Positions 1 through 64,000 of a DNA stretch of 64,000 nucleotides are shown piece by piece. The notes beneath the pieces were generated by a model. It saw only the letters and a program-made list of their open reading frames with translations, was not told the origin of the DNA and searched no databases. Within the stretch, counting starts at the first letter, position 1, and every line of letters starts with the position of its first letter. A program made the translations under genes and the position numbers. Source of the stretch: Ditylenchus dipsaci (taxonomy: Eukaryota > Nematoda > Chromadorea > Rhabditida > Anguinidae); the NCBI GenBank assembly GCA_004194705.1, contig SADC01001277.1:248001-312000 (forward strand), in the 5' to 3' direction.

Positions 1-164
1 TTTGAATTGGCGGGAGACAACTGTTGTCGGAGATGGCAATGGCCCTTTAAAAAAACTTCTTGATTTGAAAATCAGAGCTTGATCTCGTTGAATAGCCAAC
101 ATGGGACTTTTACATTTGGAGACTCTTGATTTATGCTTTGGAGATAAACTGGATGAATTGTCAT

Positions 165-437
165 GTACCAGGTTACAGGGCCATCGCCGTCCGTGACAGC
201 GGTTGTCACCCGCCATTTCAAAAAAATTCCAATCGTTGAACATCTGTACGGGTTTTTTTAACCTGGTCTCTAATACAGTTATACCTAAAATTAAATTTTA
301 GGCCTTATTTTGTTAGAAACCAATATGAAAAATCCGTACAGATGTTAAATGATTAAGAAATAATTTTGAATTCCCGGGCGTCTATTGAATTCCCGGCCGT
401 CTTATTAGCGTGGGCATGTCCCTTTTAATTTACGTTT
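165..437. repeat. Decayed TTAA-type MITE copy
   Basis: This stretch has the same layout as the better preserved copies at 557-787 and 63555-63775. It opens with a GGCCATCGCCGTC end, has a mirrored AACCTGGTCTCTAA / TTAGAAACC interior, and ends in a segment containing CCCGGGCGTC and CTTATTAGCGTGGGCATG. The outer TTAA is degenerate on the left. Bases 1-52 look like the end of another copy in reverse orientation cut by the window edge. No coding potential was seen. Confidence 0.6.
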
Positions 438-556
438 CGAGAAATCCAACAAGTCGAAAAATCTGCAGATTTGTGACCTACCATCATTTCGAAAGTACAT
501 TCATTCATAGTGATCACAATGTGGTCAACATGGTCAGTGACCTATTTCATCTTTAA

Positions 557-787
557 AGGGCCATTGCCGTCTCCGACAACAGTTGTCTCCCGCCAATTCA
601 AAAAATTTCCAAATCATTGAACTTCTGTACGGATCTTTCAGCTTGGTTTCTAACAAAACAGGCCTAGAATTTAATTTTAGGTATGGTTTTGATAGAAACC
701 AAGTTGAAAAATCCGTACAGAAGTTCAATAATTATGAAATAATTTGAATTCCCGGGCACCACGTCTTATTAGCGTGGGCATGCCCCT
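557..787. mobile_element. TTAA-flanked MITE (piggyBac-like target)
   Basis: The element is bounded by TTAA at 553-556 and 788-791. Its ends read AGGGCCATTGCCGTC and, inverted, AGGGGCATGCCCACGC. The interior is a mirror-image pair around TTTTAGGTATGG, with GGTTTCTAACAAAAC on one side and GTTTTGATAGAAACC on the other. TTAA target duplication is characteristic of piggyBac-type elements; no transposase is present, so the family name is inference. A related partial copy abuts it at 788-949. Confidence 0.65.
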
Positions 788-949
788 TTAAAGAACCATG
801 CTCACGGTGCTTTGGTGGTCCCCCGCCAATTCAGAAACTTTTCCTAATCATTGGATTTACGTACGAATTTTTTAATTGAGTCTCTAACAAAACTAAACCT
901 TAAATTAAATTATATGCCTTGATTTGTTAAAAACTAAGCATGCCCCTTC

Positions 950-1140
950 GAGGGATTGGGTATTCCTTCGGAATGGTCATCCCCTACTTTTTTCGAATTT
1001 TTTTTTGTTTTTTTCGAATTTTTTTCAACTTCGTCTGACATTGCAACACTGAGTTGTCGAGTTCGAAAAAATTCGAAAAACAAAAAAAAATTCGAAAAAA
1101 GTAGGGGATGACCACTCCGAAGGAGTTCCAGGGATTGACT
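950..1140. repeat. Foldback repeat, AT-rich arms
   Basis: A long inverted repeat: CCTTCGGAATGGTCATCCCC followed by TACTTTTTTCGAA on the left is mirrored by TTCGAAAAAAGTAGGGGATG and ACCACTCCGAAGG on the right. The loop is near 1030-1060. The open frame across it is an artefact of the palindrome. Confidence 0.7.
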
Positions 1141-1417
1141 GTACAATCCCCCACGGAGAGTGGTCGGATGGAGGAGATAACCTCATATTCGTGTTTTTCG
1201 AGGCAAAACTCTCTTATACGGTCATGGACCTAGAATACCGTAGATAACCCTGGCCCGAAATTGTCCGAAACAGCGTTATTCATGCATTTTAAAGCTAGAA
1301 AAGTAAAGAAAAGGCAAAAAAAAAGTATTCGGAAGGCACTTTTCAGAAAAAAAATAGACTAAAATTTTGACTTTTTGCCTTGGGGGACCAAGGTAAGCCA
1401 CCAGAAAAATTGCTTAC

Positions 1418-2600
1418 TTTTTTCAAAGCGCCAACTACACTGATACACCATTTCTCCACGGTGGTATCAAAGCCGCATATGAGTACTGCAGTTGGCTCGA
1501 AAACCAATTGTTTAGCTTCTGTAGTGTTCAATAAATTAATGAAGTCAGGCATGTGCTCCTCTTTAATTTGCTGTGCTTTGATGTCCAGCAGAAATATCTC
1601 ACACAATCTATCCAAGGCATAAGACTTAACAACAGAGAAGTAGATAACCCTGGGAAGATTCAGGCCAAGTATTTTACACTTCATGACACATGAAGAGCTA
1701 AGTCTTTCTATCAGCTGATTGATGTGGTCAATATTGGCCGTGGAAATGTCCTCAATTGGTGTAAACAGGTGTCTAAAATTGACCACTTAAAGTTATGCAG
1801 AAGTTATTTCTAAAAAAACAGTCTATTTTCTAACTAACTAATATTTTACTGGAAATTTCTCGACATAGCGGCATAATATTTTCAAAAATGATTGAATTGA
1901 ATTACAGTCAACCCTCTATAAACTGGCACTTTTAGTAAACCGACACTTTAAAAAGCTTAATTTGGCTGACCAGCAAAAAATTAGAAGAAAATGGTACTCT
2001 CGATCAGCCGGCACACCAGGCTGGTCCCTAGGAATGCCGGTTTGTCGACAGTTGACTGTAATTACTTTTGAAGCAGCGCGATGTAAAATTAATTTGTAAG
2101 TATTACCTGTTATTTTCTTGAGCAGCATTTCCAAGGGGATAGTAGTTGATGACGAGCGTAGAGTCTGACCACAAGTGTTTAATGTATTCAAGCACTTGTA
2201 AATTCTCCACTTCACTGTCTTGGAACAAATTTAACTGAACTTCTTTGGCAACTGATGCTTTGTCGACCAGATAAGGAAGAAATCCTTGGAGTGGAAACAC
2301 TTCAAAATCCCAGTCAGTAATGTCATTTTGTATGGCCACCCAGTTGCTTTCGCCGATTTGGATAGCCAATGTGTCAAGCTGTCGATAGGGAGGAGTGCTA
2401 GAAAAGCTGTTTTCGATGATATTGTGGAATTGACGGTTGACCAGCAGGAGTCTGTCTAAGTCATTGCGAGGTAGTAGGCAGAAAACATCGTGCAGAATGT
2501 CCGAACAAATAGTCTGAAAATTGTAAGTAAAGTATTGGCTGAAATTACTGAAAAAATAATGAATTACCCCTCTATTCTGGTTATTCAGACTTGAGTTCAT
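1418..2600 (-). CDS. F-box protein gene (two exons seen, 3' end not resolved)
   Basis: Exon 1 is 2107-2600 and starts at an ATG at 2598-2600. Exon 2 is 1418-1772. The donor after AACAG (GTAATAC) joins the acceptor TTTTAG in frame, giving NNR-HLFTPIED. An F-box-like motif lies at roughly residues 33-63 (SDILHDVFCLLPRNDLDRLL, then VNRQFHNIIE), with the usual L-P and hydrophobic spacing. F-box proteins recruit substrates to SCF ubiquitin ligases through SKP1; nematodes carry large fast-evolving families. No known C-terminal module was recognised. Exon 2 ends at a GTAAGC donor, so at least one more exon should lie to the left, below 1418, where I see only repeats, or outside the window. The intron holds a TA-flanked MITE (1905-2058). 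The exon structure is good; the substrate is unknown. Confidence 0.6.
1905..2058. mobile_element. pogo/Tigger-like MITE in F-box intron
   Basis: TA target duplications flank inverted ends CAGTCAACCCTCTATAAACT and (inverted) CAGTCAACTGTCGACAAACC. The CAGTCAA-type end with TA duplication resembles pogo/Tigger (Tc1/mariner superfamily) termini. Other copies of this loose family lie at 5288-5425, 16977-17413, 60065-60148 and 61878-62039. Confidence 0.7.
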
Positions 2601-2783
2601 CGAATTAGCGGGCTCATTCTGTCGAGAGCTGAGTCTAGTCTATAATTTTTGTTGGGTTTTAAATATTTGACTGAGCTTAAGGGATACTTGCCGTTCACGG
2701 CCATGACAATTTCAACTTTTTATAGTGGCGGGTGGAAATTTTTTTTACTGTGAAAAAATAATTTTAATTTTTTAGACTTCTTT

Positions 2784-3404
2784 TAACACTCGGAGGACGC
2801 CCTGAAACAAAGGTGTCTTCTGCTGCAGAATTTCATGCTGAACAACTCTGCAAAAACAGATTTTGCGCGCCTCGAGTCCGAAACCTGACAAATTACCTTT
2901 TTAATATTTTAGTCACAAAAAATGGGTGTCGACTTTAAAACGACCAGTTGACACATTATTTCAAAGTATAGCTAACTATAGCTAAGATTCAGCGCTTTCG
3001 AATGATATGTCATTTGTGTATTTACTACATTTTAAGCACAAATTTTATTATTAACAAATTTTAGTCACGGTGAAAATTCACTTTTAGTGAATTAAGTTAA
3101 TTTTCGGAAAAAAATATTTTTATTTTTATTTAATTTTCAATTTTTTAAAATGTCAATTTCCAGGTCAAGATCTCATTTCAAAGCGCAGACAATAGCGGTT
3201 CGAATGAGTATTCAAACTGGTTAAAAAAGTTTGAAATAATGTGTCAACTGGTCGTTTTAAAGCCGACACCCATTTTTGTGACTAAAATATTAAAAAGGTA
3301 ATTTGTCAGGTTTCGGACTCGAGGCGCGCAAAATCTGTTTTTGCAGAGTTGTTCAGCATGAAATTCTGCACCAGAAGATACCTTTGTTTCAGGGCGAGTG
3401 TTAA
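2784..3404. mobile_element. Foldback MITE with arms of about 180 bp
   Basis: The arm from 2784 (TAACACTCGG, CCCTGAAACAAAGGTGTCTT) is repeated inverted and nearly identical up to 3404. Both arms contain TGCAGAATTTCATGCTGAAC and CCTCGAGTCCGAAACCTGAC. A partial relative lies at 6330-6400. The open frames inside are mirror artefacts. Confidence 0.8.
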
Positions 3405-3486
3405 CCGGCGCTCTCCCAAGTTCGTTCCCCCTAGTATCCAACTCTTTTTTACCTCAATTTTCAAAATACTTTCTTTAACACTTTAA

Positions 3487-3831
3487 AGACGGCTGATTTT
3501 AAGACCCACTGTAAAAAAACTTTTAAAACAGTATTTCAGAGATTTTTTTCGCAGAGTTTGGACATATCCGTTTTTTCCACATATTGTGCAAAAATTTCAC
3601 ATGTCAACTAAAGCTCAACTTTTCTCAAAATTATATAAGGCGGGAATCTGAAATTTGGAAAATACATGATACCCGTATCATGGATTTTTTCGAATTTGCA
3701 CATAGACGCGATATTGCAATATTCGCACAGTCCGCGGAAAAAACTGAGATGTCCAAACTCTGCAAAAAAATTTTCTGAAGCACGATTTTAAAAGTTTTCA
3801 CGGTGGAACTCAAAATCACGACGGACTGACT
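3487..3831. repeat. Inverted repeat, arms about 85 bp
   Basis: The left arm (GCAGAGTTTGGACAT near 3551) is mirrored by ATGTCCAAACTCTGC near 3748. The AAAACTTTTAAAAC / GATTTTAAAAGTTTT segments extend the pairing outward. It appears to be a separate foldback element next to the 2784-3404 MITE. Bases 3832-4379 contain a weakly coding-like minus-strand stretch (4011-4111) with splice-like edges that I could not join to any gene. Confidence 0.6.
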
Positions 3832-4379
3832 CAATCGTGTTTCCCTAACTGAAAAAAGTACGGCAAACATGTTTGAATCCGTCCTAACATACGCTGGCCT
3901 ACCTTTGCTTAAGCCGAAATATGATACATCACCGAAAAGTCCTTAAAAGATTATACACTTTGTCAAATTTTTCAATAATATTTTATATTTTTTAATCAAA
4001 GACTACTTACTAACCACAAAAAGGAGCTCAAGAAGTGTTTCTAGGTCACTTTGGGAGGCTGAGGTAAAACGGAATAAGTACCCAGCCGTATTTAGAGTGT
4101 TAATCTTATTTCTGAGTCTAGTTTCAAAAGTTGCAATGATTCCAATTTAGAAGGTCAGAAACTCTCGATATAAGCACATATAATTTACCAAAGCGCTCCT
4201 TGAAAGCCGCGGATCTTAATTGAAAAACTTGATACGATCGGCAAATTCGGAATCCTTGGAAACAAACTAGCGAATAAGAATTAGTCAAATGCTTTCAAAA
4301 TTAGGTTAAAATAATTGTACGCAGCTGCGAGGCACGACTGTATACAAAAATGTTCAAGCTTTAAATAAGATTATTTTAC

Positions 4380-4643
4380 CTCGAAAAGCACTGCGTTCCG
4401 TTCATTTTTTGATATCTCTAATGTGAAATTCCTCTCATCTATTTCAGGCCGATCACCCAGAAGTAATTCTCTGTAGTTTGGATATCCATCAGCATTCAAA
4501 AATGTCTTTGGACTTTCATTGACCTTCTGATAAGGCTTTGACACAATTCTTGCGCGTTTTTTCGGCTTTACAACTTTTTTCACAGCAGAGTACAGAGGTC
4601 GGCCAAGTTTGGCGTGACTGCGCAGCACACGATCTCCAGACAT
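4380..4643 (-). CDS. Candidate first exon, basic N-terminal protein
   Basis: The ATG at 4641-4643 opens about 88 codons that end at a GTAAAA donor (after AVLFE). The protein is strongly basic, with KKVVKPKKRARIVSKPYQK as a likely nuclear-localisation-like stretch, followed by an acidic, folded-looking segment (YRELLLGDRPEIDERN). Codon use and the clean donor argue for a real exon. No family was recognised and the partner exons were not found. The F-box gene starts about 1.8 kb further on the same strand, but they could not be joined in frame. Confidence 0.35.
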
Positions 4644-5135
4644 TTTCTGAATTGAAAAGAGTAAATTTAGAAATGTTTATGTAAACAAAGAATAGACAGA
4701 ATGCGCTTTGTCTCGTGTTCCAAAAAGTTACTTTGTAGTCTTTTTAAGTTTCAAAATTTTGACGCAATAATTTGATTTGATTAACAAAAATAATACTGGA
4801 CTTTTTTAAAGTTTTTGTCATGCACTTTAATTGAACAAAGACTTTGAGACATCTGTCAGGTAAATAACAAAAAACATTGTTATAAAAAAGACCCTAATGT
4901 CAAAACATATTTTTGGAGCGCTTGAAGAACCAAAAATATTTTAAAGACAAGTTTGACATCGTGACACAAAACTAGCTTTCAAACCAGGGCTCCGAAATGT
5001 CTTTATTTTATGAACGGCCGCCTTAAAAAGTAGTCATTGTTTTATTCGCGAAAAATTGATGCAGTATACCGAATTGGCTCCCGGGACTTGCTTCATCTAA
5101 TGAGAGTAAAACATAGCAATGTTGTGTTAGTAGTA

Positions 5136-6019
5136 CAGGGTGGTCCAAAATTTTCCGACTATTAGGTTTGCTCACAACTTTTCGAATTCGCGCTATTTTA
5201 ATTAGATATTGTTATTGTTGGAAAGAGGAGGCGATGAGAATTTGTTTGACACCAAACATGTCATTTTTTGATAAAAAAATCGAGTTACAGTCGAACGTCG
5301 ATAAAACGGCACCTTGTCGACACTTGATTTGGCCAGGTACTCGACACTTTAAGGAAAACGACACCCCGATAAACCGGCACCCTAAGGTCGGTCCCTAGGG
5401 GTGCCGGCTTATCGAGGTTTGACTGTATACCAACCCTGGAAAATTCGCTTAATTTTTGAGCCTAAACCTTGCAGCCTGCAGCAAATATTGTGGAAGATTT
5501 TTTGGTCAAATACTGCAAGAAGTTTGGGATTTACTCCAAAGCACCGACCAACGCAAGCATTTAAGTGTGTTGGGAAAATTTCATGAGACTGGGAGCGTGA
5601 ACCGTAGAGAGAAGAAAAAAAACAAATTTTGTTCATTTTTTCGAATTTCTGTTTCTTCATTCTTCTTTTGATTTTTTTATTCTCCCCACCACTCTTGGAT
5701 GCTTGCGTTCCTCAGTTTTTTGGAGTGAAACCTGAACTTTTTGAGGTATTCGACCTGAACTTTATTCGGCTATCAGTGCCTTACTTACCAAATTATCGTC
5801 CACACTCTTTGCTGCAGCGCATATGGCTTGTCGGTTGAAAATTATGCAAATATTTAACGGATCAGCAAAACACGAAAGTTGCATCAGAAAAGGACATGTT
5901 TAGTGTCAAACAAATTCTTATCGCCTCTTCTTTACAACAAACAAGAGATCTCATCGAAATAGCTCAAATTCAAAAAGTTGTGAGGAAAATAAATAGTCGG
6001 AAATATTTGGACCACCCTG
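5136..6019. mobile_element. TA-flanked DNA transposon remnant (CAGGGTGGTCC ends)
   Basis: The ends CAGGGTGGTCCAAAATTTTC and the inverted GGACCACCCTG are flanked by TA. The arms extend about 70 bp (ACAACTTTTCGAATT / AATTCAAAAAGTTGTGAGG). This end type is common in Tc1/mariner-like elements. No transposase was recognised. A pogo-like MITE is nested at 5288-5425. Confidence 0.7.
5288..5425. mobile_element. pogo-like MITE nested in the 5136-6019 element
   Basis: TA-flanked; ends CAGTCGAACGTCGATAAAAC and inverted CAGTCAAACCTCGATAAGCC. The interior carries the inverted GGTGCCGGTTTATCG / ACACCCCGATAAACCGGCAC type sequence seen in its relatives. Confidence 0.7.
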
Positions 6020-6539
6020 TATTAAAAATTTCGGGGCGCTCATTCAAAAAATAAGGACACTTTGGAGCCATGTTTTGAACCTATTCATATAATAATAATT
6101 AGCAGAACAACTGAAAAAGTTTGTCATCTTATCACTGGATTTGATTAACAAAAGTATAAGGAGATAACCAAACATTTCTATGCAGTTTGTCATAGTTACT
6201 TGGCAGCAAAACAAGCAAAAAATATTTAATTATCGAGATAAAGACAAAATGGGCGTAATTAAACTTTAAGAAACAGATTAGATCAGTTCAGACTTGATGG
6301 ACATTCAACATGACAATAGTTCTGCTTAACACTCCGGCTCCCATACGTGAGAAATAAGGGCCCTAGCGCAGAATTTCATGCTGAAGAAGATAGTGAAAGA
6401 ATATTTCGAAAAAGGTGGTATTTGCGGGTCATCTGCCCCTCTGAACCATTCAAGTCAAGATTTCTGCTAATGTAACTTCGAGGGGCAGATCTCATCAATT
6501 TTTTTATTGATCAATCTGATTTGAATTTCAACTATTTTT

Positions 6540-8157
6540 CACACAGTAAACTGGGTAAACAATAGCAACTGTAAATGACTACAGTTAACTACTACTGCTA
6601 CTGGGTAATGTTTTTCTGGCGCGAATTCAAATTTGAATTTCGTAACTGGGCAAATTTTCAAAAATATTCCCTCTTTTTAACTGGGTTTTGCTGGACTTTC
6701 CTTTTACTGGGTATGAATTTAGATTTTTAACTGGTTATTGAGAACCGAAATTCTCCATCACATACTTTTTCCTCCGGGTAAGACCATTTCTGGCCTTTCG
6801 ACTGGGCATCCAACCACTTTCACTGTCAGATGTTGACATTAAACTGGGTACCTCACACACATGCTAGGTTTCTTTTACACTGGGTAGAGTATTCTGACTA
6901 TCCACTGTAAGATCATCGTCATAATCTCTGTTAGCTGGGTCTTCCTCTACACAACTGGATCTAATGTAATTATACTTCTGGGGACGATTGATGGTCTGTC
7001 GAAGACCTTCTCGTCTGACTGGGTTTTCCGAACTATCTGGAGCCTGTATCCACTTCCTTTTCACATAACATCTTTTGGGAGGAACTGCAATAGGAGTTTC
7101 CACAAGTATATCTGGAACCTGTTCTTCTGGGTTTACCACCGTAACTGGATTATTTTTATCTGGACCTGAAATAACTGGGTTATTAATAACTGGGTCTAAA
7201 TAATCGTCTGGGTTCTCGCATATGGGATAAAATCGTTTGATTTTATCTCTATGAACGAGTAACGCTTCGCGTTCTGGGTAATCACAATTCTGGATATAGA
7301 CATTTTGTCCATCAAATTTCTGGATGCGGTAGAGTCCTTTCCATCCCACATGGAACTTGTAGGACTCCCCGGACTGGAACACATCATCTTTCTGGAGTAC
7401 CAGTTCCCCTTCCTGGAGATCTGATTTTCTGGACTTTTTATCATACTGGGTTTTAAACAATCTGGCGTTTTTTTCAGAAACCTCACTGGCTAACTTCCAC
7501 GCATTCTGGAGAGTGACCACATGATCACGTCTAAACTGGCTAATGTCTGTATCAACAAACACTTCTCTTCTGGGCATCAAAATTTGATGAACTGGGAACC
7601 GCGGTTGGCGTTCGAACATTACATAGAACGGCGTTTCACCCGTGGTTTGATGTATACTGGAGTTATAAGCAAAAGTAGTAGCTGGGAGCATCTGGTCAAA
7701 ATCTTTACCCGTTAAGGCTCTGGATTTTGCCAAAATAGACTGGAATGTTCTGAAAGAACGTTCAGTACTACCGTTCCCCGCAGAGTGATACGGAGTCGTA
7801 AACACTTTACGTAGAGCCAGCAGCCTGGACAATTCTCGGAACATCTCACTGGCGAAGGACGTTGCATTGTCCGTAACAGTTTCTTCTGGGCACCCGTAAA
7901 CGAGTATACAGTTCTGGAGTAGCGCTTCCGCTAAAGTTCTGGATTTCGCATCTGCGACTGGGACACTAATCACGTACTTAGTGAACCAACACACTATATT
8001 CATAATATGCCGGTTACCAAGGCGAGTAACTGGGAATGGCCCGCACAAGTCGATGCCAACCTTAGCAGAAGTTCTGGAGTTTTAACATACTGGAGAGGAA
8101 TTCTATCCTTACTGGGTTTGCGAAGTTGACAAACTAAGCATTCTCTACACCACTGGG
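6540..8157 (-). mobile_element. Decayed Ty3/gypsy-type retrotransposon fragment
   Basis: Minus-strand coding sequence of an integrase-end polyprotein. A zinc-binding CRECLVCQ motif is encoded near 8120-8157 and the catalytic core begins near 8070. The main open frame is 6864-8048. The core shows CGPFPVTRLG, the second acidic residue in TVTDNATSFASEMF, and the glutamate in GNGSTERSFRTFQ, followed by a C-terminal linker typical of gypsy integrases. A -1 shift near 8065 separates the zinc-finger frame from the core frame. No LTRs, reverse transcriptase or gag were found, so this is a truncated relic. The stretch 6540-6860 is non-coding but shares the extreme CTGG enrichment of the coding part. 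A MITE interrupts it at the upstream end. Confidence 0.8.
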
Positions 8158-8160
8158 CTA

Positions 8161-8392
8161 CCGTATTCTCTCTAATAGGCCGACATGTCGGTTTATTTTT
8201 CGACCCTTCAAAAATCGTGAAAATTTGGGTCGAACTCGACATTTTCGGGTGAAAATCCAAAATCGAAAAAGCGGAATCGATAGAGCTCGTGGGAACTAAG
8301 AAAACGCAATAAACAGCGATGTAATTTTTTTTCTTCGGACTGAGATACGGTCCCTCAAAGTAGGGGGTGTCGGTTTATTAGAGAGAATACGG
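8161..8392. mobile_element. TA-flanked MITE, CCGTATTCTCTCTAATA ends
   Basis: Inserted at TA (8159-8160, 8393-8394). Ends CCGTATTCTCTCTAATAGGC and the inverted complement TTAGAGAGAATACGG. The same terminus family occurs at 21504-21746 and 27652-28804. It truncates the gypsy integrase zinc-finger region; no continuation of that coding sequence was seen beyond 8392. Confidence 0.8.
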
Positions 8393-8807
8393 TAAGTGAA
8401 CTAAATTTTGTAATGACACTGAAAGCAGCACAAGATCCCTCTACTTAAACTGGATACTAACTATGTCCATAATTTTGTTGCAAACACACAAACTGAGTCT
8501 CTTCAGCTTCAATCATTATTATGTTTTATTTACAAAGATCAGAAAAATATCAAAAAAGCTAGCTTTTAAATATTTTCTTATTCCAAATATTTTATTTTGC
8601 TGCTAAATAAAAAATGCTGCCAAAAATTTCAATTAAATTTATTTCTTTTGCGAAAAATCTTAAATTCTACTTCCCGAATTCGAGCAACGTTTGAAATTTT
8701 GGCAACAGATTTGATTTGGCTGCAGAATGCATCACAAAACTTTGAAAAACAAGAAATACAACCGGTGTATTGATTTTTCACGGTCGAAAGTGTAAAAAAA
8801 TCTGTGT

Positions 8808-10141
8808 TTACAGAAAGACTTTTTGCAGGGACTCGTATTTTCCAGATGACTTGGAAGAAAGCTCAAAGCCTGAAATAAATAAATATTTATTAGTATAAAA
8901 ACAACAGACACAATAGATCAATCACTTGAAATCAAAATTCGTTTGTATGTGGACGAATTCTAGCCTTTGTAGGCTCAAAAAAATCGATTTGATCTTTAAT
9001 ATTGGTTAATCCGAATAAAGACATTTTTTAAAAGTTGTCGAATTAAAAAATGAAAAATCTCATCAAAAGTACATTCGAAAAATTCTTCAAAAAGCTTATT
9101 TCACTAAGTTTTCATTGCAGGACTGTCGTACAGGACCATCGAACAGCGAATATTTTAAACTCTCAATCACCCTGAATTGGAACTTTGGCGCTAGTAGCGA
9201 ATAATCCCCCCCCCAAGAATCCGACCTTTTAAAAATTGCTGTAACTACCCTTGCAAACAACAAGTTTAGGCTTAGCCCGGGCTTGGGGGTAGGCTCAGGC
9301 TTGGGGTAGGCCACTTGGGGTTTTACGGATTCCACCGTGTGCTCTCTTATTTTCGATCATTTATGTTAGTTCACGATAAAAGATTTAAAAAATAATTTCG
9401 GAATAAAAAAGAAAAACCCTTTTTGAAACACCCTGTGCTTCCATTTAAAATTATTAAAGCAAAGTTTAAAAATTCTTTCATTTTAGGTCAAAGGTTAAGT
9501 AAAAATGTCGCCAATAGTTTTCAAAGAGTTTTTAAGATAAAATTACTTACTTGAAATCAGTTCGGTGCCGAAATAAATAGGCCGACTCTTAAAAGATTCC
9601 CACTTGGAGACTAGTGCTAGGTCATTAATTTTCGGCTCTTTGATGTTGACTATGGTCATGTGCGGGTTGAACAGCTTGTTCACATGGGCTACAGAAATGT
9701 CTTCTTTGATAAACTGGGCTTTCAAAATCTCTAAAAAAATCGATTGGCTACGCAATTTTTGTGTTTTCAAATCAAAAACCTTTAATTTCAAACAACTTTT
9801 GTATTGAACCATCCTTCTGACTAGCTGCAGCATACAGCACTTGATTGTTTCGTTTGGAAAACGAAGACAATCCATCAAAACAAATAGTTAACTTTTGTCC
9901 ATTGTATTTCTTGCGAACTACTTTGGCCGCATTTTTGAGGGCACGATTGGCTCTGAATACATCTGAGTATAAGGCTGAGGGAATGATTTAACTTGGTAAC
10001 TAACCTGTACAAATCAGTTCCTTCCAAATTTTCCACCACTAACATGGTCACATGCAAAGAAGCTATGGGATGGAAAAACTTGGTGAATCTTGAGTCTGTC
10101 GATTTTAACTCATTTTGCAGTCTGGCTACGTTTTGTTGTAC
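8808..10141 (-). CDS. 2H phosphoesterase, AKAP7-like
   Basis: Four exons splice in frame: 10005-10141, 9780-9952, 9551-9730 and 8808-8869, with stop TAA at 8808-8810. The protein has the two H-x-T/S motifs that define 2H phosphoesterases (LHVTMLVV and PHMTIVNI), about 120 residues apart. Between them lie the expected core strands (KLTICFDGLSSFSKRN, VLYAAAS). The C-terminal FGTELISSFEL, then SGKYESL, matches the FGEE...L.S....GYY tail of the AKAP7 nuclear-localisation domain. 2H enzymes cleave or bind 2',3'-cyclic phosphate or 2'-5' linked nucleotides; AKAP7 also binds PKA, but no PKA-anchoring helix was seen. The N-terminus is unresolved. An open minus-strand stretch at 10142-10440 (RRSRSWKGRQRRGQSE, with a GTACCT donor in phase) may be the upstream exon. 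The intron 8870-9550 carries a dispersed repeat with TTAGGC-like motifs (9165-9330). Confidence 0.75.
9165..9330. repeat. Dispersed repeat with TTAGGC-like motifs
   Basis: The block TAGTAGCGAATAATCCCCCC, then AAGAATCCGACC and TTGCAAACAACAAGTTTAGG, is matched inverted at 46075-46185. TAGGCTTAGCC and GTAGGCTCAGGCTTGGGGTA are reminiscent of degenerate nematode telomere units. Confidence 0.6.
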
Positions 10142-10747
10142 CTAAATTTAAAAACACGTTCATTTAGTAGTTTATTAAATTTATGCTGCCTCCTTGCTCT
10201 GGACATGAAATTGGATGTGTAGCTTGGACTGGTCTTCTCTTGAAGAAGAATCTCTTGACAAAGACCTGGATGCTCTAGGCACCACATACACCCAGAAGCC
10301 CTTGAACCAGGTACTTCAGACTGGCCACGACGTTGGCGACCTTTCCAGCTACGAGATCGTCTTTTAGAAGTGGTCTTATCACCAGCTACTAGTGCTTCTA
10401 TGTCGTCTTCTGTGGAGTCACCATTTGCACACCACTTAACTATCAAAAATTAACTTTTATTTGTATAATAAAGTGAGTAGGGTTGAGGGTTAAGTATCAG
10501 TTTGTCTAAAACATTTTGCGGCAAATCCTTAGGTTTTTAAAACATTTTTGTTCCAATAGTCTCACAGGTAATTTTTTACATTTGTTAATAATCTGTATAC
10601 ACAATTTCAAAAAAAAAAATTTTTTGTTTTGATCACCCAATCCAATGAAAAAATATAACAAATTTGGTTGCAAAATTTTTATAAAAACAAAAATATAGGA
10701 AGGCTTCAATGTCGCAACTTCCGCAGTTTTTTTAGTAAAGAGCCTAC

Positions 10748-10819
10748 CTTTTTAAATCCGCACAATAGAAATAGAACTAGAAGCGCGACAAAAGCAAGAC
10801 CAGCCACTTCAGCTGCCAT
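10748..10819 (-). CDS. Candidate signal-anchor exon
   Basis: The ATG at 10817-10819 opens 24 codons (MAAEVAGLAFVALLVLFLLC, then GFKK) ending at a GTAGGC donor. The hydrophobic stretch of about 17 residues followed by GFKK is a typical signal-anchor or tail of a type III membrane segment. It lies upstream of, and on the same strand as, the 2H phosphoesterase exons. It could be their first exon via 10142-10440, but the reading-frame phase is off by one as written, so the link is unproven. Confidence 0.35.
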
Positions 10820-11589
10820 ATGAGCTAAAAGCTTAGAGCGATTTAATTGAATTTCATTAAAGGCATATATTGGGCTAGCTAATGAGTTTTCTATGTTCCG
10901 AAATGGGCGCAAACAACATAAAACATTTGCAATAAAAAGTCTGAAAGTTACGTTTTGTGGAATTTTTAGTTTTTTAATGATACAAAAAAAATTCCAGACA
11001 TTGTATTCAAACGACCCCAATAGCAAATACCCAGGGCTGAATCTTTTTAGAAACTGTTCTATTTAAGCTGTTCTATATGTGATATAGGTCAACTATATTG
11101 ACCCTTTGCTACTTTCAAAAGCTGTCTAGAAAACTTTAAAAATCTAGACGAGAACGAATGTAACAATTTGACGAGAAAGAAAACAAATGCTGGTCTCCTC
11201 TTTTTCTCCGAGAAACGCACGGGCATGCCCCTTTAATGGAATTGCTTTTCTGGATAGGCTATATCTTAACACTTTCGCATGCGAAAATTGTTGAGTAAAA
11301 TGATTTATGGAAATCTTGGTTAAGAAACAACATAATAATCTTTAAAAAAATTTACAGTTGACTCCTTGTATAAGATACTTCTGAAAGGCGCTCACGAGGG
11401 AGTAGACACTCTAGAAAGTACTCTCTTTATTAGCTACCCTAGTAGTTGGTCCCAAGGGGTGTTTTAAAAGGATTCCACTGTATAATTAGGGATACTATTC
11501 GAAAGACACGCAAAAATGCTACAAAAACTGCCTTTTCCAGATTAAAGAACCAAACGCTTTCTAGTAGACTACCTATAAAAGTGACATAT

Positions 11590-12190
11590 GCTGACAAGGG
11601 AACATAACAGTTGGTAACGCTGATATAGATATGAGTCATATACCATTTGACAGCCCTTTTCACGCTGATTCAGGTTTCAGCTAACCTCCAGAAAAAGTTG
11701 TAGGGTAAAATGTTCATTTTTTCAGGAAAGTTCAGTTTTTAGTTTACACATGCCTATTCTGAGGCCATATTTGTGCTCAGCGTGGTTGATTTACTAATAA
11801 AATGCAATGAGAAATATAGAAAAAGGTCATGCAAAATTCGAGATTATGCCTTGGTCCCCTCTGTGGTTTGAAAAATTAAGTACGTGCGGGGACCAAGGCA
11901 AAATCTCGAACTTTGATCACCCTTTTCTATTTTTCTGATTACACTCTCATTAGTAAATCGACCACGCTGAGCACGAATTTGGACTCATAATCAGCACGTG
12001 TCAACTAAAAACTGAACTCTCCTGACAATTTGGCATTATTCCTATATAAAAGTCAACATTTTTAATGTCTCGTGCTGAGACAATTTTTTCTGGAGTTTAG
12101 CCGAAACGGCATGAAAACAGATATCGAATGGTATATGACTGATATCTATATCAGTTTCATCCACTGTTAATGTTCCCGTGTGAGTCTAAA
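11590..12190. mobile_element. Large foldback MITE, arms about 280 bp
   Basis: Near-palindrome. GATATAGATATGAGTCATAT, then ACAGCCCTTTTCACGC, AACTGAAC-type and GCTCAGCGTGGTTGATTTAC segments on the left are mirrored on the right (AAATCGACCACGCTGAGCAC, ATGGTATATGACTGATATC). The centre is a GCCTTGGTCCCC / GGGGACCAAGGC stem near 11850-11900, the same small motif seen at several other palindrome centres. A pogo-like fragment (ACAGTTGACTCCTTG, 11353; CCACTGTAT near 11476) lies just left. Confidence 0.8.
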
Positions 12191-14552
12191 ATATTACGTA
12201 GTGTTTTTCTCATCTCACAACTTTTTATACGAACCCAATAAATAGTTTTGGGAAAAAAAATGCTCTATAGTTGAAGTGTTTGATTAGGCTTAAAAAGCAA
12301 TACCTGTTCTTCTTTATAGAGGTTTTCTTATCATTTTTCTTCATGGTCTCCCCATTCTTGCAATTTATCAAAAAAAGCTCTTAAAATTATATCTTTTATA
12401 TGAAATCAATATTTTACACTTTATGAAGTTTAGTTTCAGGCAATTTTCAAAATAATAACGGTTATTTTATTAAATGTATGACCTTGCAGTATGAAATTTG
12501 AATAATTAACAAAAAAGTCACAAATGTTGTAAATTAAAAAATTTATTAGGGTTATTGTTGTTGCAGCATCTTGAAATGATGAAAAAATTGCAGGGGAAAA
12601 GCAAATAAATAAGGAAATCATAAATTCTCCGTCTTTTGTGTTTATTATTCTTGCTTTATTTGATTGTGCCTTTTTTCAAGCTGTTTCTTTATTTCATTCA
12701 CGCAGGCAAGTATATGTATCTATGACTGGGTGTGCCTTTCCTACAGCTTCCAAAACAAGCATAAAAGCTCTTTTAAACCAGCACTATTGATTTTATTTTA
12801 CAATACAATCGATTTTGGATGAGATGGACACCTTCCGCCTGATGTTTTGGATCTCCCGCTTGATTTTTAAAATTCAATTTTCTTCTTTATTCAAACATAA
12901 CTTTTTTAAAAACACTTACGCCAAAACGTATCCCCAGATTTTAGCTTTCTAGTGAGCTATCACACTTAACTGTATAATTTTGAAAATTGGCGGACTTATT
13001 CGGAAAAAAACCCCTGCGCCCCGAAGGGGCGTAGTGGGCTTGGTTGCTTGGGGTTGAGATGCATAAAAAATGTATGCATGCCAGAGTTTCTTTATGCGGC
13101 AGGCCCCAGTCAACAAAACCATGTTCAACATCTTCCTTTTTACACTAAATTGGCTCATTTTTGGTCCATTTGCACCCCAATACAGCCCTAAATCCCTTCA
13201 AAAATGATCAGAATAGGTATTTTGGGTGGTCCCAAAACTCAATTTTTTGTTGACTAGAACACAAAAATAATGTCTTTTTCGAGCTTCTGAGGCAATTTAG
13301 GTCGATATAGGGTGTTTGGAAACACTCAAAAAAAATTTCATTTGGGGGGGGGCTATACTCCGCTAGCGCTGATTTTTTAATTGGCGCGTTTTTCACCAAC
13401 AAAGGCACTTTTAAAATAGCAATTATTCATTAACCTACCTAAAAGAACATGCTTTACAAGATAGCAGTGAAAAAAAATTTGGTCAAAATCCGAGGTAACA
13501 GAATTTATAAGGAACTGGTCCAAAATTAAAGAAAATCAGTTTTAAAGATCGTGAGTTTCTGTTCCGAAACATACAGTTGTGACAGTCGGTCCTGTAGGTG
13601 TTAAAAAACAACTCCATCTTTTGCCTCGGTTCCTTTCAAGCTTTCTTATTTTTTTATTTTAGATGCAAATTTTTTTATTTGCCTTTTTCACAAATGGCTG
13701 TGCGGTTAATATTATTTGTATATTGGAGTGAAAAAAAAGAACTGACATACACTTAAGAGAAAAAAACACTACAATAAACACTAGCAAACTCGAGCAACTT
13801 AAACCTGGGCCGATCTGAGTCTTCCGTACAAGCTATAAATGTGATTAATCGATTTCTTAGTTATTCTTAAGTTATGCGTCTGTCTTGTGTAAAGTCCATA
13901 TTTTGCTCCTGCTTTTGCTCCTGCATCCATTTTTTTCTTATTTTTTTACTCCTGCTCATTTTTCTGCTCTGAGTAAAGGCTTGTCCGCAATAGATGTCAG
14001 AAGTCGGATGTCAATAATCTGATTTAAATTTTTTTATTTTTTCTGTTCAACTATCGGAAAGCTTTTTTTTTCGTGGAAAGAACCTTGTGAATAGAAAAAA
14101 TCGCTTTACAGAATGAAAAAATGACGAAAGCTCGCCGAACTGTGGCACCCTAAAGACTGAGACATCAAACTTTGGATATCCATTGTGGCCACCCAATAAG
14201 AGATTCATACATAACTGTTCTCCATCACTGGACGATAACGAAAAATTATTTCACAGGCCATGCAGAAACTTTAGGACGTATTTTATTTCCAAGATTTAAG
14301 TTATTTTTTATTCCAAAAATCTTTATATACATGAAGCAAAAAAAAGCATTCAATAAATACACGCATCAAATTTTGAGTGGGAAGTCACATTGCAATTTTG
14401 GAGATAAGCTGAGAAAGGTGCTGCTCTCCATCTCTTTTCTGATGGAAGTTTGTGCTCCTGATCGACCTTTGGCCAATGCAGCCATTGTTGTTGTTCAACT
14501 GCAATTGATAACAATTATTTCATTTGTTTGAATATTTTATCAAAAAACTAAC
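12191..14552. other. No gene recognised; AT-rich with short repeats
   Basis: I see no convincing exon. A repeat at 12949-13140 (GCGCCCCGAAGGGGCG hairpin, then ATGCATGCCAGAGTTTC and CAGGCCCCAGTCAACAAA) has relatives at 31150-31380, 55290-55440 and 62980-63290. A homopurine G-tract lies at 13342-13350. Confidence 0.5.
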
Positions 14553-14762
14553 CATAAATGTTGGGGAGGTTGCTTCTAATGTAGAAGTGTATGCCAAAGG
14601 TCTGCTAGACTGGAAATTAAAATCCTGAGCTACATCCTCAAAGAACATTGCTGGTGTGGTGCTAGTGCCCACAAGGTTCATTGGAGTCATGGATTTGGAC
14701 ACCAGACTGCCTACTGAGCGCAACATAGCTAATTTATAGACGTGGGGATTGCAGGGAGCTTG
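14553..14762 (-). CDS. Candidate internal exon, 70 codons
   Basis: A 210-nt open stretch bounded by a TTTTTCAG acceptor and a GTTAGT donor. It encodes CNPHVYKLAMLRSVGSLVSK, then SMTPMNLVGTS and similar coding-like sequence. The clean splice edges and an exact multiple of three favour a real exon. I do not recognise the family. It lies downstream of the G-alpha stop on the same strand and is probably a separate gene. Confidence 0.4.
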
Positions 14763-15469
14763 CTGAAAAATAACATTATTTATTTGTTGTCTGCCATCAT
14801 AATTGAAAGAATTAATTTCGAAAAAACGGAATAAATTACTTGTTAGCATAAAATTTTAGGAAATATTGTGAAACACGAGATTTATCATAATTTTATCGAT
14901 CTAAAATTTTAGGCTTAAAATGAAAATGTAAAAAGTGATTTGGTAAAGCACATACCGCTGAAGAAAAATAAAATTTTAAGTAAAACAAAAAGATGCAAAG
15001 TGCAAAACAAAATTATTAATTGACAGAGTTTTTTAATCGGGTAATTTTATGGATCAAACTTTACTGCCACTGAATGAAAAAAACTTTTTATTTTCACCAA
15101 AACATTTCTAAAAACTCAATAAACCAAAAATCGGAAAATTAAAAAAATCATGAGACAAAGTTATTTTGGAGTGTTTGGTGCTTTTCGTGAAATTTTTTTA
15201 ATTTGCGCCCGTCTCAATTTAACTTTTTTAGGCAAAGACTTAGGCGCAGAGTTGATTAACGCATGTCAGAAAGGGCTCGAACGTGTTTCCCAAACGACAA
15301 AAAACACTGAAATTGAAAAAAGATAAGAATTCAAAAATATCACAAAAACCACTAATCGCCTAGCCATCAAAACTAAAATAAACAACTTTCAAAAAATCAA
15401 GCATAAATTTTGATCAAAAACTGGAACATGAAAGTTAAAATCTAAACAATCACAGACAGTTTAAGTCTA

Positions 15470-15700
15470 AAAACTGTTAGGATGACTATCGTTGCTGTGT
15501 GGTCCAACCAGAACACAAGACAAATGGTGTGAAGGGTGCTCCCAGACCTTGCTTTTATGCAATTCTCTCTGTCCCAGACTTCCCTAGCCAAAGAAGGAAG
15601 TACTGGCTGTAGTGCTGTGATTGGAATGCCCTGATTACCCAGCCTATCCAAAAGTGCATTGGAACAATATTTTATCGGCAACATAAAAAACGGTCGTGCT
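15470..15700 (-). CDS. Candidate exon, unknown protein
   Basis: Open minus-strand stretch after an ACCAG acceptor: LLDRLGNQGIPITALQPVLP, then SLAREVWDRENCIK and a hydrophobic tail (LHTICLVFWLDHTATIVILT). It is more GC-rich and coding-like than the flanks. The donor is unclear and no family was recognised. It may belong with the 14553-14762 exon. Confidence 0.3.
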
Positions 15701-16541
15701 GGTTGCACTTTTATTCATTTTTATGAAAAAATGTCTGTAATAGATTGGAAAATCAAAAGGACAATTTTGCACTCGCCTACAACAGCACAACAACACACAA
15801 GCAAGTTTTGAAAGTGCATTTTGCTTTTTGAGCAATATAAACTTTACACTAAGCTTTTTCGAAGCATTCAATTAGTGATAAATGAGTAGTTTATTTGACC
15901 TTACTTTTGTTTCGATTTGCAAAATGACTGGTCATGTACTTTCTTCACAGAAACAGTTTTATCTCACAAAAAATTATTTTCGCGTTCAAGACTAAGATTT
16001 ATCTCATAAAACAAGAAACTTCTGAGAAACTTTTTTTTGTAAATCTAAAATTTAAAAATTTGAAGTTAAAGTCAAAACTAGGGTTAGGTGAAGGGAAATT
16101 CCCGAAAACCACCGTAGAATATCACAGCCCGTCAAAATCGGGATTATCTATTTATTTTTGTAATATTTTTTTGTGGTCAAAGCTTTCAGTCAATGCCAGT
16201 TAAAAATCGCAGAATCATCTAACTGAGACTTAATATTTACAACAACTAACACAGTGTCACAAAGTAGCAGAAAACTATTTATTACCAGCGCCAAATTTAC
16301 TAGTGCCGAATTTGTTGATAGGAAACTAAATGGTGAAGAATTTACGATTGAAAACCACAACCAATGCGATGAAAAAAATGGTTCAGACATCTTATTTTTG
16401 TAATTTTAGATTTTGAAATTTTCTAAAATTCCCAAAAAAACGTCACTTCATTGTCATTGCTTATATTTATTTCTTTATAAATAACGCTTTAAACACCAAA
16501 CAAAAATACAATTTATACAAAAAGTAAAATAAAAGGCATTT

Positions 16542-19500
16542 TCACATAATTCCTGTGTCCCTTAGATTCTCCTGAACTATAGTGTCGAGCACTGACGCAA
16601 ATACCTGCAATATCACTAGTAAATACTTGTGAATTTTGTAAATAACTGAATCTAATCGATTACATTGTTTAGTTGGTTTGTGTCAGTCGCTTTGGTCTCC
16701 TTAAAACGAAAAATGTGCTTGTGTGGGAAAGTGAAATATTTAAAAGTTAACTTACGTGGATATAACTAAAGAAATGTTTTTATTTTTTAAGTATTTCAAA
16801 ACACACAAATGACGATTTTCTTTAATTAAAAATTCTCACACAAAAATATTGGTGAAATTCCAGCTTGATGCCTGTTTTTTTCATTAAAATCGTAATATTT
16901 TTTGATGATATACAGTTGAATCCCAAAAAAGACATCACCCTCAATTTTTTTTATCCCTTCGGTAAATATGGTGTTACAGTCAAAACTCCCATTAACGTAA
17001 CACCCAAAAGTTCCGCCTAGGAACCCCACTTTTTTACTTCGATTCTTTTTGTAAATTTTCCAAGTTCTGTTTTGACAGTCTGACTGAAAATATCGTCAGG
17101 ATTCCGATCTTGCCGATCGCTGTAGTGAAAGAAAACACTTTTGATCTTAAAAAAGCAAAAACTTTCATTAAAGTAAGGTTTTTTAAAAATATGGTTACGT
17201 TAGTGGTAGTTTTTGCTTTTTAAAGTCAAACGTTTTTTCTTTCGCTAAAACGATCGGAAAAATCGGAATCCTGACGATATTTTCAGCCAGACTGTCAAAA
17301 CAGAACTAGGAAATTTAAAAAAAAATCGAGTTAAAAAAGTGTCGGACCCTGGACCGGAACGAACTTTTGGGTGTTGCGTTTGTTGCGTGTTGCGTTAATG
17401 GTAGTTTTGACTGTATTGGAAAAACTAAAGAGATTTTTCGGAAACAAGTGGTGAATTGGAATTCTTTCAATTTTTCAGACTAGACTATCCGATAAAAGAC
17501 AGCTGGCAAAAGACTACGAAAATTGAAGATATAAAAGATTGGAGCCAGATGTGAGTCCAACTTGAGTAGATAATTATAGGAATTTTGAGAAGACTTTGAT
17601 GGTTCGGTGACGGAGTAGGGGTTTTTAAAAATATGTGCGTAGTTTTTGAAGCAGATTTCGACACCCTGGATGGATCCGATCGGGGCTTTGTCTTATCGTT
17701 ATCCCCAGCTTTTTCATATTGCTAATACTCACATTTTTTGTTGATTCTTGTAGAGACGCTGAAACTGTCGTCGAATATAGCCTACAGCTTCTGCGTAATT
17801 AAGGCCACCTTAGATTGATAATATTTAGCATTGTATTGCATTAAACTACTCATTACCTTTGTAGGAGGGAAAAGTGACGGAAAGAGAGATAGTCTGGATC
17901 TTTTCTTCAAAAATATCTTTTTGTTGAGGAACAAGATCATGGACGAGTTGTTGAAGAACCGACTGTTGGCTATTGAGTCAAACAGCTCCAAGGCTTCTAT
18001 CAATCGGTTCTGAAATGCAAAATTTCATTGTGTTATTTTATTTGTCCAAGCTTTCAACAAGGTATCTTACCAGATACATAAAAACTAAGATGATTCCAAA
18101 AACCTTCTGCCCAAAATTCAATTTTTACAAAAACTTAAAATTGACATAAATTATTGTGATGGCCAGTATTTTTAAGGTTTAATAAGTTTTATTTTAAGGT
18201 TCCATATACATTTATATTTTGTGAATCGAACGATTTCTCAAATTTAACCGGCTGTCCATAGACCTATTGATACTTCACTAATTCTTATGCAGCTGATTTT
18301 ACCCGAAAAAATATAGTCAGAAGTTTTCAAAAAATATCAAGCAGGCTAAAAAGGCTTTAAATAATTAACACTGACCGTTTGGTTGTCTTCCCTGATTTTT
18401 TGATCATACTCTCCGATAGCAGCCACAAAAATAATGGCGTTCACGTCCTTGAAAATACAAAAAATCATAAATTTTAGTTTTAAAAAAAAATTACGTCAAA
18501 AAAGTGAATCCATTTGCGCCTCTCTGACCTTTGGCCGCCCACATCAAACACACTAAACAAATTTTGTACATTTTACTCAGAAGCTGAGACAATAGCCATA
18601 CTTGAAGTCAATGTTGTTTAGCGTAAAGATTAGCTTTACAACTCCAGTCGTGGGCACCCGAGTGTAGAGAATGTCCAGGTTTGTTGGTCTAAAATAGCAA
18701 AAGTTTTCGGTAGACAGTCAAATTTGGTAAAAGGACATTTTAAATCTGAATTTTAACCATTTTAACTATTTTTCGCACTATATTTTGCAATTAATTAGAG
18801 TGTAACGCATACTCAGAGAAAGAATACTCAGAGAAAAGACTCACAGAAACAATTAAAATATTAGTGAATGTGCTTTTATCAGCCCGTTTTCAGAATTTGT
18901 TGACTGATCCAGCCAATTTTTTTTACGATTCTAATCGGGAACCAGTTTATTTGTTTACTACTTTATTTAAAGAGATCGAAACAAAGCTATTAGGCTTATT
19001 TGAGGAAAAAACGGTAATTTTGTTGTCTAAATCAATAAATTTGTTCACTTGCCTATAGTCTTTTTCCGCTATCCTCTCGATGTGTTCAAAAAAGCTGAAA
19101 ATTGTGCTTTTTAAAATAATAATAACTAATTAAGCAGTTAACTATTGAGCAGAATCATGGCACTGGTAACTGGCCCGTTTGTCGTAAGAACTTCTGACTC
19201 CAGCTAAAAAATGAAAACGTATTGTTTTTTAAAGTTCATTTGTATTAAGCCTTTGGATTGCCCTCAAATTGTTTCTGTAGTGAAAAAAATGAAAATCCTC
19301 CGTAACTTGTAGAATCCAATTTTTTAATTAATTTTCGTAGTATTTATTTTAAAGCGGGATGAGAATCGTACAATTGTACTTTTAAAAAGATTTGTAATTT
19401 TTGGGACGCCATTTTTTTAATTTTTTAAGTTTACGTCAAAATCTTTTTTTTTCGCTTCAAAGTGGCAAAGGGCACTGAATACAATGACATTTTATTTCCA

Positions 19501-22500
19501 AAAGGTCAAAATGTACTTTTTCCAATTTTACTCCCATCCCTGTTATTAAGGCATTTTCGTTTTTTAGTTGTTTCATAAAAGTTCGATTGGTGTAAATTTT
19601 TTTAAAGATTTTGTCGAGTCACCGTCTGAAGTCTCAGATCTTTATAATAATAACGTTAAATCATCTACCATCTTTCCACAACCGCCTAATAGCCAGCCTA
19701 ACTGCAGGGGTCAGGCACGAAAACTCCATGCCATCTTCTATATGTTTGTGAAGCACCAGGGTTTCATTCTACAACGCTCACAACAGGTTAAGACTAGCTC
19801 TCAATGTTAATATTGCTTACAAGAAGAGCAGGGTCTTCGAAGTGAATACCCAGCTGGGACATGCCCTCCAGCACGTCAATCATGCCTGCAAGTTAAGGTT
19901 TAGCCTACATTTTCTCAAATGATACTATTACTTCGAACAGTGTTGCTATATACAATGCATTTCCGCTCATCCACTTCCGCCTCTGTGAAACCTGAGGTGT
20001 GCAAAATTCTAAAAAAGTAGAAATAAAAAATAAGAACAGGTAAAAATTTTATTTCTAGCTAATAATTTACTTAATTTTTAAAGTTTTATTTTATTGAATA
20101 TTTGTTTGCAGCTAAAATTAAAAATTGTAAAAATACATTTGATGAAATTAATATCTGCCTGTACTCTATTTCTGTGCTCTTTTTTTCAAAAATTATGTAG
20201 AAGTATTTTTTTTGGCTTCAAAATAATAAGCATTGGGTCAAAAAAATGTAGGGTTAGTATTTACATGAAAAACGTTCGGAATATTTTTGTGCTTGTTTGA
20301 CCTCTGCATTAACCCAAATCACGTACTGTTTGAACTAAAGAGGCGTAACAGTAAGTTACAGTGAAAAAAGCAGGGGTGAAATTTTTTGGCTCTATCGCTC
20401 AACCGGGAGAGGCGTTGTGCCTTGGTCCCCGTTGTTTTTTCTTTGATTTTTTAGGCTTATGTAAGGATAGGCCAGTGGACTCAAAGATAACCTAGACTCA
20501 TGTTTGAGCCAGTCCTAAGATACGCTGGCCAACCCTTGCCTACGCCTGAAAAATCACGATGGACCAAGGCAGAACAGCCACGCCCATTAAGGGATTGGGG
20601 CAATTTTTATGCACTGAAAATTTTATATAAGCGTTCTAACTGTCATGACGAATGTTTTCTGTCTAGTTTTTTAGATTAATATGATGTTATCAATATCAGA
20701 TTCTTGATCTCGGTTTATCGCTTGGCTCAAATTCCTTTTTTTTTGTTTCTCGCTCAGTAAATTTTTTGATCGCCGGGAAATTTTAAATACTATATAGCAC
20801 TGGAAAAACATGAGTTAGAATAATACTTGGCGGCCAAGCTAGAAAAACACGAAAATCTCGGTTTCTCGTTTTCGGGTTTCACCTCTTTCTCGATCTCGGT
20901 TTCTGGGTCACCTCAAATTCATTTTTTAGCTTTCTCGCTCGGTCAAAAATTGTTATAATTTTCTGGCTTGGTTTCTCGCTGGAACTTTTTTCCTCAACAC
21001 TAGTAAAAACTCTCAAATTCTAGTCAAAAAATGAGGGGCCGTCTATTAGAGAGTGTCCTTCACATAGAGAATATACAGTATTTTTTGCTAAAACAGCCTA
21101 AAACGTATTTACTCATTAAATGTACTTTTTTAAATTTTGAGATGGAAGACCTGCTGTAAAGTTTTGTACATGTGACGCGCTTTGTTTTTAGACTTCGATA
21201 AGTTAGATTTCTTTGAAAATTTTCTTATTCACCACCGCCTTTCGTGAAATAATATTTTGAGAGGATAAAATATATACTCTTATGAAAAACGAGGTAGCAA
21301 GTGTGTTCCCCTGACAACATCACCTATATATGTCAAAGTGCTGGTTGAGCACGACTGACTAAATTTAATTACAATAAATAAGCAACTTTTTTCGTGTTCT
21401 TTTTCGGGTTGCGCAGATTAGTGTTGTTTAGCAGAACCAAGACACCAAAAATACACAAATAATTGAATTGTCTTCAAGAAAATGTCTGAAAATGTAGCGG
21501 ATACCGTATATTCTCTATTAGAAGGCCGGGCCTTCTATTTTTCAACCTAAAAAAGTCGGAAAAAATTTGGGTCGATTTTGAGATTTTCGCGTGCTCAACC
21601 AAAATTTTGAAAGTGGTATCAGGTAAGCTCGTGTTAACTAAGAAAACGCGAAAAACAGATTTGCGAATTTCTTTTTCTAGGCTGATATATAGGTCCTCAA
21701 GGGAGGCCTTCTATTAGAGAGGGGCCTTCTAATCGAGAATATACGGTATGCTGTTCTAAGAGTACAACTGAAAAAGCTAAATTTCATTGCTGCAGGTATA
21801 TTTGGTATTTGGATTTTAGTTTTTGTGTATAATAAACAATTTCACAATAAACAATCAATTTCCCTCAAGTCTACTTTTTACTACGTCTACTTTGGTCCTA
21901 GTGCAGAAGCGGTTGCCAAAATTTTCCTTGGTCCCCCCTGTTGTTTTTTTGCGAAATATGCCTTGGTCCCCCCTGTTCATTATAGTTATATTAATATAGT
22001 GATTGTAGTGATCATGGTGACTATGGTTAACATGATCACCTTTACCATCACCTTTACCATCACCTTCAAAACAACAGGGAGACCAAGCTGTTTTTCGATA
22101 AAAAAAACAACAGGGGTGACCAAGGTGAATTTCGGCAACCGCTTCTGCACTAGGGCCGTTGCTTTTTACCTTTTTACCCTCATATTTAGGAGCATTTTTT
22201 GATAATCTGATTGCTTAATCTAGTCAAAAAATCGCAAAAAGTGGGATTTTAATAATCGTCTTGTGAAACCCAATATACAATGCTAGAAAAAGTAACAGTA
22301 AGAAATAGACTAAAATAAATATAATAAGTAATACAAATACTAGTAAAAGGCAAAACCGTAGAAGTTCATATTTTAGTCAAATAAATTAATTAGTACACGC
22401 AAAACTCACTGCATTTGTTTTACACATGTGCTTTTGCCTGAAAATTGAAAGTTTTAAAAGCTTTGAAATACTACCGTATGTATTCTATTAATTGATCGGC

Positions 22501-22897
22501 TCTCTGTGTTTTAGGGTGCTTTGTTTTTCATCTTATAATTTCTGACGATCTTTTAGCACTTGACGCAATCAAAATTTAGCAAAATTATTTTCAGTGCATT
22601 GCCGAAAGATCATAAATATTCATAAGTCGAAAATTCAAGGACACAACCTTATCCAGCAGGGGATCAATATAAAGGGCTACTAGGTATGGTAGAAAAAAAT
22701 AAATCAGATACCGCTTTCTCCAGGCCCTAAAGCACCAAAAGATCATAGCAAGTCAAAAATATTTAAATCACTTTTAGAAGTATACCTAACAAGAGTAGTT
22801 TCTGAACCAGTCTAGGTGGCTCAACATTTAGCTGGCGATCTATTTGCTTGGAGTGAGCCGACTGGTTGGCGAATTCGCCGCTTTGGCAAGAGCCCAT
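16542..22897 (-). CDS. Heterotrimeric G protein alpha subunit
   Basis: Signal-transducing GTPase that couples membrane receptors to effectors. Twelve exons: 22786-22897, 22712-22726 (15 nt), 22410-22437 (28 nt), 19932-20008, 19821-19885, 19669-19737, 19143-19203, 19053-19094, 18602-18688, 18495-18552, 18376-18447 and 17857-18009, followed by 17733-17808, 16756-16765 (10 nt), 16664-16699 and 16542-16604 for the C-terminus (16 pieces in all). It starts MGSCQSGEF: Gly2 can be myristoylated and Cys4 palmitoylated. The P-loop is G-P-G-E-S-G-K-S-T, with Pro where Ala is usual. Switch I is TRVPTTGVV, switch II FDVGGQRSERRKWIHFF, then LFLNKK(D) and KATDT. The C-terminus LRDTGIM lacks the pertussis-toxin Cys. 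One intron (after 19053) is GC-AG. There is a -1 shift at 17916-17923, and the 19821 donor is out of phase by one base. The class (Gi/Go, Gq or nematode-specific) is not settled. Confidence 0.9.
16977..17413. mobile_element. TA-flanked palindromic MITE in G-alpha intron
   Basis: Ends CAGTCAAAACTCCCATTAAC and inverted CAGTCAAAACTACCATTAAC, flanked by TA (16975-16976 and 17414-17415). The arms are nearly full length: GTTCTGTTTTGACAGTC and ATATCGTCAGGATTCCGAT are mirrored at 17225-17315. It lies in the intron next to the 10-nt microexon. Confidence 0.8.
20340..21060. repeat. Repeat-rich part of a G-alpha intron
   Basis: Contains a GCCTTGGTCCCC motif (20418) mirrored by GGACCAAGGC (20562), a stretch shared with 3870-3930 (TACGCTGGCC...CCTTGC), and variants of CTCGGTTTCTCG in a loosely tandem arrangement (20700-21000). 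No exon was seen between 20009 and 22409. Confidence 0.5.
21504..21746. mobile_element. TA-flanked MITE, CCGTATATTCTCTATTAGAAG ends
   Basis: Flanked by TA at 21502-21503 and 21747-21748. The left end CCGTATATTCTCTATTAGAA is matched by the inverted right end GAGAATATACGG. Same family as 8161-8392; the interior shares the TTTTTGGGTCGA..GATTTTCG.G type block with that copy. Confidence 0.8.
21893..22158. mobile_element. Foldback MITE with CCTTGGTCCCCCCTGTTGTTTT stems
   Basis: GGTCCTAGTGCAGAAGCGGT on the left is inverted at 22136-22158. Inside are two CCTTGGTCCCCCCTGTT units and the opposite-strand AACAGGGGTGACCAAGG unit. The centre is a short ATCACCTTTACC repeat. Confidence 0.7.
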
Positions 22898-23761
22898 TGG
22901 ATTATCGGGTAGAAATATTAATACTGTATATAGAACAAAATAGATTTAGCAGACAATTGTATTTAAAAGTCAGATAAAGAAGTGTAGTGACCTTTTGAGC
23001 ACAATCCGTCAGAATATCAGTGTTTTCCTACCTACTTTTAGCCAATGGACCTTGTCTCAGCCTTTTGCCTTTACTTCAAGACTATCATTTTGTTGGTGAA
23101 GGCGTGATATAAATAGTGTATTATTTTCTGAAAGCACTATAATTAGCTCAAGTCATGATTAAAGAAAGACATAATCAATACACTCTAACCTTTAAGAATA
23201 AAACGACACGTTACAACTGGTATCAGATTTGGGAAAACCCGTACCACATAAAAAAGATCTTGTTTGAGCTCAAACCCCTGAATTAAGCTTTTGACCCGTG
23301 AACATGATGGAGTTGTTGGTCAAGTTCTAACATGACCTCATATTTTGAAAAAAATAATTACTCATCAAAGTTCTAGCATTATAGAGAGATCGAAGAACCA
23401 ATATATATTCGAATGTTCGCGCTTTCAAACAAGCATTTATCTGCCATAATCTGATGTTTAAGAGCGATTATTACATCAATACCTATATTTACGATACGCT
23501 GAACACGATGGAACGCATAACATTTCCGGTTTTCTTATTCAGTTTTCAGAAAATGGCCTCCGAAGTCAAGTAATCAGAAATTACACATGTTAAAATATTG
23601 ATTGTTTAGGCCACTCTCTACTATGTATGCCCAAAGTGTTATATGTAATTTGAAAGCCCAGATGATAAGCTTTCTGATGAGCTCTTTTCCGATCATAACC
23701 AAGGCTTTTAAGACATAATCAGAAAGCTCATCATCTGGGCCCGTATTAATAATCGATTTAC

Positions 23762-23995
23762 CCTTACCTTTTACCCTTACCTCTACCCTTACCTCTACCC
23801 GTATTAATAAAGAATTTTTTACCCCTACCGCTACCTCTACCTTTTACCCTTACCTCTACCCTTATCTCTACCCGTATTAATAAAGAATTTTTTACCCCTA
23901 CCGCTACCTCTACCTTTTACCCTTACCTCTACCCTCACCTCTACCCGTATTAATAAAAGCTAGAGGTAAAGGTAGAGGTAGAGGTAAGGGTAAAA
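23762..23995. repeat. Pyrimidine minisatellite, Harbinger left arm
   Basis: Tandem variants of ACCCTTACCTCTACC, interrupted by a longer higher-order unit containing CGTATTAATAAAGAATTTTT that repeats three times about 65 bp apart. It is the mirror image of 24605-24855. Confidence 0.85.
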
Positions 23996-24604
23996 AACAA
24001 CAGGGGGACCAAGGCATATTTTTACCATGGGTAGTAGCATGGTAAAAATTTTTACCTTCATCTCAATTTTCAAAATATTGTCCCGTAAAGCATTTCTAAA
24101 GCAATTTTAGTTCGCTGAACACGAATTTACGCCTTTATCATGCGTAACTCTAATGTCTGGGACGAGTACGAAGGTGGTCAATTACGAGGCATCATTCTTG
24201 GAGACAGTGGATATGCGCTTCGTCCGTGGCTCATGACTCCATTTGCTGCACCATCAACTCCTTCACAAAGACGGTTAGTTTTAGTGCGTGGACGTTTCGC
24301 CTACTTTATTCAAATGAATAAAGTAGGCGAAACGTCCCTTTACCTTAGTTTTTCCTCACCTTCGTTGCATGTTTTGTAAACAGTGGTTTTCAGATACAAT
24401 TCTTCTCTCTGCAAGACACGGGTGCTCGTCGAACAAGTGATTGGCCGCTGGAAGCGTCGGTTTCATTCATTGCATGGGGAGCTTCGGATTGCTTTGGAGC
24501 GGGTGCCTCAGTTCATCGTCGCCGCTGCCGTGCTACACAACATTTGCCGCCTTCGAGGAGTGTCCGATGAAAACGACGAGGAAATGAATGATGATCAGCC
24601 GGTA

Positions 24605-24855
24605 GAAATACAGCTATGGGTAAAGGTTAAGGTAATGGTAAAGTTACAGGTAATGGTAAAAGGTAGAGGTAAAGGTAGGGGTAAAAATTGAAGGTAGAGG
24701 TAAGGGTAGAGGTAGGGGTAAAAGGTAGTGGTAAGGGTAAGGGTAGAGGTAAGGGTAAAAGTTAAAGGTAAAAAAAGGTAGAGGTAGGGTAAAAGCTAGA
24801 GGTAAGAGTAAAAGTTAGAGGTAAGGGTAAAAGGTAGAGGTAAGGGTAATCTTTA
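24605..24855. repeat. Purine minisatellite, Harbinger right arm
   Basis: Tandem 6-bp-based units GGTAGA / GGTAAG / GGTAAA. One strand is nearly pure purine plus T. The reading frame of transposase exon B runs into it. Expansion of this array probably destroyed the end of the gene. Confidence 0.85.
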
Positions 24856-25038
24856 TTAATACGGGCCCTGGGCTTTCAAATTATACATAGTACTTTGCGC
24901 TTACATAGTGGAGAGTGGCTTAAACAATCAATATTTCAACATTATGTGTAGTTTCGGAGTACTTGACTTCGGAGGCCATTTTCTAACAACTGAGTAAGAA
25001 ATCCGGAAATGCTATGCATGCCATCGCGTTCAGCGTAT

Positions 25039-26060
25039 CCATATCCAGCACTGCTTGCAACCATTTCCAGCACTGCTTTACTGTCAGCAAATGCTCTAAT
25101 TTTGGAATTTCAAACAAATAGCAGACAGACCTATGTAGGATGGCATATAATTGGATGTTTTTGAATGTGTTGTTTATTTCCGTATGGTAGCTTAAATGAT
25201 AGCCTAGAATGTTGGCTATCATTTCGGTATATGAAACGTATGACATGTAGGACAAAGTCAGAAAATATCAATCATAGCAGTCAAAGAAAAAACCCGAAAA
25301 CGATCGAATTTTGGAAATTAAGCCTATCTTACCCTGTAAATAAGCTCCAATAGCTGTGAAACCCTGCGCTGATGATTTTTCGGGTAGCTGAGAATGTCAG
25401 AATCATTTTGACACCAAACTTGTAAATTAAAGGATATAAAAAGATATTGCGCCCAGTGGTAGTCGAACCTGTGACTTAGGCGATGCGTATATAAAATTTC
25501 CTCCCCCTTTAATATTTAGTGGCTCATGTTTACATTTAGTACAGATACTTGGTAACGGATCGGAGACATTCATGGATACCTTTCGACATTGATTTCTGCC
25601 GTGGTTTCTATCCCTTTTAATTCCTACAAAAAGGCGTGAGAACCTTTAGATTTTTATATTAGTTTTGAGAAATATCGACCGAAATATCGGCAGTAATAGA
25701 CCTCTCATACTGTCCTTTGGAGACAAAAATAAATATAAGAAGCAATGTCAAAAAGTTGCCGTATATTCCTTCCTACCTTCTTAAAATATTTGTTTATCGA
25801 ATTAATCAAAAGGAGAAATTTTTCGTAGTCTGAGTTTTACGATAATTTTCACAAATTTTGTACAAATTAATGAGTTTTTGGCTCGAGCTTGTGTTTTGGA
25901 TTTTGTTTGAGTATAACAAAACACAGTCCAAATCACCTTCCCCTCGTGGGAGTAAATTATTGGCCGATTTTTTTACATCAATTTTGCCGCTGGAATGATT
26001 ACCAAGCAAACTTCGAAAAATTTCAGAAATTTGAATTTTCCAAATTTTACCTACCACCAT
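25039..26060. other. No gene recognised
   Basis: AT-rich sequence. A minus-strand AGGTTCGACTACCACTGGGC at 25447-25470 resembles a tRNA T-arm/B box, but no cloverleaf can be drawn; it may be a SINE remnant, as may the similar block at 29045-29060. Confidence 0.45.
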
Positions 26061-26210
26061 TGGCGTAGCCAGGGGGGGGGCAGAGGGGCACGTGCCCCCT
26101 CCCCCGCCAGATTTTTTCCCTAGTCAAAAGTGGAAAACGGTGTAGGTGAAATGGCCTAAAAAATTTTTTTCTCGTATGGTGCTCCCCGTCAGATTTTCTG
26201 GCTACGCCCC
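26061..26210. mobile_element. Short MITE, TGGCGTAGCCAGG ends
   Basis: TTGGCGTAGCCAGGGGGGGG at the left end is matched by CTGGCTACGCC at the right. This GGCGTAGCCAGG terminus is widespread in invertebrate non-autonomous elements; I do not assign a superfamily. Further right, 26515-26645 is another small inverted repeat (AATTAGGCGGAAAAAG type). Confidence 0.6.
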
Positions 26211-27389
26211 TGCCTGCCACTCATTCTAAAAATATGACTTCAACTAGAGCTAGCAAATGCTGTTTAAATCATCGCGAAATAGGTTTTCAAGATAGAAAAT
26301 ATTCGTTTCCCAAAACAATTTTACTTTCTTCTAAAATGGCAAATCAATGCAGAATCTAAAGGTAGACTAGCCTCATGATTCATGAACATTAAAGCAGCTA
26401 CTTTTCCCGCAAAAGTTTGACTTTTCAAGGTTTTTGATTTTCAAAACGAATTTGACTAAGCTATAACCATTCCGATGAACTAAATTATATACGGACAATA
26501 TTTGTTTCCGCCTAATATACTTCCTTTTTCCGCCTTGTTTTTTCTTTTCGCCTAATTTTTATTTTGTCATTCTCTTTTATTTTTTTCAAAAGTTTCAGCA
26601 TTACAATCAAAATTAGGCGGAAAAGGGGTAAATTAGGCGGAAAAAGCATTGTCCATTGTTGACCACCTGAAAATTTAGCTAAATATTCCGGAAAAATATC
26701 TATTTTTCAAAATATGGTAGTAAGATTTGAAAAGGTAATTGAGTGGAGCACAAACATATAGTAGTAGTTGACTGCCTGCAACACGCCATCTTGACGTGTA
26801 ATGCTGGTCTAAAAAAAGTGTGAGGAGCGTCATAGACATGTTTGCATGTTAACATTTCACACCATTTTTTTGCAAAAACACAAAAAATAACTGCAAATAA
26901 AAGGTGCCACTACTGCAAATGACTCTAGCGACAAATTCGCAACGCTTTTTTAAAGCGAAAATATTTTTGAAAATATTTTATTATGTATTGTTTTAAAGTG
27001 TAGCCTAAAAAGTTGCTATTTTCAGTCAAGTTTTAGTTAGTCTTTGTGAGCTCAGTAAAATTTATTTTTAATATTAAAGGTTGACTTTTTTAGGCAGCTT
27101 TTAAAAAATAGTGTTCCTGGAAATTGTCACGCACACCCTGAAAATGTCAAAATAGATGTTACAAAAAATTGCGCTTTAATATAGTTTTGCTATAAAAATC
27201 GTAAATAAACACCGTATTTTAAGTATGGGAAAGCCTTTTTTGACTGATATCCACATTCGGTAATGGTCCTGAATACGGAATGTTCTTTTTTCTTGGTCCC
27301 TGCTATTTTTTTCTTGATGGATGACGCCAAATGGTTAATTTGTTTTGAAACATCTTGCTATTGTTCCCATACGACATAAACTTTTTAAA

Positions 27390-27651
27390 CAAATCTGGAT
27401 GGTACCCAAACCACCTGAATGGTACCCAAACCACTGGTATGGTACCCAAATCACCTAGTTAGTTAGTGCCCAAACCATCTGGATGTTACCCGAAACACAT
27501 GGATGGTACCCAAATCATCTGGATATCACCCAAAACACCTGGATGTTACCCAACCCACCTGGATGCTACCCAAATCCCATGGATGGTACCCAAACCCCCT
27601 GGATAGTACCCGAACCATCTGGATATCAATTAAAACACCTGGATGATACTA
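27390..27651. repeat. Minisatellite, about 20-bp unit CTGGATGGTACCCAAACCAC
   Basis: About 13 imperfect copies of CTGGATGGTACCCAAACCAC. The array resumes after a MITE insertion at 28807 (ATCACCTAGATGATACCTAA), so the MITE landed inside it. The open frame here (GWYPN/GCYPN-type repeats) is simply the repeat read in one phase. Confidence 0.9.
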
Positions 27652-28804
27652 CCGTATTTACTCTATTAAACGGGCATGCCCGTTTAATTTTCAACCCTTC
27701 CGTAGGGGACCATTTATAAGAGACTGCCCGTTTAATAGAGAGGCCCGTTTATTTTTTAACAAAAAATTGTTTGAAAATTTGTTTAGAGCGAAAAAATTAC
27801 ATTTCTTTGCATTAATTTTCTGTGCCTTTTAATACAGATGACTCGTTTTTTGTGCCCTCTTTTGTCTTTTGTGCACACACCCCGTCAATATGTCAAGTGA
27901 TTAATCTCTTTTAAATGGGTAGAGATTTGTTTGACTAGAGGGCCGCAGTAACAATCAAACTAGAAGTGGACAAAAGTGGAATATCTCTGATCTCAGTTCA
28001 CATATCGAAAAGCAGTTTTGAAAAAAGAGACATGACAGCTCGGCTCAATATGTGTTGGTTGTGCCCCCGAAAAAATATGACTTCTTCCCACTGTTGATTT
28101 ATTGTAGCCTTTGTTTGTGTGCAGAGTAAGCCACGTACTCTAGAAGAAGCTCAAATATGTCTTTTGACTACAAAGAGATAATAATAAAAATTTGTCTGTT
28201 CTAATCCATTCTGCCCTATCCCAAGTTAAAACATAAATTTAAAAAGACTTCTAAATTTAAACACATCATTGATGACATCACTGTTATGATGTTTATCAAA
28301 GTTCATAAAAGATGTTTATTTGAGGTGAAAACAAAATATTTTTAAGGTGAAAATGAGAATTTTCAAGAAAGATCAACAGAGACCAAGGGGAACAATGCAT
28401 ACTTTTCCGGGTCACCACCAACACATCTAGAGCCATAGCTCTAGGTTTTCTTAAAAGGATTGGATTAGCCTCTAGATCGGCTATTGGAAATCAGACATAA
28501 CAATAATGCAAAAAAATACTTTTCAGACCTATGTGGCTACATCTATTTAGTAAAAGAAAAGTACAATTTTTATCTGATAGGGATTCTGTGGAATAAAGCT
28601 TGAAAGCTAATTTCTACGGGACATTGTGGTAGTTCAGTAAAAATTGACGGTCGTACCAAAATATAAAAATTACAAAACATATCTCAAAATATTGAGTTTG
28701 AAAAACTAACAGAAATTGTGCTAAAAATATCCCATATAGTGCAGAAAATTCGTAATTGGGGAGCCCGTTTATTAGAGAGTGCCCGTTTAATAGAGTAAAT
28801 ACGG
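27652..28804. mobile_element. TA-flanked DNA element, CCGTATTTACTCTATTAAACGGG ends
   Basis: Ends CCGTATTTACTCTATTAAAC and the exact inverted complement at 28782-28804, flanked by TA. It is about 1.15 kb, longer than its relatives at 8161-8392 and 21504-21746. No transposase was recognised in the interior. It is inserted in a minisatellite. Confidence 0.85.
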
Positions 28805-29494
28805 TAAATCACCTAGATGATACCTAAACCAAAAAATTTCTGGCTTAGTAGGGTAGGTGGATTGGTTAATAGTTAATCCTAATAAAAAGTGAATGGTTAG
28901 TGGCGATTGTGATATTTGTGGACCATAATTGCCATAAAATTTTCTATGAAGAAAGCGATTATACTTGTAAAATAAAACATTCAAAAGATATCAGCATGAA
29001 AATGAAGAAGATATCGCAGAAAAATAAAATAATGAAAAAATGTATCAGCTGGGAGTCGAACCTTTGTCATTAAAAAAGAGACCAGTAGTGTAAAGGAAAA
29101 GCATGGCTCAAGCGGGAAGTGATTCCTGCATAATTAGAAAGTAAACATTGCCTCCCCGGCTCCGACTTCGACGCAATTCAAAAGCAAAAACAGAAAATTA
29201 GAACGCTTCATACTTTTATAAGAACCAACCTCCAAGTATTTCTCCATTCTTTTCGCATCTGACTTGTAGCCAGCATTGCAGAACTTGAACAAACCGACCA
29301 CTGTTAGATCCCCATTTGCATTTCTTTCTTCAACTCGATTGTAGTAATTCCAACACCAGGAAAAGGGCTTGAATTTGGACATCTAAATTTTCCATCTATA
29401 AACCGAATAGAGCAGCAGAAAAAAACAGTTTTCAGAAAAAAATATTGAAGGTCAACTGCAATAAATACTAAAAAAAGTATTTCTCCGATTTTTC

Positions 29495-30330
29495 TTTACG
29501 GAGAAATACTTAGTATTTCTCCGGGTAATTACCCGGGTAATTACCCGGAGAATTACACGGGTAATTACCCATCACTCAACCCTAGTATAAAACGAATCAG
29601 GAAATAAATGTTATTTTCTGATTTGTTTCATACTTTTACTTTTTTGCGCCACATTTTGCGAACATGTTTCAGCACATGACACCTCATTAGAAACTAGAAT
29701 ATTGAGGCTACCTGATGGTGATTATTTTCTGAAAAAAGTGCTGGAAAAATAATCTCTTTAATCAAAAGAAAAAAGTTGGCGCGGAATTATCCGGCGCGAA
29801 GTTCTGCCCGTGCCGTATTTTTGATTTTTCATATGGAAATTTTTTATCGGAATCTCAGTCTTAATGCATTTACAAAATTTTGAAATAGCATAAAGAAAAG
29901 GCTAAAATTGTTTTGCCCTGCCAAATTATTTATTTACCCAGCCAAATCGTAAAAATGAGTATTTCTCGGGGTTCTTATGTCTTAAAAAATTTTTCTTTTG
30001 ATCATCATGTAGCCCTGAATCTCTTGTTTCTGATCAGCTATACACTGACCCCTTGTCGTTGAAAACAAATTGAGAAATATCCATTTTTATGAAAGAAGAG
30101 TTGTTTCATAAAAACGGGTATTTCTCAAACTTTTCTCAACAACAAGGAGTCAGTTAATAGCTTATCAGAAACTAGAGATTCAGGGCTACATGATGATCAA
30201 AAGAAAAAAATTTACGACATAAAAACATCGAGAAATACTCATTTTTACGATTTGGGGGGATAAATGAATAATTTGGCGGGGTAAAAAAATAATTTGGCGG
30301 CGTAAAACAATTTAAGCCTTTCCTATTTTT
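29495..30330. repeat. Cluster of palindromes
   Basis: Three structures. At 29495-29572 is a GGGTAATTACCC palindrome array. At 29585-29830 is a relative of the outer arm of the VPS35 intron-9 element (GAATCAGGAAATAA hairpin, ACATTTTGCGAACATGTTT, GAAACTAGAATATTGAGGC). At 29925-30290 is a foldback with arms AATTTTTCTTTTGATCATCA and CATGTAGCCCTGAATCTC, and their mirror. No exons were seen. Confidence 0.65.
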
Positions 30331-32214
30331 GACACTTTGACGCAGCGTGGTGTGCAATCCCCCCTACTCCCTTAATTTTTATAAAAAAATACTAAAAAAT
30401 ATCAGCATAAACGAAAAGCAAGTAAAATGAATTTACAGAAAGAAATATATATGAGAAAATCGACATTTAAAAAAATCTATTTAATTTCTAGTGTAGCGAT
30501 ATTATTAAATAAGCAGTAGTGGTAAATAGGGTTAGAGTCACTAGCAGCTAAAGAAACTTAATAATGTTGGTGACAATTAAAAAATAGTTCCCAGTTGCTA
30601 GATGGAAAAAGACAGGTATGTTCCAAGCAATAGCCTAATTAGTTGGTTAGTCGCAATCTGAGCATGGTAGACTAGAAAAAACAGGTAAAGACTACGTTGC
30701 TACTCCTTTGAAGCATTTACTTATTTATTAATTGTTCAAAAGCTTTGAAATATTCACACACTCTGAGAAATATTTTTTGAGACTTTGTGTTTTGTAATTT
30801 AGAATTAGAATAAGTTGAGTTGCTCAGGAAATAAATATAGTAAGCTGTTTGGGTGGAAATCATGATTTGATGGCTTCACGTCAATTTTGGACGCTACTAG
30901 AATAAGCTAAAGTGCACTATTTGGGGTAGCCAAAAGTGCGTTTTTCCAAGGTGTAAGTATTTTTCAGGCCGTTTAAACAATAGAAACAGCCACAAAAAGT
31001 GTGGAAAGGACATTTTTCGAGAAAAAAATTTCGACTGCCTTGGTCCCACTGTGGTTTTTGGTCTATTTTTGCCTTGGTCTTCCCTATGGTTTTTGGTCAT
31101 TTTTGACTTAATTACCACTATTGAAATTATAAAATAAAAGATGAAATTTGAACATAGTTTTGTTAACTAGGGCCTACCGCATGAATAAACTCTGGTATAC
31201 ATGCATTTTTCATACATCCAGTGTCAGTTTCGAGTAATTTGTGTGAGTGCGCGCATCTCTAACTCTCAAGCCCCCCCCCCCCGCGCACCCGAAGAGGGAG
31301 CGGGCTGAGAGTTAGAGATGCGCGTACAGACTTACCTTAGACATGATTCCGAGCAAGACTCATGATCAAAAATGCATTTAGATAGTCTTTTTGCCTAGCT
31401 CAGTGACCAAAACGGGGTAGAATACCCTTTCTTTTTTAGCAGTTTCATTGCCAAATGTACTAATGGACAAACCCTAAGCCTGAACCTAAGCCTACGGGTC
31501 TAAGCCAAAGCCTAAGTCTAAATTATTGGGTGGAGTATATTTCAGTAGCTCTTTTTAGGAGGGGTATATTTCAGTAGCGCCCAATTGCAGGAGGCAAGGA
31601 GAAACGAATAATGCACGGGCCACTTTTTGGCTGCTTCACCATGCTCTTCAACTTGGGCCGTGGCAAAAAGAGACTCTATATGCATCTTATGATCAAGAGC
31701 ACTTCTCGGAATCATGTCTAAGGTAAGTGCGTGCGCGCATTCAAAACCATCTCATACTCTTGGCTACTCAACTATCTTAAAAAATTTTCAAATTTGTGAG
31801 TTCCACGGTCGTATTATTTTAAGTCTTAAAATTTAAAGCATTTGGCGATATATTCATTTTGTTTCTCCATTTTTCAGGATTTTGTGGCTCAAACAGTGCT
31901 CCAATGATCAAAATAGGTCAAAAATCCTCGGCGTCACATCTAGATTTTAAAGCGGATGCTTGAAAAGCTCATGTCTCAGAGTTTCCATTTTCAGGCGTGC
32001 ATCCATTGAGGGATAACATGATGGGTGGCTTGACGACTCTATCTCGGTCATTGTTCTTTCATAGAACACTAAAAACATCGGGTCTTGGCAAGAATCACAT
32101 GAAAATTTAACTGCCTACTGTAAGAGCCCAATTATTCATTTGTATATACACGGTTTTTTTTTTCAAAAACAAATTTACTACTAGCAAGCTTATCTTGACC
32201 ACCATCTATTTAGT
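30331..32214. other. Intergenic, repeat copies, no gene recognised
   Basis: Includes GCCTTGGTCCCACTGTGG at 31038 with a second copy at 31070. There is a poly-C/hairpin repeat at 31190-31380 (TGCGCGCATCTCTAACTCTC mirrored by GAGAGTTAGAGATGCGCG), a TTAGGC-like run (CCTAAGCCTGAACCTAAGCC) at 31471-31500, and a related block at 31660-31740. Confidence 0.5.
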
Positions 32215-35200
32215 ATGAGAATTATAACTGGTGAGCAAACCAACAGTACACAAATGGAATCCCAACAGGAGAGTCTTCTAGCTGATGCTTTAAAAGGTAC
32301 GTGATCTAATTGCAAAATATTTGACTAAAAAATCTGAAAACTTAATTTTGTTTCGCTGCACTGACATTTAGTGTATCACGCACCACAAAAACAATTTTAA
32401 AAAATGAGAATATAGTCCAAAAAGAGTTTTGAAGAAATGGATAAGAAAGAAGTCAAGAAATTTGTTGAAAATTTGCGTTTGGTACATTTTTAAAAACAAA
32501 AACGTTAAACCGCTTATGATTTAGTATTTGCTCTGACGGGGCAGACTTCGCATCAATTTTAAAGTGCTGGGTATTTCCCCTCAACGGAATAAAATATGCT
32601 ATCTACTCCCTATCCTCGCTTTTCCGAAAAAAGTTTATGCGGCGAATTTTATCGATGATTATGTATCGCATCAATCTTTTTCTTGAATATCCAAATTTAG
32701 ACTCTCGTAAGCCAATTACTTAGAACAAAAAGAGATCCACAATGCATATTTTGCTCCAGTCTGATTTGCCTTATCGCATCATGTGAATTTTCTAGAGGTA
32801 TCAAGTTGTCTGATAATTTTAGGGACGACACCGAAATAAGCTGCCCTTCCTGATGGGTTTCAGACAATTTTTAGTTATAAAAGCTATGAAGAGGCATTTT
32901 GTTAGGTTTCACAATCAAGAATTGAAACTTATAAAATAAGTTTAATTGTTTACGAAACCCAACAAAAAGGCTTTTATTTTTTATAATATTCAACAACCCA
33001 TCAGGCATCTTATTTCCGTATGGTCGCTAAAGTTACCATGATAGCTTCTCCTACAACATTTGTTCGAAAGAATGCACGAATTAAACACCGAATATTTAGC
33101 TAAAATTCTTTTCGCATCAAAAATTTTCTGAAAAGAGCTGTTTAAATTAAAAATTTGAAAGATACTGTCTAGCGCTGATTTATCAATTTGAATAAGCAAG
33201 CAGCCACTTTATTGAATTTCCAAAAATATGTTACCAGTTTCGGCCCTTAGAGGTGAACTTACTTTGAGCACCTTTGCACTTTGCAACCCATAGATTGAGT
33301 TTTCGCTGGTTTTATATATTAAATTGGTAGCGCATTTGGTGGCAAGTTTTGGCAGCGGACACAAGAGAGGTGTGAGGTTCTTGTGTCGTTATTATGAAAC
33401 ACATGAGCCAAATGAGTCGGATTCGTTTTTTTCACTTTTACCTATTCGTAACAATTTTCAAGGTTTTTGCTGCTGGAATAAATCGAACATTCGGTAGAAG
33501 GAATAGAATTTTAGAAATGAGGCTTATACCTCGTATCTATGTGTCCCAGTGTATTATTATTATTATTATCGAGCATAAAAATAGTATTAAAATACTACAG
33601 TCAAGGCTCCACATGACGTTCACTCTGGGCACCGGCCTCAGTTGAACGTTATGTAGAGCGAAACGATATGAAAGGTGATTTTTACATAGTAATTTGACTG
33701 CAGATGTTGTTAAACAATAAAGTTCTTACCAAAAAATGCCTACTTTTACTTGTAACTCTTACTTAAAAAATGGAACACTTTCAGTAGTCAAAGAGCAGTC
33801 TTTTGAGATGAAAAGATCGCTGGATCGAAACGAATTGATGGATGGCTTGAAGCACGCCGCTTCCATGCTGTCCGAACTGAGGACTGCAGTTCTCTCACCC
33901 AAGTTTTACTACCGATTATGTAGGTTCACTCAAATCTGCTTCAGTCACGTATTTTCTCAATTTCAGACATAGATGTAACTAACGAACTGCAACACTTCCT
34001 CGCCTACTTGAATGACAATTACTTGGGCATTACTGCAACCAACGATGTCAATGAGACGGAAAAAAGCTCCAGAAAAGTTGCTGAGTTGTATGAAACCGTC
34101 CAGTACACAGGCAATATTATCCCCCGACTGTGAGTTTTGCACTTCATAAGTCAATCCATAATTGTGCAGACATAGAAAAATTTCGATAAATGAGATCGAT
34201 TTGATGACTCAAACTTCTTTTCGATAGCCTGGAAGGCGTGTGATGTATCAAAAATGTATAGGATTGGTAAAAGGGAGTTATAAATGAAATTATGCTGGCT
34301 TCCATACATAAACAGACGGGTAAGGCCAATATTAATCAATATTAATTATTAATTAGCCAATATTAATAAAAAGGATTTAAAAGAAAAGTTCTGTAATTTT
34401 GTAGTTTCATTAAGGTCACCTCGACCCTTAGGAAATGGAGAATTGAATGTTTGAGCTCAAACAAAAGCTTACGATGTGCTGAGTACGATGGAACCGAATT
34501 CGGCTATTTTTTGGTAGTAATTCACCAAGCTGTGGCCTCCCGAAGTTCGGCACTCAGAAAACCCAGTACATTTGTTAAAACAATGTATTCAGAGTAAAAT
34601 TTCAATAACGCACAATTATTTGAAAGTTCAATTGACGCAAAATGAGTTGCTTTTTCTAACGAGCACAAAACACCACAATTTGTTAGGAATTTTAAAAATG
34701 TGTTTTTTCAAAAAATCAGCATTTTGAACACCAATTTTTGGCGAAAAAACCGCTATGAAAATCAGAAATCGATCTGCACCATCTTAAATTTCAGTGCATC
34801 AAAAGAGAATTTCATTCTGCATCTTTTTGGAGAAAATTTTTTTGGAAAAAGGAGGCAAAATGAAAAAGGCTTTGAAGTTTTCTAGTCGTCCTAACTCTTT
34901 TAAGTTTTTGACGTAAAATTTTTTTTTCAGTTGGCGAATATGAAATTTGATACCGGATTCGTAATCAACAGATCTGATTGCTTCTGAAACTACTCTTTAA
35001 AGCGCAATTCGAATGTCATATTTCAAATGGCTCAAATAGAAATGTACCACCAAATGTGAGAATTTGGCCGCCTTTTTATTTTTTTGGCCGCCTTTTTTGA
35101 ATTTCAAATTAAAAAATAGAATTTGGCCGCCTTTTTTAAAAAATTGGCCGCCTTTTTTTCTTGTCAATTCCTGTTTTTCAAATTTTAGCTTCAATTTGAT

Positions 35201-38200
35201 GGTAATTTTGCTCTTTATGATAGCAAAATGAAAGCGCAGAATCTGGGCTACGTACTGGTATAAAAAAGGGTGAACTTATAGGAAAAAGTTAGAAAATATA
35301 ATCAAAAACACCCAGAGGGATATTTCGGCCTTTCGGTTTTTGTGTAATTTGAACGTTTTTTGAATTACAGCTTTTACAAGTTGGTACTATCTTTTTCTAT
35401 AATAGCAAATACGAAAGCCCAGAACTTTGGCTACTCACTAATTTGAAAAAAGTGTCAACTTGTAAGGTAAAATTCAAAAAATTACACAAAAACCATTTAG
35501 CAGGTAGAGGCCGAAATAACCATCTAGGTGTTTTTGATTACATTTTCTAATTTTTTCCTATAAGTTCACGATTTTTTCATACCAATACGCAGCCCAGATT
35601 CTGGGCTTTCATTTTTGCCATCATTAAGAGCAAAGTTACCATCAAATTAGAGCTCAAATTTGAAAAACAGGAATTGACAAGAAAAAAGGCGGCCAATTTT
35701 TAAAAAAGGCGGCCAAATTCTATTTTTTTATTATGAATTTAAAAAAGGCGGCCAAAAAAATTAAAAAGGCGGCCAAATTCTCACTTTTGGTGGTACATTT
35801 CTCATACAGCCATTTCAAATTACTCTCAGGTTAATAAATATTTGAACTACCACTTATTGTGTCGTCTGAAAGTGAAACGAAAAATTTGGACGAAAAATCT
35901 CTAAATAAAGTACTGATAAAAAAACTCGGTTAATTCGGTTTATAAAGTTGAATCTTGATTTGATGAACAACTGAATCAGTTGTATTTAGCCAGTCATTAA
36001 GTAAAATGACGGTGCTTCTTCGGATCGTGCCGGCCTCTGATTTTTCATTTTTTTGAACTTTTCATCATTATTTTGTTAGCAACTGCTGTGTTTTTTGTTT
36101 TTTTTTACCTTGGGTTTGCCGATTATGTTTAAGTGCGCAATCCTAGATGTTTGAAACAATCTTCAAACTCACCGCCATCCCAAAAAAGTTTTTCGTACAT
36201 ATTGTCCAGCTTGAAAGTTTTCAATTGTTCCATTTTATTAGCTCTGCAAAAAATAGTATGGAACGCATATTGCACTTGTATACAATCGGGAGAAACAAAA
36301 ATATAATGCTCAACAGTTGCTAACAAAATAATGACGAAAAGTTAAAAAAATGAAAAATCAGATGTCGGCCACGATCTGGATAAGTACCAAAATGACTATA
36401 ATGAACGTGCGATTGAGTGATTAATGTCAAATTAAAATAACACTTTTTAGATACCTTCTTATCACAGTCGGAGTAGTCTACATCAAATCAGGAGAATCTC
36501 CGCCCAAAGACATTCTTCGTGACTTGGTAGAGATGTGTAGAGGTGTTCAGCACCCTCTCAGAGGCCTTTTCCTCCGCAACTACTTACTAACCACCACTAA
36601 AGAGTATTTCCAATCCATCTCTATTGCCCAGAGAATGAACCTGGTGTCTCTGGACTGACTGTTTCCAGTCAGGAGCAGTCTAGTGGACTGGACAATTCAC
36701 AAGGAGGTGTTAATGAGGCTATTGAGTTCATCATGACCAACTTCTCAGAAATGAACAAGCTGTGGGTCCGCATGCAACACCAGGTTGACCGTTTGCAATT
36801 GGAATGTGATTGTAAAATTGCTTTTCAGGGTCCTAGTAGAGAGCGCGAGAAGAGGGAAAAGAGAGAAGAGAGCTACGTATTTTGGTTGGCACCAATCTGG
36901 TCAGATTATCCCAACTGGAAAGCCTCAATTTGGACATCTACAGAAAAATAGTGTTGCCAGGCATCCTGGAACAATCAGTTTCGTGCAAGGAACCCATTTC
37001 TCAAGAATATTTGATGGAGTGTGTGATACAGGTGCGTCCCATGACCAATAAATTTGTTTCAAAAAATGAATTGCACAGGTTTCGAAATTCGAATCTTAAA
37101 AGTCTTGATGCTGACCAAAATGAGTAGGGTTGATAGACTCGGGATTGCCAATTTAGAATGTCTTTATAAATTTCAGCTCTGACCAAGCATTTTTTTAAAT
37201 TTATGCAAAGGATTATACAATTTAAAAAGTCCAAAAAAACTCGGTTTTGACAATTTGAAATTGCCCAATCCGTTGCATAACCTTTATTCACAAACACAGG
37301 CACTCTATATTCTGAATTATAGCTGACATATTCAGCAAAAACAACTTTGCATGGTCAGCGCTTAAATCTAAAAAAACACTCAAAATCGCAATTTGACGTC
37401 TGGCAACCCTAAAAATGGGTCATTCGGCAAAATACATGAATCAAGATTAGTACATGATTTTCAGGTATTTCCAGACAGTTTCCACTTGAGCACCCTTCAC
37501 GAGTTTTTGTGGTTAGTTAATTGTCCGAACAATTGTAATAAAAATTTTGCGAAATATGAAATTTTCAGTGCTTGTGCTGAATTGCATGAAGAAGTGCACA
37601 TTAAGAACATACTGGCTACTCTAATTGACCATTTGGCACTGTATGCTGTAGCTGAGGATAGTCCTGGCATTCCAGCAGAAATCCAGTTGTTTGAAATATT
37701 TTCCAACATGCAGAGCAAGTGATTGTCTCCAGGACTGAAGTTATGCCCACAGAGGATGTAATTTCTATACAGGTTAGTAGGGTTGCTCGAAATAAGAAAG
37801 TTTTCGAATCTTTCTAGTAAAAAATTCGAAATTATAGATCGCGCTGCTAAATCTGGCACTGAATTGCTATTCGGACAAAACTGAATTCGCCAACACAGTG
37901 TTTGCCACCACTTCAACTCTTTTCAAAAAGCTGAAAATTACCAAGTAAGTTGACCAGAAGTGAAATCGACTATAAGACTATATATATTTATTTAGTGTCG
38001 CTTTCAACAGTGTTATCGGCAGAGAGCTGGTCAAACTTCTCAAAATTCCAATGGAGCACTACAAAAATGTGATCACTCTGCTGCGCTTGGACAGCTTTGG
38101 AGAAGTGCTGGCTGCTTTCGACCACAAGGGAAGGAATCACATAGCTGCTGCTCTTATCAACAATATGATCACGCATGAAACTGTGGTAGAACAGGAGGAG

Positions 38201-41200
38201 AACATAGACAAGGTTTGTCGTTGTAACGGAGAGGAGAAAATTGCGCACCAAATTTTTTCTTTTAGTCAAAGAGGCAAAAAATTAAATAATTTTTTAAAAA
38301 GTGATAACACCATTAGATAGCGCTGCCATTCTAATTTCTTTGCAAGTTTCATTTTTTAAAACATGTTTTCAAAATGGGTGCCATGGCATTTCGTCCAAAA
38401 TTCAGTTCGTCCAAAGTCAATTCGTCCAAAGACAATTCGTCCAAAATTCAGTTCGTCCAAAAGTCAATTCGTCCAAAATGCATTTCGTCCAAAATGCAAT
38501 TCGTCCAAAATGCAATTCGTCCAAAATGCAGTTCGTCCAAATGCAGTTCGTCCAAAATTCAATTCGTCCAAATTTTAATTTCAAGCTAAAATTTTCGCGA
38601 GAGAACCATTTCAACGATGACAGCATAACTTCAACCGCTCAGAAACCTGTGCCAGAGTGGCCCATAGCCAAAATAAATCTGGTTTCGGGGGTTTACTAAA
38701 TGGGGACAGTCGTTTTTTGCGAAAAAAAAGATATAGCGAAACAGAATCGCAATGAGATCGGGTGAATCGCTCAGAATACTACCGAATATCCGAAGCTATC
38801 CTAAAATCACTGCTTAGGACGGTTTGCAGTAGTTTGCAATGTTCGGTGGTCAGATTCTGAGTGATTCATCCCGTCACAGTGCGATTTTGATTAGCTCGAT
38901 CGTTTTTTCGCAAAAAATTGTCCACCCTTCAGTAAACCCCCAAAAACCGTTTTCATTGGTTTTTCATCTCTATGACATGGGATTTTGGACTCGAGGTAAA
39001 TAGATCTTAGGTGAATTGTCTCTCAATAGGTTACAGGTCCGCAGTGAAGTCCGCAGTGAGGACTGTGGACTGAACCAACTAAACTAAAACCGCTAGAACT
39101 AAAATCGCTTCAAATCACTCCAATGAAACTCAAATCACCCCGAACCAACCAAAATCATTTAAATGACCCCAACTACACCCTAAACAAGTCAGTTAGAATA
39201 GTTAAACTTTTTTGTGGTGATTTGAACGGGATCAAGATATTTGGGGTGGTTTGGGCTCGTTTTGGCTAATACAAAATATCCCTCTCCTTCCTTTGTCGCA
39301 TATTATTTGTCGGGAAATCATGCATCACACCCAGCTAATTTGACAGAATGTCATTTACAGTTAAAAGCACAAAAACCAAACAACGAAATTTATTGCCAAA
39401 TAACGAGAAACAGACAATTTAATATCACCGAGATACTAGACACTAGCCTGCACAGGCGGCTCATAGGCATCTGGACAATAGGTGATCTCGCCATTTCCGG
39501 AAGTGATGGCACCAGCAGTCTCGCCATGCATTTCCATCAGCTTGCCCATTTCGAACTTCGGCTTCTTGATGGTCTTAACCTTGCGAATATAGACGTCTTG
39601 GAGAGGATAGATTCGGAAACACGACTTCTTAATGTCTTTGCCAATGGAATCTGGAATCAGTTTGTTGCACATCACTCTAAGCAATCTAAAATGTCAAATC
39701 AGTCTTATGACGACAAAAGAAATGAAAAAGACCTCTTTCTGCATGATTTCGACCATTTTGGCACGATGACTTAGCATAGCTGAAACAAAGGTAATACCTT
39801 CGGAAATAACTTGAGCAATACTAACCTGGTCTTCTTCACTTGCTGATCAGATGATAGCTTGAGGCTTACTCATAGATGCGCCTCTTCAGGAAGTCACTGG
39901 CGACCTCTGAACCAATCAATTAAAAGGTGAAATGGAAATGTAATTTACTTGTTCCCTGAGACTTGTTGACGAATGTCAATCGTCCCAATGGTACGGTTCG
40001 CGAACGTAGCCGCAGCGTTGACATCGTACCACTCCCTAAAGAAAGCAAGAAACATAAATAAGAAAACCTTCCTGCCGCATAAAAGCTTACTTTCGGGTGA
40101 ACGGATCGACCGCCTTCTTCTTACATCCCTTCTTGCTCATCTTCTTATTTTTGCCGATAGCCATGCTTGCTTTCAACTGCTAAAAACCAATTTATTTACC
40201 AATAGAAACTATGAATCGAAAATATGAAAGCATAAATGACAACAATAATCGGATTAATGTCTCAATCAAATCTTGATCAAAAGGGTGTTGAGGTCGTAGT
40301 CCAAAAGACGTGGTACTTGGGTGACTTAAGGAGAAACAGGTGATATTATTTGGCAGTGCCTACATATCGGTACGCAGGTGGATATGGATCAATAGAGATT
40401 CTGCCAAACTTCATTATGATGTTCGAATTTGGACGAATTGCATTTTGGACGAAATGCATTTTGGACGAAATGCATTTTGGACGAATTGGCTTTTGGACGA
40501 ATTGAATTTTGGACGAATTGTCTTTGGACGAATTGAATTTTGGACGAACTATATTTTGGACGAACTGACTTTGGACGAACTGAATTTTGGACGAAATGCC
40601 ATGGCACCTTCAAAATGTGGCACGAAAAACTAAAACTATGAAACAAATCAGGAAATAATTACTTTTTTCTAACGTGTTTCATACTTTTAGTTTTTCGTGC
40701 CACATTTTGAGAACATGTTTTAAAAAATGATTCTTTTTTAGAACTAGAATGGCAGAGCTATCTAATGGTGTTAAAACTTTTTGAAAAATTGTTCAAATTT
40801 TTGCGTCTTTGAATAAAAGAAAAAAAGCGTAATTTTCCGGCACGCAATTTCCGCCCCCCGCGCCACGCGCAACTTGTTGCGTTTATAGCTCTGAGTTGAG
40901 AGTTTGTGGAATTTGCATCAATAAAGTTAACTTTTTTAGATTTTCGCCCTGATCAGCTCACTGTTGGTGGATGAGCCAGATCAGCCAAAAGATATGCTGG
41001 ATGCAGGAAATTTGGAGGACTTCGAAGAGGATCAGAACCTTGTGGCCAAGCTTGTACATCTCATCTACAATGAAGACCTGGAGCAGCATTTCAAGGTTGT
41101 GTTTTCCGAGTAGTAATGAGTCAAAGTAGTGAATTCAAAATGATTGTTTAGCTTCTGAACCAGATACGCAAGGTTTTCGGACAGGGTGGAGCAGCTCGAC

Positions 41201-44200
41201 TGAAACACACTTTACCAGCCACAATCTTCGCTACATTCAAGCTTTTGCTGAGATATGATGAGAACAGAGATACAATTGTAAGTCTATCTTCCAACTAAAG
41301 CATTGATTTCTTTACATATCGATGGTCGCCGAATAGTCTTTAGGGCTCACCAATCCCGTATTAGTGAAATAATTGACAAGATTATCAAACAAATTTCCAA
41401 TAAGTTTTATTTGTGAAGCTATTTTTCGGTTTGATTCAAAAATTACTGGAAAGTGTAATATTTGGGCTTCAAGATGATACTAAACACGACCATATGATGT
41501 GGTTAATAGTGCTATGCTGTGAGGGAGGGGAGGGGGAGCGTACTATCTAAATATTTTGCTCAGTACCCCAATATTGTGTGTATTAAAAAATTCTGCTAAT
41601 AAGATTTGCCTTTTAGGAAGACTTTGACAGTCGATTGGGCAAAACCTTCCAGTTCTGCATGAACACTATCAATGCGCTCAAAATGCAAGCTGAGATGCCT
41701 GAAGTTGCGCTCAGATTTCATCTGCAGAGTGCTCTGGTATCCGATAAAATAACTTTCGACAAGTCCACTTCAGTCACTTATGAATTTGTCTCTAAAGTAA
41801 GTTGTAGGACACTTCGAGAATACATACCAGTCCAAAACAACAATTTATTCTAGGCGTTTGCCATCTACGAGGAAGACATCAGTGAGAGCAGGGAGCAAGT
41901 GCAATCCCTTACTCTCCTCCTAGCCACAGTTCAGCAAATACACCAGCTGCCAGAGGAAAGTCATGAACCACTGAGAAATCAGTGTGCACTTTATGCCAGC
42001 AAGCTGATTAAAAGACCAGACCAAGCAAGGATGGTCTGTTTGGTGGCCAGACTTTTCTGGTTCTCTAAGGTAGAATTGTTAGATAAACTTTCTGACGGAT
42101 TTTTCGCTAAACTATTATTTTCAGGTAGCAAACACAGAAGAATATGTGAAGGATGGTCAACGGGTGGTAGAATGCCTGAAGAAGTCAATCAAAATAGCCT
42201 CCCAATGCATGGAAGATTTGGTGCAGATCACACTGTATGTGCACATTCTCAGCACCTACGTTCACTTTTATGAGGCGGGATGTGATAAGGTAGGCAACAG
42301 TTTGATGCATTTGAAAAAACTGCACACATGATGAATTAGACATGTTGTAAAAAAATTTTAGTCAAAAGCTTTTAAAGCAGGGATCGCAAGTGTACTTAAT
42401 TTCTAAGAAATGTACTTAATTTCAGACAGCGAATCTTAAAAATAAATTGATCTTAATTTGTCTTAATTTAAAGAATTTTTCTTAATTTCAAAATATATTT
42501 TTCTTGTCTTGAGATTAAAATATTGCGCAGTGTACTTTTTCATTTTTCACAAACTTCGTGTTATATTGTGTAGTTTTTATGCTGTATTTTAAAAAACAAT
42601 GCTATTATTTTTTAGTCGATGGCTCCAGCGAAGCGCAAACAACTTTTCAAATCGGACTATGAGAAGATCAAAGGAATCAAGAAAAGCAAGAAAGGAGACG
42701 ACTACGCCTATTGCTGGATATGTGGAAGCGAAATCAGCCTTGGATCAATTGGAAAAACCGCAATCGAAGTCCATCAGAAGTCGCAAAAGCACGTCGACGC
42801 TGCAAGGTCCGCTTCAGTTTCTCAATCACTCTCAACATTTCTTCCAAGTCAATCGGCGCCGACAGCAATCGACGACAAAACAGCAGCTGCAGAAGGAGCG
42901 TGGGCCTTTCACATTGCGCGTCATCATCAGTCATTCCAATCTGCAGATTGTGTTTCTTCAGGTAGTTTTAGTCTCTTTCGTATCTTGTGTTTTGAATGTT
43001 GTTTATTTTTCAGATGGTCTATTCCGGACGATGTTTTCTGATTCCGACGTTGCCAAGAAGTTCTCCTGTGCTCAAAAGAAACAGCAAAGATCGTGACCGG
43101 TAAATTTTTATTGGTTCGGCTGAGCTTATAGAATCTTTTTTAGGTGTATTGGCTCCGCTTTCTGTCAAAATCCTGCTGAAGAATCTTGGAATCTAGCCAT
43201 TCTCCATTTCAATTGATGCGTCAAATCACAGCGAAGTCAAGTTATTTCCCTTGGTTGTCAGGTATTTTTTATTAGTTGTCTTTTCAAATATCTTGATTCA
43301 TTACATTTGTTTTAGATTTTTTACCGCTACAAATGGTGTGGAAGTTCGCCTACTCGACATGAAATCGCTGCCGGGAGAAAGTTCAGAATTGGTCGTCAAC
43401 TTCATCTGTTCACTTTTGGAAGAACATGGGCTCGACTTCAAGAATCTTACATCTTTCTGCGCCGACAATGCTCCAGTAAATTTTGGTGGTCCAACTCTTC
43501 GTGGGGAAAACAATGTGTTCAGCCGTCTTCAAGGCCGTTCGAAAAATCTGGTGCCAGTTAAATGTCCAGCTCACGTCATACACAATTCAGCGCAAAAGGC
43601 AGCAGAGCGTCTTCCAATTGACATAGAAGCCACCGTTTTCAAGTTGGGGAGCTACTTCAAAGGTTCAACACTTCGTCACAAAAATTTAAAAGAATTTTGC
43701 GATTTCGTCGAGGTATATTCTTTCTCTGATCTTTAATTGTTTCATGTTTACACTTACAATGTTTAGGTGAACTATGCAACCCTACCGACGCACACGCCAA
43801 CACGATGGACAACGCTTTCAAAAGTTTTGGACAGAATGCTACAATTGTGGGACGCCTTCAAAGAACTCTTTGCTTCCATCGACAAACCGCCAAGATTGCT
43901 GGACGATTTTTTCAAATCTGATGAATCACGGATCATTGTGCAATTCCTTCAAAGCGCCCTTCTTGTATTCCAAACACCTCTTCTTCTTCTCCAGGTACAT
44001 TTTATTTATTGTAATTAGTTATTGCAGTTGTTTTTTTAGCGATCCAAAGCACTTCTTCCGGAATTGGTGGACATTGTCAGCACTTTCAAAACTCAAATTA
44101 TGAATCGCAAAGTGTCATCTTTCTATGGAGCCGCTACATCAACTCTACTGGCACGCATATTAGATGAATCTCGAATCGATCTCTTGAAATCATCGTTTGA

Positions 44201-45239
44201 GGTTTCTTTTAGTTTTTAAGTCAATCATTTTCCAACACAAATATTTATTGTTTAGGAGTTCTATTCAACTGTGCTCGAGTACGTTGAGAAGTGGTTTCGT
44301 ATGGAATATCTGCCGTCAAACATCTCTTGGATCATGCTTTGTCTGCGGCAAGTCGACTACAATGAAGTACAAGCTTTGGCAGCACAAATATTGCCTGAAA
44401 TTGCAGAAGAAGACGCTCTTTTCGATGAAGTCTCGGCTCTGAATGTCCTTCTTCAAAAAATCCCTGCAGAAACTTTTGATTCGATTGACGCTGAACGGAA
44501 ATGGATGATGATATTCAAGGACAACGATTCTCTGCCTCTCGTCTACCAATTGGTCAGTTCCATTCTCTCGATTCCTGTATCAAATGCTTTCATTGAACGG
44601 ATCTTCTCTCTTTGTGGTGTGCAATGGACAAAAGAAAGAAATTTGCTTGATGTTCAAACAGTGAAGAGCCTAGTCCAAACAAAAGTCAACTTTGATCTCA
44701 ATTGTCCGGAAATGTATAACTTTCTTTTGAAGAATAATATTTTGTTGAAAGAAATCAGGGGTTGGGAAAAATACTTTTAATTGTCTTCTCACTACTGTTT
44801 TTGTTTGTTCACTGAAAATTCAATAAAGTTTTATTGTACCGTGGCTTTAAATGTTGTCTTAATTTTGTAGCCGAAATCTTAATTTTGAAGATTTTTGTCT
44901 TAATTTGGGACGCTTCGACTTGCGATCCCTGTTTTAAAGGCTACAACAAAACTCTTTTTTATTTCTCACAATCAAATTCATTTATCCAATTTAGATAACT
45001 CCTGAGACAGTCAACCAAATGATCGATAAGATCCGGGATTTGTTGCTTCAGTTGGACCCATCTCCTGAGGCTGAACAATTGAATGAAATCTTTACCGTAA
45101 TTTTTTTAACGATAAACACTTTTGAAACACTACAACGAAATATATTTAGGCCCTGATCACTAGACTTCGCAGTCACCAACAAAACCACCTGCTGATTGTG
45201 AACTGCCTTTTGCCGGCTTCATTCTCTAACTTCAACTAA
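32215..45239 (+). CDS. VPS35: VPS35, retromer core subunit
   Basis: Retromer scaffold that binds VPS26 and VPS29 and sorts cargo from endosomes. Sixteen exons: 32215-32296, 33785-33919, 33967-34129, 36451-36783, 36829-37031, 37465-37511, 37569-37772, 37838-37944, 37996-38212, 40940-41095, 41152-41277, 41617-41796, 41854-42069, 42125-42289, 44995-45096, 45150-45239. The start may instead be ATG 32254 ([16 protein letters not shown]), closer to known proteins. Family blocks are clear: the N-terminal [18 protein letters not shown] and [19 protein letters not shown] (VPS26-binding region), then [10 protein letters not shown] and [13 protein letters not shown]. The C-terminal solenoid for VPS29 contains NHEPLR-type [19 protein letters not shown] and [18 protein letters not shown]. 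Three -1 frameshifts are needed in the first half (36628-36634, 36866-36872, 37711-37716), each CAG/GAG followed by AG where GGAG is expected. The second half is intact. The introns host palindromes, an RPS3A-bearing Mutator-like element and a hAT element. Confidence 0.95.
32815..33010. repeat. Palindrome in VPS35 intron 1
   Basis: CCTGATGGGTTTCAGAC and TAAAAGCTATGAAGAGGCAT on the left are mirrored by ATTCAACAACCCATCAGG and AAAAGGCTTTTATTTTTTAT on the right. The TTAGGTTTCACAATCAAG / TGTTTACGAAACCCAA segments extend the stem. Confidence 0.55.
35013..35826. mobile_element. Foldback element with GGCGGCC-rich ends in VPS35 intron 3
   Basis: An almost perfect palindrome of about 800 bp. Arms contain repeated TTGGCCGCCTTTTT blocks, CAATTCCTGTTTTTCAAATT and AGAATCTGGGCT. 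The mirror runs 35545-35826 (AGCCCAGATTCTGGGCTTTC, AAAAAGGCGGCCAA). Confidence 0.85.
35998..36400. mobile_element. Second foldback element in VPS35 intron 3
   Basis: TGCCGGCCTCTGATTTTTCA, then GAACTTTTCATCATTATTTT and TTAGCAACTG on the left, are mirrored by CAGTTGCTAACAAAATAATG and TGAAAAATCAGATGTCGGCC on the right. It lies directly beside the 35013-35826 foldback. Confidence 0.75.
38390..38577. repeat. TTCGTCCAAAA tandem array (left arm)
   Basis: About 12 copies of a 14-17-bp unit beginning TTCGTCCAAA with variable tails (ATTCAG, GTCAA, ATGCAA). It is mirrored by 40430-40603. There are no spacers of CRISPR type; the unit is continuous and eukaryotic. Confidence 0.9.
38688..38945. repeat. 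Small palindromic MITE inside the Mutator-like element
   Basis: GGGGGTTTACTAAATGGGGA and GATCGGGTGAATCGCTCAGA on the left are mirrored by TCTGAGTGATTCATCCCGTC and CTTCAGTAAACCCCC on the right. It is an independent nested insertion or a duplicated internal segment. Confidence 0.7.
39436..40164 (-). pseudogene. RPS3A: Captured, internally deleted RPS3A (40S ribosomal protein S3a) copy
   Basis: Exon 1 (40091-40164) encodes [20 protein letters not shown] then PFTRK. Exon 2 (39949-40035) encodes [17 protein letters not shown] and on. A short piece near 39865-39905 encodes [12 protein letters not shown]. After a gap come QVKKT, SYAK and, in another frame, [10 protein letters not shown] (39720-39860). 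The last part (39436-39684) encodes [47 protein letters not shown] and the terminal YEPPVQASV. The middle of the family (roughly 90 residues from the V-S-L-A-D-L block to the region before the conserved KKTSYA) is absent, so the copy cannot make a working protein. Introns are retained, so it was copied from DNA, not from mRNA. It is antisense inside VPS35 intron 9 and inside a Mutator-like element. Confidence 0.85.
40430..40603. repeat. TTTTGGACGAA tandem array (right arm)
   Basis: Inverted counterpart of 38390-38577, with about 10 units ATTTTGGACGAAATGC or variants. It completes the foldback structure of the element. Confidence 0.9.
42378..44931 (+). mobile_element. hAT transposon, nearly intact, in VPS35 intron 14
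   Basis: Terminal inverted repeats CAGGGATCGCAAG / CTTGCGATCCCTG, with the perfect 8-bp target duplication TTTTAAAG at 42370-42377 and 44932-44939. Both features are diagnostic for the hAT superfamily. It is 2554 bp long and carries one intron-containing transposase gene on the same strand as VPS35. AT-rich non-coding ends contain repeated CTTAATTT motifs on both sides. Confidence 0.95.
42619..44780 (+). pseudogene. hAT transposase, split by one frameshift and one stop
   Basis: Cut-and-paste transposase in at least seven exons: 42619-42961, 43014-43100, then pieces starting near 43144, 43316, 43768, about 44040 and 44256-44780. A BED-type zinc finger lies at residues about 30-60 (CWICG ... 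HQKSQKH). Family blocks follow: [27 protein letters not shown], the aspartate-bearing [33 protein letters not shown], and the hAT dimerisation tail [17 protein letters not shown] -1 shift lies at 43065-43078 and a TAG interrupts the frame near 43192. All other splice junctions are GT-AG and in phase. Few lesions suggest recent activity; it could also be intact apart from sequence error. Confidence 0.85.
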
Positions 45240-45449
45240 GAAAAAGATTAAACGGACGCAATATTTGTAATAACTATTCGTGTGCTAGAAAATTCCTATA
45301 CCAAATTGTTCAAAAAAGGAATTCAAATGAAATATGCAGTAATAAGAAATATATTTTGCAGAAAATGGTGCTGAAACTCAAAAGCTATCAAAATTCTAAC
45401 AAATTTAACTTAATTTAACTAGATTCTAGGACTTGCTCGATCGTTCTTT

Positions 45450-45870
45450 TGACACTAGGGCCAGAATTATTTTCAAAGTTTTTTTAATGGCTCTATCACA
45501 ATTGTAAGTGTTAATGTAAGGTCTCTTCATAATACCAAAACATTTACATTTACATTTACACTTACGCCTTCACAATACGAATGTAAATGTAAATGAAAAT
45601 TTTTGACTTACCCTTATTTCCAAAAGTCAGTTTTTTAACCCAACTACCAATTTTTTAAGTTTTTATAACTAGAATGGAACTCCTCAGCATCAATAAAGCA
45701 CTTTCATTATTCTCTGAAAATACTTGAATTCAATTTTCATTTACATTTACATTCGTATTGTGAAGGGGTAAGTGTAAGTGCAAATGCAAGGAGTGTTCAC
45801 AATACCAAAACATTTATATTTACATTTACACTTACACTTATAATTGCGATAAGGCCATAAAGGAATTCGA
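45450..45870. mobile_element. Foldback MITE with ACATTTACATTTACACTTAC arrays
   Basis: Arms contain short tandem CATTTA/ACTTAC units, with a central mirrored block: TTCACAATACGAATGTAAAT and ATTTACATTCGTATTGTGAA. GGCTCTATCACAATTG on the left pairs with TAATTGCGATAAGGCC on the right. Confidence 0.7.
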
Positions 45871-45899
45871 TGTGAATTGTGCCAAAAACAATGCTTTGA

Positions 45900-46185
45900 G
45901 ACTTCTTTCTGCAAAAATTAAGAAATTTCGACCCTAGTAGCGAATACTCCACCCCCCCCCCCCACGATTTTCACCTTTTTTACTTAAGTAAAAAGTACCC
46001 GAATTTATGTCCCAGACCCCGGAAAATATGCGTAAACTCTTAATTAGTCACAACTTTCGTACGCTGGCCTACCCCCAAGCCTAAGGCTAAGCCTAAACTT
46101 GTTGTTTGCAAGGGTAGTTACAGCAATTTTATAAGGTCGGATTCTTGGGAGGGGTGGGGGTATTCGCTACTAGTGCCGAAATTTC
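45900..46185. mobile_element. Foldback repeat with telomere-like centre
   Basis: CTAGTAGCGAATACTCCACC on the left is mirrored by GGGGTATTCGCTACTAGTGC on the right. The centre holds AAGCCTAAGGCTAAGCCTAA, close to the nematode telomere unit TTAGGC. The right half matches the repeat at 9165-9330. Confidence 0.7.
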
Positions 46186-47683
46186 AATTATGTAACTATA
46201 GCATTTATAATTTATTGAATACAAGTAAAAGCATCAATATTTAACTTGAAAACATTTTGTTAATTATTGCAGTTTCGCACAGTTATTTATATGTTGTAGC
46301 TGAAAAATATAATTTCCCGTATTTTTATAAGACAAATGAGTTCAGGAGTATAATAATAAAATACAATAGAGTGCACGTGATCGATCAATAACTACCAACC
46401 ACATATCAATGAAAACATGACAGAGAAGTAGTAAATTGTTTGCTGATTGACATTTCCTACTCTAACAACGCAACACCTCCACAAGGTAAACATTTGTTTG
46501 GGAATCTTTGAGTGGCATATGCAATCCAAAAGTGGCAATGACCATTTTTTTAAAGACTGGACTAGACGGATGAGGTTAAAACCGAGTAGATATTTTTAGG
46601 CAATGGGGGGGGGGGGTGTTGCGTAAAATCGAGAAGCTCCTAATTTTTTTTGAGAAAATTGTATGCTTGTAAAAAGATCAGGCCCAAGTTTTGGTCTTTC
46701 TTATTAAAAAGGGGACTTGATATTGTTACTACTATTACATATATTCCATGTAAATATGACTAGTCAGCTTCTTTTAAAAGTAAATAGTGGGCAGAGCTAA
46801 ATAATATTTACAGTATTTCTCTATTAGTCTGCAGTTTGTTTTTAACTATCAAATGCATGGGCAGCTAAAATATAAAAATAGGTGAACTGAATTTATTATA
46901 CGAAAATTTTGTCGCCGTAAATTTTGCCCTGATTACTCTCTGTGTGTTTTTTGTGAAAGCAATAAGGCTTCTATTTCATCAAAATGAATTTTTGCGAAAA
47001 TGTCAAAAGGTGAGCAATGTTTTTTCCTTGCTTTTCCTCTTATAATAATCTGGAGTGAAGCCAATTAATAATAATAATAATAAAGAATCAACATACTTTC
47101 CTTTCTTTTAATTCGACTTTGTGCGGTAAAACCACTTGGAATGAACGGAGATGGGTTGCAACTTGCAGTGTTGTTGTTTTTGATTACACTCTAACAATTG
47201 GCTTGTTTTCTATTGCTCCAAACACTATTACTAAAAAATTTTATGGTTTTTATTAATATTTCGGTAATATTCTGACATCTAACGATATTTTGGATATTGT
47301 GTTTCTCCGATTTTCTCAATGTTTAAATTCACGATTTTTTATATATTTTTTGGATAAAGCGAAGCTTTGGACGCAGAGTAGACCAGGGTATATGAGGACC
47401 CGCCCAAAGATGTGTCCTAAATAACCGAAAACTGAAATTTTAAAATTCGCGAATTCAAAAAACTAGAAAAAAATTGCGAAAGCATTTTAAAAAGTTGCCA
47501 AAATGTGTCGTCTGATGTTGAAATAGTCGGCGGTTAGCATTCTAGATGAAGGTGCAAGCTTTTTCTCCAATCTTTTTTCTGTGAATGTCAAAAAACTTTT
47601 TGCACATGTTGGGTATTACTAAGTTTTGTTACACAGAATTAATTAAAGCTTTCTGTGCTACTATTTCTATGGCAACTATTTGG
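46186..47683. other. Intergenic, no gene recognised
   Basis: AT-rich. It holds a G-tract at 46607-46616 and a (TAA)n microsatellite at 47068-47085. No exon or inverted repeat of note was seen. Confidence 0.5.
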
Positions 47684-48113
47684 GGTACTTATGCTGTTGA
47701 CGGCGCCACCCCAAATTTTTCTTTTTTTGCTTTTGCTAAAACATTTTTGTATTTTTTGCTTTGTTCGTTCTTTTGCATTATTTTCACGGTCACGGTTCTC
47801 ACGGTCAACCACTCCATAAATTTTGTCGATCATGAGACAGGGGCGCATACGCAAGCAGTAGAATCTCTCTGGCAGAAGTACAAGCACCGCCACAAGAAAG
47901 AATTCGGAACGGCAAGAACCTTATTTCAGTCGTATGTATCTGATTTTGTGTGGAGAAGAAAATTTAATGGATGTGATATTTTCTATCATTTGTGGTCTCA
48001 AATTGCGGAATTGTATGTTTTTGATTTGTAATAAATGAATTTCTGATGTAACAAAGGTTGTATATTGTCAAAAAACAAAAATTTGGGGTGGCGCCGTCAA
48101 CAGCATAAGTACC
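47684..48113 (+). mobile_element. Short Merlin element with transposase C-terminus
   Basis: Terminal inverted repeats of about 38 bp begin GGTACTTATGCTGTTGACGG, and the 8-bp duplication CTATTTGG flanks both ends (47676-47683, 48114-48121). The plus-strand frame ending at 48031 carries VNHSINFVDHETGAHTQAVE, then SLWQKYKHRHKKEFGT and FVWRRKF. This is the C-terminal block of ISXO2-type transposases, including the catalytic Glu of the AVESLW segment. That domain plus an 8-9-bp duplication identifies the Merlin superfamily. The N-terminal catalytic Asp residues are missing, so the copy is a deletion derivative. Confidence 0.85.
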
Positions 48114-48283
48114 CTATTTGGTTAACTCATGCATCAGATGTTAGGACACAATCGGAAAAAGAGGAACACAATTAAGTTTGTATATATTGTAGTGTCAGCT
48201 ATTTCATCTTGAATTAGTCTGAAGAAAATAGTTGTTTGAATACAGCTTGACCGGAAATATTTAAAGAGCATGCCCGTGCGTTA

Positions 48284-48960
48284 CACGGAGAAAAGGCGGA
48301 CACCGGTAATTTTTTTCTTTCTCGCTATTTTTTTCATGCGCTTTCTTCTAGGGTTTTTAAGTGTTCTGCCTAATTTTTAAAAGTAGTATAAGGCTATAAA
48401 TATCAGATTGAACGCGAAACGAGTGAAAAACGGTACAATTCTCGTCTTAAATTTTTGAAACGCACGGTCATACTCCTTCAAACACTGCAAAATAAAAAAG
48501 CTTAAGTGTGTAGCACATTTGTTTTAAATCGTTTTAGCGATCGTTTTTAAATGATCTGAGCGATGACACCGAAATCTCACAAGGGAGGGACTCTGACTGT
48601 GACCTGAGGGAACGGTAACACATTTTCTTCTGTGTATTTTTGTAGAGCGCGCCCAAATTCCTGACAAATCTGGTTACCCAGCTCTGAAGGTGCGCGAAAT
48701 ACAAGGGTCATTCAAAGTTCTAAAAACACCTCGATACCCATATCATGGTTCTTCATAGCTGAACCTTGGGATATGCGTCATTCCTAAAATTTTCGTTATC
48801 TTTCAGAGGTGGTGAGCCAGATTAATATGCTCTGCACAAATACACACATAAAAATTTATCGAAATTACCGCAGGTCACAGTCAGGGTCCCTCCCTTGTCA
48901 GAGGCAATGGATACATCTAACACGTGCTAGAAAGATGGCTGCGAGTGAGGAGCTCACGTT
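48284..48960. repeat. Foldback repeat region
   Basis: TCACAAGGGAGGGACTCTGA, then CTGTGACCT near 48577, is mirrored by AGGTCACAGTCAGGGTCCCT near 48872. GACAAATCTGGTTACC / GTGAGCCAGATTAATA extends the inner stem. The left edge contains an ATGCCCGTGCG motif like the TTAA-type MITE ends. Confidence 0.65.
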
Positions 48961-50280
48961 TCATTGAAGGTAGGCCCGTTGTGAAGCCCATGGTGCGACC
49001 TAGCTAAATCTACTAAAAACAAGAATTTTTCTACTTGAAAACCAAGATGGACACGCTAATAAACTCGGTTTCATATTTATTTCCCATTTTAATTCACCCA
49101 AAACGAAAAAAGGGCGGCCAGTAGTCACACTCAAATCCGAAAGTTCAAAAAGAGAACTTTTGCGATTTTTGACACTCTACTTAAAATAATTAAAAATAAA
49201 TTCCCATTTTGGTTATTCTTTGTTGCCGAGGTTTGAAGGGGTTTCTCTGTTGAGAAATATTGTACGCTTTTAGTTTACTTCTTTCGGAAAGCAGTGCTTT
49301 GCCTGCTTCTCTACATTACTCATCTTTTTGTTGTTTTTGCCAAATGTTTATAGAAATTTTTTGCTTTTTCGATTCTAAGCTTTTTTTTCATTCGAGTTGT
49401 TAGCTTGGTATTCAATAAAAATTATTTGAGAGTTAAAAAATTTGTGTGACCAAAAACCTGAGAATTTATTTTTATTTTTTGAGAAAATATTAATATTCCT
49501 AATTCATGCAAACCCTCGCACTGAATTCTTCTTTCTTATCATAAACTTTGATATTTACTGGCAAAAACATGTGCTTGTTTACGCTTGGCCTTTGTTGTGC
49601 CTGTTGCTACGCATATTTCACTGCCAAAAATGGTGAGCGGGATTTCCAAATAGAACAAACTTGAGTCACTATTGCAGCTGTTATCTATTAATACTCATGT
49701 TCAGAAATTAGTAGTAAATATGTAAACCACGCCTTTTTTAATTATTAAGCATAAAAGAGATAAAACTTTATTGGAATTTATGCCAGACATCTTTTTTTTT
49801 AATTCAATGCTTTGGTTGTATGTTTGTTGTAATGCTGTCAATGTCTTTTTCACTGCCCACACATTTATTTATTTTTTAAAGCTTCACTTGCTACAAATCC
49901 TTATCAGTTTTGGCGGTCTTCAGCAAATATGTACACACACCATCGCCCACTTCACATTTTATCGATTGCTAAAATATGTGTGTGAGCGAGTGAGTCAATC
50001 ACCTAAAGCTATCAAGCAACTTTATTTTCTTTTTTTGATATAAATATTTATATGTTTGTGTCCGCAAAATTTGTGGTATTTTGGTCCTTTTCTATAATTT
50101 GGTCAATAATGTTTTCGAATCATTTTTTTCGTGCATTTTAAATTTGAATTTTATTTTTTAGTCAATATAGCAAAATATCTTGTCAACAATATATTGCAAT
50201 AAAAATCTGTAAAGCAGCGGATGTTGCCTATCTCGTCCATCTGGCATGCTCGAGCAACGTTGGACAGTAGCCCAAGCATA
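48961..50280. other. Intergenic, no gene recognised
   Basis: Strongly T-rich. The open frames here are low-complexity (Phe/Leu-rich) and lack splice support. Confidence 0.5.
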
Positions 50281-50284
50281 GTTG

Positions 50285-50508
50285 GATCGCCGCCGCCGCC
50301 ACCGCCGGCGCCGCCGCCGCCGCCGGCGGCGCCGCCAGGCGGCGGCGGCGGCAAAATATAAGGTGCCGCCGGCGGCGGCGGCTGCGCCGGCGGCTGAAAA
50401 TGAGGTCGGCGGCGGCGGTGGCGGTGCGGCGGAGTAAATAGGCTGCGGCGGCGGCGGCGGTGGCGGCGATGTGGCGGCGGCGGTGGCGGCGGTGGCGGCA
50501 CCACCAAT
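50285..50508. repeat. GCC/GGC trinucleotide island
   Basis: An almost pure run of CCG/CGG/GCC triplets switching strand bias near 50330, with three short AT interruptions (AAAATATAA, GAAAATGAG, GTAAATA). It gives alanine-, proline- or arginine-rich open frames in every phase; none is credible as a gene. The flanks are about 70 percent AT. Confidence 0.9.
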
Positions 50509-50663
50509 TACAAAGTGCCAAAACAATGCTTGTTTTGAATGGTCATCTTACGAAAATATGATAAAATGACATAATTTAAATTTTACTGTTCTCTTGAAAA
50601 AATTTTATTTTATGACAAACATAAATTAAACAGAATTTTTTTTTGGCAGTGAAACGTTAGCTG

Positions 50664-50835
50664 GCGGCGGCGAAATAAAAAGTGCCGCCGGCGGTGGCGG
50701 CGGCGGTGGTGGCAAAGCAGCGGCAGCGGTGGCGGCGGTGAAATTTATCAAGATTTTTGCGCCGCCGGCGTCGGCGCCGGCGTCGGCGGTGTTGTTGGCG
50801 ACGCCGCCGGCGGTGGCGGCGGCGGCGGTGGTGGT
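50664..50835. repeat. Second GGC trinucleotide island
   Basis: GGC/GGT/GCG triplets interrupted by GAAATAAAAAGT and GAAATTTATCAAGATTTTTG. Same character as 50285-50508 and 63363-63515. Directly right, 50862-51000 is an inverted repeat (AAGTGCCCGCCCCTTCCAAA and mirror). Confidence 0.9.
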
Positions 50836-51399
50836 TTTTCGGAGATGCACAACTATGAGCCCAAGTGCCCGCCCCTTCCAAAGATTACTTTTCTCTAAGC
50901 CAATCTTTTCACTTTTCATCTATTTCGCAAAAAAATCAAGGGATCCGCAAATGGCAGGCTTAGAGAAAAGTACTCTTTGGAGGGGCGGGCACTTAAGCTT
51001 TTACCGCAACATTTGGCTCGATTAGTGAATGGTTCAAAATTTTGGAAATTTTTTCAATGCATACGAAAAGTAAATTAAAGGACCATCGCTGTTGATGAAA
51101 ATGGCAATTTCTAGTTTTTGAAATTACGGAGGACAACCGAAAAAGGCAAAAAATATTTTTAGATTTATTTTTAAATTTTGGCCCTTTGAGACTATCAGTG
51201 AAAAATAATAATATTAAAATTAACTCAGGACAATATTTGTGGCCGTTAAAACTGGCAAAATTTTGTTGTATTACCTTCTATTTTCACCTGCATACTTTCA
51301 TAAAATAAACTTTGTAAATTTTTACGAAGGCCATTAATTAACTTTTACATTTCTAAAAATTTAGATTTCAAACACGTAGTGGCCAGGTCTAATTTTTTA

Positions 51400-51690
51400 A
51401 TCCACACTCCAATTTGGTACGTCCATTCCGAGTGGGCACGTTGTCCCAGTCTTCCATGACCAACACTGAATACTTTCCGCACGCAGATGCTGTTCCAAGC
51501 GGAAGTGTGGATGCCAATGTTGCAGACAGTCGTAGGCAAGTTGGCCTGGAGAAGACAACTGCTTCAGCACCGCTGGAAGACAATGGCAGAGAGGCGATTA
51601 GGGAAGAAAATAAAAATCACCTGGGTACTTGACCAGGAGGAAAGACAACGATTTGCATACAGCTACATATCCACTTTCTCCATACTCATC
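51400..51690. other. Coding-like stretch, strand undecided
   Basis: Less AT-rich than its flanks and open in several frames on both strands. Minus reading: GKYSVLVMEDWDNVPTRNGR. Plus reading: DAVPSGSVDANVADSRRQVG. Either could be an exon; no family was recognised and no splice pair decides it. It lies about 400 bp upstream of the UGCG start. Confidence 0.3.
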
Positions 51691-52065
51691 TGACGCAAAA
51701 AGTAGGTTGATTACGGTTGAAAATTTTAAAAATTAGAAGATTCGTGCCTGTCTTTTTAACTTCTTGTTAAAATTCTGCTTTGAAGCCGGCAGCAAATTTT
51801 TGTGTAAAATCAACACAATTCGGTACACAACTCCTATTTTATTTTTCCTTTTTTTAGACCCTGTGATGGTGTACATATCAGATGTTTTCATCTGACTTTT
51901 CAAAGTCAGATGAAATGAAAATTTATACTAAGGCAATTGAGTTTTCCAGTATTCCGAAAACTAATACGTATAAAATAAACAATTTTACGAATATTGTACT
52001 TATCCTTACCATGATAATTATATACGTAGTTGAATGTTTGCCTGATACAATAGACACCCAATAAC

Positions 52066-55000
52066 ATGTCCGGTAGGTTGACTGTAGAAACAAAACAAAA
52101 CTCGGTGCACTTCTGGCTCCTTCACGACCTAAGTGTAAGAGTGTAAAATGTAAGGGGTCTTCACGATGCCAAAATCATTTACACTTAGGTAGTGAACCAG
52201 ACATTCAATACTTAGGAAAACAATCTGCTTTTGCTAACAAAATAAACCCCAACAAATTTCGTAAGTTATATATTGTACAAAACTTTTGAAGCAAGAGTGA
52301 CGCCTTCTGAGCATAATTGGCCTCACTTGAAAATGTAAATATGATTTCTCTTATTCTCAATTTTCAGCTAATCATCAAGAAGCCATCGAATCAGTCCAAC
52401 CAAACGGTAGCAGTGGTTGGATATCTACCTCCATTTCTGCACTATTCACCTGGCCTTCATTCGGCCAGTTTTTCACATGTCCTCAAATAGCTGGTCTGCT
52501 AGTTCTAGGGGTTTTCATATTTCTGGGCTGTCTCTACTTACTACATATCATTGCTATTTGCTTTGCGTAAGTTATCTTATTTGCACCAATTCCTTTAAAA
52601 AAAATTCTTTTTCTGCAGTCGTTACCGTCTACACAAAAAGCCAAAATGCATAAGAGAGGATTTACCGGGTGTGTCCATAATAAAGCCACTAGTGGGCACT
52701 GACGAAAACTTGTTCTTCAATTTGGAATCTTTCTTCAAACTTAAATATCCACAGGTTTTATTTATATTTGAACGTTCTCACTAAATTTTTGTAATTTTAG
52801 TATGAGCTTTTGTTTGCCTGAACGATAGCAGTGATCCAGCCTTCAAAGTTGTGGAAGCTCTCCGTCAGAGATACTCACATATTGATGTCAAAGTGTTTAT
52901 AGGTGAGTAGACGATTTTGGGGTTTTCAAAAAAGAAATTTTGGTATAGCGAACATATGGATTTGGTCTAGTCTTCCATGGTTCATTTGTGATCAAAAAAC
53001 CGGAATAAAAAAACCAGCAATGAAAAACCAGAAAATTTGGCCTGAAAAGCTTTCAAGAGAGCAGAATAGGGTGGATCACTACAGTTGACGATTTTCAAAT
53101 TAACTCGCTGTGGTTTTTTGGAAAAGTTACTTCTATATTGTGAAAAATAATTAACTGAAGAAAAAATAGCGAATTTATTATTTACTTATTTATTTTTTTA
53201 CTTTTTATCGACTCGTTTTAATTGGGTCCTTGATTTTCAAACCACAAAACTTCTTTTCACAGGTGGCGAAATGGTTGGTCTCAACCCTAAAATCAACAAC
53301 ATGATGCCCGCCTACAATGCCAGTCAATACTCTCTTGTGCTTATTAGTGACTCTGGCATTTACATGCGTGATGATGCTCTGATGGACATGGTTTGTTGTG
53401 TGGATCCAGATGTGGCTATGGTCACTCAGACTCCTTATTGTTTGGACAGACCTGGATTCGGGCAAATTTGGAGCAGGTTGACCATCTACTACTTATTTTC
53501 TCTCAAACCTTGCAATTTTAGATCTATTTCGGGGGTGCTCATGCTAGAGTTTATTTGGCAGGCAATTCAATGAACTTTGTGTGCTCCACCGGCATGTCTT
53601 CTCTTATTGTCAAGAGCATTCTAGAAGACTGTGGTGGATTGGCTACCTTCGGTGTCTATTTGGCTGAAGACTACTTTTTGGGAGTTGCTTTTGCTAAGAG
53701 GCAGGTTTCTCATTTCTTGGTTAGTATTTAATTATAGTAAGCTCTTTTAGAGGATATAGAAGTGTTGTCTCGCATCTACCAGCTCTGCAAAATGCCTCCA
53801 ACTCTGACCCAAACGGTTCAGAGAGAGAATTTGTCGGTAAGACTGTTTGCTTGACAACATGTTATGTTTTCACAAAAGTATTAGCAAAAAAAATTCTGGT
53901 TGCAAGAGAGGTACACGGCGGATTTGCAAAATATTGAAATTTAATAAAGAGTTTTGACAAATAGACTCTGGAGCAAATTTACTTTTTTTGGACAAATTTA
54001 CGTTTTCAGAAACGTTCGGTAAGATGATATAAATTTTTCCAAGCCCGACTACCCCAAAACAGTATTTCTGTCCCACAAGAAAATTTGCCCCGAAAAAAGT
54101 ACAATTGCATCACAGTAGATTGGCCTCAAACAGAAAGGATAACCCCACATCAATTATTTCGATTAACTACCCTAGATGACCGAAAATGGGACAGCTTTAA
54201 AAGCTGTCACATTTCGGATGAAAAAAATGATTCTAAATCAGGGTTCGTAATCGTCTTTTTAAAAAAGATTTGTCCTTTTTTCGGGACCCAAAATCTTTTT
54301 TATTTTTGAAATTTTTAGTCAAAATATTTTTTTTTTCGCTCCTAAATAGCAATAAGCACTGGCTAAAATGAAATAAAACCTTTTTTTACCCAAATGTCCT
54401 TTTTTCGAAAATTTTCCCTAATTTTACGAACCCTGTTCTAAATGCTAGACAAGCAAATTTTCGATGACCTTCATTTTATTTTGATTACATGTTTTACGTC
54501 CGCTGAAGTCTTTTTGTATAAAAAGTTCTGTAAAAATAAAGGTAAGGAAAAACTTTCTGATGGGCTCCAAAATATTGATATTTACAAATATTACCTCCAC
54601 TTTACCTCCACCTAACTTTACCTCCAAGTTACCTCCACCTAATAGAGCTTATGCTATAAAAGAGGCCCTTTTCTATGGCATTTGATTTCAGCTGGATAAA
54701 ACTGCGAATAGCCATGTTGCCACATATAATTCTGTTGGAGCCAGCCCAAGAGTGTATGATGTCAGGATTGCTGGGTATGTGTGCAGTTTGCTATGTGTTT
54801 GGTTGGGTCTGGATGCCTGTCTTCTTTCTGATACACTGCTTCTATTGGTGCGTTTGTGACTACATTCTACTCTATTTTATGCAGGTAATTTTACAAAAAA
54901 ATCTTCAAAATTTAACAATTACATCCATACAGAATGGTCCTCTTCCCTTCTCTATCCTCCAATACTTGATCTGCTGGCTGTACAGGGAAGGGATGATTTT

Positions 55001-55157
55001 TCCAACTTTTATGATGGCTCTTCTCAATCCAGACATAGGCTGGAGTGTGGGCACATACAGATTGTGCTGGGGTGGCAGGATACAACCCCGCCATTCCCCT
55101 TCATTCTCCTCTTCCAACCATCATTCATTGTCTTCAACAACGGTGAGGAAGAGATAA
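52066..55157 (+). CDS. UGCG: Ceramide glucosyltransferase
   Basis: Golgi GT21 enzyme that transfers glucose from UDP-glucose to ceramide, the first step to glucosphingolipids. Exons: 52066-52072 (ATG TCC G), 52368-52566, 52619-52754, 52801-52902, 53263-53476, 53522-53700, 53751-53834, 54692-54884, 54933-55157. A membrane segment ([20 protein letters not shown]) comes first. The catalytic domain shows [16 protein letters not shown], the D1 site CLNDSSDP, the D2 site LISDSGIYM, the D3 site LAEDYFLG and the R-x-x-R-W motif. Hydrophobic C-terminal segments follow, then YRLCWGGR and a Ser-rich tail. Three -1 shifts are required: TTTT reduced to TTT in exon 4 (near 52810), TGGGAG to TGGAG before 53476, and GAGGAG to GAGAG near 53822. 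Intron 6 appears to start with GC (53701). The start exon is plausible, not proven. Confidence 0.9.
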
Positions 55158-55289
55158 GCATGCATTAAACTGCTCAATTTTATATGCTGAGATATACAAA
55201 TTGCCTTTTTGCTGTCATTCCAGTGATCTTTTATTGTTAAAATATGTCAAAAAATGTCATTTATTGAATAAATACTTTATGATAACCAC

Positions 55290-55690
55290 AAATACGCCCC
55301 CTTCAGGAGCGCAGGGGCTTGTTTCCATACCGGCAAGCTCAAAAATATCGGCGCCGGGCCTACCCAGGCACCGGGATTTTTTTAAGGCACACTTTTAAGG
55401 CACACACACATACCTCAGACACAGATCACTCGAGGTCAGGGTCGACTACAAACGTTATTAGGTTGATCAGAAAGTCTGTAGCCCCCTCAGACTCCCTTTT
55501 TTACCATCTACAGTCGAGTCTCGCTAATCCGGCACCCCTCACTAATCCGGCATCACGAGCTTAGTTTGGTTGGACGCCGAAGAAAACCTTTAATGTTCAC
55601 CCTCGACAATCCGGCACTCCGGTAATCCAGCACCCTCGCTAATCCGGCACTCAAACGCTGAACACTCCCGATCAACTAACCCTGAGTAAT
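55290..55690. repeat. Dispersed repeat and pogo-like CTAATCCGGCAC fragment
   Basis: 55290-55440 is related to 12949-13140 and 62980-63290. From 55510, TACAGTCGAGTCTCGCTAAT opens a pogo-like end with repeated CTAATCCGGCAC; its right end is degenerate (AATCCGGCAGTCGTA). A further copy lies at 58315-58379 (CTAATCCGGCACCC ... GGTGCCGGATTAGCC). Confidence 0.6.
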
Positions 55691-55708
55691 CCGGCAGTCG
55701 TATTAAAG

Positions 55709-56140
55709 GCTAGGAGACATTTGGCAAAAACGACATTTGGCAAAAACGACATTTGCCCAAACGACGTTTGGCAAAACGACATTTGGCCAAACGACATTTG
55801 GCAAAACGACATTTGCCCAAACGACATTTGGCAAAACGACATTTGGCAAAACATTTGCCAAAACGACATTTGCCCAAACATACTAAATATTTGGAAACAA
55901 TTAATGACGGAACCATCTGTCTGTCTGATTCCACTGGTACCATATTCACCGTTTTGCCAAATGTCGTTTGGGCAAATGTCGTTTTGCCAAATGTCGTTTG
56001 GGCAAATGTCGTTTTGCCGAATGTCGCTTGGCCAAATGTCGTTTTGCCAAACGTCGTTTGGGCAAATGTCGCTTTTGCCAAATGTCGTTTGGCCAAAAGA
56101 TACGTTTGCCAAATGTCGTTTTTGCCAAATGTCTCCTAGC
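55709..56140. mobile_element. Second palindromic tandem-array element (Mutator-like)
   Basis: Ends GCTAGGAGACATTTGGCAAA and inverted TTTGCCAAATGTCTCCTAGC, flanked by CGTATTAAAG on both sides (55699-55708, 56141-56150; 9-10-bp duplication). Nearly the whole element is two mirrored tandem arrays of a 15-16-bp unit (ACATTTGGCAAAACG type) around an 80-bp core (55875-55955). The architecture matches 38377-40608, with a different unit and no captured gene. All long open frames here are array translations. Confidence 0.8.
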
Positions 56141-56148
56141 CGTATTAA

Positions 56149-56442
56149 AGGACCATGCTCGTGCAAGGCCCAGCAATTGTTAAAATTTGAATTGGCGGGA
56201 CCCAAAAACATTTTTCGCTGCAAGACATTTATTAAAAAAACGTTTTGTCGCCTTTATTTTTGGATTCCGTCAAACCCAGCAATTGTGGTTGCAGCGAAAA
56301 GCATGAGTACTCAATCAAACCCATGTCATTCAGCTCTTAGTTTTGGATTTGCCGAGCCTCAGGTTCCGTTTTTCGCTTCGAGTGACTGGTTGGTTCCAAT
56401 TCAAATTTCAACAATCGCTGGGCCTTGCACGAGCATGGTCCT
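56149..56442. mobile_element. TTAA-flanked MITE
   Basis: Flanked by TTAA (56145-56148 and 56443-56446). Ends AGGACCATGCTCGTGCAAGG and inverted complement CCTTGCACGAGCATGGTCCT; the arms continue through GCCCAGCAATTGTTAAAATT. The left TTAA lies inside the target duplication of the 55709-56140 element, which therefore inserted later. Confidence 0.8.
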
Positions 56443-56529
56443 TTAAATAAATTAATTAAACAACATTTGTATCAATCTTTTGTTTCAATGTTCTCAATTG
56501 ATAAACTTCTTCTACAAAGAACCGCTTAA

Positions 56530-56832
56530 AGAGGCATGCTCGTCGCCGATGGAATATTTTTAAAGGCGGGTACCAGGTCAATTCAAACGAGAATTATTTC
56601 AGAATAAATTTTAGTTGAGTACCATGCGGGCAATAAGTAATCAAAAACTCTTTTTCCGCCGTGGTGGCCTAGTGGGATAGCGGCGGCGAACTGCGAAAGT
56701 TGGTCGTCGGTTCGATTCCCACTGCAGGTATAATTTTCCTCGAATTTTCCAAAATTTCGTTAAATTAATTCTCGTTTGAATTTCACTGGTACCCGCCTTT
56801 CAAAATATTCCCATCGTCGACGAGCATTCCCT
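56530..56832. mobile_element. TTAA-flanked MITE enclosing a tRNA-like module
   Basis: TTAA at 56526-56529 and 56833-56836. The arms AGAGGCATGCTCGTCG, AAAGGCGGGTACCAG and AATTCAAACGAGAATTA are mirrored at 56765-56832. The interior at 56658-56729 contains box-A-like TGGCCTAGTGGGATAGCG and box-B GGTTCGATTCC. Confidence 0.8.
56658..56729 (+). other. tRNA-like (SINE-type) module, not a functional tRNA
   Basis: RNA polymerase III boxes A (TGGCCTAGTGG) and B (GGTTCGATTCC) are correctly ordered and about 40 bp apart. The acceptor and anticodon stems do not pair properly, so this is best read as a tRNA-derived SINE head or decayed tRNA captured in a MITE. Confidence 0.5.
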
Positions 56833-56923
56833 TTAAGAGAGAACCGCAGAGTGAATTAACAGATTTTTTAATGGTTTAATGTTATTTTCGATTGTTGAAT
56901 TTCGTCTGAAATATCGGTGAGTA

Positions 56924-57150
56924 GACGTTTGGCTACAAATGTAACATTTTTGGCGTTCTGCCCTATGTTCTGTTTAAGCCACTTAGGCTTATTTTTCAGC
57001 CATTTTGTAGTTCGTAAGACATTTTTTTGGTCCCTAAGCCTAAACCTAAGCCTAAGGCCTAAGCCTAAGGCCTAAGCCTAAGTAGGCCTAAGTGGCTAAA
57101 ACAGAACATAGGGCAGAACGCCAAAAATGTTACATTTGTAGCCAAACGTC
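56924..57150. mobile_element. Near-perfect foldback with TTAGGC-type centre
   Basis: Arms of about 75 bp (GACGTTTGGCTACAAATGTA, GGCGTTCTGCCCTATGTTCT) are mirrored almost exactly, flanked by TA. The centre (57035-57090) is CCTAAGCCTAAGGCCTAAGC and variants, the complement of the nematode telomere repeat. Confidence 0.85.
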
Positions 57151-57369
57151 TATACCCCGAAATATCAGGTTGTCCGAAAGTTTGCGACCACCCCTAAACG
57201 TATTTGTCTTTGGTTTTTGGCAATTTGTTCAAACCTTTTTTTAAATGATAACGATGCGTTACCAAATTATTTATCCAAGGGTGGTTTTCTTCGTGTTCTA
57301 TAATTAAATCCCATCGATGAATCGAATTTGCTAAAAAAGTAACCAAGACTCGGTAGAATAACAAATATA

Positions 57370-57729
57370 GATGGTGTTTCAAGAAATTCGGCGGTTTTAA
57401 AATGGGCATAGCTTTTTTTATAGGCCGTTTTCCGAAATTCTGTTTTCACAGATCAATTTCTCTTGACGGACAATTTTGCTTAGTGTATAATGTCAAAAAC
57501 ACGATTTTTGCTTGGTCCCCACTGTGGTTTGGGATTTAGCCATCCAGGGGCCACCCATAGACCAGGGCCAGAACCACAAAGGGGACTAAACAAAAAACGT
57601 GTTTTTGACACTACACTAAACAAAATTGCCCGTCAAGAGAAAACGATTGCTAAAAATAGCAATTCGAAAAACGGTCTTCGAAAAAAGTTATGCCCATTTC
57701 AAAACCGGCGAATTTCTTGAAACACCCTG
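57370..57729. mobile_element. TA-flanked MITE, CCCTGT...GTTTCAAGAAATTCGCCGG ends
   Basis: GGTGTTTCAAGAAATTCGGC on the left is mirrored by GCGAATTTCTTGAAACACCC on the right. The arms include TTGACGGACAATTTTGCTTA. The centre carries CTTGGTCCCCACTGTGG. A diverged relative lies at 60950-61170. Confidence 0.8.
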
Positions 57730-59394
57730 TATGTAAGGGACTCTACCCTGGTTTCCCCATCCGAAAAGTCAAATTTTGTTTATTTTTTTGTCTAGATATA
57801 TTTATTTTTGTCTTTTTTTGTTTTCTCCTTCACAAAAATATCTTTTACTTGCATTAAAGAATTTAGATCACTGAATAACAACAATTAGACTCTAAATTTT
57901 GAAGACATTCCAGGATGGTTCAGAATGCTACAATTTTTTGTTGGTTTCTATGTTGCGGCTTGACGGATTTCATTTGTCGATGATGGATAGTTGTGGAGCG
58001 AGATCATTTAAAATGATAAATTTGTTACTGAATGATTATGAATGATTTATTTGTTATCGAATCGTTATAATTTAAGAAAGGTTAAAAGATGGTTCTGTTT
58101 AAAAAGGTCAAAACAAATGTGTTTATGGGTAGTTGCAAACTTTCTGACCAACCTGATAAATTTTCAGTGCCTTTCTATGTACGGTCTACGCTTGATATGA
58201 AGACATCTCTTTTTAATAAATATATGAAGACATCTCTCTCCTTCTCTCAGATGTATTGTGCTAAATGTAAGCTTAACATAACCCAAAAATGACGCCAAGT
58301 GGGGCCATCTAGAAGCACGCTCGCTAATCCGGCACCCAAGGACAGGTCCCGAGGGGTGCCGGATTAGCCTAGACTGTAGATTGAAAGTCTGATATTTATA
58401 TCTCTTTTGCCGGGCCATATTTTGGCCAGTTCGAAAATTCATCCAGAATACGAATTATTGCTCACGTTCAGACATAACTTTTTTTAAAAGAAAGGAAAAA
58501 AGTTTTTAAACATTTTAGCGATAAATAGACTGAACAGAAGACAAACAAAAAACGCTAAAAATTAAATCGAAAGTTGTATTTTTGGCCGTTTTCTATTACA
58601 CGCTGGTTCAATGAACTAAAAACATCATTTACATCAGGCTTTTTGCTTAAGATATATAAAGCATTATTTCTGCAGATAGCAATGAACTTTTACTTGCAAG
58701 TGTAGAAATATAAAAGTAATATTTTCGAAGCAATTATAATCATCGCCATTGGACCAAGGCGAAATTTAGGGATTTTTTTTCCCTAAATCCCAAATCTGAT
58801 GATGGCAAAGATAGTGAACATAAAATAATATTTTTAGTCATAAATATCAGGTTTGCAATGTAGTCAGTAAAAAAGTGGGTTTGAGGGGGGGGGGCTACGG
58901 ACTTTGTGCTCAACCTTATATCTCGCAGTAGAATTTTTCCCAGTCTATTCATATAATTTTCGAACGCCTTGGTCCACAAGCGGATTTCATTAGTTTTCAA
59001 GTAGTCAACAAAAAACGTTATGGGCCAATGCGTCTAAAAAGTGAAGTTTTCGTGGTCAAATCCAAATGGCTAAGCATCCGCAAAAAGCCTCCTTATTGTG
59101 CCTAAGAGCAAAAATTTTTAAATGATATCGATTTTACAGTTCGGGCGTTTTCCTTGTAAGACAACCCACTCCTCCTGAGTCACATTTTGCCGAACGGTAA
59201 CTGTAGAATTTTTCGTGTATTATACAAAAAATTACAGTTATCTACGCAGCGAAATCTGACTCAGGATAACTTTACTTTTGCTAAGTGAGAAAAAAAGTTT
59301 TTAGGCGTATTATATGAGAAAGCTCATTTAATAATGTATTTGAACAAGGAAAGTAGAGTTTATATTAAATTTATTAACAAATAAAAACCATTGC
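57730..59394. other. Intergenic, repeats only
   Basis: Contains the CTAATCCGGCAC pogo-like fragment (58315-58379) and a GGACCAAGGC...GCCTTGGTCC inverted pair (58750-58980). No exon was recognised. Confidence 0.5.
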
Positions 59395-59578
59395 TTAGTT
59401 CCAAGAAGTTTTTAAACTCTTAAAATGGTCTTCGATTTCAACTGTGTTCACTAAAGTCTTGCCGTCAATAGTGGTTGGAATTTGAATATTCACAGACATA
59501 GGATTCCCAGTGTATGTTTCCAAAAAAATTTTACTACACATTTTCGTTTTGAGATGTTTGCAAATGTTAACAGCTCTT
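59395..59578 (-). CDS. Candidate terminal exon, unknown protein
   Basis: After a TTTAAACAG acceptor the minus strand is open for about 60 codons to TAA at 59395-59397. It encodes RAVNICKHLKTKMCSKIFLE, then TGNPMSVNIQIPTTIDGK and ending SLKTSWN. The sequence looks like folded protein; a proteasome-assembly-chaperone-like fold is possible, but I cannot support it. The upstream exon was not found. Confidence 0.35.
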
Positions 59579-59794
59579 CTGTTTAAAATAGGATGATTTC
59601 TGAATAATATCTTTACTTAATCAATAAAATCTGAAACGTCTTTAGCTTTTTGTATTTTTCGTCGTCATTACACAACATTTACCAAATTTACGTTTTTTAA
59701 GAGTTTTGAAAATTATGCTTTTTAACAAACTTTTTCACCATTTTCGTTGTGTTTCGTTTTTATTGACTTTAAGAAACCTTTCATATAAAGCCGG

Positions 59795-59965
59795 TGTTGG
59801 TGTTTAAAGGAGGGGTGAAAGTTGTTACGTGTAGTCTCGACACGAAAGGATTGATCCAAGTTTTGTATTTTTTAAATGTGGTTTTTGAGCCATATTTTGT
59901 CGAAAACCCGGTGTTGCAGTCTCAGACAAATTTGTGCAGAATCAAAAGTAAGATTAGCATATTTC
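59795..59965. repeat. Dispersed repeat, copy 1 (copy 2 at 63776-63945)
   Basis: GTCTCGACACGAAAGGATT and TTGAGCCATATTTTG are shared in order with 63776-63945. The second copy starts immediately right of a TTAA-flanked MITE. Confidence 0.7.
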
Positions 59966-60064
59966 TAAATTCTTCAATAAATGCCCTAATCGAAAATCGA
60001 AAAAGATTGATTATTTTATATTGCATTTTAGTTTTAGAGCATTTTTGAAGAAACTTTGCATATA

Positions 60065-60148
60065 CAGTCGACGCTCTCTATAACGACTCTCAAGGGACCA
60101 GCTGAACCGAGTTGTTATAAAGAGCGTCGTTATAGAGAGCGTCAACTG
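60065..60148. mobile_element. 84-bp pogo-like MITE
   Basis: TA-flanked. Ends CAGTCGACGCTCTCTATAAC and inverted CAGTTGACGCTCTCTATAAC. It is an almost complete hairpin and the smallest member of the family here. Confidence 0.85.
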
Positions 60149-61289
60149 TATGATGTTTAAGATGCTAATCCAACTTAATTCTACACAATTTTACCTGGCT
60201 CTAACAAAATATGTGCTACATAAAAGCATAGTGAAAAAATTTGAAATAAACAGGTTTAACTTTTGCGAATTTCTTTTTCTAGGCTGTGCTAAGGGAGGCA
60301 TCTCTAATTATCAGCTATAAAATGAAGCGTTAACCAGTGAATTTTGTGAAGTGTAAATGGTCGAACTGGCCCAGACAAGCTCAGAACTCAGAAGTTTTAA
60401 GCGCGAATTTTCGCACAATTTTGATTTGAAGCCCAATTTTGAGCCGTGTTTTTGTAAGAATAGGTGTTTTACTTTTCTTATTTTAATGTGGATGAAATAT
60501 CTATACCTGATCACTGTTGTAATAATTCCTAGATTGGCTATTGCTAACGTCTGGAAAAAAAGCACAAGAGAAAAGCTTTTAGACAGATTAGTTTCTAGAA
60601 AGTAAACCAATAAAACACATATTAGAGCAGTTGCTATTGTATTTATGAAGTGGAAAAAGAAAGTTGGAGCTAGTTGTTTTCCAGTGCGAATATTTTCAGA
60701 AAGCTAAATTAAAGAGTGTCATTTCTCTTTTTATGCATTCAAACCTTTCCTACCTGATATGATTCCGTCAGACTGTGGCCATTTTGTACAAATACTCTTT
60801 TGTTGTATCGCTGTTGATTGTGGAATGTTATTGCCGAAAGAATCTTCAAATAAGTAAGTAGAGGCTACAGCAAAAAACTTAGCTTTTTAAAATAACTGTG
60901 ACTTTTTTCCAGGGCTAACTATGAGATTCTGTTTTTAACAATCGATTTTCTGAGTAAACATGTCAAAAAACGATTTTCGGGTGGGTCTTCCCTGTAGTTA
61001 AGTTCTCACAGACTAGAATCCAAACCACCAGGTGAACTGAGCGAAAATAGTGTTTTTGACATTTTACCGCAAAAATATTATCGGCGAGAAACACCGTTTG
61101 ACAAAAAAAGAATTCGAAAATCGCTCTAGAAAAAAGTTACGGCTATTTTAAAAGCTAAAAAAAAACTCTGTATAGCCAAAAAAGTTTGTATTATTTCTGA
61201 AAAAAATCAAGTTAGGTGCTTTTGTATTTAGCTCAATCCGAACTTAGTTAGTACACAACATGTACTAAATAGTAATATGCGTATATGCT

Positions 61290-61400
61290 TGTCAATTATG
61301 CTTGTCAAAATATGCCTTGTCCCCCCTGTTGTTTGTAACCATTGTAACCATGAACACGTTAAAAATAACAGGGGGACCAAGGCATATTTTGGACAAGAAT
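61290..61400. repeat. CCTTGTCCCCCCTGTTGTTT hairpin
   Basis: TATGCTTGTCAAAATATGCC, then TTGTCCCCCCTGTTGTTT, is mirrored by AACAGGGGGACCAAGGCATA. It belongs to the CCTTGGTCCCC motif family (11850, 20418, 21920, 31038, 57508). Another variant lies at 61630-61700. Confidence 0.7.
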
Positions 61401-61877
61401 AATAGTATAGTGCCCGAAAAAATTTGTAAAATACATTCCAATCCATGGCGAAATTTTGTTGGGTCACAAATTCGCTTTTCTGTCCCAATTCACTTAATTA
61501 TGTCACAGATTTAGTCAAAATCACAGGGAAGCTCGTTATTTTTTCTCATTACGGTTTATTACTTTTCATATGATAATCTCTACATATTTTAAGCATTTTT
61601 GTCAAAAATCAGTTTTTTCATAAAACTTTTTGTCTTGAGGGACCAAGGGCGCCCAAAATTTTTGGAAACTGAAAAGTGACCTTGGCCCTCCAAGGCAAAA
61701 AATTTTTGCAAAAAAAATTTTTTTTCTCAAAATGCTCAAAACACGCTAGAAACATCATAGAAAAAAATAATTTTGAAAGTACTTTGTTTCCCTTGTCGTT
61801 TTGACTAAATCTATTACAAAAACGGACTCCGGGACAAAAATGATTTATGATACTTATTCTTATCTTTATCCTAATTA

Positions 61878-62039
61878 CAGTCAAGTCTCGATTTAACGAA
61901 CTCTTGATTAACGAACCTTTTTTGGTGGCTATTTGGCACCGATTAAATAAAATGACTAAATAAGCTTCGATTTAACGAAACCTTCGATTTAACGAACATT
62001 TTCGGTGGTCCCAGGGTTCGTTAAATCGAGACTTGACTG
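61878..62039. mobile_element. pogo-like MITE
   Basis: TA-flanked; ends CAGTCAAGTCTCGATTTAAC and the exact inverted complement. Very well conserved arms (AACGAACCTTTTTTGG / TTCGGTGGTCCCAGGGTTCG). The terminus matches pogo/Tigger style. Confidence 0.85.
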
Positions 62040-63362
62040 TATCATTTAAAATTTCAAGACTATGCCTAAAAGCAACATTTAGCGGTAATTTTTCAGATTC
62101 TTGTTTTATTCGAAAATACTCCTGGTTAAAAATGGTTGACCAGCAAATTATTCTAATAGAAATTTCAAAGTCGCTTCTCTAGGTTTTTACAAGTTACCCG
62201 TATTTCCTCTAAAAAAGCTCCCTGTTCTGAAAAGGTCCCCTTTTTGACTTTGGTAACCTGTACCTCAGCCCAGAGTAAAAGTTTTACATCGCTGTTTATT
62301 GCGTTTTTTTTAACTCTTTCTAGCACTACCAATTCTGCTTTTTTTGATTTTATATTTTCACCCGAAAATCTCAAAATCGACTTCAAATTTTTCCGAAAAT
62401 CAAGGTTTTTGAATAAAAAGGCTCAAGGCCTTATAGAGGAAATACGATACTGTTTTAATGTTTTTTAAAAACTTACAAATATTTCGGCCAAACTAAACAG
62501 CGCACTGCACCATAAGTCAACAAAGTTTCATGGCTATAACTTGTCCAACATTTTCTTGCATAGATTGAAAATAAACAGTAATGAATGATACAAATATCTA
62601 AATTGTTTGGGTATTGTGGTAATTTTAAATGGCGGAGGACAGAAGATAAAATAGAGAAAGACTTTTGGGGTCGATCCCAACAAATTTTGCTTTTCATGTA
62701 TTTTAGGAATCCGGTTTTGGGCTAACTGACTGGAACCTACTCTATTATGGACCGGTCAGTTCACCATGCTTTTCAAAGCGGTCAGTTCGCCATGATTTTT
62801 TTGGCGGTCAGTTCGTTCCCTTGATCAATTTTCTAAAGTATTGCCAAAACACCTCTATTGACTAAGTATAATCTCTGAAGCTCAGAAAAGACATATTTTT
62901 TGGGTCCCGTCTATGAAATCTTAAGTTTTAGGCACTCTGTATTTTTGATTATTTGGCTGTTTTTACCATGTTTTGGTCACTGGAGCTAGGGGAAAAGAAC
63001 CTCTACATGCATTTTATGATCAAGAGTACTTCTCGGAATCATGTCTAAGGTAATTGAGTGCGCGCATTTCTAACTCTCAAGCCATCCCCCTTCAGGGGCG
63101 CAAGGGCTTGGGGGCTTGGAGTTGAGATGCGCTGACCCACTTACCTAGACACAAATCACTCGAAAGTGACTCTGGATACATAAAAAAGCATGCATACCAG
63201 AGTTTCTATATGCTGTAGGCCCAGTCAACAAAATGCAACATCTTGTTTCAACATCTTGCTTGTCACAATAAGTTAGGCCCATATTTTGTCCTTTCCCATC
63301 CCCTAACAGCCCTTTTTACTTAAAAATTGCCTTTAGACATACTGGACACGCAAAAATAACAT
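62040..63362. other. Intergenic, repeats only
   Basis: Includes a MITE-like pair ACCCGTATTTCCTCTA (about 62197) / TAGAGGAAATACG (about 62448), and three CGGTCAGTTC(A/G)CCATG units at 62750-62815. A copy of the 31560-31760/12949-13140 repeat lies at 62980-63290. No exon was recognised. Confidence 0.5.
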
Positions 63363-63515
63363 CGGCGGCGGCGGCGAGCGGCGGGCTGCTAGAAAAACAG
63401 TGGCAGCGTCGGAGACTAAAAATGAACCGCGGCGGCAGCGGCGGCTGAAAAAAGCAGCGGCAAACGGCGCGGCGAGTGGCGTCGCCCGCCGCTTGCCGCT
63501 AGCGGCGCCGCTCGT
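63363..63515. repeat. Third GGC-triplet island
   Basis: CGGCGGCGGCGAGCGGCGGG, GGCGGCAGCGGCGGCTGAAA and AAGCAGCGGCAAACGGCGCG: GGC triplets with AT spacers, like 50285-50508, followed by GCTAGCGGCGCCGC. Confidence 0.85.
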
Positions 63516-63554
63516 CCAAGTATGCTTAAAGCGGTAACTTTTATTAACCCTTAA

Positions 63555-63775
63555 AGGGGCATACCCACGAGGTGGTGCCGGGAATTCAATTTTTTTTCCT
63601 AATCACTGAACTTGTGTACCGATTTTTCAACTTGGTTTCTAACAAAACCATGCCTAAAATTAAATTCAGGCCTTGTTTTGTTAGAAACAAGTTAAAAAAT
63701 ATGTACAGAAGTTAAATGATTAGGAAAAAAATTGAATTCCCGGGCACCACCTCTTATTAGCGTGGGCATGCCCCT
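63555..63775. mobile_element. TTAA-flanked MITE (best copy of its family)
   Basis: TTAA at 63551-63554 and 63776-63779. Ends AGGGGCATACCCACG and inverted AGGGGCATGCCCACG. The inner mirror is AACTTGGTTTCTAACAAAAC / GTTTTGTTAGAAACAAGTT. Same family as 557-787. Confidence 0.85.
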
Positions 63776-64000
63776 TTAAAGGAAGGGTGAAAGCTGTTAA
63801 GGAGATGGTCTCGACACGAAAGGATTTTAACCATTTTTTGTTTTTCAAATGTGATTATTGAGCCATATTTTGCCGACAACCCGATTTCGTGTCTCAGACA
63901 AACTTGTGTAGAATGAAAAGTTGGATTAGCATAATCAATATCAACATTTCGATATTCAGGGCATTTTTGAAAGAATTTAGAAATTCTGATATGGATATTT

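What the first reader, a model, noticed from the sequence alone, without database searches (positions are those of the whole stretch)
38377..40608. Mutator-like element that captured an intron-containing RPS3A fragment, inside a VPS35 intron
The element has mirrored termini (GGTGCCATGGCATTTCGTCC) and a 9-bp duplication TTCAAAATG, and encodes no transposase. It contains exons 1, 2, part of 3 and the last exon of ribosomal protein S3a, antisense to VPS35, with introns kept and about 90 central codons missing. Gene-capturing Pack-MULEs are well known in plants but rarely described in animals. Retained introns rule out a processed pseudogene. The element itself sits in an older foldback MITE (38231-40856).
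Basis: partly seen in the sequence, partly recalled or inferred. Interest (0 to 1): 0.88.

Follow-up and report, generated by a model that had tools for sequence, protein, structure and literature searches.

The report
Transposon family carrying a ribosomal gene
In a plant-parasitic nematode, a foldback-type DNA transposon once picked up a complete, intron-containing ribosomal protein gene and spread it around the genome; the copy in this window is a shortened descendant, but the full-length copies show signs that the carried gene was kept working, which is unusual in an animal.

Summary
Window 38377-40608 is a TIR element (20-bp mirrored ends, arms of 16-bp repeats, 9-bp TSD TTCAAAATG) inside a palindromic MITE in a VPS35 intron. 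It carries intron-retaining, antisense RPS3A sequence missing about 90 codons. The interpretation needs revising. It is one of at least 37 RPS3A-carrying element loci in the genome. Shared junctions point to ONE capture, of a COMPLETE 7-exon RPS3A gene, from a locus like C271:15430-16976, which has the segment without transposon arms. Most of the missing codons are a later deletion shared by a subfamily. One held full-length copy (L013) encodes an intact 258-aa protein with six GT-AG introns. Substitutions in 13 full-length copies show purifying selection (N/S 0.38 of neutral, p 4e-6); 13 deleted copies look near neutral (0.80, p 0.15). The genome is almost certainly Ditylenchus dipsaci (inferred). 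Closest known: Tm1 Mutator/Foldback elements of Meloidogyne and plant Pack-MULEs. No mobilising transposase was tied to the termini, so Mutator membership rests on TSD and TIR form. Of 13 full-length copies 11 have frameshifts, which may be real or PacBio errors. Expression of the carried gene was not testable here.

The parts
38377..40608 (.). Non-autonomous foldback/Mutator-like element (deletion-class member of the RPS3A family)
   Evidence: 20-bp perfect mirrored termini, 16-nt repeat arms; 36 further RPS3A-carrying loci with element flanks in the genome
38368..38376 (+). Target site duplication, left copy TTCAAAATG
   Evidence: sequence
40609..40617 (+). Target site duplication, right copy TTCAAAATG
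   Evidence: sequence
38377..38580 (+). Left terminal arm: terminus plus tandem 16-nt TTCGTCCAAAA-type repeats
40428..40608 (-). Right terminal arm, inverted copy of the repeats
39062..40285 (-). Captured chromosomal segment (as left after deletion): RPS3A gene with about 120 bp upstream and about 370 bp downstream; ends fixed to within about 10 bp
   Evidence: homology to C271 locus L009 stops at both ends; junctions shared between copies; element-only relative L056 matches element positions 1-605 and 1909-2232
40091..40164 (-). RPS3A exon 1 (ATG to Lys25, phase 2 donor)
   Evidence: limits read
39949..40035 (-). RPS3A exon 2
   Evidence: limits read
39870..39906 (-). RPS3A exon 3
   Evidence: alignment; limits read
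39838..39845 (-). Junction of the shared internal deletion (intron 3 joined to exon 5; reference 383-388 to 688)
39826..39842 (-). RPS3A exon 5 remnant
   Evidence: limits read
39733..39779 (-). RPS3A exon 6, shorter than in the full-length copy L016 (47 against 64 nt)
   Evidence: limits read
39436..39685 (-). RPS3A exon 7 to the stop codon
   Evidence: Pfam S3Ae E 2.7e-9
38253..38376 (.). Left half of older palindromic MITE (outer limit not independently fixed)
   Evidence: inverted arms; empty copies
40618..40825 (.). Right half of the same MITE, including most of its central hairpin 40610-40710
38045..38212 (+). VPS35 exon upstream of the intron holding the element (part tested; the exon goes on upstream)
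   Evidence: Pfam Vps35; limits read
40940..41095 (+). VPS35 exon downstream of the intron
   Evidence: Pfam Vps35; limits read

Best explanation
A non-autonomous foldback/Mutator-like transposon of the nematode took up, once and at the DNA level, a chromosomal segment holding a complete 7-exon RPS3A gene, about 120 bp upstream of its ATG (with what looks, by eye, like a trans-splice acceptor) and its 3' end. The composite element was mobilised in trans (inferred) and multiplied to at least 37 loci. One derivative lost exon 4 and most of exon 5 and spread as a separate subfamily; the window copy belongs to it and landed in a palindromic MITE within a VPS35 intron. Shown here: element structure, TSDs, shared junctions, an armless donor-type locus, copy number, shared deletion, an intact copy, the substitution pattern. 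Inferred: the transposase source, a template-switch or gap-repair capture step, expression of the carried gene. The window copy itself is a dead passenger.
For: 343 places of the terminus (176 + 167, <=2 mismatches, 0 reversed controls). TSDs: of 30 held elements with both ends, 12 have an exact 9-mer, 4 an exact 8-mer, 23 in all <=1 mismatch over 8 or 9; shuffled pairings gave 0 in 1000 rounds. 38 loci with RPS3A sequence, 37 of them with element flank (from; 40 of 674 candidates scored). C271 (L009) is homologous over the captured segment only, has no CGTCCAAA repeats and has other flanks. Of 29 held RPS3A elements, one search shows the RPS3A-upstream junction in 24, all alike, and the downstream junction in 26, alike in 25 over its first bases (L045 is rearranged there). 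Deletion junction shared. Near-identical full-length copies at different sites: L011/L043 99.0% with no flank match, L016/L023 99.1% with one non-corresponding 88-nt flank match. L013: 258 aa, no frameshift, six GT-AG introns, stop in place; Pfam S3Ae E 1.2e-79; keeps 82 of 83 residues invariant in 30 other RPS3A proteins.
Against: No autonomous partner found: the 115 MULE-domain matches listed (150 of 504 candidates scored) lie no nearer than 15.8 kb to the 100 of 343 termini listed, to 8 further termini or to 22 loci; most termini were not listed. Seven of 30 elements lack a recognisable TSD. C271 is itself decayed (three nonsense codons, a frameshift, three non-GT-AG introns) and 12% diverged, so it is a donor-type locus, not proven to be the donor. 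Past its first bases the downstream junction carries filler that differs between copies.
Confidence: 0.87

Rival explanations
1. The transposon-borne RPS3A is a working mobile gene: full-length elements supply RPS3A protein (in addition to or instead of the chromosomal gene) and are kept by selection on the host.
For: Branch counts in 13 full-length copies: N 54, S 43, 0.38 of neutral, one-sided p 4.3e-6, on internal (0.34) and terminal (0.41) branches; deleted class N 98, S 38, 0.80, p 0.15; difference Fisher p 0.012 (all exons) or 0.020 (same exon columns). Full-length N is 0.39 of the number expected from noncoding sites while S is 1.0 (0.39 and 0.94). Intact copy L013; L016 open but stop mutated. 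The other RPS3A locus closest to the D. destructor protein, C340:62924-63073, shows only exons 1-2 near a contig end.
Against: 11 of 13 full-length copies have at least one frameshift and exon indels are not much rarer than intron indels (52 gap runs in 777 exon columns against 25 in 264 intron columns), though the draft is PacBio-only and no read polishing is described in the section read. In the simpler count the difference between classes is p 0.035 overall, 0.052 for shared and 0.33 for single-copy variants. A subclade (L046, L010, L011, L043) shares a nonsense codon in exon 6 yet multiplied. Tests treat changes as independent. No expression data. C340 may be the main gene with the rest unassembled.
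Confidence: 0.3
2. The purifying-selection signal predates capture: repeated captures from, or gene conversion with, a conserved chromosomal paralog with intron 1, not selection inside the transposon.
For: Other RPS3A loci with exons 1 and 2 apart exist: C271 and C39 and, by coordinates only, C1333. Low N against S between L013 and C271 or C39.
Against: Copies of both classes share the element-gene junction upstream of RPS3A (24 of 24 shown), so substitutions among them are post-capture unless conversion mixed them. C271 and C39 are decayed.
Confidence: 0.2
3. The element belongs to another superfamily with 8-9 bp duplications (for example Merlin) rather than Mutator; capture works the same way.
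For: TSDs are 8 or 9 bp; no transposase was tied to the termini. The Merlin TSD range is recalled, not from a call. No other transposase family than PF10551 was searched.
Against: Long composite arms of tandem repeats with 9-bp TSD match the Mutator/Foldback family Tm1 of related nematodes.
Confidence: 0.15
4. Chance inverted repeat or processed RPS3A pseudogene in an intron.
For: None found.
Against: No terminus match in shuffles, 37 loci, introns kept.
Confidence: 0.01

Closest known systems
Tm1 Mutator/Foldback family of Meloidogyne (PMC3169594)
   Same: Plant-parasitic tylenchid nematode; composite TIRs of short tandem repeats; mostly 9-bp TSDs; MITE-like and cargo-bearing members; authors compare the histone-hairpin members with Pack-MULEs (abstract and passages read).
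   Different: Arm repeat is mostly 14 nt (CGATTCAGTATCGC-like) with asymmetric end motifs; here 16 nt TTCGTCCAAAA-type with GGTGCCATGGCA at both ends. Tm1 histone-hairpin elements show no obvious coding potential; here the cargo is a complete ribosomal protein gene. Tm1 is described as currently inactive; here copies 99% identical sit at different sites.
Pack-MULEs of plants
   Same: Non-autonomous element with 9-bp TSD carrying host gene sequence with introns, no transposase.
   Different: Animal host; whole gene; full-length cargo under purifying selection; transposase link not shown. Plant features recalled.
Histone H3 transduplication by a hAT transposon in fungi (PMC6710886)
   Same: A housekeeping gene captured by a DNA transposon and amplified to many copies (abstract read). 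The abstract also tells of a histone H3 gene in Pyrenophora tritici-repentis amplified to tens of copies, many potentially active.
   Different: Fungi, hAT; in P. fijiensis all captured copies were inactivated by RIP. Here a 7-exon gene in a nematode, with a deleted subfamily as internal control.
Turmoil-1 of C. elegans (PMC2572040)
   Same: DNA transposon of a nematode holding host coding sequence with an intron (first of two parts read).
   Different: Harbinger superfamily; 205-bp and 131-bp gene fragments within its ITRs; the authors say the RRM there is not under purifying selection.
Drosophila FB / Galileo foldback elements
   Same: Long arms of subrepeats.
   Different: Galileo has a P-element transposase (discussion passage of PMC3169594); sequences not compared here; otherwise recalled.

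Membership tests
Pack-MULE (gene-carrying non-autonomous Mutator-like element) | 9-bp (8-10) target site duplication | tested here: met
   23 of 30 elements <=1 mismatch over 8 or 9 nt; 0 in 1000 shuffles
Pack-MULE (gene-carrying non-autonomous Mutator-like element) | Terminal inverted repeats shared with an autonomous MULE | tested here: inconclusive
   TIRs clear, but the nearest of 115 MULE-domain matches is 15.8 kb from a listed terminus; only 108 of 343 termini plus 22 RPS3A or flank loci were compared
Pack-MULE (gene-carrying non-autonomous Mutator-like element) | Host gene sequence between the TIRs, no transposase | tested here: met
   RPS3A exons; none of 9 ORFs matches a transposase
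Pack-MULE (gene-carrying non-autonomous Mutator-like element) | Capture at DNA level with a related chromosomal locus outside the element | tested here: met
   introns kept; C271 locus without arms
Foldback-like element | Arms made of tandem subrepeats, variable in number | tested here: met
   16-nt repeats in both arms, number varying between copies
Tm1 (Meloidogyne) | End motifs CGGTTAA / CCTACCC and 14-nt motif C | tested here: not met
   motifs in paper passages against the window sequence, by eye
Mutator superfamily | Encodes or is mobilised by a MULE transposase | not testable with these tools
   autonomous partner not found; mobility in trans cannot be shown from sequence
Processed pseudogene | No introns | tested here: not met
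   introns retained

The most novel reading that the evidence does not exclude
RPS3A in this nematode has become a mobile ribosomal protein gene: full-length transposon copies carry a complete, selected gene, so a selfish element's spread changes the dosage or variants of a core ribosomal protein, and part of the worm's RPS3A may come from transposons.
Probability: 0.28. Interest if true: 0.86.

Novelty: new variant of a known kind. Interest (0 to 1): 0.64.

Why it matters
Transposon capture of genes is best known from plants and fungi, and mostly as fragments or inactivated copies, though potentially active histone H3 copies are reported in one fungus (abstract of PMC6710886). Here an animal element took a whole essential gene, multiplied it, and left a natural control: full-length copies against a subfamily disabled by one deletion. 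The substitution contrast between them makes it directly testable whether cargo carried by a DNA transposon can stay functional, and whether extra copies of a ribosomal protein gene are tolerated or used. I saw no report of this family, or of a ribosomal protein gene carried this way, in the listings of six searches (15 of 19 papers listed, 7 of 7, none found, 12 of 29, 15 of 21, 3 of 3). Most subscription papers are not held in that library, so this is weak evidence of absence.

Tried and rejected
Looked for an autonomous partner: MULE domain PF10551 (115 matches listed, 150 of 504 candidates scored) against listed termini (100, 8 new ones, none new) and 22 loci: nearest 15.8 kb. The 5-kb element at C95 (L060) has no ORF over 134 aa; its translated pieces were not run against Pfam. 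No Rfam family in the window at gathering threshold.

Considered and set aside: horizontal transfer of RPS3A from outside nematodes (L013 groups with D. destructor and the C340 fragment, support 85; the C340 fragment is only 52 aa). Considered that selection in the full-length class is an artefact of homogenised exons: synonymous changes are at the noncoding rate (43 against 42.3 expected), so exons are not homogenised.

C39 (L049), C1333 and C906 (L051) carry older RPS3A sequences not placed in the family; C1333 letters were not obtained. Rows dropped: of 37 element loci, 29 were held; of these L042 and L047 (partial) were left out of the selection tests, and L039 was used but not. The 13 elements without RPS3A were taken from the first places, 12 of them because two termini lay near each other, so they are not a random sample. 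Identity as Ditylenchus dipsaci rests on assembly size and contig count (226,978,389 bp in 1359 contigs; published 227,234,012 bp in 1,394 scaffolds) and nearest proteins. The assembly is larger than the haploid genome (160-170 Mb), so some copies could be haplotypes; of six pairs compared, four had no flank match, L016/L023 one short match and L043/L046 a few repeat-like matches.

Full report
What is in the window. At 38377-40608 there is a 2,232-bp element with identical 20-bp mirrored ends (0 mismatches; none in shuffles), arms of 16-nt tandem repeats and the 9-bp duplication TTCAAAATG on both sides. None of the 9 ORFs of 60 aa or more overlapping it matches a transposase in Pfam. On the minus strand it holds RPS3A sequence: 508 of 777 coding bases, three frameshifts, introns in place. 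It lies in an intron of VPS35 (Pfam E 9.8e-29) and inside an older palindromic MITE. The MITE flanks joined without the element match 74 places with at most 3 mismatches, the window's own second MITE arm among them, and none in the reversed control; this is the paralogous empty site.

The organism. The genome held has 226,978,389 bases in 1359 contigs. The published Ditylenchus dipsaci draft has 227,234,012 bp in 1,394 scaffolds (section read), and the closest named proteins are from tylenchid nematodes. I infer D. dipsaci. The draft is PacBio with CANU; scaffolding used RNA-seq, and no read polishing is described in the section read. It is larger than the haploid genome, and 537 of 982 BUSCO genes are complete. 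Single-base indels and missing exons must therefore be read with caution, and some copies might be alleles.

The family. The terminus occurs at 343 places with at most 2 mismatches. Thirty held elements have both ends; 12 have exact 9-bp and 4 exact 8-bp duplications, 23 have at most one mismatch over 8 or 9 bases, and shuffled pairings never gave one in 1000 rounds. Thirteen of these 30 showed no RPS3A match; 12 of the 13 are 0.5 to 1.4 kb long and one 5 kb. A DNA search with the window's interior found 40 loci, 38 with RPS3A sequence and 37 of those with element flanks. That is a lower bound, since only 40 of 674 candidates were scored. Letters of 29 of the 37 were held.

The capture. Thirteen held copies are of the full-length kind, with seven exons and six introns of RPS3A (L028 lacks the last codons). 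The locus at C271 (L009) matches the captured segment over about 1.57 kb at 88% and nothing else of the element; it lacks the arm repeats and has other flanks. One search shows the junction upstream of RPS3A in 24 element copies, all alike, with a few bases shared between element and C271 there; it shows the downstream junction in 26, of which 25 are alike over the first bases, after which a filler differs between groups. This points to one capture. A relative without RPS3A (L056) matches the element on both sides of the insert. C271 is a donor-type locus but is itself decayed, so it cannot be called the donor with certainty. Another RPS3A locus, C340, is closer to the D. destructor protein, lacks intron 1, and shows only exons 1-2 near a contig end.

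The deletion. Of 14 held deleted copies with sequence on both sides, 13 join reference position 383-388 to 688 and one (L038) 388 to 698; two more (L042, L047) begin at 688 and have no upstream part. The window copy lost a little more, in exon 6.

Is the cargo alive? L013 encodes 258 aa without frameshift, with its stop codon and all splice sites. It keeps 82 of 83 residues that are invariant in 30 other RPS3A proteins; the same count for each of the others, left out in turn, gives 0 to 2 changes in 28 of 30, 5 and 8 in the rest. L016 is open but its stop codon is mutated. The other 11 of 13 full-length copies have one or more frameshifts. On trees rooted with L009, 13 full-length copies show 54 nonsynonymous and 43 synonymous changes, 0.38 of the neutral ratio (one-sided p 4.3e-6), on internal and terminal branches alike. 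Thirteen deleted copies show 98 and 38, 0.80 of neutral (p 0.15). The two classes differ at p 0.012, or 0.020 on the same exon columns. A simpler majority-base count gives the same direction (0.39 and 0.87 of expected nonsynonymous changes; p 0.035 between classes, 0.052 for shared and 0.33 for single-copy variants), and pooled pairwise pN/pS is 0.31 against 0.73 (14 deleted copies there). Against this: exon indels are not clearly rarer than intron indels (52 gap runs in 777 and 25 in 264 columns), and a subclade of four similar full-length copies shares a nonsense codon. I conclude that the carried gene was under purifying selection during at least part of the family's spread; whether it is expressed is not known.

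Mechanism. Shown: structure, duplications, shared junctions, shared deletion, recent movement (pairs 99% identical at different sites). Inferred: cut-and-paste in trans by a Mutator-like transposase, and capture by repair or template switching at microhomology. The transposase was not found: the 115 MULE-domain matches lie no nearer than 15.8 kb to the termini compared, but most termini were not listed.

Known relatives. Tm1 of Meloidogyne is the nearest family I found in structure and host group (abstract and passages), but its end motifs and repeat differ. Turmoil-1, fungal H3 amplification (abstract) and plant Pack-MULEs (recalled) are parallels; a survey of arthropod MULEs mentions a capacity to capture host genes (passages of PMC13359780). 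In the listings of the searches made I saw no report of this family.

Noticed in passing
L051 (C906:391500-398500), 2895-3062 + and 3739-3858 -: Two inverted copies of RPS3A exon 7 sequence, more diverged, without the GGTGCC termini: perhaps another foldback structure with RPS3A in its arms.
   Followed up: partly
C1333:449055-450092 and L049 (C39:220902-221333): Further RPS3A-like loci with exons 1 and 2 apart but diverged; L049 lacks element arms. Possibly an old chromosomal RPS3A paralog family.
   Followed up: partly
L009 291-719 (C271:14679-15107): Palindromic repeat of about 430 bp beside the donor-type locus, with dozens of 91-97% identical copies in the genome.
   Followed up: no
L050 (C340:62924-63073): RPS3A exons 1 and 2 fused (no intron 1), 92% identical to D. 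destructor over 52 aa when read across a one-base frameshift near the start; contig ends 1.3 kb on; perhaps the ordinary RPS3A gene, incompletely assembled.
   Followed up: partly
L046, L010, L011, L043: Subclade of full-length elements sharing a nonsense codon in exon 6: they multiplied with a disabled cargo.
   Followed up: partly
window 38253-38376 and 40618-40825: Palindromic MITE family of the VPS35 intron, 74 matching places at <=3 mismatches, some in inverted pairs about 94 bp apart.
   Followed up: partly
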